From contig CAMPDV010001082.1 in assembly GCA_946699065.1 (NCBI GenBank), positions 1 to 64,000 of the forward strand: a stretch of 64,000 nucleotides of DNA. The letters run 5' to 3'. Both the position numbers and the translations under genes were made by a program. The notes under the pieces were generated by a model. That model was given only the letters and a program-made list of their open reading frames with translations. It was not told where the DNA came from and searched no databases. This document shows positions 1 through 64,000 of the stretch, in pieces (the first letter of the stretch is position 1; the number at the start of each line of letters is the position of its first letter). This DNA comes from Loxodes magnus. Taxonomy: Eukaryota > Ciliophora > Karyorelictea > Loxodida > Loxodidae.

Positions 1-10
1 GATATATAAA

Positions 11-868
11 ATGGCTTCTAAGAAATAACAGAACTTTAAGAAAAACACTTAAACAGGGGAATTCTCTAAAAAATAAAAAAGCGAAATAATTACAATGAGT
101 GAAAGTGAGAAATATGATTGATATGACGAACATTAACCACTTGGAAATCCAGAACTAAAAAAACTTCTGACACAAACTCAAATAGAAATATTATCTAAGT
201 CATTAAAAGAGTTTATGTTTAAAAATAGATACCTCACTGATAAGTAGAAAATTAGAAAAACTAATAACGTCTTTACTTGAGAAACAATATTAATAATCAT
301 AAGAAATAGAAGAAAAACTGGAACAAAGAATTCTTTAAATTTAATAATAAATTCAAGTTACGCCATTTTCGATTTAACAGAATTAATCAGATCCTATGGA
401 AATAGAAAATGAAGCCTCAAATCTAAATAAACAGTAAACGTTTATTTAAAATAAGTAGTAAATTTAAATTAAATAAGTGCTACAGGAATAATAGTTTAAA
501 AGAAGAATAAAATGCTACGTGTGCAATAAATAACACCAATGAAAATACTGCTACTAACTAAGCGAAATTTAAAGAAAGAATAAATAAGATATTTTTAGAA
601 AACTATTTAGGATATTTCCAACATAAAGCGGAAAAATTTATAGAAAAAAATTCTTTAATTCAAATCTTAATCCTTGGAGAAATAATTAGGACTACATGCA
701 AGATGAAAACTATTCAGAATATTAAAGGATGGTGCGCTAATGAAGTGCTACATCGCCTAACTAAGCCTAGTAGAAATTCAAGACAAACTAATGGAGACAA
801 GCTGATAGAATAGGTCAGATGGCTGACTACTAAGGCTTTAGCAAAGCTTTTTAACTTTTAACTTTTTG
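11..868 (+). pseudogene. LINE ORF1 (gag-like) relic A
   Basis: With UAR=Gln and UGA=Trp the frame opens at ATG 11 (MASKKQQNFKKNTQTG) and runs Lys/Gln-rich to about position 245. There the coding frame moves by +1 and continues as a coiled coil (KLEKLITSLLEKQYQQSQ). The acidic DPMEIE box follows near 390, a zinc knuckle CYVCNKQHQWKYC at 513-551 (C-x2-C-x3-H-x4-C), and the family box GKIYRKK near 630. The zinc knuckle is complete, unlike in most other relics in the window. By family analogy ORF1 would bind retroelement RNA as a coiled-coil oligomer. The single frame break suggests a decaying copy; no ORF2 follows. The end is set at a TGA near 868, which could instead be Trp. Confidence 0.7.
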
Positions 869-1180
869 ACAAAAGTTTCTTGTGAAATATTTTTATTTAT
901 AAATCTAAATATACCAAATAAGACTTTTGAGAGGAGTTTATAAATCCTTAATCATATAATATGAGACGTCTTAAGTCATGATTCCCAATATTTTAAGATA
1001 GCTAATCCCTTATATTAGAATAATATATACATTTAAAAATGTGCTCAAATGTATCATACTCTCCATACTTAAAATAGGGATCATCAATAGGATAATGTCG
1101 GTCTTAAAGATCTTTTCGAAAATTATAAAATTGGTTTTTAAGTTTATATATTTTGATAATTTCTTGTCTAAATTATTTGT

Positions 1181-1795
1181 TCAACTTAGTGTAAGTAATT
1201 TGTGGGAATTGATAAAGATTACTAAACTGCTCAGTATATATTTTTAGCTATTTTCATTCTCTTAAACTTTTGAGTAGCTGTATTATAGAAATAATGTTAT
1301 ATTTTGTCTCTTTTATATTTATTAAAGGATTTTAAACTCACACTAATCTAAGATTTCTACAAGTCGATACTATAGAGGTGAGATAAATTTTATACTTGAT
1401 CATAGCATTGAAATCCTTTTTTCAATTGGTAATGAAAAGAGATTCTATTGTTGATCTTGGAAAATCAATACTTTCTTGTTTCATTTTATAATGCTATAAT
1501 GTACTTGAAAAGTAACCAGTTTTATATATATAGCATGACTTGCTAAAGTTTAAATTACTGCTTAAAATGCTTTTCTTGAAATCACTCTCATGCTTGATTC
1601 AATTCTTTTCAAAACTCCAGTTTTTATCTTCTAAAAACACCATGGTATTAGTTCTCCTTCATATTCTGCTTTAGATAATGAAAAAGTCTAAATAAAGTTT
1701 TAAAATGTCAAGGAGTCTCATTCTTATATCTCATTAGTTAAAAGACAGCTTTTTTTCATTGTAGCTTTATACTTGACCAATATATTTAAAAATTA
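1181..1795 (-). CDS. Unknown protein, minus strand, start not resolved
   Basis: On the minus strand one frame reads as a convincing protein with normal Glu, Asp, Gly and Pro content, for example KAEYEGELIPWCF, KRIESSMRVISRKAFQ and EKRISMLW. The only other readings are hydrophobic and low in acidic residues. It ends at a TGA (complement of 1181-1183) after a short hydrophobic C-terminus. I cannot find a clear ATG at the 5' end; the true start may lie in another short exon. It is divergent to the gene at 1898, with about 100 bp between, so the two could share a promoter region. I recognise no family. Support is composition only, not homology. Confidence 0.5.
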
Positions 1796-1897
1796 ATAAA
1801 TTTATTAAAGATTAAGATAAAAATAATTAGTTAAAAAATAGCTTTCGAACAATCTAAAAGCGAAAGTCTAAAAGTTAGCAAAATAAGTATTGAAAAT

Positions 1898-2974
1898 ATG
1901 CTAAAATATTTATTTTTTGTCTCTCTTTACCTCAAAGTTTAAATTAGAAAATTTCATCAGCAAAGATAACCAAATAAAGATTTTAAAAAGCAATCTATAA
2001 TTAAAAAGACCTGATATAAGAGCAAATTAATTTGGGATAAAGAAAATAGAGGCTATATATTTGATTAATAGAATAATTTAGAAAATAAATCTTAAATTAA
2101 CTCTTACATATTGTAGATAGAATAGAGCACTTAATCATAAAAAATTATTGTTGATAGAAATGTTCCTTGTTATAGTACAAATAAATAAAGCAAAATTAAA
2201 TAGAAAAATATTGATTTAACTAAATAGTTTTATTAAAAATAAAATACCTAAGATCAGAGCTAACCTCTGTATAAGTAAAATGATGCTGTAAGAAAAGTAA
2301 GACAAGATGGTAAATTTTATTTCGGAAAAATTGAGTTTTCAATAAGCTATGAAATTAATTAATTTCATATTTAATTTTCTTAGTGAAATAAGAAAATGTT
2401 AAAGGATGTATATCTATTAGTAAATAAATTCTAAGATAAGGGTTGCATTAAGGATTTTGCAACATAAATATAAAATTAATTAAATACTTAGTAAGCAAAT
2501 AATAAGAGCCGCTAGTTGATTTTAGTCTTATTAAATATTTATAAGCGAAAATATAGATAGATTGAGATGCCTTAGTATGAGAAATGAGAAGATTAGTTGC
2601 TAATTATTTAGAATATCATTAAAAAATATTAGTTATTTTTCAAAAAATATACTATGGCAAGTACATGAAGTGCTTTAAACGGAAAGGAAGCTGATTAACT
2701 AGTTATTTTTCAACTTTAGATTATTCTAGGTATTAAGATATAAATAGATTATCCTGATAGAATTATTAAACTCGTTTTACACTTATTTAAATTAGCATAA
2801 ACGGAGTTTATCCTATTATACTTATATTATGTTTGCTTTTTCATTAAGATATAATATATCCACTAGAGAAATCTTAAGTTTAAGGATCTCCTTTATGATT
2901 ACTAGGATATAAAATATTATTTCTTCAAAAACGTAATATTAACTAAATAAAATTTAAGGGAAGTATCAGGATGA
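1898..2974 (+). CDS. Unknown 358-residue protein, possibly cyclin-like
   Basis: ATG 1898 to TGA 2972-2974 gives 358 codons with UAR=Gln and internal UGA=Trp. About 5% of residues are Asp, with regular Gly, Lys and Glu, unlike translations of intergenic DNA here. Recognisable stretches include DKENRGYIFDQQNN, VRQDGKFYFGKIEF and TMASTWSALNGKEADQ. The C-terminal 100 residues (IQIDYPDRIIKLVLHLF... then DYQDIKYYFFKN) faintly recall the helix order of PHO80-type cyclins, but the usual basic and acidic anchor residues are not clear, so this is only a suggestion. No frame break and no intron were seen. The start is chosen as the first in-frame Met after AT-rich DNA. A divergent gene lies just upstream. 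Confidence 0.6.
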
Positions 2975-3790
2975 AAGATATAGCTTATATTTAATTTAGT
3001 TTTAAAATATTACTATAATTTATAATACTTTATTTACATTTATTATATTTAATCAATTTGTTTTAATTTTTTAATTATTAGTTTCTTAATAAATTTAAAA
3101 ACATTTTAATATTATACTTGAGAGACTGGTTTTCACTTAATTTCTAATTTGCAAAGATAAAAATCCTTGATTAAATAATTTTAAAAATATCCTAGAAAAA
3201 TAATAAAAATAAAATTATTTAAGAATTTAAGTCTGTGCTATTTTAAAATTAAATAATTGAAATAAATAAAATAAAGTAAATTAAAATTTAAAATTTGGGT
3301 TAAATAATAAAGATATTAAAAAATTTGATTTATATATAAAATCTTTACTCAAAAAAAGGATATTAAATTATTTAAAAATTTAATAGTTAGTAATTAAATA
3401 AAGAATTTATTTCTTTAAATTTTTAACAGGATAAAATCTTAAAATTAAATTTATAAGAAAGAAATGTGAATCTCATCCGATAATAGATTCTATTATTGAT
3501 GAAATTTATTTAAAATAATAAAAAAAATAATTTAAACTAAGATAATGAAGATTGTAAAATAATTAAAGCTATTTTTCTTTAGATAATTATATCTAAAATT
3601 ATAAATATTTATAATGCTAACTATCTATTATATTTTCAGAATTTAAATTATTTTATTATAATATTTTTATAGTTTATCTAAATTAACTAGTTATTTATTT
3701 ATATTTTTATAAGTTTATTTAGCTCATGTTTCAAATCCTCCATTTTAAATAATTCTATATATCAATGATGTTTTATCTAATACCCAGCAA
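2975..3790. other. AT-rich spacer
   Basis: Very AT-rich DNA with homopolymer and AATT-type words. I see no motif, repeat or convincing reading frame here. Confidence 0.5.
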
Positions 3791-3907
3791 AATGATTGAA
3801 TAAAGTACTTATTTAAAAATCGGGAAATTGAGAACAACAAAACAAAAAAAAATTAGTAAAGAAAGGCTAGAAGATAAGCAAGACTAGAAGAGAAAGAGCA
3901 AAAATAA

Positions 3908-4620
3908 ATGGAATCTTCTTCATTTAACAAAGGCAGAAGACTAAAAGGCAATTAGCACAATATCTAAATAATAGAGTAAGAAACAAATACGTATATAGGT
4001 AATGTGACAAAATATAGCAAATATGGTAAGATAATTTACAATCTTTTGAAGAGAATAAGAGAACTAATGACAGTCATTGAACTATGAATTTAGAAACTAT
4101 GTATTTAAGGAAGCAACTTGCTCAAAATAAAATTTGAACTGCAGAACAGCTTTGACGCTAATTTTAAGATAACATAATAATGGAAGTTTCAAAGGTTACT
4201 GAAGAAACAAAGACTGATATTGTGACTAATTAATAGAATGTTTTAGTAGAAATTTAAGAATTGAGATAACAAAAATATTAGAAAAACTTGTGAGATTTAT
4301 TCTTCCGAAAAAGAAACTGAAATAGAAAATAAAGAAGTGCTGATTTTTTATTATTTCCATCATTTAATAAAGCACTGCTCTGGCTAAAAAAAGGCTTAAA
4401 AAAAAATCGGACTAAATGACCTGAATAGAATCAACAAAACTCTATTCAAATAGCAACAGTATCTACAAAAAAATACAGAATAGACCTTAATGTGGCGGAG
4501 TGGCAACCATCCACATAAAAATTTGGATAGCTGGAATTGGTTGAAATCTCAAGGAAAGCAAGCAATTATTAAGTTTATAGTTGATAATAATAATAAAGTA
4601 CTTGTTTAAATTAAATATAG
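3908..4620 (+). pseudogene. LINE ORF1 (gag-like) relic B, frame-broken
   Basis: An ATG at 3908 opens MESSSFNKGRRLKGNQ. The coiled-coil part (LETMYLRKQLAQNKIW, then EVSKVTEETKTDIV and VLVEIQELRQQ) lies in a second frame. The reading returns to the first frame for EKETEIENKE, which corresponds to the DPMEIE box of the other copies, and for a degraded knuckle region (HHLIKHC). It ends in a tail SWNWLKSQGKQ near 4560. At least two frame changes show decay. No C-terminal G-x-[IL]-[YW]-K box could be recognised in this copy. The intervening readings on the opposite strand are shadows. Confidence 0.6.
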
Positions 4621-5540
4621 TATAAATAAATAATGAAATGTTTAATTTAAATAAATAATAAGTTATATTAATTAAAAAAAATAAAGTAATTATAAACTTT
4701 TCATATAATAGCAATAAATGCTAAAATAATCAATATATACTTATAAAATAATTCTAATAGACATCTTTATTTCATTATTATTAAATTATATAACTAAACA
4801 AATTTAAATATCAGCAAACTTGCTAAAGTTTTGTTTAAGCTAAAGATTAAAATAAAAAAATATTATAAAGGATAAAGCAAGAATAAATATAAATTTATAT
4901 TAAAAATTATATATAATAAGCTTAATATTTAATAGACTAATTTCTAACATTTAAAGAAAGAATAAAAAATAAAATTTTATATAATACTCTGCTATAAAGT
5001 TAAAATAAATAAATTCTTATTATTTCATAAGATTATTATACTATTAGATTTAGTGTTAATGGCAATTTTAATTATTTAAATAAAAGATAAAATATTTCAC
5101 TAAATTATATTTCATTAGATTGAAATCTAAATTAACTATTATTTAAATAAAATAATCAAATGTAAAATGTACCATCAAGCTTTTACCAATATTTAATTTA
5201 AATTGAGTTTTGATTGACAAAATAAAATACTTTGAGATAAAATATTAGAGTTTGCAACAAAGAAAATAAATATTTTCTAAATTAAATAGTAATTTTATTA
5301 TTAATTAATGTATTAACTATAATTAAGATTATATTTATTACAACTTTAATTTTTATAAATAATTAAATATTATTTTTTATTTTCACTTAAAATCAAGATT
5401 CATTATTGAAAAATTCTATTTTTGCTATATTTTCTAATTCAGATTTTTAAATATCTTATTTTCATTAATTAGAGTTTGCTTATCGTTGGATTATTATTAA
5501 TTTTATAATTTTCTATTAAATCTTTATAACATATAATATA
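4621..5540. other. AT-rich spacer
   Basis: No supported gene. Long runs of A/T words; nothing beyond composition. Confidence 0.5.
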
Positions 5541-5542
5541 AA

Positions 5543-6600
5543 ATGGCGGGCTTCAAGAAGGGTTTTTTTACCACCTCCTCAGAACAGGAGAGAAAACCAG
5601 AAGCAAATATTCTCACCACATCTTCTTCAATTTAACGCTCTTCTTAATAAAAATAACCAGAACAACAAAATAAATTAGAAGAACTAATAAAAAATACTAA
5701 ATCCTACAAATTAAAATAAAACGGACTTCTTCCATCAAAGGACAAGCAGGAACTGAGACAAAAATTCAGAACAGAAAAGTTGACACAGCTCTCAACGCCT
5801 CCATTGAAAACTGAAAAAAGAGACCACTCAACTGAATCGATAAAAATAATAACGAAGAAATAAAAAATAAACGAAGAAGGTAAAGTACGATATCTTAATA
5901 TAGATCCTATTACCTTTGATTTAGACAACATTGAAATAGAACAAATGAACTCTGAATAGATGAAACAGCTGATTCATCTACTTATTAGAAACATAAAAAA
6001 ACTCGAAGAGGAATTAAACTCCCAGAAGGAAGAGATGTTTATAATAAGTCAGGATCTGATAAACCATGAAGATGAAGACGAAGTCCATATGGTAGACTGA
6101 AGAGCTAAAGCGGAGTCTATGAGTCAATTTAAATTTAGAGAATGATATTTGAGTAATGCAAGAGCAAGACGAGAAAAACTGAGTAAAATTAGATTCCAGA
6201 CTTAAATTAATAGAAGAAAACCTGTAGAAGCCTTCTTAAGGAATTCCAATGGAAATAGAGAAACAAGAAAAGATATTTCCTAGAGCAAGGAAAAGATGTT
6301 ACATTTGCAACAGCACTTGACATCTATGGCAAAAACGTCCCCAATAGAAAAGAATAAGAATGAATATTTGGAGTAATATTAATTATTAGCAACAGAAATG
6401 GTGAGCGACGGAATTCTTCCCATCGGGAAATGGGAAAATCTGGAAAAAAAACAAATTCTTAACTCAGACTATTAAAAAGAGAGAAGTCCAGGAAAAAGAG
6501 CACAAGGAACGAACATGCAGGAAAGGAGATTTTATACATTTAAAACTTCAATTAAGCCGGAAGGCGAACAGTTATTTTAATGATTTAATTAAATCTTTAG
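5543..6600 (+). pseudogene. LINE ORF1 (gag-like) relic C
   Basis: ATG 5543 starts MAGFKKGFFTTSSEQERKPE, matching the head of the complete LINE at 30986 (MVEGFKKGFYTTS). A charged region and coiled coil follow (MKQLIHLLIRNIKKLEEELN). A frame change occurs near 6090-6110. Then come QGIPMEIEKQEK and a knuckle CYICNSTWHLWQKR, in which the fourth ligand Cys is Arg, and the C-terminal box FFPSGNGKIWKKN near 6410-6450. The sequence is clearly related at DNA level to relic D on the opposite strand at 27.1-27.9 kb. No RT follows, so this is a solo ORF1 or a truncated element. Confidence 0.75.
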
Positions 6601-6762
6601 TGTATCTAGCTATAAAAATATTATTTTATATTTTTAAATTAACAAAATATTTATGAGGAAATAAACTAAATTTAATATAAAAATTTCCCTAATATATCTT
6701 AATTTAATAATTTTACTAAAAATTTAAAATTAAATTAAAAAATCTTCAAATTATAAGAGAGA

Positions 6763-7569
6763 TCAGTAATATAAATGTTCACAAAGCAAAATTATCTACT
6801 GAGCTATGAATTTAAATAGATTTATAATATTTTATGCTAAAATCCAGATTGATATTCTGAAAGATTCATATTTTATATCTTTTAGTTCTATAAAGGAATT
6901 AAAATATTACCTATTATTTAGATATTTTTAACTTAGAGAAATAAATATATCCTTGATTAATAGAATAGCTATGAGTATTTTGTATATTAATGCAAATTTC
7001 TTTAATATCTGCAATTTTGCTTAATTTATTTAATAAAATTTATAAAAGATAGATTCTGGTTTTTATTTTATCTTTTTAAATTAAAACTTCCAAAGATAAG
7101 CATTTTAATAAAATTAAAGATTCTTATTCTAAAATAAAACATTTTTAACTATAGATTCAGAAAGAATAAGATTAATAAGCAATTTCATAATCTGGGAAAT
7201 AATCAAGAAATCTCCTTAAGATTTTTAATAAAGCTTTTAATGGGTTATTAATGAAAATTCATTTATCTTTTAGTTTTGTAGATATTTAAAATTTATAGTG
7301 AATATAAAATTTAAGTATTTTTTATAAAATGTAAATGCTTTATATGAAATTTCATTTAAGATAAATACATAGGAATTGTAATTTAATCAAGTTAGGAAGT
7401 TTTCCTTTTATGCCTTTTAATTAATATTATTTTAAAAATTGATGAAGCAAATCTAAGTTTTTTATTCTCTATCTTTAATTCTCACTTCTCATAAAATATA
7501 TAAATCTATTTATTTAATACTTGAAATTTTTAATAAAGCAAGTGTCTCCAATTTTGTATTTTTGCTCAT
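6763..7569 (-). CDS. Weak candidate gene, minus strand
   Basis: A minus-strand frame from ATG (7569) to TGA (6763-6765) gives 268 codons with two in-frame UGA. It contains plausible pieces such as WEVRIKDREQ and NSFIELKDIKYESF. However, Gly is almost absent, and a plus-strand frame of the same DNA looks nearly as good. In this code any AT-rich stretch stays open, so this is a possible helical protein only. RNA data would decide. Confidence 0.25.
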
Positions 7570-8213
7570 TATATGTATTATATGTATTTTGAGTATCTTT
7601 AGTTTTCGTTTTATTTTAAATAATAGTTGAAATGTTTTTATTTGTAATGCATTTAGACAAATTGAAGTATATAAGTTTAGAAATTAATCTTTGCTAATCT
7701 TTACCAATTTTTAGTTAATTTTTTATTTCTAGATTTAATCTAAAACCTTATATTTAAAATTAATCCAGGAAATTCTAGAAAAAAGTTTTATTTAATCAAT
7801 AAAATAAAATTTTTTTGATATGCTCTCTATAATTCCCATTTTACTCAATATAAGTTAAAATGTTTAGTTTTATAAATATATATGTACTACCTATAAAAGA
7901 AAAAATTTGCGCTTAAATAAGCTATATCATAGTATAAAACAATTTACCTATATAAGCAATTCTCTTTTAATAAAATAATTCCTTTAAATTATCTATTCAA
8001 TCTTAAATGATATTAAGTTAGAATTTTTACGAAATAGAGATGTGTAAATCTAAATAATTAATTGATACAATTAAATGTAATTAGTAAATTATAAAGATAT
8101 AGTAGCTATAACTTTTATTTAATAATTATACTTAAAACTATTAATGTCTACTAATATTTAATTATTCTTATTAAATTATCTTATCTTTATATCAAATTGC
8201 TTTAGTTTAATGA

Positions 8214-8945
8214 TATAGCTCTTTCTATGCTTTGTAAGAATAAAGTTTCTATTAAAGCTTTATTATTATAAAGAAAATAGTTATATTTTAATTTAAATTG
8301 ACTCTTAGAAATTTAATAATTATAAATAACTTAGAAAAGTTAAAGCTAAATGAAAGTGAATCATAGGATGATTTATTACACTTATGTGATAGCTTAAAAA
8401 TAAATGATAGTTATCAATTTTTTTAGAATCTTTCGGCCAGCATCCAAAATTAATCCTCTAATAAATTTATAAAATTGTCAATACTTTGCATTAATTAGTT
8501 GTAAATCAATGCTATTTTTTTGAAAAATAGTTTAAATAATTTTATTTAAAAGTTACTATTTATTAGAAATTAACTAATAAATAAAGATTATTATGCTTTA
8601 TAAGCTAAGTCTATTAATTTCTATTTACATTTTACATATTTTAATTATTTCTTTGGTTAAATAATAATTCATTATATTTATAAGATCAATTCAAGATTCA
8701 TGGCCCTCCGTTAATATCTCAAGTACTTTTATAATTTTATATAGAAAATTTTTAATTCCAATCTTAGGTATTTTAAATTTAGTAAACTTAAAATAAAAAA
8801 TATCGTGCCTTTCTATCAATTTGGTTTAATAGCAAAATTACTACATAATGATATATGCAGAATATTATAAAATTAATAAAAAATAAAATCATTTTAAGAT
8901 GAAAATCTATTAGATGCCTAACTAGATATATTTTTAAAATAATGA
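8214..8945 (+). CDS. Candidate gene, 5' end unresolved
   Basis: One plus-strand frame ends at TGA 8943-8945. It has a normal acidic content in its middle and end (NESESQDDLLHLCDSLKIND, then DENLLDAQLDIF). Upstream it meets a TGA at 8211 and has no early Met in this frame. A neighbouring frame has an ATG at 8144, so a short intron may join them, but I found no clean 16-nt GT-AG candidate. No family recognised. The 3' half is the better supported part. Confidence 0.35.
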
Positions 8946-9744
8946 AATGACTATTATCTTAATCAAGATTAAAGTTCTAAGTGTAAATAGAAAAAAAGAT
9001 GTTTATAAATCTAATTTATTAATGAGTTAATATTTTAATTTTATACTACTCGTTAATTAGATCAAACGAAAGCTTTTAGATAAAGCTGTTTATATACACA
9101 AAAAATTAAATCAAACTGAAAGTTCCTAAAGTTTATATTGTTAGTTTGAGTGTAAATAATCAGACAAGTAAAATACTTATATAAATTTTACAAGCTATTT
9201 AATAATATTACTCAACTTGTTTCTTTTAACTAGGATTGTAAATAACTTTAAGAATGAATAGTAGAAATAAAAGAATAGTTAATAAGATAGTCATAAAAGA
9301 TATTTTCTCTTAATTTATACAATTTAATATAAGTAGCTCATATTTGTTTTATGCTTCATTTATTCTTAGATTTAAATCATACTTAGAAATTATACATCCT
9401 TTCTTATTTAAATAATGCTCCTTGCTTATAATTAAATATTTCATGTATTAATAAAAATTATAAATAAAAATTTAAATATTTTTAATTTAAGTCTATTTAT
9501 TCTAAAAAATCGAAGATTAGAGATTCTAGAATACATTAGATAAAAAAGGGAAACAATGCGAAGATAAATGGTTGTAGAATATTACTAGAAAATCTTTTTA
9601 ATTTTTAAAGATTTAATATAACTTATTAGTACTTTGTACATTGCCTAATATTTTCAATCATAGAAATATGTTTAATTGGTTTTTTTCTGGATTTATAAGT
9701 TTAAGATTTAATTTATTGCAAAAATAGAATCATATTATTTAAAA

Positions 9745-12168
9745 ATGAAAGAAACATTGTCTTATTGTGAGAATTCTGAGGAGGAAGAAGAAACAATTTT
9801 GCTAGATTTTGAAAGTTAAATCCCTCGAATGATTTGTAAGGAACAAAGACAGCATTCTGAGGAAAGATGATTGACACAACACAGTTATATAAGTTCTTCA
9901 TTTTGCAAGGAAAATATTTCGATTTATCCAGCTTGAAGTTAGGAAAGTTTAACAGAGGAGCTTTCATGGCTTCATATTCCTAAAATCTAAAATTAAAAAT
10001 CTTAATAATTTTAGCAAGAAGACCAAACTTAGAATACGGAAATTAAAGTGATATCTTTTATAAATGAATCATTTAGTAATATATACCAAAAAGATACAAA
10101 ATCTATATTTGAGAATGCTGAAACCTTTGACGACCCATCTAAAAAACAAAGTTGCAAATCATAGATCAACCTAAAGATTCGAAAAATCAATGAAGACCAA
10201 GAAGCGTCAAGAGATAGTGAACCTAGGTTAAATTAGTTTAAAAATGAATATTAGGAGCATTTGAAAGAAGAATTTTCTGAAGAATCAAGCTTAGATTAAA
10301 TCATTTAACAAGAGAATTAATTATCCCTTTAGCCTAGCATAAAATTTAGTATGAATCCAAGTAGATATAATTTAAATAAACCAGAGTTTAGCATTAAAAA
10401 TAAAGCATTACATAATTGCAATTAAAACTAGAATCTAAAATTTTCAAATTCTTCTCTCTGAGGTACATTTAAAAAATGTTTTGGCAAAGCTCAATATAAG
10501 GAAGTAATTAATAGAATAAAGAAAAAAAACTTAAAGAGAGAGGAGATTTTACGTTAATAGATGAGAAAAATGCAAATAAAGTTCAATTTAGAAAGTATTC
10601 ATTTAACAGATCTCTTCAAAAAATACTACCTTCATATTTTAAATGATTATAATGATTTAACAGACGAAGAATAAATTAAAATAAAAAAACCTTAAATTTA
10701 GATAAAAGAGGAAGCATATTAAGATCAAGAAGAAAAAATAAGATCCCATTTAGATAATTAGTTACGAAAATGAAATTATTATCTAAAATAAAAAAACTTA
10801 TAATAGAGCATGGAATTAAAAATTTAAAAAGATATTAACATTTATATTTACTCCTTTTAAGAAGGAATTCCATGTTGAAAATACAATTTTTGTGATAGCA
10901 AGTAAGTCTTTATTAAGAAAAAAAAATATAATACTTTTCTTATCTTAAAACTAAGAAGAAATTTACTATATTCCAACCAACCAATTTTTTAAATATAAAA
11001 GAGTTAGTAATTTTTAAATTTTAGTAAAAATAAGAGATATAACAGGAATAATTTATGGACATGAAAGTGGAGGTTTCTAAGCTCATATGAAAAGTTCCCA
11101 TTGAGATGAGACAGATTATGACTGGGAATGCTTTTCAATCAGTAATTTTTTTAAATATAGCGACTAGAACAAGAACGATGGAGTTTGTCATAAAAGATTA
11201 AAAAAAGCTTGTAGACACAATTTTTGTTTTAGGTTAACTCTTTAAGTAAAATTCTAACTGTTTTCAAGATTTTCAATTTAAGAGCAAATGTAAGTAATAA
11301 TATAGATGAAATTTGAGTTGCGAGAATTATGAAAAAAGTCAACTATGAAAGATTATAAAATGATAAGGGCTTAACAGTACAGGAATTTTTTTTGCTAGGA
11401 ATACTAGATTCTTTGATAATATAGATGAATGAAGGAAAAAAGCATCAATTAGAAAAAATTTTCAAAATAATTCATTTGCTAAGAAAAAGAGTAATTCCTT
11501 AATTAAAATTAAGAAGACTTATTTTTAATCTGGTTGATATGATAAAGCAATAATAGCTACCAAAAGAATTGATGGAAAGAGGTTTATTGAATAACGAATA
11601 TTTAAGAGTTAACGTTTTATAAACATATTAACTTTACAAGATGCTTAATTATACACCAGCAAAAGAAAATTTAGAAAGAAAAAATATAAAAGGAGAAATA
11701 GTTGATAAAATAGAAAAACACTAAACTATTAAAATTTCCTGCAATTAATAGTTTTTATAACTTTAATAATTTGTAAGAGGAAGTGGAAATTAAAAAAATA
11801 AAAAGAAACTCATAAAAAACTATGCAACGGCTGAAATTTTAAAAGAATGTGCATTTAGAAAGTGAATAAATCCCTATGAAGTATTTAGAAGGAAAAAAGA
11901 ATCTAGAAAATAGGAAGAACAATATCTTAGATCCAAAAGCAAAATTATCGAAAACAAGAATAAGTAAAATTAAAATTAAATTTATTTTATATAAAAATCC
12001 TTGTCCTAAACTAATTTATGCTTATTATTAATTTTAATTATTTCTTTTATTATGTCTATATTAAACTATTTTTAGTTAATTTTTGTATAAAATAAAAAAG
12101 TAAAGTTAGTTGCAGCGAAAAAATTAATTAAGTCACAGCTACCAATATACATCTTAATAAAACTTTGA
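9745..12168 (+). CDS. Long unknown protein with PH-like stretch and hydrophobic C-terminus
   Basis: ATG 9745 opens MKETLSYCENSEEEEETILL, an acidic head, followed by a soluble Gln/Asn/Lys/Glu-rich region. A 16-nt intron at 10902-10917 shifts the frame to EEIYYIPTNQFFKYKRVSN and DITGIIYGHESGGF, then DYDWECFSIS. The pattern 'IYG...F...W-x-C-F-S' recalls PH-like modules in other protists, from memory only. Another junction of unresolved position, about 11,190-11,250, returns to the first frame: LTVQEFFLLGILDSLI, KELMERGLLNNEY, then CAFRKWINPYEVFRRKK. The first in-frame TGA is 12166-12168, after a hydrophobic stretch (CLLLILIISFIMSIL) that could be a membrane anchor. If UAA can stop here, the protein would end near 11,970 instead. 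Function unknown. Confidence 0.6.
10902..10917 (+). other. 16-nt intron
   Basis: GTAAGTCTTTATTAAG. Removing these 16 bases joins two frames that both read as protein (CDSK before, KKNIILFLSQNQEE after). GTAAGT is a perfect donor. The length matches the 15-16-nt introns known from heterotrich ciliates. Confidence 0.65.
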
Positions 12169-15100
12169 TTTTTAAATTCAAATTTTTTGGATTATATTTT
12201 ATGCCAAAAAAGCTAAAAGTAAATATTAGATGAAAAGTAGTTTAAAATTTAATTAAAATCTGTTAAAAAATTAAATATTATGATAGATCAAAGATATGAG
12301 TACTCCAATTTCATCTACTTCAATCTAATTTATGATTAGTTTATTTTCATTATTGTAATAAAATTAGCAAAAAACTAAAAAATTAAAATTATCATAAATA
12401 ACATTTTTATAATTTTTTTCTCATATTGAAAATATTATAAGTTAATAGAGTAAATTTAACTTATAATCCTATTAAAATCAAATTTAAAATGAAATTCTCC
12501 AACATTAAACTTTTATAAATTTCTTTTTTAAATTTTTACATTTGAGATCATTTCTTTCAAAAGTAGATATGATATATTTAAAAAATTCACAAAAGATAAA
12601 CTACTGAGTAAAAGATGAAGTATTGACATTAAGATATATTATGATTTATTAGCTTCTTAGTTGAAAATAATTAAAATTTTACAAAATATTCTCACATTAA
12701 TTTCTAAAAATACTTTGAAGCTATAAAAAGAATGTAAAATATTATTTCTTCTACATTTGCTTTGATTTAGAATAAATTCATAATAAATCATGATAATAGA
12801 TATATCATAGTTGTGTTAATAATTTTTTAAATATTTATTAAATCATACTTTTATTAGCCAACCCCATCTTTCAAAATAATTTTAGAAGTATTGATCTAGC
12901 TTGCTGTAATATCAATTAGAGTTTGTTACTAATAAATAAAAAATTATTTTCTAGAAAGGAATTTTATCAAAATTTTAAATTGTTGATGTATCGAAGAAAA
13001 ATATATCTATTCAATAAACTAAATTATAAAATACAAGCTAGACAAATATATAATAACATTTGGAATATTCTAAAAATATTTCTTAATAGTAACCTTTTAT
13101 TTTATACAAAAATGATTTATATTTAGTAATTAATCGTTAAATTTAATTAAGAAATTATTATATACAACTTTTGGCTATCAATTTTATAATTTCATATAAA
13201 TTTAACTTAAATTAAATTAAAATACTTTTTCAATTTTTTCCTGAATACTTTTAGTCTTGTGAAGTATTAGCATACTAAAATCTAAATTATAAACTTAAAT
13301 ATATATGATTAATTATCCAAAAAGAAGAAGAATTTTTAGCTTTCCTTTTATATCTTCTAATTTTTACCAAATGGATAGTTCTATCGTTTATATAAAAAGT
13401 TCTCTCATATCATAAAAATTGGCATTCTTATACGAAAATTAATTTTTTTTAATTTACATCTCTTTAATGCAAGAAAAAGTTTCTATAAATTGCATAAATC
13501 TTAAATTTAATTTAGCATTTATACAATTATAAAATATTAAAGTTATAATTTTTACAAAATATTATAAAAATTTTCTTATTAATTAATATGAAGCTTTAAT
13601 TTATAAATCTTGTAATTAAATATTATAAATTAAAATTATGAAGCAGGAAAAATCTTTGAAGTATATTTAAAGCAAATTTAATAATTTAATCTTAGAAAGT
13701 TATAATATTTTATTTATCTCTTTGGTATTATTTATAACTTTAAATAAGTTAATATTCTCGCTTTTAATATTCGATTTTTTCAAATTTATTATAAAAACTA
13801 TTTGATATTTTCTTATAAAACTTTACTTGTAATTTTATAAACATCCATTTTAATTTCTAAATTTCTTGCATTTATTCTATTTAGACCTAATTAAATCTTC
13901 AAAATAAAAAGCTAATTTATTAATTATAAATCAACTTTAGTAATTTGCATTTATAAAAAATTTTTTAGATTGAAATTAAGGATAAAAAAGAGATGATATG
14001 TTTAATTATAATCTAAATAGAAAATTTAAAATCTTATATATTTCTATTAACATTTTATTTTAAAGGATATTAAATTAAGAAAGAAAGTTTCTAAATAAAT
14101 TTTAATAATTTATTTTAAATGAGTAGATTAATATTAATTTAAATTTTTATATTAATTATTTTATTAAATTTCTAAATTTAAAATATAGATTTTACTATTT
14201 CAATTTTTAAAATATTTTATTTTATTAATATCATATAGCTTATGCTTACCAAATATCCTATTTTTATTTATTTAATAATAAAAGAGTAAGCTGTAATAAA
14301 AGTTATTTTTTAAAAGCTTCTCTTTAATCTTTAAATTTTGTTTTTTTTTATTTTTAAGCATTCTCGTTTTTATTAATTTTTAAAAGTTCTTTAGTGATAT
14401 AATTTAAAGTTATTTTTATAACATTCGTTAAATTTTTTAAATTATGAAAATATGATCTATATAATAAATAGTGAAAGGAATTAAATATAAACATTTAATT
14501 TTATATTATATATTTATTATATTTTATTTTATGTAAAATTATATTTATCTATATCTTTAGAATAAAAATTCTAAACTTTATTATTGAATATTTTATTTTA
14601 ACAAAAATTTTTAAATTGGAACATAGTTTTTTTCCTTTTTTATAAGTAATTTTATATTTAACTTTGTAAAAATTAAATTATTTCTAATTTTTATTTGATT
14701 TTTAGTTTAAAAAAGGATAATCGATATACTTCTTTTTTAAATCGTAACTATATCTTGAAAAATAAAAATAAAAAGTTATCTGTAATGATTTATAGAAAAA
14801 ATTAAATAAGTAATTTTTTCAAATTAATTTTTTAATCTACATAGAAAAATAATCTATTTAAGTTATATGCTAGCAATTTATTTTGGCATCGTTTCAAACA
14901 TTTTTTGGGAAAATTTATTTGAAAAGTAAAATATTTTTAGATTAAATTATTTAAAATTTAAAAAATTAAATTAACAATCTAATTTATATAGCTTATTTTA
15001 TTTAGATAAATTTATTTAGTGATTTATTTTTATTTAAATATGGATTCTTTAGTTTTATCTAAAAAAAATTTTATAATAAAATTAACTAAAATTTTTTAAC

Positions 15101-16550
15101 ACTTTTTTAAATAATAAATTTAATTTTTAAATAATTTTATCAAATCAGAATAAAATTTAAAATAAATTATTAATTATTTAATTTAAAAAATGCATTTTTT
15201 TATCAAAATATAACAATAATGGGAAAAGTGAATAAATTGCTATTTTTTTTAAAACATCTAAGAAATAAACAAATTCATTTCTTAATTAATATATCTAAAT
15301 TTTAAAATTTCATATAAATTTTTTTTTCTATTATAAATAGTTATATTGCTTAAAGAAAATAAAAATATATTAATTTCTACCATTTTAAAATTTATTATTG
15401 ATGTTTTTATATATTTGATCATTAAAAATTAAGTTTAAATTTTTTATTTATTAATATTTTAGATATTAATGATTTAAATTAAATTAAATTAAATTTTCTA
15501 CTCTATTTTTATTATTAAATTTTTTTAATATAATTTAGAATTTAATTTTTTTTAATTACTTTTATATAATCATTTTGCTAACTATTTCAACCTAAAAAAT
15601 ATCTTAAGAAAACTTTTAAATTATAAATAAGAATATAAAATTTGAGAACATTTTTTTAATTATAATTATTATTTTCTTTTAATAAATATAAAAGTTCTGT
15701 TTTATTAACCATCCTGTTTTGTAATTTTTTATAAATATTTGACTTTTATTTAAATTATGTTAATTTGAAAGCATATTCTTTTAGTTTAATAATAGTTTGT
15801 AATATTTTTTATATTTATATATAAGATTAAATTAATTTAACTTTTAAATAAATAATATTCTAAAATTTTATATGATTGTAAGATAAATTATTATTATTTA
15901 ATTTACAATAATTTACCACTAAATTTTTTTTTTCACTAATATTCTATGAATAAGTAAGTGAAAAACATAATTAAAATTATTTTTCTTTATATTTTATTAT
16001 AAATTTTTTCTTATTTAATAAAAAACATAATTTCAATACCATCAAATTAATTAATCTAAACCCCACTAGTTATTTATATCAAAGTTTTAATATTATTTAA
16101 CTTTATTTTTATTATCTATATATTAATAATTTTTTTATTTTAACTCAATTATATTAATTAATTTGGGGTATTCAATTTGAATAAAATAAAATAAATCAAT
16201 TTCGAGAGCAAAATTTAATTTATTTTATACTTAATTTATATAAATTAATAATTATAAATTAACTAATTATATGGTTTGTCTTCACTAAACTTACTTGCCC
16301 TATTACTGGTAAATAATTAAATAGATTTGAAAATAACTATTTATTTATTTTTAGTGTGCTATAGAAATACTTAATTCTATTCTTTGTAGATTTTTATTTT
16401 CTTAATTTATTTAAATAATATAATTCAGATGAGCTAAACTGCTTCAAATTTTTTGTTTTAAATAATAATAATTATAATGAATTATAGTGATGCAACCTTT
16501 CAAATAGGTTCATCACTGTTTTAAAGTTTATTAATATGTTTCAAGTCTTT
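12169..16550. other. AT desert
   Basis: More than 4 kb with very few G or C and long T and A runs. I see no motif, no ORF1 relic, no RNA gene and no frame with normal Asp/Gly content. It could be spacer or strongly decayed repeats. Confidence 0.5.
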
Positions 16551-16559
16551 TTCTGGATT

Positions 16560-17173
16560 ATCTTCTTTGAATATATATTTGCCAGAATTACGCTAATTAT
16601 TTTTAAGAGTTTTTTTTTTAGTCAAGTTCAGGTACAATCATATTTAATTTTTCATTTTTTGAGCAAATAAAATGCCATTCAAGCCTTCACTCCCTCTATT
16701 AATCTTTTTTCTGTATAATATACCTTCTGTAGTCTCAATATCCTAAAATTTTCTAGTGCTTATTTTTGTTAGAATCTAAAGCACTATCTTAAAATTTGTC
16801 CAATGCTCTATATACCAGCATTACTTTCTTTTCTTATATTGAGGAAATTTTGCTGGTTGAATATTCGATTCCACCTCTATGGGTTTGTTTGTTGATATAT
16901 TTTTAAGAAATAAGTTTTTAATTAACTCGGCAAATTGATTAAATTTTATTTCAATCTAATATTCTGAATTTATCTTTTTATGGATTTTCATTTTCTTTAG
17001 TTTTAAGATTTTTGAAATAAGTTTCTAGATTTTCACTTCAAATTCTTGTAATTGTTGTTAAAACTTATCATTTTATTTTATATATTTTGAAGTTCTTGAA
17101 GAATGATTTCCTTATTGCTTCTTAAAAGAGAACTATCCTTTTTCTAAGAAGATTTTTACAAGAAGTTTTCCAT
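16560..17173 (-). pseudogene. LINE ORF1 (gag-like) relic I
   Basis: On the minus strand ATG at 17173 opens MENFLQKSSQKKDSSLLRSN, a Lys/Ser-rich head, and a coiled coil (IILQELQNIQNK, with frame drift). In one continuous frame follow PIEVESNIQPAKF (the DPMEIE-box equivalent), a degraded knuckle CWYIEHWTNFK that has lost ligands, and the C-terminal box TTEGILYRKK near 16,720. This confirms the gene order typical of the family even though the knuckle is dead. No ORF2 is seen next to it. Confidence 0.65.
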
Positions 17174-18290
17174 TTTTTAATTTAATATAATAATGAAACA
17201 ATGATTAATAACTGGCTAGAATTATTTATTTCTAATTTATTTAGTTTTTATATCTATTTTAAATTTCTACTTTAATCAAGATAAAAATTTAAAAACTGTT
17301 GCTTGATTTAGCAAATCTAATTTAATTTATTCATCTTTTCAATTCTTCAATCTACTTCTAAGAATTCAATAGTAAAGAAATTCAGTCTCTATGTAAACTA
17401 CAAATGTAATCAAATTTTTATTTAATCATAAAGCGAATTATTTCAAATAATATTCACTGTAAAATAAGTAAATATTAGACAATAATGAATTACTAAAGCT
17501 TAAGTATTATGTATTTTAAGCAACTTATAGAAATAACAAAGTGGTATAATGAAGAAATGTTAATAAATATTTTATGCATTTAAATATGAAAATCAATTTT
17601 ATTAAATAAGAAAATATAAAAAATCCTATTTTATATATTAAGAATAATTGTGTAAAGAGTTGTAAATAAATTTATTAAAAGACATTTACTTTGATATCAT
17701 CTATTTAGTTCTTTATCTTACTAATTTTAAATTTGCTAAATCTAATTTAGCTATATATTTCTAAAATACTAAATAATTATATATTATGATAAATTTAGTG
17801 TATATATATTTTATTCATATGCTATCAAAATTAATAATTTTTTAATTAGTTAAAATTTACTTTAATTAAGCATTAAGAATACCTCTTTAAATTATTATTG
17901 TTTGATCATTTATATAAATTATACTATAAATAAGAATTTTAAGTAGCAAAATTACTTTTTCTGTTAATTTATTTTTCTAATGCTTTTATTGTTTAAAAGA
18001 AAATCAATTAAATTAAAAAAAATATAAAGTATTTTAAATGTCCTTTTAGCATTTAAGTTAAACTTTAATAGCTTAAGATTTAAATTTAGAACAAAGTGAG
18101 AGTATTAAGAAGAAGTATTTTATTAAATTCTTGCATAATTGAACTAAATTAAAAAGCTATTTCTAAAATTAAATAGATAAACCATGCTTTCATATTTATT
18201 ATATATAATAAAATAGCACCTAAGAAACAATTAACCTAAAAATAGTCTCCTTCTAACTAACAATAAGATACCTTAATTGAAATTTTATCT
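17174..18290. other. AT-rich spacer
   Basis: No supported gene. A short plus-strand reading near 17,490-17,570 (FKQLIEITKWYNEE) looks protein-like, but it is too short to call. Confidence 0.4.
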
Positions 18291-18299
18291 TTATAGGTT

Positions 18300-19005
18300 G
18301 AGAGTAAAAAACTTTAGGAGTGATACAGCAACTAATTTAGCAATTAGACAGACTAGATATAAAAATAAACTAACTCAAAAATTATAGTAAAATACTGAAC
18401 ACAGAATTGAGCTTAAAAGCATCAGCACATATATTTAATCAAGAAATTAAAAGAATAGAAGAGAAAATTTAAGAAATTCAAAATATTAACTAAATAGACC
18501 ACGAGCAAGTTATGTTTAAAACTATAAACGATCCAATGGAGATTGACTAACCAAATTTAATTATTATTCAAACATAAAATAATAGATAAATAATCAGGAA
18601 ATAAAAAGAAGATAAAATATATACTGATTATGAAGAAAAATAGGGCACATAAAAAAGAACTGTTGGAAATACCATAAATTTCAAAAGTACGAAAATAAAT
18701 TATTCTAAAAGACCTAACATTAGTTTATTGTACATCTAAAGGTGAGTTATATAGAAGAAAAATGATTGATGAAGAAAAATTACTAGAATAAATAGAAGAT
18801 TTTCAAAGAAGAAGAATCATCCAAATGTTTTGTAAGAGCTGAGATTGTAACCAGATACCAACCGTAAAAAAAACCAGATTAGCAGCCCTATATATGTTAT
18901 AAAAAATACGAAGCTGGAGAAGATTTCAATGAGTCTTAGGATGATTTTTTGAACCTTTTTATAAACTAATATTTGAAGAGCCAACAAGGGCTACTTCTCA
19001 TTAAT
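18300..19005 (+). pseudogene. LINE ORF1 (gag-like) relic G
   Basis: Reads as ORF1: coiled coil (FNQEIKRIEEKIQEIQN), then the family box NDPMEIDQPN near 18,535. It continues to a C-terminal box CTSKGELYRRKMIDEEK near 18,730, in a shifted frame. No intact CCHC knuckle remains. The reading ends FEEPTRATSH at about 19,003, and a (TTATC)n tail begins directly, so the relic keeps its 3' end. Frame shifts mark it as dead. Confidence 0.65.
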
Positions 19006-19150
19006 AAATTATCTTATCTTATCTTATCTTATCTTATAATATTACCCAAAGGTTTACTTGAAGAAAGGAACATATATTGAAGCACGAAAAGAACTGAGCA
19101 CCAACAAGGTACTACGCGCTTTATAATAAAATTTATTTATTATTTATAAA
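18972..19150 (+). repeat. Retroelement 3' tails: (TTATC)n and the AGAGC-type tail
   Basis: Directly after relic G the DNA reads GAGCCAACAAGGGCTACTT, then five or so TTATC units (about 19,008-19,035). About 70 bp later comes GAGCACCAACAAGGTACTAC followed by GCGCTTTATAATAAAATTT and TTTATTTATT. The two tails resemble each other and the tails of the SINE-like elements here, so both are probably LINE-recognised 3' ends with simple-repeat termini. Confidence 0.6.
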
Positions 19151-19840
19151 GAAAATTATTCTGCTTCTTTATATCTTAATATATTTCTATTTTTTATATA
19201 ATATTAAAATTAAAAATGGTTACAAACATTATAAAAAATAGACTATTATATATTAATTATTTATCTTATTTTCAGAAAATATAAATTTAATAACTTTTAT
19301 CTTAGCTTTTGAGGAAATATAGATAAATATTTAAAATTATCATAGTAAAGCTTATAATAAAGTAAACAGCTTCAATCATATATTTGGAAAATAAGTAAAA
19401 AATATCTACTTTACTATTTATAAATTGTATAAATTCAACTATTCTTTATCAAACGGCAACACAAGTAAAATATTTAAATAAAGCGTTTTAAAATATTAGC
19501 AAGTAATTACATCTTTAAAGTAAAAATTAATTAAAACTAGTAAAATAAATAAAAAGAAATAAAGTTATAAATAAAATAAGATTTCATGAGTATTTAGTTA
19601 TGAGAAAAGCTAATAAAATAAAAATTAAAGTATATAATTTATAATTAATTAATCTTTTGTTTTTATTTTAAAATATCAATCTATTTGATATCTGAAATTT
19701 CTTTAAAAAAATATAAATTTTATAATATATATTAATAAGGATAAATCTAAACATTCTATATTTAATAATATCACAAGCTAAGAAAGATTCTCTATTCTAA
19801 ATTAGTTTAGAATCCCATATTTCATTAAATTTTTTTTAAA

Positions 19841-20201
19841 ACCGCCATAGTTGTTCGAAGGTGAACAACAAGGTCATCTTCATCAGAGGTGGGGAATTTA
19901 AGTACCCATAATTGACACATGTCGTCCTCTGCTTTGGTGATGCAATGAGACACAATCCTGCCATGTCCTTGGACCTCCAACAAGTAGATAAGATTACGAT
20001 TATTCTTAAATTATATCAGTATTGAACATTTTTATCAGTACTGAATAATTATACCAGTATTGAACAAGGTCTACCAGTATCTGATAATTTGATCAGTAAC
20101 AAACATTCTTGTCAGTATGAACATTTTTTTAAAGAGCTGCGAGTCAATGAAAGTGCTACGCGCTCTATAATCAAATTTATTTATTATTTATTTATTTATT
20201 T
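19841..20201 (+). mobile_element. SINE-like element 1, copy a
   Basis: About 360 bp, much richer in GC at its 5' part than its flanks. It starts near ACCGCCATAGTT and has a 5' hairpin GTTGTTC-GAAGGT-GAACAAC. The conserved body is followed by six degenerate 19-21-bp units (ATCAGTATTGAACATT type, about 20,013-20,127). The 3' hairpin AGAGC...GCTCT and the tail TATAATCAAATTTATTTATT close it. Two further copies lie at 29.8 and 63.5 kb. TTCGAAGG in the 5' loop is near a Pol III B-box, but no convincing A-box was seen. No flanking direct repeat could be defined with confidence. Confidence 0.75.
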
Positions 20202-20422
20202 AATTACATCCTTATAATTTATCTAGTTCTAATTATTTTGAATATAAATAAGTAAAATAAAAATGAAAAGTTAATTTAGTTTAAAGATTGAGATATTTTA
20301 TATATATTTAAGTAAAAATTTATTATTGATAAAATAGAGCTGCTTAAAAATCTAAAATATAGAAAGGTGTGATCATCAATGTAACCTTAAAATTTCTGAA
20401 AATGCATTTTTATAATAAAAAA

Positions 20423-21240
20423 ATGGTTTCTCAGAAATAGCTTGGAAGAAATAACAGGATATCAACTATAAAACTCGTTTATTGAAATTTACTCTCCTGA
20501 GGCAGCAAATAAACAACTTTAATAATAATATTTAAACTTTAAATTAACGAATCAATTCTCTAACCTATAATATATAAAAATATAAATGGAAACCAAGGAT
20601 TAAAAGCTGAAATTAACACTAAGGCTTCAATGTCGCAAGTTAATTAAGAACTGGAAAAAACGGAGTAAAAAATAGAAGAAATTAATAAGTCGAGTAAAAT
20701 ATATAATCATTTCTCATCACAATCCTTTTAACGATACTATTGTAATTGAAGAACAGAATGAAAAAACTCTTTCGAATTGGAAAAAATCTAAAAATTTGGG
20801 AATGTCTAAAATAGGTCATGGCTCAAAGAATTATTAAGCAAGATTATTCTACTTTTAGAAAATTGGGCATATTTTTAGAAGAAAAAAGGACTAAATATCT
20901 AAAAGATATGAAATAATATGACTAAATTATACTGCTCTTCAGAAGGAAAGATTTACAAGAAAAATATATACGGGCAAGATTAATTATTATTAGATATAGT
21001 AAATGCTCAAAAAAGAAGAAAATAATAAATGTTTGGGCCGAAATGAGAATGGAGCAAGATTCCTGTGGTCAAGAAAGATTAAAATTGCGCAAGCTGTTAT
21101 GCAATAGAAGAAGTAAGCTCTGAAGAAGATTGTAATGATCCTATGAACGTATGAAACAATCCTATTATTTCATAAAACAACTTATAAACTTATCAGTGAT
21201 AAAACTAATGATGGTGATATCATTTTAATTTATCTTATCT
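20423..21240 (+). pseudogene. LINE ORF1 (gag-like) relic H
   Basis: ATG 20423 opens MVSQKQLGRNN, followed by a coiled-coil helix (QVNQELEKTEQKIEEINKS). Then comes the acidic stretch NPFNDTIVIEEQNE in place of DPMEIE. A knuckle relic KIGHIFRR has lost its Cys ligands. The box CSSEGKIYKKNIYGQDQ sits near 20,930 in a shifted frame, with an acidic C-terminus (EEVSSEEDCNDPMN). It ends at a short (TTATC)2 tail around 21,225, as in relic G. Frame shifts show decay. Confidence 0.65.
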
Positions 21241-21289
21241 TATAAAATATTACTTGTCTCTAATTTCTCATAACATATCCTAATATTTT

Positions 21290-24080
21290 TATTTATAGAA
21301 TAATTAATCTTTTATTTTTAACCTTAATATATTAGGAAAAATAAATTAAATTTGTTTTTTTCGTAATTATTTAAACTCATTTACAATTAATTTTCTACAA
21401 CTTAAAGAGATTAATAAAAATATTCTTGTATTATATTATTAGATATTTATACTGTTTATGTATCCTTTTCATCAGTAATGCTATTTTTTACGTCTAAACT
21501 TATTTTATTTATTATATTTTAATTCTCTTAAATTCTCATTTCATTTCTTCAGTAGTAATTTTTTAATTTTTAATTATATTATTCTTAGTTTATGTTTTTA
21601 ATTTGAAATTTTGTGGCATATTACATAGAAGATAGCGTAGATCATAAATTAGCATCCTTTTTCATAATTAAATTTTTTAGATTTTTATTTTCTTTTTTTG
21701 TGTAATATCGCTTCTTTAATTTTTGTTGGATTAATTTTTTCATATATTTCCATTTCTTAACTGCTTTCTCATTTTTGCCCCTTTTCATTTGTTCCTAAGC
21801 ATAAATATTATTTTAAATATATTAATTTATTATATAGTTAAAATAACTTATAGACCTATCTCTTGAGACTATAATTTTGAATTCAATTTATTAATTTTAT
21901 TAAATTTTTTCAATTATTTTTTCATTGTCTTTCTTAGGTCTCTGATTCATTTTTTAAGTTTATAATAACTTTAACTAGTTATTTAAAACTTTTTTATTTA
22001 GTTGAAAACTTCAGAAATATCATAAGTTAATACTCTTATAGTATATTTTCTTTAGTCCTTTTGATTTGTAAAATATGCAATTTTATGCTTTTTTGCTGAT
22101 TTATTCCAATGGCTATGAATATGTTCTTTATTTTTTTTTCTATGGAGATTAGAAAAATTGGTTTCTTTTAGTCTCTAACATCTTTATTTTAATATCTTGA
22201 TTTTAAAATTTATATAATTTTTAAATATTTAAAGTATAAACTTCTTAATACCTTTTATATTACTCATATTTTATTTTTACCATACTTTATATAACTCTGC
22301 ATCAATTAATTTAAAACCTTAAGGCAAAAAATAATAGAATTATTAAATTTGACTACAGTATCACATTGAAAGACTTTATTTGAATAATTAGATTTCAAAT
22401 ATTATATTCTTGCTTAGGTTTGCTAAGTATTAATAAATTAACTTTCAAGTTAAAAATAAAATATAAAAAAGTATAACTTTAAAAACATAATTAATGCTAT
22501 TCTCAATTCATCGCTTTCATTATATAATTTTTATAGCATAAATTATCAAACTATGCTTACTACTATCCATTTTTAAAGTTTAATAAGATACCAGAAAATT
22601 ATTTTAAGTTTTAATAGTTAAAAGACTCTAATCTTCTCCATAAATTAGATTCATGAGTCTTAAATGTTTCTTTGCTTATTCTAACAAAAATAATAAAATA
22701 AATTTCTCTTGAACAGCATTTTTTTCCAAGTTCTTTTTAAATTACATGCACTTCAGATTATTCTGTTTCTCCATATAATTTCTAACACTAAAATCTAATA
22801 ATAGGCATAGAGGTAGAAGAAATTTTATTAAATTTAGTTTTTCGTGTTTATCTCATAAAATCTTTACTATCTAATCATTTTAATTCCAGATAAAATATAT
22901 TTCATCTTATATTTTATTAATTTATATCTTTTATCCTAATAACTTTATTCCAATTCCTTAAAAAAGATTCGTTGATTTAATTATTATATAGCTTATATAG
23001 CTTGAATTTCGATGCTTTCTTAAAAGATTTAAACTTATGATGAATATCAATTTAGTTAGCTTTTTTCCAAGTTTTAGATTTATAGCAATTTAAGGTTTAT
23101 TTAATTATAATAATATTCCAAAAATTATATAATGATTAGATTGTAAGATAAGTAATAGAGTTAAGAAAGTTGAAAACCCTCTGATTCTCTGCTTTTAAAT
23201 TTAAATTATCTTGGATAGGCTTTTACTGATTTTTTTTCATTATTCATTAGGATACACAGCTTGATTTAAATATCAACTTGTTTAATATCCATTATTTTAA
23301 TATATCTTGCCTAAGTATTTAATAATTCTTAGTTTTTATCTTCTTCTATTTCATAATAATTAATAAAATCTTACTAAATTCAGGTAGAGCTGTAGTAATA
23401 GCGATTATTCCTAGGAATTTAAGTAATTAAGGATATAGCATATTTCTTTTAATTAATCAAATTATATAATTGATTTTATATGAATTTTCCTATTTCTTCT
23501 ATTTCGTTAAATTTAGATAAGTATATTCCTGGATTATATTTGTTTATTGTAAATATTTTGCTAGCTATTATTAATAAAATTAAATCTTTTCTTTTATTAT
23601 TTCAGTTTTATTTACCAATCAATCTGATTACTCCATTATGCTTGAAGATTTATTTCACTCTCATCACCAATTTTATTAAGTTTTAACAGATTATCAATAA
23701 CTTTTAATCTCTTTATTAACTTTTAAATTTTACTCTTTGAATTTGCAAAAATACTGATATCGTCCCAACTCTATTTTTTCTTCAATCTTTTATTGTTTTT
23801 ACATCTCTTATTATTTGAAATTTTTTCTAATTGTATAAGGATAAAAATATTTTTGCTATTTTTCCTTTCCTAAAATTTTTATTATTAAATAAAAGTCTCT
23901 TTTCCATTTTTTAATGATAACAGTATTGCAAGATAATTTTAAAATATATAGCAGTATTAAATAAGCAATAATTATACTTATATTTATTCCTAGCCTTTGT
24001 CTATCTACTATTTCATTCTTTTTCTATTAATTTAAATGCTTTAGTTTTAAGTTTAAATTAATTTGTTGTGAATAATAATG
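21290..24080 (-). pseudogene. LINE ORF2 (reverse transcriptase) relic
   Basis: Minus-strand readings contain SWDDISIFANSKSKIQKLIK near 23,700-23,770. This fits the RT palm motif C and following helix (usual form [YF]-A-D-D-I... with a 'SK...L...L' helix), with Tyr-Ala replaced by Ser-Trp. Downstream come a thumb-like segment and a long basic helical region (EQMKRGKNEKAVKKWKYMKK near 21,730-21,790). The frame changes several times, so it is a dead copy. No endonuclease part was recognised upstream. The limits are approximate. Confidence 0.5.
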
Positions 24081-24208
24081 ATGCCTTAATTGTTATAATT
24101 TATAATGCTAAATAAGCTTAAATATGAAATTATAGAGGATTGATATAATAATAGAGTGAAGATATAAAGAATATTAAATGTAAATTAAAATTAAAGAGAA
24201 ATCAAATG

Positions 24209-24840
24209 TTAATTAGGCTCTTCCTATTCGATCTACTCCAGACTTATATTCATATCTCCTGTATTTTCTTATCTTTACTAAAGTAATTGCTAATCAGTGC
24301 TTTTTGGCTTTATTCTACAAGCGTATATGATGTTGCAAGTGCAAAGACAAAATACAAGGATACTAATAGCTAAAGCCATTCATAAGCCTATAAATAAAGC
24401 CCATGTTCCACTTTCGGAAAGAGAGCATCTTTACAAATCACCGTTATCATTATTACAATATCTATTCCCATCAATATATTCACAGTAAACATCTGGACAA
24501 TAACATCACCATCAATAGAAAATGTTTTCAAATGTCCAGAAAATTGCTCCTCAGACTATTAAAGAAATGTATATAATTAATAAAACATTTAAGATCCCAA
24601 ATATTATTTTTTAATATTTTACCTTTTAAAAACCTATTATTTCGCATGCTGGAAGAAATATCGCAGCCATGCAAATTAAGACTCCTTTTCCAGTTCCAGT
24701 ACTTACACTAATAAGCAGCATCGCTATAAATGACATTATGGATATTCACACGATACTACGAAAATTTTTTTCGCTAAATCTTTCTAATCTTGATTCACTT
24801 TCAAGCATCTACAAATAATGGCAGTCTATTCAACTTCCAT
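24209..24840 (-). pseudogene. Tetraspan-type membrane protein, frameshifted paralogue
   Basis: Inverted paralogue of the intact gene at 62387-63019. It keeps the Cys-rich loop (CEYIDGNRYCNNDNGD), the UGA-encoded Trp residues and the fourth membrane helix (LFIGLWMALAISILVF). Compared with the intact copy it lacks one base near 24,750 in the first helix region (GGATATTCACACG against GGATATTATGCACG on this strand), which breaks the frame from the ATG at 24840. It could restart at an internal ATG (MSFIAMLL). It ends at TAA (24209-24211) exactly where the other copy does. Function unknown. Confidence 0.65.
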
Positions 24841-25640
24841 TTATAAAATTTAAAAGTACTTTACATTTTAAACATTCTTATGATGCTTTTTGATTAAAAA
24901 CGCAGAAAAAAGTTTAATTTCTTATTTAATTTAGATATATTTTAACTACTTAAGAGAAATAATTTAAAATCTTAGAATGAATAACTAAATTATTTTTCAT
25001 AAGCTCATTTTTTCTCTTTATCTTTAAATATTATATAAGTAATCTCTACAAGTTAGATATCTATTATATATTTACAATAATATCTTTTAAATATTACATT
25101 GATCAAGCTTTATATATAATTTAATTTTCTTTATAGAAAGTTATCTATATGAATTGACTATTAGCTTTTTATATATAGAGAATTAATATTATAATCAACA
25201 CATGCCCATGGTTATGTTTATTCCTTTATAAAAAGAATATTATGAAATAAATATGGTTTAAGTATAATAATTCCTAGAAGTAATCAATAAATATTAGTTG
25301 CCTTTTATTATTATTATAAAGGTTTCTATATACCATTATAGTATTAAATATCCTAGCATATCAATTTAGCTTTTATGCATTTAAAATCTTTTATTAAATC
25401 TTATTCTAATGAAAAGGCAAATCAACTTAAACTTCTTTATTTAGGTCAATCAATATTAGAAAATTAATAACTATAAAGAACTCTAAACAAAATTAGTAGA
25501 AGTTACTACCACCTAATTATATTAATATATATTTTATGTAAATTTAAAGATAATAGTCTATTAACCGTATAGTACACATAATAGCTAATAGAATCTTTAC
25601 TTTTCAAATTAGTTATTTTTATAGGTTTATAATTATAAAC

Positions 25641-25975
25641 AATATAAGAATTATAATTAAAAAGATGGTGGGAGCTGAGATTGACCTTCTGAATCATACT
25701 TTCTGGTTTATAGCTAGAAACAAGTTCCTTTCCTGTCGCTGAGAAAGTCCCTGGTCAAAGTCAACCTTTGCAAGGGAACGCCTTCCTTTTGATTATCCAC
25801 TCCTGGTAGGGCTTGAAACCTGGCTGCCCATAGCGATGGAGCTCCCTGGCAGCTGCTTTTCGAAAGCAACAGGATATCCCCGTTATCCCATGGAGGGAGT
25901 GATGAGTCGTTAAACTGCAAGAAGTTGCAGTCCAAAAACTCTTTAAGTTGAAATTAATTAATATAAGAATTATAA
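25641..25975. mobile_element. SINE-like element 2, copy 1, with target-site duplication
   Basis: A GC-rich block of about 300 bp in AT-rich DNA, flanked by perfect 16-bp direct repeats AATATAAGAATTATAA (25641-25656 and 25960-25975). The body contains several hairpins, such as ACTGCAA-GAAG-TTGCAGT near the right end (25914-25931), GCTTT-TCG-AAAGC, and GGATA...TATCC. This suggests origin from a structured RNA. A second copy is at 59.1 kb with its own target duplication. Long direct repeats fit target-primed reverse transcription by a LINE. The open frame here is not a gene. Confidence 0.8.
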
Positions 25976-27080
25976 GGATTATTTTAATTAAATCATTTTT
26001 TGCTTTATATACCTCTAAAATAACTTCAATCTGACTAGCTTATCAAATTAGCTAAAGAAATGTTCTTATTATATTAAATAATTCTGATTCTTAGATATTT
26101 AAATGTTAATTTATTTTAACTCTTTTAATTGTTTTGCAGTTTAATGTTTATTATTAAAGCTAACATTAATTTATTTACAATAATACTCTTTAAGTTACTC
26201 TATGAAATAATTTATAAAAATAGATATAATATAGTATATTTAATTATTTCATATCAGAATCAAATTAAAAATAAGTATTTTATTTTATGTATAGTAGTTA
26301 AAAAATCATAAAAAGCCTAGAACTCTGTTAAGATGTTAATTTAATCAAAAATATATTTTCTTAAGTTTTATATTTTTAAATTCCTTTCTTACTTTTAAAA
26401 TTAGTTTTTAAATAAAAATAGCAGCATCAAAAAAAACCATATTTAGTATAATTTTACAAATTTATATTTATCTACAACAGAAGGTATAATTATGTAACTC
26501 TCATTCTTTTGTAAAGATTTAGAAGTAATTATCATGCAATTGATTGTGATTCTTTATCTTTTAATAATTTTTAAAGATAATATAAGATAAATTTTACTAT
26601 TATTCTATTTAAATTTGCTAAAAAGTAATAGCAATAGAAAATATTTTAAAGCTGTAAGATATGTATTTAATATTTTTGCTCTTATACATTAAATTATCTT
26701 TACTTTAGTGAAGCAAATCTTTTTCATACTAATTAAAGTATTAAATAGTTATTATTTAACTAAAACAATTAAAATCTTTTTCAAATAATCTTCTAAATAA
26801 TTTTTTTATGCTGTTCTTTAATATTAACATTTTATGCATATTAAATAAAAATAGATAAATATACTACTAAATTCAATTTTATCTTCTCTTTCCTAGTTAT
26901 CTAATGTATATTTACAACTTTGAGTACACCTATTTATACTAATTTTAAGATTAAAAGTATTATTATATTTTAAATAAGGATAAACATTTTTTAAATAGAA
27001 TCATCATTATGCATATGTAAATAAGAGTTTTTAGTATATCAAATTTTAAAAATTTTTAGATTGATCATTAATCATTAAAA
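25976..27080. other. AT-rich spacer
   Basis: No supported gene, motif or repeat seen. Confidence 0.45.
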
Positions 27081-27084
27081 TCAC

Positions 27085-27905
27085 TGTTCGCCTTCCGGCT
27101 TATTTGAAGTTTTAAATGTATAAAATTTCCTTTCCTTTATGTTCTGTCCTTGCATTACACTTTTTTCTTCACTTCTCTCTTTTATATAATCTGAGTTGAG
27201 AATTTTTTTCCAAATTTTTCCATTTCCCAATGGGAAGAATTCCATCGCTCGTTACTTCAGTTGCTATTAGTTAACATTTTTCCAGATATTTATTCTTATT
27301 TTTTTCTATTGGGTACATTTCCGTTAGAAATGTCAAGCGCTGTTGCAAATGAGCATTTTTTTCTTGCTCTAGGAAATGTTTTTTCCTGTTTCTCTATTTC
27401 CATTGGAGTTCCTTATAAAGGCTTCTACAGGTTTTCTACTATTAATTTGAGTCTTTAATCTAATTTTACTCAGTTTTTCTCGTCTTGCTCTTGCGTTATT
27501 AAAATATCATTCTCTAAATTTGCAATTTGCTAATAAACTCCAACTTAGCTCTTCGGTCTACCATATGGACTTCATCATCATCTTCATGATTTATCAAATC
27601 CTGATTTATTACAAACATCTCTTCCTTCTAAAATTTAATTTCTCTTCGAGTTTTTTATGTTTCTAATAAGTTGATAAATCAGTTGTTTCATCTACTAAGA
27701 GTTAATTTGCTCTATTTCAATATTGTCTAAATCAAAGATAAAAGGATCTATATTGAATTATTGTACTTTACCTTCTTCGTTTATTTTTTATTTTTTCGTT
27801 ATTACTTTTATCTATTCAGTTGAGTAGTCTCTTTTTTCAGTTTTTAATGGAAATGTTGAGAGTTGTGTTAGCTTTTCTGTTCTGAATTTTTATTTTAGTT
27901 CTTAC
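27085..27905 (-). pseudogene. LINE ORF1 (gag-like) relic D
   Basis: Clear DNA-level homologue of relic C (5.5-6.6 kb) in opposite orientation, lacking about the first 60 codons. It keeps HMVD, the helix QEQDEKN, TPMEIEKQEK and the C-terminal box FFPLGNGKIWKK near 27,210-27,240. Point changes and small indels relative to C are scattered and alter the frame around 27,500. The upstream (5') end is truncated, as expected from incomplete reverse transcription. Confidence 0.7.
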
Positions 27906-28633
27906 AGCTTAATGATTAGTATTCTATATAAGCAATGTAAATAATTATATATATTTATAAAATTTTAAGTTAAGTTAAGTTAAAAGGTGTAAAAATCTAG
28001 TTAAAGGATAAGTATTGAAAATTTAAATTATCTTTGTATAGTTAAGTGTTATAAAGTCTAAACTATCAAAATTAATGTGAATAGATGGATAAATATAAGT
28101 GAAAATAAATGAAAATATGATAAATATTTAGTTTTATAAGATATTATAGATTAAGAATTTATTCTTATAATATTAAAGAGTTTAATACTTTAATAGTTTA
28201 ATATAACATACTAATAACCATATTTATTAAATGAGATACTTCATATATAAGCCTTACTATATATTAAATCTAATATTAATTATAGGATATATTTTATTTT
28301 ACAAGCAATAAATCTTACTAAAATCCAAGTAATTGGCATACCAGCTCGAGAAGTAAGAAATTGCATAAAATCTCATATCTGATAATAACTAAACAGCATA
28401 GGCATACAAATTGTAATACATCTAACTAATTTGTATATTTTTTATATTTTTAAGTTAAAATTTTATTAATAATAAATAAATAATAAATATACTAGGAAAT
28501 ATACCTTTAATTCTTAAAAATGTTACAAATATTAAATTTAATTATTTCCTAAATTTTTAATTTTTAAGTAATTAAGTGGAGATTAAAGTAAAAGTTTAAA
28601 TATGATAAATATAGCATTATAGATATTAAAAAA

Positions 28634-29575
28634 ATGTTTGAAGGTTTCAAAGTCAGACTTCTATACCACCTCTTCCTAAGCCAAAAAGGAAGGGAGGAAG
28701 CAAGAAACCAAATCTTAATAATCTTAACAATCTTCTTTATCACAACCTTAACCAACACTGAACTTACAACTTGAAATCTAACAAAACAAACGAAAGCCAA
28801 CCTTGAAGAATATACACACGGAAACTCCAACCTCAAGCGAGAAACCGAGGAAACAGATGAAGTCTGTTCTCCACCAGGAGGTATCAGAGTTCAACCCTTC
28901 TGGCTAGATGAGCATGGAGTAGCTCATCAAAGTGGTACTGAACCTCCAGGAAGAGGTCAAGAGATTGAAAAAGGACAATGATATGCTGATGGCAAAGCTA
29001 GACCTAGCAGAAGGAATTGAATCAAGACTTATGTCCTAGGAAAGAGATCTTAACGCCTTTTGGAATATCTCACAAAGTCAGACTAACGAATCTAAAATTA
29101 GCTTAAGAAACAGACTGAACTGGATAATAGACTCGGAAAAGTAGAAGAGAAATTGTAAATTTTTAAGAAAGAGTAAAGCGAAACTGGAGCTATATAAATG
29201 GAAATCGAAGCCTAGAAAGAGCAAAACAAATCAAGGAAAATAATTAAAAATAAAAAAGAAATGTTTCTGCTTGGAAGCGTATGACATTTTTATCGGAAAT
29301 GTTAGAAATTCTAATATAAATAAAGAAACTATTAGATAAAAGAGCAACAAAAGAAAAAAAAAGAAGAAGCAAGAATGAAAAGAATGTATTGCAACCCGGA
29401 TGGTTCAATATACAAGATTAAGATGGAACCAAGGCAAGTTAAAGGATGGAAAACCTGGAAAAATCCGAGTTCCCAATCTCCCTAAAATTGGACGACCCGA
29501 ACTTTTATATTTAACAGAAGGGAGCATGAACTGCTGTATTCCTGACGGGGTTGGAAATCCCTAAAACGGAAAACT
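28634..29575 (+). pseudogene. LINE ORF1 (gag-like) relic E
   Basis: ATG 28634 gives MFEGFKV, parallel to the LINE head MVEGFKK. It carries GTEPPGRGQEIEKGQ, a helix (ELDNRLGKVEEKLQIFKKEQ), then IQMEIEAQKEQNK and a knuckle relic in which most Cys are gone (MFLLGSVWHFYRKC). The box CNPDGSIYKIKME lies near 29,400. It ends with an ATT-rich tail around 29,580, like the tail of the full LINE at 36.7 kb. Higher GC than its surroundings suggests a younger insertion than relics B or K. Confidence 0.7.
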
Positions 29576-29812
29576 TAAAATTAATATTATTATTATATAG
29601 CACTATAGCAAATTAACTATTATAGCAATTTAATTTATTTTATTTTTATCTATTTTCAAATTTGCCTAAAATTCTAAATTTTAATAATAGGAAGGGATTA
29701 AAAAGCATAAGTATGATATAGATAATAACTATAAATGCAATTTAAAGCAAGTATCTATATAAATTATATAATACATTTAATAATTAGATTTATTATATAT
29801 TTTTTTTAAAAA

Positions 29813-30315
29813 ACCGCCATAGTTGTTCGAAGGTGAACAACAAGGTCATCTTCATCAGAGGTTGGGGAAGTTAAGTACCCATAATCGACTTTATGTCTTC
29901 CTCTGCTTTGGTTTGACCTCGAGACATAAGATTCTTAGACCTTCGACACTGGCTTAGTTTAGATTTAATTCTGGAACGAAAAAGAAATAATATTGCGAGC
30001 TTCATCAGAGGTGGGGAATTTAAATACCCATAATTGACACATGTCGTCCTCTGTTTTGGCGATGCAATGAGACACAATCCTGCCATGTCCTTGGACCTCC
30101 AAAAAGTAGATAAGATTACGATTATTCTTAAATTATATCAGTATTGAACATTTTTATCAATACTGAATAATTATACCAGTATTGAACAAGGTCTACCAGT
30201 ATCTGATAATTTGATCAGTAACAAACATTCTTGTCAGTATGAACATTTTTTTAAAGAGCTGCGAGTCAATGAGAGTGCTACGCGCTCTATAATCAAATTT
30301 ATTTATTTATTTATA
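29813..30315 (+). mobile_element. SINE-like element 1, copy b, with duplicated head
   Basis: Same family as 19,841. The 5' hairpin head (ACCGCCATAGTTGTTCGAAG) and first body part occur at 29,813-29,995 in a diverged form. Then a second head fragment (CTTCATCAGAGGTGGGG) restarts near 30,002 and runs to the end. Six internal 19-21-bp units and the AGAGC...GCTCT tail are present. The double head could come from template switching or from insertion of one copy into another. Confidence 0.7.
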
Positions 30316-30985
30316 TATCTTTATCTATATTTCTAAGATACCATTAATAATTTAAAGCTTAGTTATTTATTTGTGAAGTAACTAATAAGAGTAATATAAA
30401 GTATATGCAGTTAGTTAAAGTTATTATATTATAGTTATATAAAGTTATAATATATAAATATATACATTAAGCAAAATAATTTATATATGAATATAGATAT
30501 TAAGACATAGTTCACTAATATTAGCTTTAAAACTTAGCTATTCTATATAATTTTAAGATATATAGATTGATTTAGGATCTATTTAATACTTTTCTTTTAC
30601 TATAAATAAATTTTAAGATACATTTAAAATTATATTGGTATAATTCATTATAGAATATCCAAAATCATAGAATAAGCATTTCTTTAGCTAAATATTAAAA
30701 TTACTTAGAAATTGCTATATAAATATTTTTATTTTATTATAATTTTAAACTATTTAATAATGGGACTCTATGGAAAATTTACAGACCCGCTTCCAACATG
30801 CCGTTTAATTTGGATTGGAACTGATTTGGAAACTATACAATTTTATATAGGAATTTCTTCCTATTAGCAAATCTCTTTAAGTTAACATAAAAATATCTAG
30901 TTTATCACAAGTGCTTCTGACTTTAAGGAGGAATAAAAAGAAAAAAGTAACAGTAAAATTTCATTTAAATGATTATTATAAAAAA

Positions 30986-31870
30986 ATGGTAGAAGGGTTC
31001 AAGAAAGGCTTTTATACCACCTCCTAAAAAGGGGAGAGAAAGTAAGAACCCTCATCTCTAACTAACACGTCTTCTTCCTAGAAATAATCTTCTTCTCAAA
31101 ACCTTCAATAATAATAGACTCAACTAGGAACTTCCAGATTAACTTAAAAGATGGTACAAAAGCGCCAAAAGGCTACCTCGATGACACCAACTGAAGAGGA
31201 AGGACCTAGAAAGGTGCTGGAGACGCAAGAAGCAGCAGCCGAGCGAGAGTTTGCGATGCCACAGTTCCAGGAAGAACAGGCATAAATTTTAGTCGCATTC
31301 TCTGACCTGAAGGAGGAAGTAAAGTGGCTACGATTAGAGAATAGAGCTCTAAAAAATCAAGTTACTGAGCTCAAGGAATGGAAAGAAAGCTTCTGGGAAG
31401 TCTACGATCGAGAGCAAAACACTTTCTTCAGGGAAATGGGATTGCTGAAGCAGAGAACAACTTTGCTTGAAGAGAACAGCAAGTAGCAACAGTAGACAAT
31501 TCAAGATCCAATGGACATGGAGGGAGCTATTAATTTACCGAGGAGTCCAGACAAGAAATGAATTAGGAATAAACCAAGATGTTTTGTATGCAAACAAACT
31601 GGACATAAATATAGACAATGTTAGAAATTGAAATTAATTATATAATAGTACTGGAATAGAAAATAATAAGAAAAATAATAGTACTAATATTAGGATAAGA
31701 TTAGACGAGAATTCTGTAACTAATTTTATCCGTCAGGAGGTCAAATCTACAAACCGAAGTGGTATACAATCTAAGGCGACTGAAGAAAGAGTCCTGAAGG
31801 AAGCTGGTTCCAGCCAGGTTATCAAACTGGTCCTGTGAACACGAGGTTGAAAGTCCTCCAAGTTCACTAA
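30986..31870 (+). CDS. LINE ORF1: coiled-coil, zinc-knuckle RNA-binding protein
   Basis: ATG 30986, uninterrupted to TAA 31868-31870 if UAA stops here (294 residues); otherwise the frame runs on. Order: head MVEGFKKGFYTTSQKGERKQ; Ser/Gln-rich linker; coiled coil (LKEEVKWLRLENRALKNQ); acidic box IQDPMDMEG; intact CCHC knuckle CFVCKQTGHKYRQC (31580-31621, C-x2-C-x4-H-x4-C); family box YPSGGQIYKPK. This is the best-preserved copy and the reference for the relics. It should coat LINE RNA in ribonucleoprotein particles. It is clearly GC-richer than ORF2 and flanks, which stands out here. Confidence 0.75.
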
Positions 31871-34800
31871 ACTCCAATTTAAACTTTTTAATTTAGTAAT
31901 GATTATTATAAAAAACAAACATTAAAAGCAATCATTCCAGTTAATAATTAGGAAAGGATTACATCCATAGAAGAAAACCCAAATGAACAAGTGGCTTAAT
32001 CGGTATAAAAAAACGACCAGATATGGGTTACATAATGGATAGGTGCTCCTAATTTAATACATACCTTGATACGAAATACAAATATCAAAGAATAAAACCA
32101 ACAGAAAATAAATAAGATAAAGTAATTTACGCAATCTTTGCTCATCTAAATTGAGAGCATGGGTAAAACAGAGCAAGAATATATATCAAACTAACAAGAA
32201 AAATTCTTATTGGATTAAAAAATGAAGAAGAAAATACAAAATTTAGGGAAAAACAAATATGAAAATATAAAAATTGGCTAATAACAATAGAGAAAAAAAA
32301 TAGAAGAATATAGCAATATTAAAACTACCCTATTTACTGGGCTTTATATATAAAAGCTAACCTTAATCTTATAGAAATACAACTAAAGAAATATGTAAAA
32401 GATTATGCATAAAAAATTAGAACAGTAAAAGGTAAAACCTGATTAAGTGAGAAGGTACAACTTATTTAGACTTACAAGCATTCTCATATATTTAAAAATC
32501 TGAGACTGATTAGATTTTGGATGAATAAAATTATTACTAAACCATAAATTCAAGAGAAAAAGCGAAAAAACATCCAAATGGCAACAAAGCACGACGAAGT
32601 AAAAGGAAATAAGCTATAGAAGAGATTGTCTTAAGGACATAGAAGCATAGTTAAATATGTTGCAACTTTAAATAAGAATCAATAAGCCCTTCTAATAAGA
32701 AGATGTGATAGTTTAGGAAGCTAAGGCTATGGAAGGAGAATAAAAGTAAAATTAAATTTAAAATTAACTTCGGATTCTAAAATAAAAAACTGTCCATAAA
32801 AGATTGAAATTATTTTAAAAGTAGATTACTTCTAGTACAAAATTAACAGAAAGATATCTTAATAAAAATTGAGAAAAGGTGATCAACTATTCAGCTCGAC
32901 AATAGAAGAGATTACAAGAAATATGAAAAAATAAATTGAAAGCATCTTAAAAATAATGAGAACGGAGAAATGAGTAAAAACTGATATATCTCTAAAAAAT
33001 TCAAAAATCAAACAAATGACAAATAATATAGAAAAAATTAGATAAAAAATATAAAAGCCAAAATTAGAGCAATTTTAATTTGAATTCTTAAAGAAAACCA
33101 TATAAAAAAAGAAAAAAATAAATTTAAAGTATTGAGGAATATCAAAAGGAAGAGAAATACAAATAAATAATATAAAAATAATTAAACATAGATACAATAA
33201 ACGTAAGAGGAATAAAATCAAATAAAGAAGAGCTGAATAAATATAGGTCAAAAAAATGATGTTATGAACATTTAAAAATTAATCTAGACTAAATCAAAGA
33301 GATGCCTTATATATTTAGATATAGGTCAATAATAAATCCAGAAACAGGTATAGTAAAGGAGTAGCCTTTTATCTAAAGGAATAATTTACATTAAAAACAA
33401 AAGAGCTGGAAATAGCTGATGTAGACAAAGTTATTTTATTCTTAGGAAGAAGAATAATAAGTATAATTCTAGACAAAGAGTTAGCTATAATAAATATGTT
33501 TGCACTAACATCGTCAGATATAGACTAAATAGAACTTTTTACGAATGTCTCAAATAATATATAATAGTAAAGGTATCTAGGTTATGATACTAGGAGACTC
33601 TAATGCTAATATATCACAATTCCTATCTTATGAAATGAATAATGAATGAGTACATCTTCTAAAATAAATGAGGGAATTCTTATTAGTACGTAAAGATACA
33701 TCTTAAGACCCAGCTTATATAGCAATATAAAGAAAATGTAGATTTAAAATATAATATTATAAAGTAAGCTAATATATAATCCCAATATACTTAATAAAAA
33801 ATTTTACTAATAGAGAACTACAGGAGATTATTAACCATCAAAATTGAAACTAAAAGATATTAATCAATGAAGAGAAAATCGGATATAAAAAAGACTGTTA
33901 TTTTAAAAGCAAAAAACAACAAAAAAAAGCCCTAATAATGAATCAAAAATAGATGAATAAGAAGTCAAAGAGTGTAAATGATGATAATTTCTATAGAAAA
34001 TGAAAGAATCGTATTGAAGAAGAAGTTAAGGAAATTTACGATATATAACCAATTAAAAAAAGAACATATTAATAAACAGTAGAAACTAAAAAACTAGCGA
34101 AATAATTAAGAAAATAAGCAAGACGAGTTAAATGGTTAATCAGATATAGACAAAAAAACATTAATCAGGAATTTAAGAAGAGATAAGATACTAAAAGATT
34201 TATGTCAACAAGAAAAAAAAGACAAGATAAATTAATTGAATTTCTATTTAGATAAATTAATCAAAAAACTCTAAATAAATTCTGAAAAGGACTTTAAAGA
34301 TGATTGAAAAAAAGAAAAAATACACCTTGAACTCTAATAGATGAGCAAGATATTTATAGATAAAAGAAAGCTGAGAGAAACCGTATTTAAATGGAAAAAG
34401 CAAGCAATCAGAAAATTAAAAAAAATAAGAATGCTATCTGGCCTCAAAAGAAGACATCAAAATTGTAGTTCATCATCACATCTAGACAGATAGGGGTTTA
34501 TTTATTCATATAATCAAAGATCTATTCTTTTAAGATGTGATTTAGCAGAAAAATAGGCCTATAATTCAAAGGATAATCTATTCTAACTTTTTTTTGTAGA
34601 AATTTAATTTAAAATATTTGATTTCACTTGGGATTAATCTTTGTTCAATTATTCTTTTCACTAATATTATTATCAATTTTTCTAATTTATCTCCTTCTGC
34701 TTTTTTAGTTCGTATTTGGATTTTGTCTAGTCCAATTTTTTTCTTTAGGCTAATTTCTTTATGCAATATGGCTTCAAGCAAGGCATATCTAGCTTATAGC

Positions 34801-36640
34801 GAATCTTCAATATAAGTACTGCATAAAACTGACTATATGAAAAATTAAGAAATGATATTAATATATACGGACATTCAGAAAGCATTTAACTCCATAATGA
34901 GAAAAAATATAATAGTCTTAAATGAAATTGGGGTACCTGAATAATTAATAATAGTTTTAGTGGAGATACAGAAAAGAAAACGTAAAACTAAAGTTAATAA
35001 TATGCTATCAGATAAATTTAAAGTAGAAAAATAGGGTAAAATAAGAAAATAATTGTTCTCCAAAACTATTTACATAATTATAAACATAAACTAAATAAAG
35101 TAAGACAAATGGCGGTAGAATAAACAAAAATATGAAAAATGAATAATACATAGCATATGCTGATAATATAGATTACTTATAAATCCTGATTAAATAAAAG
35201 AGATGATTGGGGTATTAGAGGAATGATTAAATAGTATAATATGTAAATAGTAAATAAGAAAAAATGAATTTTATGAAATAAGAAACAAATAAATTAAAAA
35301 AATGTGTAGAATATCAGTAGAAAGAGTGAACAAATACAAATACCTAGGGAGTTTAATATAAGAAAGCATCTCTTTTCAAGTATATTTAGAGTCGAGAATA
35401 ACGGAAAGCTAGAAACAAAGGCATGGATTTTAAATAAGTTAACAATAGAGAAGGAATAACTCCTTATAATGCATCAAGGATATAAAAGTCATTCTATAAT
35501 CAAATTTTTTGATATAGAAGTGAATGCATCCAGTTTATTGAAGAAATTATAGGTACTGAAACCCTTAAAAAATTGAAATAAATTAACGAAGAACATTGAG
35601 AGCCTTAATTGATAGTTCATTAGAAAAAAATTATTGATAAATCAAGATTGATCTCTGAATGAACTAATGTTTTAGTCATCAAGTAAAAATGAAAAATATT
35701 CGAAATTTATTCAAAAAAAAGTTATGGAAAAGATTAAATTAAAGGATTAGATTATTTCAGAAGATTAATGGAATAGACAAAAAGTTGAAAAAATTTAAAA
35801 AACACAATTGAGCATAATCTATAGAACGTATGTAAAACATAAACATCTACTTCTAATACTACAATAAATGGATGCTTTGAGACATCAAAGCGGCATCCAT
35901 CTATTTAAGATTTAATAAGCATAGAAAGAAAAAATTTAGGGAGCTGGAAGGGTGCTTAAGAAAAGGCTTCTGATTAGTAAATTTTACAGTAAAGAAGAAG
36001 ATGAGATTCAAATTACAAACATGTGTGAAGAATATAGAGAACAAAGAGATCAGTGCAGAAAAAATAATAAGAACTATATAATATAAATAAGCAGTGATTA
36101 TAATAAATAATTAAAGTTTAATTAATAGAAATAGCATGAGGAACCTACATTTTAGAACTTTGAATACGATGCTAAAAGATAGCTAAAGAGAATAAATTGA
36201 TCAAATAATAAAAGATTTCATAAAAGAAATATTGATCATAATCATAAAGACCAATGCAAGTAAAATTCTTCACTTGGTCAAAGAAATATGAAAGGATTAC
36301 AGGGCAGGTTCAAATAAGCATACATGGATCTAAAGGGAATTTATTAGAAATAAATAATAAAAATTATGCAAAGAATCGATCTCTTAATTTCTAAATAATA
36401 TAGAATATAATTGAGAAAGGCAAAAAAAGGCTAATAGATAGTATGGCAATAGAAAAATAGCAAAGGATTTATAGGAAATCTAAAAAAACAAAGAATTTAA
36501 CTAATATAAGAAGACTTAATAATAGAAATGGTTCAAATTTAGAATATAAAAAGATGATGAAAAGACTGGAAGAAGAAATAGAAGAATATGAAAATAAATA
36601 AAATTACAAGATAAAGCTAGAAGGAAATATGGAACTAGTT
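31871..36640 (+). pseudogene. LINE ORF2: AP-endonuclease and reverse transcriptase, frame-broken
   Basis: Endonuclease signals: INVRGIKSNKEEL (33,190-33,230) and ILGDSNAN (about 33,585-33,612), the usual '[IV]-x-G-D-[FS]-N' site. RT signals: TDIQKAFNSI (34,866-34,896), matching motif A 'D-x-x-K-A-F-D', and AYADNIDYL (35,150-35,175), where the second Asp of the YADD box is Asn. A basic C-terminal region follows to about 36,600. The frame switches repeatedly. Together with YADN this indicates a catalytically dead copy. Confidence 0.65.
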
Positions 36641-36690
36641 TGAGTATTTTATTAATAAACCGTAGCTAACCTATTGAAGGTAGAGTAACT

Positions 36691-37760
36691 TAAATTAATA
36701 ATAATAATTATTATATTATTAAAAATAATTATTCTTAAATTGCTAAATATAAGGGTTGGTTAACTAATTATTAATAGCTATTTTATAGGATTAAATTTTA
36801 TGACGATATAATCTTTCTGATTTATTTACATCTCATCATTTAAACTTTTTTAATTATTTCTTAATTTCTAAAATTATAAGTAATTATTTATATTTGCTTG
36901 ACATATAATAGGTTTAAAGTTATTTAAACAATTTTTTTCAAATACTTACCGAAATAATCTTGTAGAGAAAACTTGAGATTATTTTTTACGTCATTTTTTC
37001 CTTTGATAATTAAAATATATAACAAGTATTTAATTTTTTTAACTATTTTTTGTTGAACAAGCAATAAAAAATTTTGTAAATTGAATTTTTTGTTTAAATC
37101 AAAAGCTATAAAATAATCATTAATTTATTTTAACTACGTATGTGTATTTAAACTTAAAATTAAATAAACTACCTAAAATTCCTAAAAATGCTTTAAGCTT
37201 TACAAGAGTAATTAGACTAAGATATATGCTTGCATGATTATTATTAATTTTAGTTGGTTTATATTTTTGAAAATTTTTGCTATAGTTAAAAATAGCAATA
37301 CAGAATTTTACTTTATCTTCTATTATTTTTTTATTAATTTAAGAATAAAATTTACTATATCTAAAAATCTCCATGATCAATTAAAAAGAGTTTCAGTTGT
37401 AAACGAAAATTTCTTAATAAAGTATAAAGATTTTTTCTTTAAAAAAAGAATGCATAGCAGAGGTATAATCTAAAATTATAAGAAAGAATAAATAATAAAG
37501 AAATATCAAAATATACAGTCACTACAGATCACATATTTTCTATTTATATCATCATTTTCTTTTGCATTTATTTCTTTTACTTTAAGAATATTCCTACTAT
37601 TATCTTTAAATTTAATATTTAAATCATTTTATTCTTATTCAGTCCTATGCTTTATTGCTTCAGTTAAGCATCATCATTTCATCATTTATGCTTAATAACT
37701 ATTTCTGAAAAGTAATTTTTAACTTTAGCATTTTTACTAAAAAGCGTAAAGATAAACACA
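36691..37760. other. AT-rich spacer
   Basis: No supported gene. A frame around 37,234-37,473 without any stop-type codon has no family match; real genes here use many UAR codons, so I do not call it. Confidence 0.45.
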
Positions 37761-37879
37761 AATTTAAGACAAATGCTAATTTCTTATATATGCAAGCTAA
37801 AAGCATCTTAATACTCTTAAATAGTTAGCAACCAAAATGATTTTGATATATTAAATTCTTTAGTTTAATAATTAATAAA

Positions 37880-39440
37880 ATGAGGCTTAAATTTAATACC
37901 AGGAACTTGGATAAAGTGCTAATAATTTAGCTGCTTATAGTATGTTTATTAGTCATTTCTTTCTTCACTTTCTTATTTTTGATTTTATTCTTTTTAATAT
38001 CTAAGTATTCTTCTAAGTCTGCAGAAGATACCTACGAAGAATAAATTTTAGCTCATTTGTATTAATATACAACTTGAAATTCTGGAGTTATAGTATTTTA
38101 TTTAGAAGGATTTCTATAGAGGTTTGATACATTTGTAAAAATAGTAAAAGATGTTTACTAGCTAGATAATAATGTAAGGAATGTTCATTAAAAAAAACCT
38201 GGAATTTGACATCAAAGTATTCCACAAGAGCTGGCTATTTACAATAACTATACATAGGAAACGTATGGAGATTAAGAAATTACTTTTAATGCTAGCACTT
38301 TCTATTCCTTAAATTAATTAGACGAACTAACACCGGAATGCAAATCATATTTGGTTTATTCAGGAAATTTCGATTATTATTGACATTCCTTGTTTTCCTT
38401 TCCTCTTTATCACTTCGGAATCGGTTTCAAAAAAGGTGGATGCTTTTTGATATACCCAGGCTAAGAATTTATAAACTATAATCATTACATAAGAGAATGA
38501 TATTACAAGGCAATAGAATCGAATGGAAACTAAAGTTTTACCAATCTATACATTTCATATGGTACTAACATACTAACTATCTCTACTTCCTAGCTTATTT
38601 ATAACAATACTAATAATCCTTTTTAAGAACCTTTTGTTGTCCCTTTTGCTGATCTACAATGAAATTACCTACTTAATCTTTTTGACTCCTTTAAGTTTTT
38701 GCAAATGGTTTTTCTGTTTTTGTAATGTATGGAGGTTCAATAAGTAATAGAGTGAAGATATGAGGAGTATAACCTGGAGTTGATAGAATATATGACTATA
38801 AAAAAACAGGAATCAGTTATTATTAATGGGAAAATGTTATTTTTAATGAAAGTATTTCAGAGGAAAAAGTATTAAAATATACATATTTCAATGGTACCTA
38901 ATACTACTACATCAGAAAATTCATCTATACAATATAAAAATAATATAGACCTGTAAGTTTATAATTTAGACTTATTGCCTTGGAGTCTTAATCTCTTATG
39001 CTTAGATTGACTAAATTGATAAAATATCTGAAGAAAGCAAAGAAGAGTTTTAGAAAAATTATGAAGTGTTTGCAATTATAATCTCAATAATAGCCTTTAT
39101 TACTTTTGCCATTATTGTTATAATAATCATCATTTAAACCAATAAAATTGCACTTCCAATGAGATAAATTGCTACATTAGGTCAAAAAATAATGAGTCGT
39201 GCTTTAGAGCCATAGATAGTGGAATCAGAGGATAATAAGAAAGTAACCTAAACAAAATATGAGCTTTAGGAGATAAGAGAATTATTTTTAGATTTAATAG
39301 AAAAAATGAAAATAAATTAGAAAAATAATCCAAATTCTGAAGGATTTCAAGATAACTTTTCATATGAAGGATTTTAAAAAATTAAGTATCCACAAAATCA
39401 TTTAAAGGACAGAAATTTTTAATGGGAAAATTTATTGTAG
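37880..39440 (+). CDS. Two-pass membrane receptor with Cache-like sensor and HAMP-like linker
   Basis: ATG 37880 (MRLKFNTRNLDKV). The first membrane helix spans residues 17-42. A large outer domain follows, with UGA-encoded Trp at residues 66, 110, 168 and 207; the last lies in REWYYKA, the Cache signature R-x-W-Y-x-x-A that contacts small ligands. A 17-nt intron sits at 38953-38969. A second helix (VFAIIISIIAFITFAIIV) leads to ALPMRQIATLGQKI and a following helix resembling HAMP. No kinase or cyclase output follows, so it may signal through partners. The frame changes near 38,690 with no clean GT-AG intron. It probably ends at TAG 39438-39440, where the paralogue has TGA. A diverged inverted copy is at 51.9-53.5 kb. 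Confidence 0.7.
38953..38969 (+). other. 17-nt intron
   Basis: GTAAGTTTATAATTTAG joins IQKQYRP to TYCLGVLISYAQ in frame. The same 17 bases are present in the inverted paralogue at 52420-52436. Confidence 0.65.
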
Positions 39441-42416
39441 AAAATAAAGAAAAAGAAAGTAACTTAACTTTAACTTTTAAAATATTCCTTTAATATAAAA
39501 TTTAATAATTACTAAAATAGAACTCTCTTAACTTAGAGTCTCTGCAAATATTACTAATATAAAGTTATTAATTTAATAATAAATTTCTTAATTAGATTAA
39601 ATTAATTTATTCTTCTATTTTAAATTTCTTGGTAATTCCTACTTAATTTAAATATTAAGGAGTTGCTTAAATAATTGATTGTTTATATCTAGCAATCTAA
39701 TATATTTAACTTAAAAAATAAATAATAATTTAAAAATATATCATTAGCTGTCTAATTATAGCATACCTAATTATCTATAAACCTTGAAAAAGCAAATATT
39801 TATTTTAAGCTTATTTAAGTAAATAAATAGTAAGTAACAATTATTTTGATTAGAAGCTTAAAGTTTATCTTTCTTTAAACTAAATTAAAGTTATTTTATA
39901 ATTTATCTTAATTATATTATTTTATTAGTTGGTTTTAAGAATTATCTATTAAACTAAAGACAATAAATTAAATAATATTATGTATAATAGATAGAAAAAT
40001 ATTAGGAATATGATTTATTATTATTATAAAAAGTAAAATAGTAAAGATAGCTTTAGTAATTAAAGCAAACATTTCTTAGTAAAACAAATGTATTTTATAT
40101 AATTTAATATAATATTAACTATAAATAATAATTATATTAGTAGCAATAATTCCTATATTAATAATTTAATATTAATTTAAAATTTATTAATTTAAATTTA
40201 TAATAGATCAATAAGTTATAATTGGTTTAAGTTAAATTTAATTAAATTTTTAATTTAATTAAATATAGGATTATTAGAACTGTATGCAAGCTAATTTAAG
40301 ATTAAATATTAGGATATAAAGAAGTTATATTATATTAAATGGTAAAAGGAAATTAATTAATAATTTAATTATCATCAAATTTATTTATTTTCACTTGTTT
40401 AGATAAAAGCTTTTAAAACTGTTGCTATCATTTATTAATCTCAAAGCGCTGCTATCTAATTTCCCAAAAAAACCCTTCTTTATATTAGCATTTGGTTTCT
40501 ATAAATCCTTCTTAAATTAAATTTTTAACTATTTTTGGAAGTAAGATAATAATTAATCATCATAAGATAAAAAAGCTTTCCTTGAGTTGATTGGCCTTGT
40601 ATAAAAGAAAATTAAAAATAATATTTAAATATTACTATAGAAATCCTCATACATGAGGTATCAATTAACTAAATTTTCATTTCCTCGAAATTATCAGCTT
40701 TTTCTAAGCTATTTTAATAATTTTAGAAAGCATTTTAAGTCTAAGCTAGCTTCAATATTCCTGGTTTTTATAACAAAAATTTATCTAAACTTAAAAGTTT
40801 TCAATAATAAATTCTAAAAGTTGCTATAAGAGTTGGTATCAAGGATATTAGTTTCAACAAAGCTATAAAATATTAGAATAACAGTTAAAATTATAATAAA
40901 AATCTAATTTCTTAATAGCACTTTTGTTCTAATTTACCCTTTCCCTTGTTTTGATTCTTATAATAACTATTCCTTAAGAATTCTCCTTCTATATTAATAT
41001 TTAAATATACTACATTTCTTAAGTAATCTAAAAGTAAATAAAACTTATGAAAATAAAACTAAAAATAACTAAATAAAAGTCTTTATTTATGGTTAACAAT
41101 TAATTATTAATATGAAAATATAGGATTTCTCATTAATAACTTCAGCAAAAAGCATTTAGAAATTAGAATAAATCATTAGTATGATATTGATTAAGTTTAG
41201 AATCAATATTTCATTTAATTAATTAAAAGTAAAAGTTGTTGGCTCTAAAATGTATAAACACTTTGCTATAATTCTCATAGAGGGCTATACTTTTGGTATA
41301 AATAATTATACTAAGTAGAAAAATAGATATTAAATTTAGGTTAAAGAAAATAAATAAGCTTTATTTGTAAGGAAACTTAATCTATATCATTTTTAAATAA
41401 AATGACTCATCCATGACAATTATTAAAGTTTATTTTGAAAAATTACTAAAGTATATTACTTTATTTAATTCCTATTTTAGTGCTTTCCTTTTTAATCCAA
41501 AAAAACGCAGATTAAAGATCACATTACAACTCATTCTCACTCAGCTCATAAATATCTAAGCATCTATACATCTTCAAGAATAATTTTTGGATAAGAAACT
41601 CTTCTTTAATTTCTTTAATGTCTCCCATTTATTAGTGTCCTAACGATATTAGTCTTTAAAGCTATTAAATTATCTGGATTGTATTTAGCTAAATAAAATT
41701 AGAATAATAGCTAACATTTAATATAATTAAAGCTTTTATTAATTAATCTTTTAAAAATCATTCAAATGAGAAATATCTAACCATAGTCACTAAATTAGAC
41801 TATCAACTAGATAGTAAAAAATAACAAACTTAAAGTTATATCGTTTTATTGTCACTAATAGAATAATACATTCTAACCTGGTACTATGATCAATCAAGAA
41901 TTTAGATACTTTTTAAATTAATAGTGCTTTTAAAGTTCAAAATTTAAGAATAATAGCTTTAACCATAAAAGTAAAGCAGAAATAATTATAGAATCAGGAA
42001 AATAGCAACTAGCCAAAAGAATAAATATTATTTAATTAAATAAAAAAATCTATGTATTTCAAGTAAGAGATAACTAGTTAAAATAAAAAATTAATAAAGA
42101 AATAGGCAATGCAATTATTTTAATTTATTTAAAAAAGTAACTTATAGAAATGTTTACAAAGGAGGTAAAAGGCTTAAAATCATAAAATAACTTAATTATT
42201 ATAATAACTAGAAAATCCTTAAATTTCATACATGTTTCATAACAATTTCTCATAACTAATAAATTTTTATATAGCTTTTAAATCTAAACCTGTAATTTCA
42301 ATTTTATTTTATCAATAATAAGCTAATTTCTTGATATAAGAATAATAATGTAATTGAATTTTTCAAACAGTTACAATTTTTCCGTGCAAAGACTATTAAA
42401 TTTATAGGATTGCTTG
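39441..42416. other. AT-rich spacer
   Basis: No supported gene. A plus-strand reading around 40,380-41,000 looks protein-like but has almost no Asp or Gly, so I treat it as chance. Confidence 0.4.
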
Positions 42417-43044
42417 ACTTAAATAAAAAAATCTAGAAGAAACCTATTCAATAAAAGAAAATTGTTTAAGAAAATAAACTTAAAATTGAAGAAGATGCTT
42501 TTATTTATAAACTCAAAATACAGTATGATGTTAAGCCTGAATAATATAATCCTACAAAAGAAGATTATTTGAAAAGATGAAATAGAGAAAGCGAAGAACT
42601 TTAAGGAATATGCTTAAGGGATAAAAACGCTTTTGAAAATGATGGTTAAAAGGTTTCTTTGGAAATCAACATATAAGATGATAATTCTTTGTGGTACAAA
42701 GCTAAAGTTAAATTTTCCGTTGAAATTGATATAGAAAACACTTATAATGTTCCTTTCAAAGTTAGATGTTTAAATAAAATTTACCATCCTTGTATTTTGA
42801 TTACAGGTGAGACAAGTTTTGGCTTGTTGAGAAAGTGGAGTTAGAAGACTACTCTTATTTAGATATATGAAGCTTTAAAGAAGTTGTTTATTGACTAGGA
42901 AATAGAAGACTTTATAAATAAAAAAATTTATGATGTGATAAGAAGTAGACCAAGTGAGTTCGAGAATAGAGCAAAGTAGCTTAAGAATGGAGGAATTTAC
43001 GAAGGTGTTGCATACGACAAACTAGTTTGATAATTTCTAATTTA
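42417..43044 (+). CDS. Duplicated UBC (E2-like) module
   Basis: A 628-bp segment matches 47168-47795 with one difference seen (a synonymous C/T in the Leu codon near the end). It encodes the UBC end of the fusion protein downstream: LKIQYDVKPEQ, FSVEIDIENTYNVPFKV, IYHPCILITGE and KKIYDVIRSRPSEF, to TGA 43028-43030. The frame stays open upstream into unique DNA (FKQLQFFRAKTIKFIG), so it could be an independent small protein or a silent copy. No ATG is placed with confidence. Its near identity means a very recent event or sequence homogenisation. Confidence 0.55.
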
Positions 43045-44641
43045 TATAAATAGTTATTTGCATCTATTACAGATATCATTTAATTAAAAGATTCTTTTAA
43101 AATTTATAAAAGTGAAGAATCAATTTCTTTAAAAATAGCAATAATTGTAAAAAATATTTTTTAGTAATCTAAAATATTCAAATTAGTAGAAATTTGCATA
43201 TATTGTTTAAGAAAATCTATTCATATGAGTTATAGTTAAAAGAACATTTTACAATGATCTCAAAGTTGTCTTGGTAAGATGTTTATTTAGCTTCATTTAT
43301 TTAAATAGTAAATTTAAAATTATGAAGCTCTTTTATAATAAGATTCTTAAAGATTAAATATTAAGCTTCCCCTTTACTTTCAAGCTGGTATTCACTACCA
43401 TTTTTTTATGTGGTTGGATAACACGACCTTTTTATTTATGTGATAGATTAACACTAATAATCATTTTTAGTTCGGTATAAAATTTTCTACTTATACAGTC
43501 AATTTCTTTTTTATTAGAGTTTATTAAATTTTATTAATGTCCTTGTTCTTCTCTTATCTGAAGTTTTACTGATGGTAAGATTATTTGGCTTAGGATTTTT
43601 GTTCTATTTTTAAATTATCTTTTTTGGGAATATTTGTTTCCTAGTGATTCTAATCTCTTTTCTAACTGTAATATTTTATTAGTAGCTAGATATGAGTTTT
43701 TAATTTCTATATCAGAAGCTCTTTTGTTTAATAAAGTCACTACTTGAAATAGTTAGAATCAATAATAATCTTAATTGAGCAAAACTAATTTAGTAATTTT
43801 ATGGTCTATCTGGAGTGCTAAGTATAAAGACATACTTAATAATTTTTTGGTTGCAAGTTTTTTTAAAAGGCAAGGAATTTTCTTGATTAATGGGATTAAT
43901 TTTAGAATTTATGTATTTAAGTTATAGAGCTAATATAATAATATCCTTTGTTCTTAATTCTTACTAAACTGTCATAGTAGTAAATATGGAACACTTTCTA
44001 TTTTAGATAAAAATGAATAAGACTCTTTGTTCTAAAGTTAAAATTAAACTATTCAGAGCATTCTAATAAGCTTTTATTTTTACTTTAAATGATTCTAGTC
44101 TTTAAAATAAAGCATCATAATTTTGTTAAAGAATGGAATGTTAGTTTTAGGAAAATAAATTACCATCTTGATTATTTATGACAATACTGTAAATAAATAG
44201 TAGAAGTACTGAAAGCTTTAGCTTACTAAATTATACTAATTTGCTTATATAACTTTGCAAAAAGCTTCTTTCTAATTTTCATTTTTGCTACCTAGAAATA
44301 AAATTTTAGTATAAGCTAAAATACAAAATTAAATAAAGCCACTCTATTGACTCTAAAAGTTTAAAAACTTGGAATATTTCAACTATAGCTTAATAATATA
44401 ATTTATAAAGAGAGCAACTTATTGCCTTAATTATAAGTATTAATTAATAGAATCAAATAGATTGAGAGTGATTTACTTAATTTTACAACTTTAAAGATTC
44501 TATAATTTACAGTAGAATCTCTATTGCCTTTTATATTTAGTAATTGTATTAATTAAAATATTTAGCTCTAAGTAGAATAATTTATGATGACATCTTTAAA
44601 TTTTAGCTATTTAAGGGAGTTTTAAATAAACTTATAATCAA
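43045..44641. other. Region with competing readings
   Basis: Both strands are open. On the minus strand 43,380-43,800 reads as a charged coiled coil (KILQLEKRLESLGNKYSQ, then IREEQGHQQ), with few Trp and normal Gly. On the plus strand a hydrophobic, Trp-rich frame starts at ATG 43321 and runs in phase into the next gene (44642). The minus reading looks more natural for its part. I call neither as a gene. Confidence 0.35.
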
Positions 44642-47600
44642 ATGCAAACTGTGGCGTTTTGCACAACTAAAGAGAGCTCTTTAGCATTAAAATAATGCTT
44701 TATAGACTGCTTTGGATTTTAGTTTAAACGTGAGAAGAAGAACATTTAGCTATAGGGTATCTTATGAGAATAAGAAACTTTTCTTACCATCATTTATGTA
44801 GATTAGCCACTATACCAATTAAAATTTCCTGGATCACTTTCAAACTATTAAGAAATAGATTTCTTTAGCTGTAATATCATATAAGATCCTATCAATGAAC
44901 AGGTAATAGAAAACATTAAGAGGTAAACTAGACACGCTAGCTAAATTTTACTTTTATTGGATAATAATGTAGAAAATGAGTCGAAATGCAATCAGATATT
45001 GAAAATAGTTGGCGAAAATAAAAAAAGAGTGACTAGTGAAGTTTCATAAGATTCAAAATGATATCAATCTCCTAAGAATAATTGAAGATAGTTCTAACCT
45101 AAAAAAAATATCATTAAAATAAATTACAAAATAATTATGTCAATTATTTCGATGCCATAAATGAAGTGGATTTACGTCTTGGAAAAGCTTTTGGTTCAAT
45201 TTTAGATAGATATTCTGATCAGATTAATCTTCCTCGTAGACCTTTAAAATTTGGTCCAGTTTTAACCCCAGCCTTAGATCTAATTGTTTAAAAATATGAT
45301 TAAATACTAGAAATTGATAATTTTAAAAGATATCGAATGGGAATCGAAGTTTAAGCGACGAACTCAGTTTATGTAAATTTATACTCTTTGATAGAATTTG
45401 CCACTGAAAAAGAAGTTCTTAATTTCATTAGAAATTAGAGATTCGAAGAAAATATTGATAAAACCTATCCTATAGAAAATATTGAACATAAACCATTCTT
45501 CAGAAGAAGGTTAAAACCTCTTGATACATAAGATTTAATAATTGAAGCCTCTAAATATATTAGACTTGGAGTAGACGAAACTATGAAATATGCTTAGATA
45601 TTTTACTAAAATGGAATAATTACAAATCCATAATCATATGCTAAAAATCATAGTAGCAATATTGATTATAACTAGCTTTTATATATGTTTGGATAGAATT
45701 AATATTGAAGTTAATATGTATAAACTTTATGAAAGTAAAACTTTAACACAGGAAAACTTGATGATTAAATACCAATTGTTCCTTTAGTAGCTTTGGATAA
45801 AAATTAATTTCATTGAATGTTTCAATAATATGATTTTTCCTTGAAAAGAATGTTTGACTTATACTGCCTAATAGTAAGCCATTTTTTCGCAAGTTTGGCT
45901 GATGATATGGTTGAGATGCAGTCTAAAATAAGAGCACATATTTAGGGAGTTGAATTCGAAGGAACAGGCTTTTAAATTATATAGTAAGGATTTTCAGTTT
46001 TCCTAACATTTAATTAATAGCTTTTAGGCAAAACAAATTTGGTTCATTCTATTTAATAAAATGATAGACTTACACTAAAGTATTTTCACCCTTCAACCAA
46101 AAATATTGAAAATGCTCCATGATTTTATAATGAGGCGCTTCTATTACAAGAATTAAGAAATTAAAATATTGGAGCAGGAGATTAAATAGACAATCAGTTT
46201 AAGGAGTTAAAAGAAAATTTAGTTACAGTATAAAAACTAAGAAATACTTATATTCCTACAAAATTAGGTGTAGTACTATATCACGCACTTAAGAAAATAG
46301 ATGAAGACTTAGTAAATGTTAAATTGAGAGCAGGGCTAGAATAAAAACTTTATGATATACTAAAGAAAAAGGAAATGAATGACTAAGCAATTATAAACTA
46401 GTGCCTTAGTTATTATAAATTAAAATTCATTAAACTTTAATAAAATTTCGAAGTTTTTAAAGATGTATTCGATAAAGAATATTTTAACTAGCCTCAAATT
46501 ATCGATCTATTTGAATGCATGAAAGAGAGGCGCAATTAAGGCTCGAATTTGAAATACTTATAGGGTTTTAAATAGAAAATATAATGCTTAAATAAGAAAT
46601 GCCTTCAAATTTATCAGATTCCATAAAAGCATATTCTGCCAGAAATCGAAGATTTAGCAAGTAATATAGTAAACATCTAACAAACAAGCATCGAGAAAAG
46701 TTGCTAAAATTGTAGATAATATGATATTATGGCTGGTGAAATGGTAGAAGGTATTATCTCTTTCTGTTTAAAATGCTATAATGATAATAAACTCTCTTGC
46801 TTGACATGTAAAAATACTGACTGTTAATTTAACATGCAACATAAAATAATAACATCCTGCTAAAAGTGCTGTAAAAAAACTTAAAAATCTATGCTATATC
46901 TGAGTTCTTAAGAAAGTTTAGATAATAACTAGCTATTTTTGTATGGTAATAAGATAAAGATTTTCTGTAGAGAATGCTGACATTATATTGAACTAAATGA
47001 AAATATAATTAGAGCTAGAATAAATAAACAATAATGTATAAAATGTAAAAAATAAAACGTATCATGCTAACTTCTAGATATAAAAGAACGGCAACCCAAC
47101 TAAACTATATAAATCAAAACCATTTGCATTCTTTGTAGTGGATATTCTTATAACCCTCCATCATTTAACTTAAATAAAAAAATCTAGAAGAAACCTATTC
47201 AATAAAAGAAAATTGTTTAAGAAAATAAACTTAAAATTGAAGAAGATGCTTTTATTTATAAACTCAAAATACAGTATGATGTTAAGCCTGAATAATATAA
47301 TCCTACAAAAGAAGATTATTTGAAAAGATGAAATAGAGAAAGCGAAGAACTTTAAGGAATATGCTTAAGGGATAAAAACGCTTTTGAAAATGATGGTTAA
47401 AAGGTTTCTTTGGAAATCAACATATAAGATGATAATTCTTTGTGGTACAAAGCTAAAGTTAAATTTTCCGTTGAAATTGATATAGAAAACACTTATAATG
47501 TTCCTTTCAAAGTTAGATGTTTAAATAAAATTTACCATCCTTGTATTTTGATTACAGGTGAGACAAGTTTTGGCTTGTTGAGAAAGTGGAGTTAGAAGAC

Positions 47601-47781
47601 TACTCTTATTTAGATATATGAAGCTTTAAAGAAGTTGTTTATTGACTAGGAAATAGAAGACTTTATAAATAAAAAAATTTATGATGTGATAAGAAGTAGA
47701 CCAAGTGAGTTCGAGAATAGAGCAAAGTAGCTTAAGAATGGAGGAATTTACGAAGGTGTTGCATACGACAAATTAGTTTGA
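44642..47781 (+). CDS. TOP3-like topoisomerase fold (catalytic sites lost) fused to zinc ribbons and a UBC domain
   Basis: ATG 44642 to TGA 47779-47781, about 1,039 residues with one short intron. Order: TOPRIM (VAFCTTKESSLALKQ; DNNVE at residue 107), then EVDLRLGKAFGSIL and KFGPVLTPALDLIV, a typical type IA core. The C-terminal core has PTKLGVVLYHALKKIDEDLV and LRAGLEQKLYDIL; this pattern is closest to eukaryotic TOP3, especially TOP3-beta. The active Tyr of '[I/S]-S-Y-P-R-T-E-T' is replaced: GIITNPQSYA, Asn 322 (45625). TOPRIM D-x-D-x-E is D-x-N-x-E, and the A-E-K-P-S Glu is Thr. Residues about 680-830 hold many C-x2-C pairs. The end is a UBC fold (IYHPCILITGETSFGLL) with Ser 969 at the E2 Cys site. 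A binding or scaffold role is inferred. The frame is intact, so it is probably under selection. Confidence 0.75.
45008..45027 (+). other. Putative 20-nt intron
   Basis: The frame changes between CNQILKI (TOPRIM end) and SDQWSFIRFKMISIS. GTTGGCGAAAATAAAAAAAG is the GT-AG segment of right length class, but its donor is not GTAAG, so the exact boundary is uncertain. Confidence 0.35.
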
Positions 47782-47879
47782 TAATTTCTAATTTAAAGGT
47801 ATAAATGTATACAAATAATTTAATCATCTGCATCTATTTACAAATAATTATTATTAAAACTTTAAAATTTTGTAAACAT

Positions 47880-48145
47880 TTATATATAACATAAAATAGA
47901 TGTCTTCTGCGGCAGAAAAATTTGTAGATAATTTGATTTAGTGTATACTGCATTGCGAGTAATCTCGCACTAGATGCCACTAAGGGAAGGTGGGCTAGCT
48001 CGTAAGAGACAATCATGACTTGCCTGAATGTTCTCTCTAGCAGTATGTAAGTTTGAAAGACGGTCTTCTAATTAATGACTTAAATAATAAATTAATAAAT
48101 AAATTTGATTATAGAGCTCGTAGCACCTCGTTGTAGCGCAGTTTT
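47880..48145. repeat. Hairpin-rich block with minus-strand SINE-type tail
   Basis: A GC-richer block holds perfect hairpins TTCTGC-G-GCAGAA (about 47,902) and TGCGAG-TAAT-CTCGCA (about 47,952). The minus strand from 48,141 to 48,101 reads CTGCGCTACAACGAGGTGCT, then ACGAGCTCTATAATC and AAATTTATTTATT, the shared retroelement tail. The block is probably a fourth structured SINE-like body next to an oppositely oriented tail. Confidence 0.5.
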
Positions 48146-48332
48146 TTATATAATTAATTCTTATTTGGACATTATTCAAGAAGACTGAAGCATTTGTTTC
48201 AAGATTTGTGAATGATCTTTAATAAATAGATTACCCATTAGGAGGAGCTGATATGACTCATTGGACTAGTAAAATTTTAAAAAGAACCATGAGTATATTT
48301 TTCTTAATATTTAATATTAATATTAATATTAA

Positions 48333-48400
48333 AAGAGCTGCTCCAGTGAGGCGCTACGCGCTCTATAATCATATTTATTTATTATTATTTATTCATTTAT
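48333..48400 (+). repeat. SINE-type 3' tail
   Basis: AGAGCTGCTCCAGTGAGGCG, then CTACGCGCTCTATAATC and TTTATTTATTATTATT: the shared AGAGC...GCTCT tail on the plus strand. It faces away from the minus-strand tail 190 bp upstream. An (AATATT)n run precedes it. Confidence 0.65.
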
Positions 48401-51400
48401 TATTTATTTATTTATAAATTTTTATGATAAAATTATTAAATTTTTAATTTATTTCGGGGAAAAGGATGCTTAAATTTTTATCTTTAAATAAAATAATTAA
48501 AAAAGAAAAGAAGACTTGTAATAATTTAAAAGAAATGAATTATTTTATTTGTTTAAATTAAAATTAAAATTTCAAAAAATTAATTGTAGTAGAGTTATTT
48601 TCAAAGATCCCATCTCTTATTAGTTTTTTTTCTTTTTTTTTCAGTATTTTTCAAAATTTTTATTTTTAAATTTAATAAATTTATTATAATTATTAATAAT
48701 AATATGTACGATCTAAATGTTTCATCATTCTTTTAACTTCTTTATTATCTTTTAAGTAAAGCAGGAAAAAATGTAATTTTAATTTGAAATATTAAATTAA
48801 GATTTTCTCCCTATTATAGTGTTATTGGAGAATTACTTAGTTAATAATTTTAGGTATAAGTTAATATAATTATAATGATTATATAAACATTTAAACATAC
48901 AAATGAACCTTATTTTATAAAAACTTGTATAAAGGTCTAATAAATTTTAAGTTGCTATATTTAAATAATTGCAATTATAATAAATTTTGCTTAACTTGTT
49001 GATATTTCTTTTTTATTTAATTTTTAATTAGTTTTCTAAAGAATCTAAATTAATAATTTATAGTTAGATTTTATAATTTTAGCAAGCTTAAAATCATATA
49101 AATTATAAAAGACAAAGAAGGGATATGATTGTAAAAATATTTATTATTCCTACTAGAATCTTTTGTAGTTAAATTATTTCGAAAATTTATATTAGGATTG
49201 TTATTTTTAATTTAAAAGTAAACTGATTTTGTACTAAAACATAATAAAAACTTAATCTTCTAATTTCATAGATAAAGAGTATATTTAAATGAAATATAAC
49301 AAACTAGAGAAAATATTTAGTTTAGTTAGAAATACGCATTTATAAAATATTTAATCAAGTGCTCCTCAAAATTAAGATAAAATTATTTCTTACACTTTAG
49401 AAAATTCTAGCTTTTTATTTCTTTTGCTTTTAGATTCTTATACTAAATTACTATTTTGTTCAAATAAAAATAGCAAATCGCTAAGCTTTTATTTTATTTT
49501 TATACTCTTTAAATTTTTAAAAAGTAGAGATGTATATAAATCTATAACTGAGAGTATATTTAAAATATGATATAAAAGATTACATAGTACTTTATTAAAG
49601 TAAAGTTTTCTTAACTTTAAGAAATAAGAGAAAGGATGTATAAAATATATAAAATAAAAACTTATTACTAATTTGAAGAAATTAATAATAAAGATAATTT
49701 AAAATTATAATATTAATACTTTCATAATTATTATTACAGAATATATAGTAATATTTTGCTTATAATTTATTTCTCATAATTTGTTAATTTCATTTTTAAA
49801 GTGCTATCTAATTTTATTTTAATGGTTTAGAGTTTATAATATTAAAAATAAATAAAGCTAGAGATCTTTAAGGAAATTAAATGTAATTGTATTTAATAAA
49901 TTGAATATTCTATATTCTTTAATAAACTAAAATTTTATAAAACTTGAATATCTAAAATTATAAGTAGCTATTTAATTTATTTATTTGTTAAAACTTTTAT
50001 TTTAGTATTTTTTAATTTTCAACCTGAAAATATTAAATAGTTACTTGATATATAATTATATTATTAATATTACTTAAATAAATATTTTATACTTTGAGAG
50101 TAATAATTAAAGAAGTCTAATTATTAATTCTAGTTATTTTTATTTTTTTATATATCTTTCATTTTTCTTAAATATTTAAGATATATCTTTAGTCCAATAA
50201 TTTAATTTATTTAGTATAATTTTACTATATAATAAGAATAAAATTTTCATCATTTAGTGATATAGAAAATTTGCTTTCTACATTATTATACTCTTTCTTA
50301 TAATAGAAGGACACTACTTTTAATTAACATCATGGACCATTAATTTAGTGAAAACTTGATTAAATTAAAATTTTATATATAAAATAACTATAAAAATCAA
50401 TCTAGTTATGTGTATTCTATTTTTTACTAATGACATATAAACTAAGATAAGCTTTAAAGCAAAATTGGCTTTAACAATTATACACATATTTTATTAAATT
50501 TAAAGTCAAAAACATCTTTCATGACACTATATTTAAAGTGTTTAAATAATTCCTTTTATACAATATAAGCTTAAATTATTTAAGATTTTCGCTTTTTAAA
50601 ATATATTTTTAGATATTTTAGAAAAATTAAGTATTATAGATAAACTTATGAGAGAATTATCAAAAGTTTGCTGTTAAGCTATTTAAAATCTTTAACTTAG
50701 TTGAGAAATTCAAGCGAATGTTTGATAAGCTAAAGGGCAATTAAATATAATGCTTATATAAGAAAAAATTTTAAATAGTGCTTATAAAAATTAAATTTGC
50801 TGATATATGCAATCTCAATTAATAAAGAACGCTTGCCATTTTATTAAAAAATACATAATGTTTTTTCTAAAATAATATGATTCTTTGTTTAAATTTGAAG
50901 ATAAGTAACTAAAGAAGTAATACCCAAAAAGTATTTTAGACAGAAAATAAAATAATAGAGTTATGAATTAAATTAAAAATATAAGAACGCTTATAAAAAC
51001 TTGCTTGGAATTGACAGTCAGAAAGATTTAATTATCAATACTATTTTTTTGAGTTTTAAATTGATCTAAACTTATTTATGCATAAGCTGTCTTTCTTTAA
51101 AATTTGATTGATATAGTTCTATCAATTTATTATATCTCATATAAATAAATTTATTAAAGGAATTTTAATTCTATTATTTAAAATTTATTGATCTTTAAAT
51201 CATCCTTCTAATATATTTTTAAACCTATTTAAAAAAAGTGAATAAAAGCAGGAATAATCTTATTAGATTTGGTATAATAATCAAATGAATAAGAACCAAG
51301 TTTTATTTCTAATTTATTTAGATTTTGTACTAAAAAGCTTTTTGTTATATAGATATATTTCATATCTTTTAACTATCATTAATAATAAATTATGTTTATA

Positions 51401-51940
51401 TCTAAATGTATATAACTAAAATCTATTACTCTTTAGGTGTCCTTTAACTTAAGCGTTTTTAACTTATAGAAAATTTTCCAAGCTATCTTATAAATAATTT
51501 CCTTATGATAAATTATGTAAAAATTAGATTTAATTTAGTTTAAAGAATGAGAAGTTCCAATCTTATTAATAAATAATTTACTTATATTACACCCATTTAA
51601 TAAGTTTAAAACATAAATTGCTTCTGCATCATTTTAAGATACTTTCTGAATAAAATAAATAAAAAAGCTAGCTATTATTTAAATTTTGAAAGTTGAGAGA
51701 TATATAAATTTGTTAGTTAATAGCTATAAATTATGTAAAATCTCAATATATAACTTAAAATCAGAATGAAAAAACAAGGAATTTAGTGCTATAGATTAAA
51801 GAAAAATATTCCTTAAATAATTTTACTAATAAAATAAAAATTTTGTTGAGGAGCAATGCAAAGAGTTCCATTTTAGTAATTATTAAAGTTTATATTAAAG
51901 AAAGGTTTTTAAAAGTTAAAGTTAAGTTACTTTCTTTTTC
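48401..51940. other. AT-rich region
   Basis: Mostly spacer. A plus-strand reading at about 50,600-51,160 (KYKNAYKNLLGIDSQKDL) is protein-like but has no recognisable family or start. I do not call it as a gene. Confidence 0.4.
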
Positions 51941-51948
51941 TTTATTTT

Positions 51949-53509
51949 TCACAATAAATTTTCCCATTAAAAACTTCTATCCTTTAAATGATTATGTGGA
52001 TATTAAATTCTTTTTAATCCTTCATATGAAAAGTTATCTTGAAATCCTTCAGAGTTTGGATTATTTTTCTAATTTATTTTCATTTTTTCTATTAAATCTA
52101 AAAATAATTCTCTTATCTCTTAAAGCTCATACTTTGCTTAAGTTATTTTCTTATTATCCTCTGACTCCACAATCTATGGCTCTAAAGCACGACTCATTAT
52201 TTTTTGACCTAATGTAGCAATTTATTTCATTAGAAGCACAATTTTATTGGCTTAAATGATGATTATTATGACAATAACGACAAAAGTAATAAAGGCTATT
52301 ATTGAGATTATAATTGCAAACATTTCATAATCTTTCTTAAACTCATCTTCGCTTTCTTCGGATATTTTATCAATTTAGTCAATCTAAGTATAAGAGATTA
52401 AGACTCCAAGGCAATAAGTCTAAATTATAAACTTACAGGTCTATATTATTTTTATATTGTATAGATGAATTTTCTGATGTAGTAGTATTAGGTACCATTG
52501 AAATATGTATACTTTAATACTTTTTCCTCTGAAATACTTTCATTAAAAATAACATTTTCCCATTCATAATAACTGATTCCTGTTTTTTTATAGTCATATA
52601 TTCTATCAACTCCAGGTTCTACTCCTCATATCTTCACTCTATTACTTATTGAACCTCCATACATTACAAAAACAGAAAAACCATTTGCAAAAACTTAAAG
52701 GAGTCAAAAAGATTAAGTAGGTAATTTCATTGTAGATCAGCAAAAGGGACAACAAAAGGTTCTTAAAAAGGATTATTAGTATTGTTATAAATAAGCTAGG
52801 AAGTAGAGATAGTTAGTATGTTAGTACCATATGAAATGTATAGATTGGTAAAACTTTAGTTTCCATTCGATTCTATTGCCTTGTAATATCATTCTCTTAT
52901 GTAATGATTATAGTTTATAAATTCTTAGCCTGGGTATATCAAAAAGCATCCACCTTTTTTGAAACCGATTCCGAAGTGATAAAGAGGAAAGGAAAACAAG
53001 GAATGTCAATAATAATCGAAATTTCCTGAATAATCCATATATGATTTGCATTCAGGTGTTAGTTCGTCTAATTAATTTAAGGAATAGAAAGTGCTAGCAT
53101 TAAAAGTAATTTCTTAATCTCCATACGTTTCCTATGTATAGTTATTGTAAATAGCCAGCTCTTGTGGAATATTTCGATGTCAAATTCCAGGTTTTCTTTA
53201 ATGAACATTCCTTACATTATTATCTAGCTAGTAAACATCTTTTACTATTTTTACAAATGTATCAAACCTCTATAGAAATCCTTCTAAATAAAATACTATA
53301 ACTCCAGAATTTCAAGTTGTATACTAGAACAAGTGAGATAAAACTGTGTCTTCATAAGTATCTTCTGAAGACTTAGAAGAATACTTAGATATTAAAAAGA
53401 ATAAAATCAAAAATAAGAAAGTGAAGAAAGAAATGACTAATAAACATACTATAAGCAGCTAAATTATTAGCACTTTATCCAAGTTCCTGGTATTAAATTT
53501 AAGCCTCAT
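51949..53509 (-). CDS. Cache-like two-pass receptor, inverted paralogue
   Basis: Diverged inverted copy of 37880-39440, ATG at 53509, same membrane helices, Cache motif, 17-nt intron (52420-52436) and frame change. Amino-acid differences are moderate and conservative (SSEDTYEDTVLSHL against SAEDTYEEQILAHL; YYEWEN against YYQWEN). Trp at UGA is kept (TTWNSG, PGIWH). This shows selection on the protein and supports the code. It reaches a TGA (51949-51951) where the other copy has TAG. Homology continues about 100 bp further, with an indel that excludes coding there. The open frame on the plus strand is a shadow. Confidence 0.7.
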
Positions 53510-53599
53510 TTTATTAATTATTAAACTAAAGAATTTAATATATCAAAATCATTTTATTTGCTAACTATTTAAGAGTATTAAGATGCTTTTAGCTTGCAT

Positions 53600-55980
53600 A
53601 TATAAGAAATTAGCATATATCTAAAATCAATTTTATCTTTAAGTTTTTATTTAAAAGTTAATAAGAACATTTCTTACAAATTATTTATAATCTTGATCTT
53701 AATTTATGGATCTTAACACAATCAATAGAATTTAGAGAAATAATTTAAAATAAAGATATTTAAATGTAAATTAGGAGATAATTTTAAAGATAATTTTAGG
53801 TATATTCTTAAATTAAAAGAAATTAAGACTGAAGAAAGTATGAAAATATATATTTGAATGTAATAGCTATATATTTTTAAACATTGCCTTTATTTTTTAT
53901 CCCTTATACCTATTAAAGATCTTCCTCCAGTTATGTATTTTTCTTAAATCAATATAATTCAAGCTTATTTACTCTTTAAAACGAAATTTTTTTCATAATT
54001 TAAGGTTGATTATTTTATTCTATTCACATTAAAAATTATTTGCAGAATTGAGACGATGGAATCTCATTTTTTAGTTTTTGGAAAAAATCATTTAAATTGA
54101 TAACTTTTTTATGCATTTCGGTTGAATTAATAATTTTAAATAAAAAGGAAAATTCATAATTCCTTATTTTCTAGTTTAAAAAGATATAAGTAAAAAACAA
54201 TAATCTCAATTTATCCTTTCAAAATTATTAAGGTACTAATTTATACAAAAACTTGTAATAGCTCTTAATTTAAAGTATACTAGACAGACATTAAAGTTGC
54301 TTATGAATTGAAAAATAAGAAAGAACTACAAAAGGTTTAAGGATAATTTATAAATAATTAAATAGATTTATTGCCATAGAAGCTAATATTAATTAAGAAA
54401 GTTATCAATGAAAAGTTAGTTAGCTTCTTTTTAATTTAGTAATTAAAGAATAATAAATCATATTAGTTTAGTATATCTTTATAATAAGTATTTTCTATAA
54501 TCTTGCTTATTATAGTTAAAGAAATGCTTGCAAATATTGTTTTATGGCATTCTATTTGAACTATCTCCTCTATAATTTTAAGCATAACTTAAAGTTTATT
54601 TTAAATAAAGAATTAAATTTACTAGCAATTTTAAACTAGTTTATTTATGCTTAATAGAATAGAATAACAAAGCCTTAATAAATTTAAACAGCTATATCTT
54701 AACTGATTCATATCTAATTTATTTCCTTTAGTAAGCAAAATAGAATAATATCTTTTACTAAGAATTTCTATATTTAAACTTCACTTTAACTAATAAAGCA
54801 TCTATTCTTCTATACTTAAACTTATTAAGTTAAATCATATATTAAGCATTTATCTTGTATTAATGGTATATTAAAAATAAAGCAAATTAATAGCTTTATT
54901 TTATTGTTAAATTTAGTATAGAGTGCTTTTCTATAATAAAGCTTAATTTATATTTAATTTAAAAAAGAAAATCATATTTATGCTAATTAAATCCTTCCTT
55001 TTATAAATATTTCTATTTTATATTAAAATTTAAGAATATTAACTTAATAGAAGTTAAAAAGGGTATAATACTAAATTTATAAATATTTTTATTTTGCTAT
55101 ATTTAAAAATGAAGATATATTTCCTAATATTTAGTCATTCCTTAAGATTTTCATACAACATAAGTTTATGTTTTATTTTAAAATGCTTTTGTATTCTATA
55201 TTGAGAGATTTAAAATAATAAATTATATTGAAGTTGGTATTCAGAAATATTTGGATTTAATTAATTTTTATTTTCCAGTAAAATAAAATAAATCCTTATC
55301 TTTCTAAATATGTTGATAGTATAAAGAAAATTTCATATCTACTCATATTATAATAACTTATAAATTCATATATAGATAAAAATAGTTAAACTCTAATTTT
55401 TTATTACCTGATCTTTCTTAATATCGCTAAAATAATTCTTAATCTATAATATTTTATAAAACAATATATAAATAAAATTGCTTATTACAATTTACTTTTA
55501 TGTTCTCATAAAATTAGCAATTAATATATAATTGCCCTCATTTATACAAAGAGAAATTTAATTTTTTATACCTTGCTTATAACTAGATTTTGCATCTGCT
55601 TCTAAATCCTTAGCTTTTAAAACATATGTAAGCTCTTTAATAGTTATTTAAAATACTAAAAAAAATAATTTTGGTATATCTAGTTAATAGCAAACTATTA
55701 TTTTTTATAATTAGTTTATCTAAACTCATTAAACTTTTTTCATTAATTTTAAAATTTTTATTTAACTTTTTAATTTTAAGAAATAAAATTCTAATTATAT
55801 TTGATTTACTTTTCTTTACTGATGAATATGGATTTTTGTTTAAAATATTAATTTTTAATATTTTTAAAGAAACAATTGTCGAAATAGTAAAATAAAGCTT
55901 AAATTTTAACTTTTTTATTTGTTTTATATAAGAAATAAAGAATAGAATTTTATAAAGCCTAAAATAATAATTAATTATAG
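53600..55980. other. AT-rich region
   Basis: A frame from ATG 54056 to TGA 55202-55204 (382 codons) is open, but has only two Asp and three Gly, so I regard it as chance. No motif or repeat was seen. Confidence 0.4.
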
Positions 55981-55989
55981 TAATTTTAA

Positions 55990-56560
55990 CTTTAATAGAT
56001 TCATCACTGTTTTAAAATTTAACTGCTCGTCAATTATTGAATTTCTAGTTTCATCTTGATCATATTCTTTAAAAGCATATTTATATATACTGACTTTAAC
56101 CTTTTTTTATTATTGGAAACAAGTTTCAATCAATTTAACTGCCTTGTATTTATTCATTCAAATTTTATTGTGCTATTGATATGTCTCTCAGAATTTCACT
56201 CCTTATATACATTTTCTTTGTGTATAAAATCCCTTTTGGAGTGCAACATAAATTATTGAAATATTGCCATAGTTTTTAATTTTCTAGCTATTTCTTTCAT
56301 TTAAAATATATTTAGTATTTTTAATATAACCAAATTTCCTGCAATTAGCGCATCACTTTTTTCTTTAATAAATAAATTTTTCTAGCTGATTTTCAGGTTC
56401 TATATCCATAGAATCGTTCATCATCATATTTGAAAGAAATATTCATTCTGTCTATTCTGCGTATTAATTAGATTTTGGTAAAATTTTTCTATTTTTTTAC
56501 CGCATTTCATTTTAATCCTTAAGTGTTTGAAATCAGGTATAAAATGTTCCTCCAAATTCT
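55990..56560 (-). pseudogene. LINE ORF1 (gag-like) relic J
   Basis: Minus-strand reading has DSMDIEPENQ (DPMEIE box, near 56,410) and a knuckle CANCRKFGYIKNTKY with the last His and Cys replaced. The box CTPKGILYTKKMYIRSE lies near 56,210-56,250. The coiled-coil end is unclear. One frame change separates knuckle and box. Confidence 0.6.
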
Positions 56561-57180
56561 TGTTCGTGTTTTAAAATTTTTAATTTTTCTGTTACATATT
56601 TTTTATTTCTTTAAGTATATTTTGATAATAGTAATTTGGTTTAGATGAATCCTTTAAGTAAAAATAGTTTGCAATAAATTTTACAATTTTTTATATATTA
56701 ATAATCAGTTTACTTCTTTAATATTATTAATATTTCCTTTAAGCTATTTAAGTACAAAAATTAATAAATTTTACCACTTATGAATTAAGACTTTAAGTAA
56801 CTTAAGAAAGAACATAATAAATCGAAGATTATTATCTTAGATTAATATTACACTAAAAGAAAAAATAAATAGATAATTATTAGGAATTTGCTTTATTGAC
56901 TTTACCAAATGCTTGATAAAAGCATTTAATCATCACTTAATTTTAGTAATTTAATCCCATTATTGTCTTTTTAACTAGTTATGCATACTAAAAAAAGCTG
57001 ACTTACTCAATAATTAATTGCATAATACATTTTTGTTTTAAATTTAAAATTTACATATAAGGAATAATTCATTGCATGTATCTTGTTATGTTTGCTTAAT
57101 TTCTACAATGCTAACATTTTCTAAGTTTATCTAAATTCATTATCAAAGAATCTTAAAATATTCGTTATTATATAAATAAA

Positions 57181-57480
57181 TAGGGAGGAGCAATCCTCCA
57201 ACTGAAACTGACTTAAACTCTGGTACCAGGAAGTGAAGAACCAGCCAAGAGAAGAGAAGACAAGATCGAAGAGGCATAAAGTAGCATTAATGACGGAAGA
57301 TGCTAGATACTAAGGTCTCTTAGGTAGCATTCCGATTATGGTCCTATAGAAGACAAAACTCACAAGGGAATACAAGCACTGTGGAAGATTATAGAAAGGA
57401 ATTTTTTAACTTTAAAAATCTTTATTAAAGAGCTACGCATCATTGAGGTGCTACGCGCTCTATAATCTCATTTATTTATA
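57181..57480 (+). mobile_element. SINE-like element 3
   Basis: A 300-bp GC-richer block unrelated in body to elements 1 and 2. It starts with a perfect hairpin GGAGGA-GCAA-TCCTCC (57,184-57,199). It ends with the same tail as the others: AGAGCTACGCATCATTGAGG, then TGCTACGCGCTCTATAATC and a TTTATTTATA run. Only one copy in the window, so the 5' limit is inferred from the hairpin and GC change. Confidence 0.6.
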
Positions 57481-57959
57481 TAATTCAGTGAATCTCATAT
57501 GAGCATAAATAATTGTAAATAATCTTTCACTCTAAAATATGTAAATATGAGAAAATAATGAGTTATTGAGTATTGAGTATTAAATGTATTAAATTAACTT
57601 GTCTAAGTAATAAAATATTTAAAATTAAGGAATATTTATAATTAATATCTTAGCAATTAGATATGTTTACTTTATATTAATAAGATAATAATAATTTAAT
57701 TAATTAGTTGTTCTTTATAATAACCTTCTATTTCTAAGTATAAAACTAATTCTAATTTAATTTTTTATTTACTAAATTTTATTTTCTTTTTTTCTTTCTA
57801 TTCCTCACTATTTAAAAATAATTAGAAATATTTTAAATTAATGTTAAAATAATTCATAGACATATGAAATTATAGATTAATATGAATTATGGTTTGTTGA
57901 ATTAACGATATAATAATTAAATAAAATAATTATAATATTTATTGTTCAAAATAATAGTT

Positions 57960-58850
57960 TGCCTTTCGGCCCTAGCTTAATACTAGTCTCCTTGTATCTC
58001 TATCTTCTGCAGGATTTACATTTCAAGGTTTTTTCGAACAACTCTGAAATTCTTAGCTTCTTCTTATATATATTCACATTTGATGCTGGATAAATTGAGG
58101 CCATCTCCTTTCAAATGTTGTCTTTTAGTTTCTTTTCTATTCTATTCTTTCTCTTTCCTAACATTTTTTCAAAAGTGTTGATCTTTTTGCAAATTTTAGA
58201 TTTCTTAATTTTTTGCATTTTTTAACTTGCTTAGGTCTTGATTATTGATTGCTCAATTTCCATTGGTATAGAATCGCTTATAATTGTTTAGCTTATTATA
58301 CTTTTCTATTCGATTCCATAGATTTTTTCTTCTTATTTTTCTAAATGAATCATTTTATTTTTTTATTTAGCAAATAATTTACTTATTATTAATAGAATTA
58401 CATTAAATCTATAGAAATCCTTTTTAGTTATAATAATATTCCAGCTTTCGCTTATCTTTCTACTATGAACTCCGTCATCATCCTCGGACTGTATGAGTCC
58501 TGTCTTATTATATTTATTTTCCCATAGTCATGAACAAAACCATCGAATTAATTTTCTAGATACTAAACCTTTGTGATAAGAGCTAATGTCACCTTAACCA
58601 TTTTATGTTTTTACTCTTTTTTAAGTGGCCAAAGTCTATATAGGGTTAAATGTCTTGACTTAAATGCTGAATTCGCTGATTTTCTACTTCTTTGCTAATT
58701 TCTTAGTTGAGATATCTCTGGCTAAAATTTCATAGGTTGCTTCAGAGAAGTCATTGATGTTTATCTCTGTTTGTTTCAATAAGAAGATTATGTTATTAAA
58801 GAAAACTTATGCTAGAGAATTTATGCTTCTGTCTTTCTCCCTACTATTAG
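57960..58850 (-). pseudogene. LINE ORF1 (gag-like) relic K
   Basis: Minus strand carries IPMEIEQSIIK (near 58,260), a region of Lys-rich helices where the knuckle has lost its ligands, and the box YPASNVNIYKKKL near 58,060-58,090. It ends with CKSCRRQRYKETS and a GC-rich end (LGPKGK). The 5' half to about 58,850 reads as acidic coil fragments in more than one frame. An old copy. Confidence 0.55.
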
Positions 58851-59113
58851 AAGATAATTATAAAGTATTTATAGGATAAGTTTTCTATTTTTTATATAAA
58901 AGAATGATAATAATTTTATATGAAACTTATTAACTTAAAATTAATATACCAGCTTTAAGGTTTATTATTAAAAGCATATCATTCTATTATTTAATATTTT
59001 CATGCTTAATTTAAGCTTATAATAATTTATATTTCTTAATTAGTTATTTATAAATTCATAAACTAGATGTTTGTACTTTATTGATAGATTAATGAAATAA
59101 AGTTTCTTTATAT

Positions 59114-59449
59114 TTAAAAGTTTTTTTAATAATTAAAAAGATGGTGGGAGCTGAGATTGACCTTCTGAATCATACTTTCTGGTTTTATGGCTAGGAACAA
59201 GTTTCTTTCCTGTCGCTGAGAAAGTCCCTGGTCAAAGTCAACCTTTGCAAGGGAACGCCTTCCTCTTGATTATCCACTCCTGGTAGGGACTTGAAGCCTG
59301 GCTGCCCATAGTGATTGAGCTCCCTGACAGCTGCTTTTCGAAAGCAACAGGATATCCCCGTTATCCAATAAAGGGAGTGTTGGGGTCGTTAAACTGCAAG
59401 AAGTTGCAGTCCAAAACTCTTTAGTTGAAATTAATTAAAAGTTTTTTTA
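59114..59449. mobile_element. SINE-like element 2, copy 2, with target-site duplication
   Basis: Second copy of the 25.6-kb element, with few differences. It is flanked by perfect 15-bp repeats TTAAAAGTTTTTTTA (59114-59128 and 59435-59449), unrelated to the target of copy 1. This fixes the element at about 305 bp. On the minus strand it has GCTTCAAGTCC, close to a Pol III B-box; an A-box is not convincing. Confidence 0.8.
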
Positions 59450-60900
59450 TTTTATATAAGGTAGTTTGTTCTATAACCAATAATTAAAATAAAAAAAATA
59501 TTATAAAGTATATTAAGATATATATTTAATACTTTACTATTTAATATCCTTCATCCTAGTTTTAAGGAAATAAAAATATATAAAATATTAAAGCAATAGA
59601 AGATAAAAAACTATCTAGTATTATCAATTTTATTAAATATCTAGTAGAATACCTTCCCATTTATTTATAAATTTAATATATCAAGCATCTATATCTTTAG
59701 AGTAGAAATAATTAAATTATAGAAAAATCTGTGCAAACAAGTTTTAAACTAAATCATCAAAAAGATTTCTTTAGCTATAGAGTTATATTTATGAGAAAAT
59801 AAGTAAAGAAAACAAAATTTAGTAATTATTTTCTACCATTATAAAATTAACTATTCATTTATAAAATTAATAAGTTCTATTAATAAATAACATCAAATTA
59901 TCAAATAAATCTTAGTAACTATATTATATAAATTAATAAAGAAAAACAATAAACTTTTAAATTTAAATTATTACATAATAATAAAAATATTCTTTATTTT
60001 AGCGTTTAGAGAGGCTTTATTAGATATACCTTCATAGTTTAGTTATTATTTTTTTAGAGTATTCACTTATAAGATTTTTAAAGGACTAATACTTAAGATT
60101 AAAACTAGTAACTCTTTAATTTATTTAATCTTAAAAAATTTAAAATTTTATAATGTATAACTCCTTGGAAAAGATGAATAGCTTGCAATACATAATAATT
60201 TAGCAACTTTAAAAATTTTAGAAACACTTAATAATTGGAAATATACAATATTCTTAAATAGCATAAGCACCTTTACTATCTCTATTTTAAAATATACACT
60301 TTTATTTAAATATTAAAACTTAGTAATTTTCCAAATATCTAAAGAGCTAACTTATTCTTAGTTTTAAGGCTATATAACCTTAATCTATATGATTCTGCTA
60401 ATAACTATTTATTAATTTAAAGTAAGGATATTTATAAATCGAATCATAATGCTTAACAACAATATCACTAAGCAAAATATTAATTTATTAAATCTCTTTT
60501 TATAACTTATTCCAAAACACTATGCAAATATTTAAAACTCTCTTTCTACTTTTTAAAGGTATAAAAAAGAGCCTAATTTAAAAATTAGTATTAATAAATA
60601 TATTTAAAGTTGTGAATTCATAATTAATAGCTAACCATTATAGGATATAAATTAAATTTGAAATATATTTAATTAATATTAGTTAATATTCATATAGAAG
60701 GCCTATTATAAACAATTGATGAATTGCGAAATTATTTATAGAGATTATTTTATAAAACATTTAACTATTTTAGCTAAATAATAACAATAGCATTTTATTA
60801 AGATGGAAATAGATTTTGCTTTACATATATAAAAAGTTATATTAATATGATAAGTGTAAAAATAATAATATACTCATCTCTTAGAGGTGAAAAAATAATA
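59450..60900. other. AT-rich spacer
   Basis: No supported gene or repeat. Confidence 0.45.
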
Positions 60901-60962
60901 TCAACCACAATTTAATTTTAACAAATTATAGAGAATAGAAATAAACTAAAATTTCTATATTG

Positions 60963-61565
60963 GCAAATTTAGATATTTTATTAAGCAAGTTTGAAAATAT
61001 CGCAATAACATGTAGGGAAGTTGTGTCTTAAATTTTACAAAGTTATGAGAGATATACAGTTTTATCTTCTGCTAAGAGAAAAAATAAATTTAAAATTATA
61101 TTCAATAACTATCACCTCACAGTTTAACAATTTCTAAGAATGTTTATGATTTTTTTGCATGCTATGCATAAAATATAATACCAATTTTAGTTTTATTAGA
61201 AATTACATAGTTAAATGTAGAAAATTTATAAATTATTTCATAATGTCTCTCAGAAAATCTCATCTCTTCCAAGTTCCATCGTCACTTCCCGATATGATTC
61301 ATTTTTATTATCAATATTTTGTCCAAAGGGGTTTAAAGGACATGATAATAAAACATATAATTAGTTACTTCAAGTTTAATATTAAAATTTTTTTAAAGGA
61401 GTTAAAGAAATTTTATTTTAAATATTTAAGAAAAAATATGATTTAATTTATTAAGAAAATTAACTTAAATAAGTTTTATAAGCTAGTCAGATAGAAGTTA
61501 TTTTAGAAACATATAAAGCAAAAAAGAAAATGAAGTTTATAATAATCCTTATAATATTTGCTTGA
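60963..61565 (+). CDS. Candidate small protein with hydrophobic C-terminus
   Basis: The reading frame used ends at TGA 61563-61565. It contains SKFENIAITCREVVSQILQ, SAKRKNKFK and SSIVTSRYDSFLLS, and ends in a hydrophobic stretch KFIIILIIFA after a charged linker. No ATG is found at the 5' end. A competing frame (ATG 61159) is also open with no UAR codon. Neither has a known family. Confidence 0.35.
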
Positions 61566-62386
61566 TATAACTTTATAAATTTAGCAAACAGATATGCAAT
61601 AGAAGAAAAAAACATTAAATTTAATTTAATTTGCTTTTATGATTATTGTTTTCTATATTTAAATTAAGATTAGATTAAATTAAATTATATACATTATTAT
61701 TTTTATTCAACCGACTACTTTTTACAATTGTGCTAAGATTTCTTTTATTAGAAATTAATTATCTATCAATGATCAAGCTTAAACTAGATATCTAAGCATG
61801 AATATCTATTTATTAGAGTAGATTACTAATAAAAGATATAGTTGTATTATTATTAAATTAAAGTGTAGCATAATAAAATATTATAATTTATAGAGAAACT
61901 TCTATAATTTAATATACTTAGCTACTATTAATTAATTATAACTAGGAATATTATACTTAAATAAATATCCTTAGCATTTTATTATTTATATAGAAATACA
62001 CTATCTTACACTTTTGTATATCATATTAAATATTCTCTATTATTAAAAGGCTAAATGTAAGCTATTTTAGATTTTTATTTTTTAAATAACTTAATTATAT
62101 AGTTAAATTTTTATCTATTTATTGCTTCTAGGATTCTATTCAAATTATATATTGGATATCTATCTGAAGGATTAATACAAGCTAAATTAAAACATATAGA
62201 GTAAATAAGTTTATGTAAAAATAAATAACTCTTTAATTTCTAAGTCAGTCAATCATTCTTAAATTACTTTAACAGAACTAGCAAACCATTTAGAAAAAAT
62301 AACTAGAAATTTAACATTTTTCAATGTTTTTAATCAGAAAGCATCATAAGAATGTTTAAAATGTAAAGTACTTTTAAATTTTATAA

Positions 62387-63019
62387 ATGGAAACCGAATA
62401 GATAGTCACTATTTGCAGGTGCGTGAAAGTGAATTAAGCTTAGAAAGGACTAGCTAAAACAATTTTCGTAGTATCGTGCATAATATCCATAATGTCATTC
62501 ATAGCGATGCTACTTATTAGTGTGGACACTGAAACTGGAAAAGGCGTTTTAATTTGTATAGTTTCGATATTTTTTCCAGCATGCGAAATAATAGGCTTTA
62601 AAAAGGTAAAATATTAAAAAGCTATATTTTTTATCTTAAGTGTTTTTTAAATTATATATATTCCTTTTATAGTCTGAGGAGCAATTATCTGGTTTGTTTA
62701 TAACCTCTTTTATTGATGGCAATGTTATAGTCAAGATGCTTATTGTGAATATGAAGACGGGGATAGATATTGCAATGATGATAACGGTGATTTGGAATTA
62801 TGTCCTCTTTCCGAAAGCGGGACATGGGCTGTTTTTATAGGCTTATGAATGGTTATAGCTATTAGTATCCTTATATTCTGTCTTTGTACTTGCAACATCA
62901 TATATGCTTGTAGAATAGAGCCATAAAACTTTGATTAGCAATTACTTGAATAAAGAAAAACAAATACTGGATAGATAAATATAAATCTTGGTTAGATCGA
63001 ATAGGAAGAGCCTAATTAA
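62387..63019 (+). CDS. Four-helix membrane protein with Cys-rich loop (tetraspan type)
   Basis: ATG 62387 to TAA 63017-63019, 210 residues. Hydrophobic helices at about 22-46, 52-71, 78-105 and 145-174. The loop between helices 3 and 4 holds Cys 113, 120, 129 and 139 and acidic residues (CEYEDGDRYCNDDNGD), as in tetraspanin-like or claudin-like proteins, but without their diagnostic motifs. Trp 97, 110 and 154 are UGA-encoded. The tail is Gln-rich. The end is inferred from the paralogue at 24.2-24.8 kb: homology shows an indel just after this TAA, so UAA probably stops here. If only UGA stopped, the frame would run to about 63,210. Confidence 0.7.
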
Positions 63020-63491
63020 CATTTTATTTTTCTTTAAATTTCTTTACATTTAATATTCTTTATATCTTCACTCTATTATTATATTAACCCTATTTAATAT
63101 ATAAAATTGCTTACTTTAGCTTATTTAAAATTATAAATTCTAGATATTTAAAGCATTATTTTTAATTTACACAAGTAAATCCAAACTTAAGATAAGCTAT
63201 AAGGTTTAAATTGATAGATATGTAATGTAAGAATCTATAACTAAAAGTTAAAAATAAATATAAGTATTATTATTGCTTTTTACAAATGTCGCCTATATAT
63301 TTTTAAAATAAACTTTAGCAATATTTCTATCAATAAAAATTGAGAATTACTTTTATCTTAAGAAATAAGTAATTGATTAAAAGAAATATATATAAAAAAT
63401 AAAAAAAGTAAAATGTTATTTATTCAATTAAAATTTGGGGAGATTTTTATGTGAAATAGATTTAAAATTTATTATATATTTATTATATATA

Positions 63492-63794
63492 TAGTTGTTC
63501 GAAGGTGAGCAGCAAGGACATCTTCATCAGAGGTGGGGAATTTAAGTACCCATAATTGACACATGTCGTCCTCTGCTTTGGTGATGCAATGAGACACAAT
63601 CCTGCCATGTCCTTGGACCTCCAACAAGTATTAAAGATTACGAGTATTCTTAAATTATATCAGTATTGAACAAGGTCTACCGGTATCTGATAATTTTATC
63701 AGTATCAAACATTCTTGTCAGTATGAAACATATTTTTTTAAAGAGCTGCGCACCAATGAGAGTGCTACGCGCTCTATAATCAAATTTATTTATA
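63492..63794 (+). mobile_element. SINE-like element 1, copy c
   Basis: Third copy, with the same 5' hairpin in slightly altered form (GTTGTTCGAAGGTGAGCAGC) and the same body. It has only four of the six internal 19-21-bp units (about 63,657-63,735), and the AGAGC...GCTCT tail. Confidence 0.75.
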
Positions 63795-63809
63795 AAAAGC
63801 TCAAGAAAA

Positions 63810-64000
63810 AATTTGTGTTGGAGATTAAATTCTATTTTTAGAAATTAAAAAGAAACATTTTCCTATTTTAAGAAGAGAATGAAAGATTTGCTTCAAATAT
63901 GTTTAAACTTAGAAGAAAAGGTTTATTTGCTATGAAACAGATCTTTAAATACAAATATAAAATTGAATGCTGTGCGTTTTTGGATTCACTTCAGTCTCTT
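63810..64000 (+). CDS. Partial gene at window end
   Basis: Plus-strand frame reads FSYFKKRMKDLLQICLNLEE and KVYLLWNRSLNTNIKLNAVR, with good charge balance, and runs off the window. The start is not fixed. Unknown family. The only support is composition. Confidence 0.35.

What the first reader, a model, noticed from the sequence alone, without database searches (positions are those of the whole stretch)
44642..47781. Catalytically dead TOP3-like protein fused to zinc ribbons and a dead UBC domain
The TOPRIM, core and C-terminal core of a type IA topoisomerase are recognisable, but the active Tyr is Asn, a TOPRIM Asp is Asn and the catalytic Glu is Thr. The UBC domain has Ser where E2s have Cys. 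A pseudoenzyme joining a DNA/RNA-strand-passing fold to a ubiquitin-pathway fold is, to my knowledge, not described. The intact 1,039-codon frame argues for function, perhaps as an RNA/DNA-binding scaffold that recruits ubiquitin or a ubiquitin-like partner.
Basis: partly seen in the sequence, partly recalled or inferred. Interest (0 to 1): 0.9.

Follow-up and report, generated by a model that had tools for sequence, protein, structure and literature searches.

The report
Dead topoisomerase fused to altered E2
A ciliate genome carries a family of related genes that join a DNA/RNA-untangling enzyme, which has lost its cutting parts, to an altered copy of the enzyme that attaches the small protein NEDD8; the pairing looks new and suggests a nucleic-acid-binding scaffold tied to a protein-tagging pathway.

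Summary
The window lies in a 705.7-Mb assembly that fits Loxodes magnus (706 Mbp; TAA/TAG=Gln, TGA=Trp or stop). The gene joins a TOP3-like core, zinc ribbons with 16 cysteines shared with TOP3B, and a UBC12 (NEDD8 E2)-like domain. It is not a one-off: 7 distinct fusion genes read Met-to-TGA in one frame, five of them only 50-58% identical to the tandem copy. A sister family has the dead topoisomerase without a detected UBC domain. TOP3B and UBC12 genes with intact motifs coexist. In 12 aligned paralogues the AEKPS Glu and the His are lost in 12, the Tyr in 11. The E2 Cys is Ser, Gly or Asp, but HPN has become HPC in 7 of 7, as in ATG3/ATG10, so 'dead E2' is not settled. Correction: the window copy's frame is not intact; an A tract is one base shorter than in 6 near-identical copies, and the implied intron is coding-like. 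dN/dS of 0.41-0.59 suggests constraint. Best reading: a non-cutting nucleic-acid-binding scaffold with a NEDD8/ubiquitin-pathway docking domain. No expression or biochemical evidence.

The parts
44642..45105 (+). N-terminal TOPRIM-like region (residues 1-155 of the 1,046-aa tandem-copy protein); DxDxE reads DNNVE, Glu of AEKPS reads Thr
   Evidence: alignment with canonical TOP3B L010 and sister family. Toprim Pfam: among dead genes scanned, L018 (6.6e-5, above cut-off) and L016 (1.7e-4, below cut-off) of family A only; none in this gene
44666..44668 (+). Thr codon at the catalytic Glu position of AEKPS
   Evidence: column comparison
44966..44968 (+). Asn codon at the second Asp of the TOPRIM DxDxE motif
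   Evidence: column comparison
45020..45026 (+). A tract one base shorter than in 6 near-identical copies; the frame changes here
   Evidence: removes the need for a 20-nt intron at 45008-45027
45106..46440 (+). Type IA topoisomerase core (Topoisom_bac), residues 156-600
   Evidence: PF01131 E=2.9e-42; human TOP3B E=3.4e-24
45625..45627 (+). Asn codon at the active-site Tyr position (ITNPQS)
46558..47175 (+). Zinc-ribbon region (residues 640-845); 16 Cys shared with TOP3B L010, L011 and the 12 aligned paralogues
   Evidence: Cys columns
47176..47307 (+). Lys/Gln-rich linker between zinc ribbons and UBC domain
   Evidence: alignment A2; low confidence in the model
47308..47778 (+). UBC12-like E2 fold, homologous to the very C-terminus of yeast Ubc12
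47536..47544 (+). HPC codons (HPN in E2s); Cys in 7 of 7 fusion genes, TGT or TGC
47566..47568 (+). Ser codon at the canonical E2 catalytic Cys (Ser in 3, Gly in 3, Asp in 1 of 7 fusion genes)
47779..47781 (+). TGA stop; no TAA or TGA within the last 20 codons, as described for L. magnus genes
42414..43051 (+). Truncated upstream copy (linker + UBC + stop), 99% identical to 47165-47806

Best explanation
It is a catalytically degenerate TOP3 (closest to TOP3B by score) fused to a UBC12-like E2 domain, one member of an expanded paralogue family in a karyorelict ciliate, most likely Loxodes magnus. Shown by sequence: the TOP3 core and zinc ribbons are kept, the residues that cut and rejoin the strand are lost, the E2 fold is kept, the canonical E2 Cys is lost, and the fusion is conserved in diverged paralogues. 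Inferred: the protein holds single-stranded RNA or DNA with its ring-shaped core and zinc ribbons without cutting it. Its UBC12-like domain then docks a NEDD8- or ubiquitin-pathway partner (E1, RING/DCN1-type E3, or the modifier) on the bound nucleic acid or complex.
For: Core and UBC homology. Seven distinct fusion genes, each Met-to-TGA in one frame; six are 50-97% identical to the seventh, five of those 50-58%. Catalytic columns lost across 12 aligned A+B genes while 16 ribbon Cys are invariant in 14 of 14 sequences including TOP3B L010 and L011. dN/dS 0.41-0.59 over 21 fusion pairs; below all 60 neutral simulations at both kappa settings for 4 of 6 pairs tested. Codon-position bias p<1e-7 for B1-B3, B1-B7, B1-B8. 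No TAA/TGA in the last 20 codons in 7 of 7, matching the L. magnus rule (PMC11441545, section 9 read). A TOP3B (L010, E=8.1e-183 to human) and two E2 genes of UBC12 type with HPN and Cys (L057, L058) coexist, which would free this family from their duties. Human TOP3B is said to have a catalysis-independent RNA-binding mode (PMC12585913, passages).
Against: No expression, binding or interaction data. The RGG tail important for TOP3B RNA binding (PMC12585913, passages) has a counterpart in L010 (RG-rich) and none here. dN/dS is high for an essential protein, and 2 of 6 pairs (B5-B7, B1-B2) overlap the neutral simulations at kappa 3. The window copy itself has a frame break. Conserved UBC residues could be structural only. 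One paralogue (L015) keeps Tyr. No NEDD8 link to TOP3B was seen: the words NEDD8, neddyl and cullin do not occur in the TOP3B-ubiquitylation paper searched (PMC10657456).
Confidence: 0.6

Rival explanations
1. The UBC domain is not dead: the catalytic cysteine has moved from its canonical place to the Asn of HPN, giving an ATG3/ATG10-like HPC active site. The protein would be a nucleic-acid-targeted E2 for NEDD8 or another ubiquitin-like protein.
For: HPC in 7 of 7 fusion genes with TGT and TGC codons, while the canonical position varies Ser/Gly/Asp; YHPCI invariant in the 7; of the best 120 of 3,594 UBC12-profile hits, 118 show HPN and Cys and 2 had no readable motif; HPC is the conserved catalytic motif of ATG3 and ATG10 (PMC10851258, passages).
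Against: 46 of 131 UBC columns are invariant in the 7 genes anyway, and three of the 7 are close to each other; no Pfam hit to the ATG3/ATG10 family; the geometry of the Cys could not be measured; the UBC12 N-terminal E1-docking end is internal here.
Confidence: 0.13
2. The family has no selected function: a tandemly duplicating, slowly decaying set of TOP3-derived paralogues, of which the window copy is already frameshifted.
For: Window copy 1-base frame break; copy at C1082:81.9-86.4k in several frames; truncated UBC-only copies; elevated dN/dS; tandem array.
Against: Of 8 fusion loci examined, 7 are open in the homologous frame over their whole length; 16 zinc Cys invariant; codon-position bias; sister family also constrained.
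Confidence: 0.17
3. The proteins act as competitors or regulators of the genome's own TOP3B (for example in RNA silencing of the abundant retrotransposons), with the UBC part controlling turnover.
For: TOP3B L010 and a semi-degenerate paralogue L011 coexist; Drosophila Top3b works with the RNAi and piRNA machineries (PMC6251927, PMC12070812: starts of abstracts in the listing only); human TOP3B level is set by ubiquitylation (PMC10657456, passages); L. magnus is retrotransposon-rich (PMC11441545, passages).
Against: No binding data; no link to retrotransposons was tested here; whether fly Top3b needs its activity for silencing was not looked up.
Confidence: 0.1

Closest known systems
TOP3B (eukaryotic DNA/RNA topoisomerase III beta)
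   Same: Type IA core, zinc-ribbon Cys pattern, order TOPRIM-core-ribbons
   Different: Lacks active Tyr, AEKPS Glu, DHPPI His and second TOPRIM Asp; no RGG tail; carries a UBC12-like domain
UBC12 / UBE2M (NEDD8-conjugating E2)
   Different: Catalytic Cys is Ser/Gly/Asp; HPN is HPC; not free-standing but C-terminal to a topoisomerase; N-terminal E1-docking end (recalled feature) internal
ATG3/ATG10-type E2-like enzymes
   Same: HPC tripeptide within a UBC-like fold
   Different: No sequence membership (no Pfam hit); here HPC sits at the HPN position of a UBC12-like domain
UEV/RWD-type catalytically inactive E2 folds (recalled, not tested)
   Same: E2 fold without the catalytic Cys used as a binding module
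   Different: UBC12-like and fused to a pseudo-topoisomerase

Membership tests
Type IA topoisomerase (TOP3B) | Topoisom_bac core fold | tested here: met
   PF01131 E=2.9e-42; human TOP3B 3.4e-24
Type IA topoisomerase (TOP3B) | Active-site Tyr | tested here: not met
   Asn in the window gene; Asn 10, Tyr 1, Phe 1 of 12 aligned paralogues, which include two near-identical pairs
Type IA topoisomerase (TOP3B) | TOPRIM acidic residues (AEKPS Glu, DxDxE) | tested here: not met
   Glu lost in 12 of 12; DxDxE is DNNxE in 6 of 7 and ENSLQ in 1 of 7 fusion genes; kept in 5 of 5 aligned family A genes
Type IA topoisomerase (TOP3B) | C-terminal zinc-ribbon cysteines | tested here: met
   16 Cys invariant in 14 of 14 sequences; but the Pfam TOP3B ribbon model hits only L010 and L011 of the proteins scanned
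Type IA topoisomerase (TOP3B) | Groups with TOP3B in a tree | tested here: inconclusive
   One search puts the dead clade outside TOP3A+TOP3B (88/88) with a long-branch warning; one search leaves the order open
UBC12 E2 | UBC fold and closest kinship to UBC12 | tested here: met
UBC12 E2 | Catalytic Cys and HPN motif | tested here: not met
   Ser/Gly/Asp and HPC in 7 of 7; 118 of 120 listed UBC12-profile hits show HPN and Cys, 2 unreadable
UBC12 E2 | N-terminal docking peptide for the NEDD8 E1 | tested here: inconclusive
   Only an internal linker is present; feature recalled, function not testable
ATG3/ATG10 | Catalytic HPC motif | tested here: met
   HPC in 7 of 7; motif role from PMC10851258. 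Only the tripeptide was tested, not its place in the fold
ATG3/ATG10 | Sequence family membership | tested here: not met
   Pfam scan to E=1 lists only Topoisom_bac and UQ_con

The most novel reading that the evidence does not exclude
A natural nucleic-acid-guided modifier-conjugating protein: a topoisomerase ring that grips but cannot cut RNA/DNA carries an E2 whose catalytic cysteine has shifted to the HPN position (HPC), converging on the ATG3/ATG10 active site.
Probability: 0.12. Interest if true: 0.88.

Novelty: new variant of a known kind. Interest (0 to 1): 0.7.

Why it matters
It would be a natural, expanded family of non-cutting TOP3 proteins, which makes the question 'what does TOP3B do without cutting?' testable outside engineered mutants. 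It links a nucleic-acid-strand-handling fold directly to the NEDD8 E2 fold. The HPN-to-HPC change offers a natural test of whether an E2 active site can relocate.

Tried and rejected
Two separate genes: rejected. The same fusion stays in one frame in 7 distinct fusion genes. In 4 of the 7 (B1, B2, B6, B7) there is no Met between residue 778 or earlier and the end, so the UBC part has no start of its own; the other 3 do have later Met codons.

20-nt intron: rejected.

Relatives elsewhere: the protein search with P0001 scored none of 7,056 candidates at E<=0.001. The profile search with A1 returned 11 proteins, bacterial-type topoisomerase I where named. These searches need shared 5-residue words, so absence elsewhere is not proven. 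The 50,697 phage records gave no DNA match. No Rfam family reached its threshold and no tRNA was found in the window.

Structure of the topoisomerase part (P0001 with 11 bacterial rows) failed (pLDDT 47.7) and was not searched. ATG3 or ATG10 did not appear among the 50 rows shown of either fold search of the UBC model; this excludes nothing.

Tree placement of the dead clade is unsure: one search puts it outside TOP3A+TOP3B (88/88), one search leaves the order open, and both warn of long branches. 'TOP3B-like' rests on E-values (3.4e-24 against 1.1e-6 for TOP3A) and the shared Cys pattern. L009 is called TOP3A from its motifs by eye; it was not searched by itself.

Neighbouring coding-like segments: 10 stretches drawn from the 23 segments (one with adjusted ends) gave no Pfam match above cut-off.

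Papers: searches found no paper with all their terms; one search found 246 papers with at least 2 of 4 terms and showed 10, none of which by title describes such a fusion; one search found none; one search listed one paper (PMC9797194) that mentions 'topoisomerase' and 'Loxodes' once each, not read. The L. magnus paper's main text holds neither 'topoisomerase' nor 'ubiquitin'. One search covered the HPC motif.

Full report
Origin and code. In-frame TAA and TAG read as Gln, and TGA as Trp or stop. The window is G000:C1082:1-64000 of an unnamed assembly of 705,730,643 bases. The Loxodes magnus macronuclear assembly is given as 706 Mbp, and its code (table 27) has TGA as both Trp and the only stop (PMC11441545: abstract passage, section 9 and further passages seen). 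Identity as L. magnus is inferred. That paper reports coding TGA and TAA depleted for about 20 codons before the stop, with TAG spared. In all 7 full-length fusion genes here the last 20 codons hold no TAA or TGA; a TAG lies 17 codons before the stop in three.

Correction of the frame. Near-identical copies on C138 run in one frame across the spot; the one read in full gives 1,046 codons, Met-to-TGA. Their A tract is one base longer (6 of 6 C138 copies with that site), and the supposed intron's residues are conserved in L015. The window copy therefore differs by one base, in the genome or through assembly (unphased Falcon assembly, about 20-30x; PMC11441545).

A gene family. PF01131 finds 35 matches in G000, which I group into 25 loci. 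Three are canonical or near: L009 (TOP3A by its motifs), L010 TOP3B (8.1e-183 to human; RG-rich tail) and L011, a semi-degenerate TOP3B paralogue. Ten belong to a sister family A and 12 to fusion family B; a further B copy at C1082:81.9-86.4k, found by DNA search, lies in several frames. Some loci may be alleles: two window stretches of 5.7 and 7.2 kb match C138 at 98.8% and 98.6%. Five B copies lie in a 4,741-bp tandem array. A and B join with 100/100 support. No UBC hit is found in the three family A proteins scanned, nor seen in the four aligned, within the DNA held.

Catalytic columns (7 B genes, the tandem copy standing for its near-identical sisters, and 5 of 10 A genes, two of them near-identical). 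AEKPS Glu is Thr or Ser in 12 of 12. The DHPPI His is lost in 12 of 12. Tyr is Asn in 10, Tyr in 1 (L015) and Phe in 1 (271k copy). DxDxE is kept in 5 of 5 A; the second Asp is Asn in 6 of 7 B, and the 271k copy reads ENSLQ. Four further A loci show the same Asn by eye (L013, L017, L019; L031); the tenth, L024, was not read there. By contrast 16 ribbon cysteines are invariant in all 14 sequences compared. In the UBC part the canonical Cys is Ser (3), Gly (3) or Asp (1), and HPN is HPC in 7 of 7. Of the best 120 of 3,594 UBC12-profile hits, 118 show HPN and Cys and 2 had no readable motif. The genome's own UBC12-type genes L057 and L058 have HPN and Cys.

Selection. NG86 dN/dS is 0.41-0.59 for 21 fusion pairs. 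It is 0.38-0.55 for 9 of 10 A pairs; the tenth (L012-L014, 12 changes) gives 1.21. Neutral simulations average 0.81-0.88 (kappa 3) or 1.19-1.36 (kappa 1) over six pairs. Observed values lie below all 60 simulations at both settings for B1-B3, B1-B7, B6-B7 and A L016-L018, but not for B5-B7 or B1-B2 at kappa 3. Differences between codon positions are significant in 10 of 11 pairs, third position highest; one of the 11 is the L010-L011 comparison; B1-B2 is flat (54 changes, p=0.80). The model is crude and dS is high in diverged pairs.

Reading. Cutting chemistry is gone, the nucleic-acid-holding parts stay, and a UBC12 fold has been added and kept. The best mechanism is a non-cutting grip on RNA/DNA with a docking domain for the NEDD8/ubiquitin pathway; grip and docking are inferred. 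TOP3B is described as acting on some mRNAs without its catalytic activity (PMC12585913, passages). The open alternative is that HPC is a working, shifted active site, as in ATG3/ATG10 (PMC10851258, passages; PMC5244887, one passage).

Noticed in passing
window 42414-43051: Truncated copy of the gene's end (linker, UBC, stop), 99% identical to 47165-47806; the same upstream piece recurs before the C138 array (L039:274-911), and UBC copies also lie at C138:321449 and C1082:113265.
   Followed up: partly
L011 (G000:C8:103737-107966): Semi-degenerate TOP3B paralogue: AQKPE, DCDKDGE, ITYHKTDT, but DHPPI kept; looks like an intermediate state of active-site loss.
   Followed up: partly
L012-L014, L016-L020: Sister family A: dead TOP3 with an inserted N-terminal stretch of about 120 residues, DxDxE kept, Gln/Asn-rich tail and no UBC domain detected.
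   Followed up: partly
L015 (G000:C1082:73295-77512, minus strand): Fusion paralogue that has Tyr at the active-site position (VITYPIS) although other catalytic residues are lost.
   Followed up: partly
L039-L041 (G000:C138:218000-246000): 4,741-bp tandem array with five near-identical fusion genes where the matching part of C1082 has one: copy-number difference between alleles or duplicated segments.
   Followed up: partly
window 48081-48399; also 19088-19147, 20128-20206, 30250-30314, 63731-63796: Short dispersed repeat present in both orientations, 80-86% identical, next to the gene's 3' side.
   Followed up: no
window 57988-58779, minus strand: Coding-like segment with a sub-threshold DUF4619 match (E=1.6e-4, below cut-off).
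   Followed up: no
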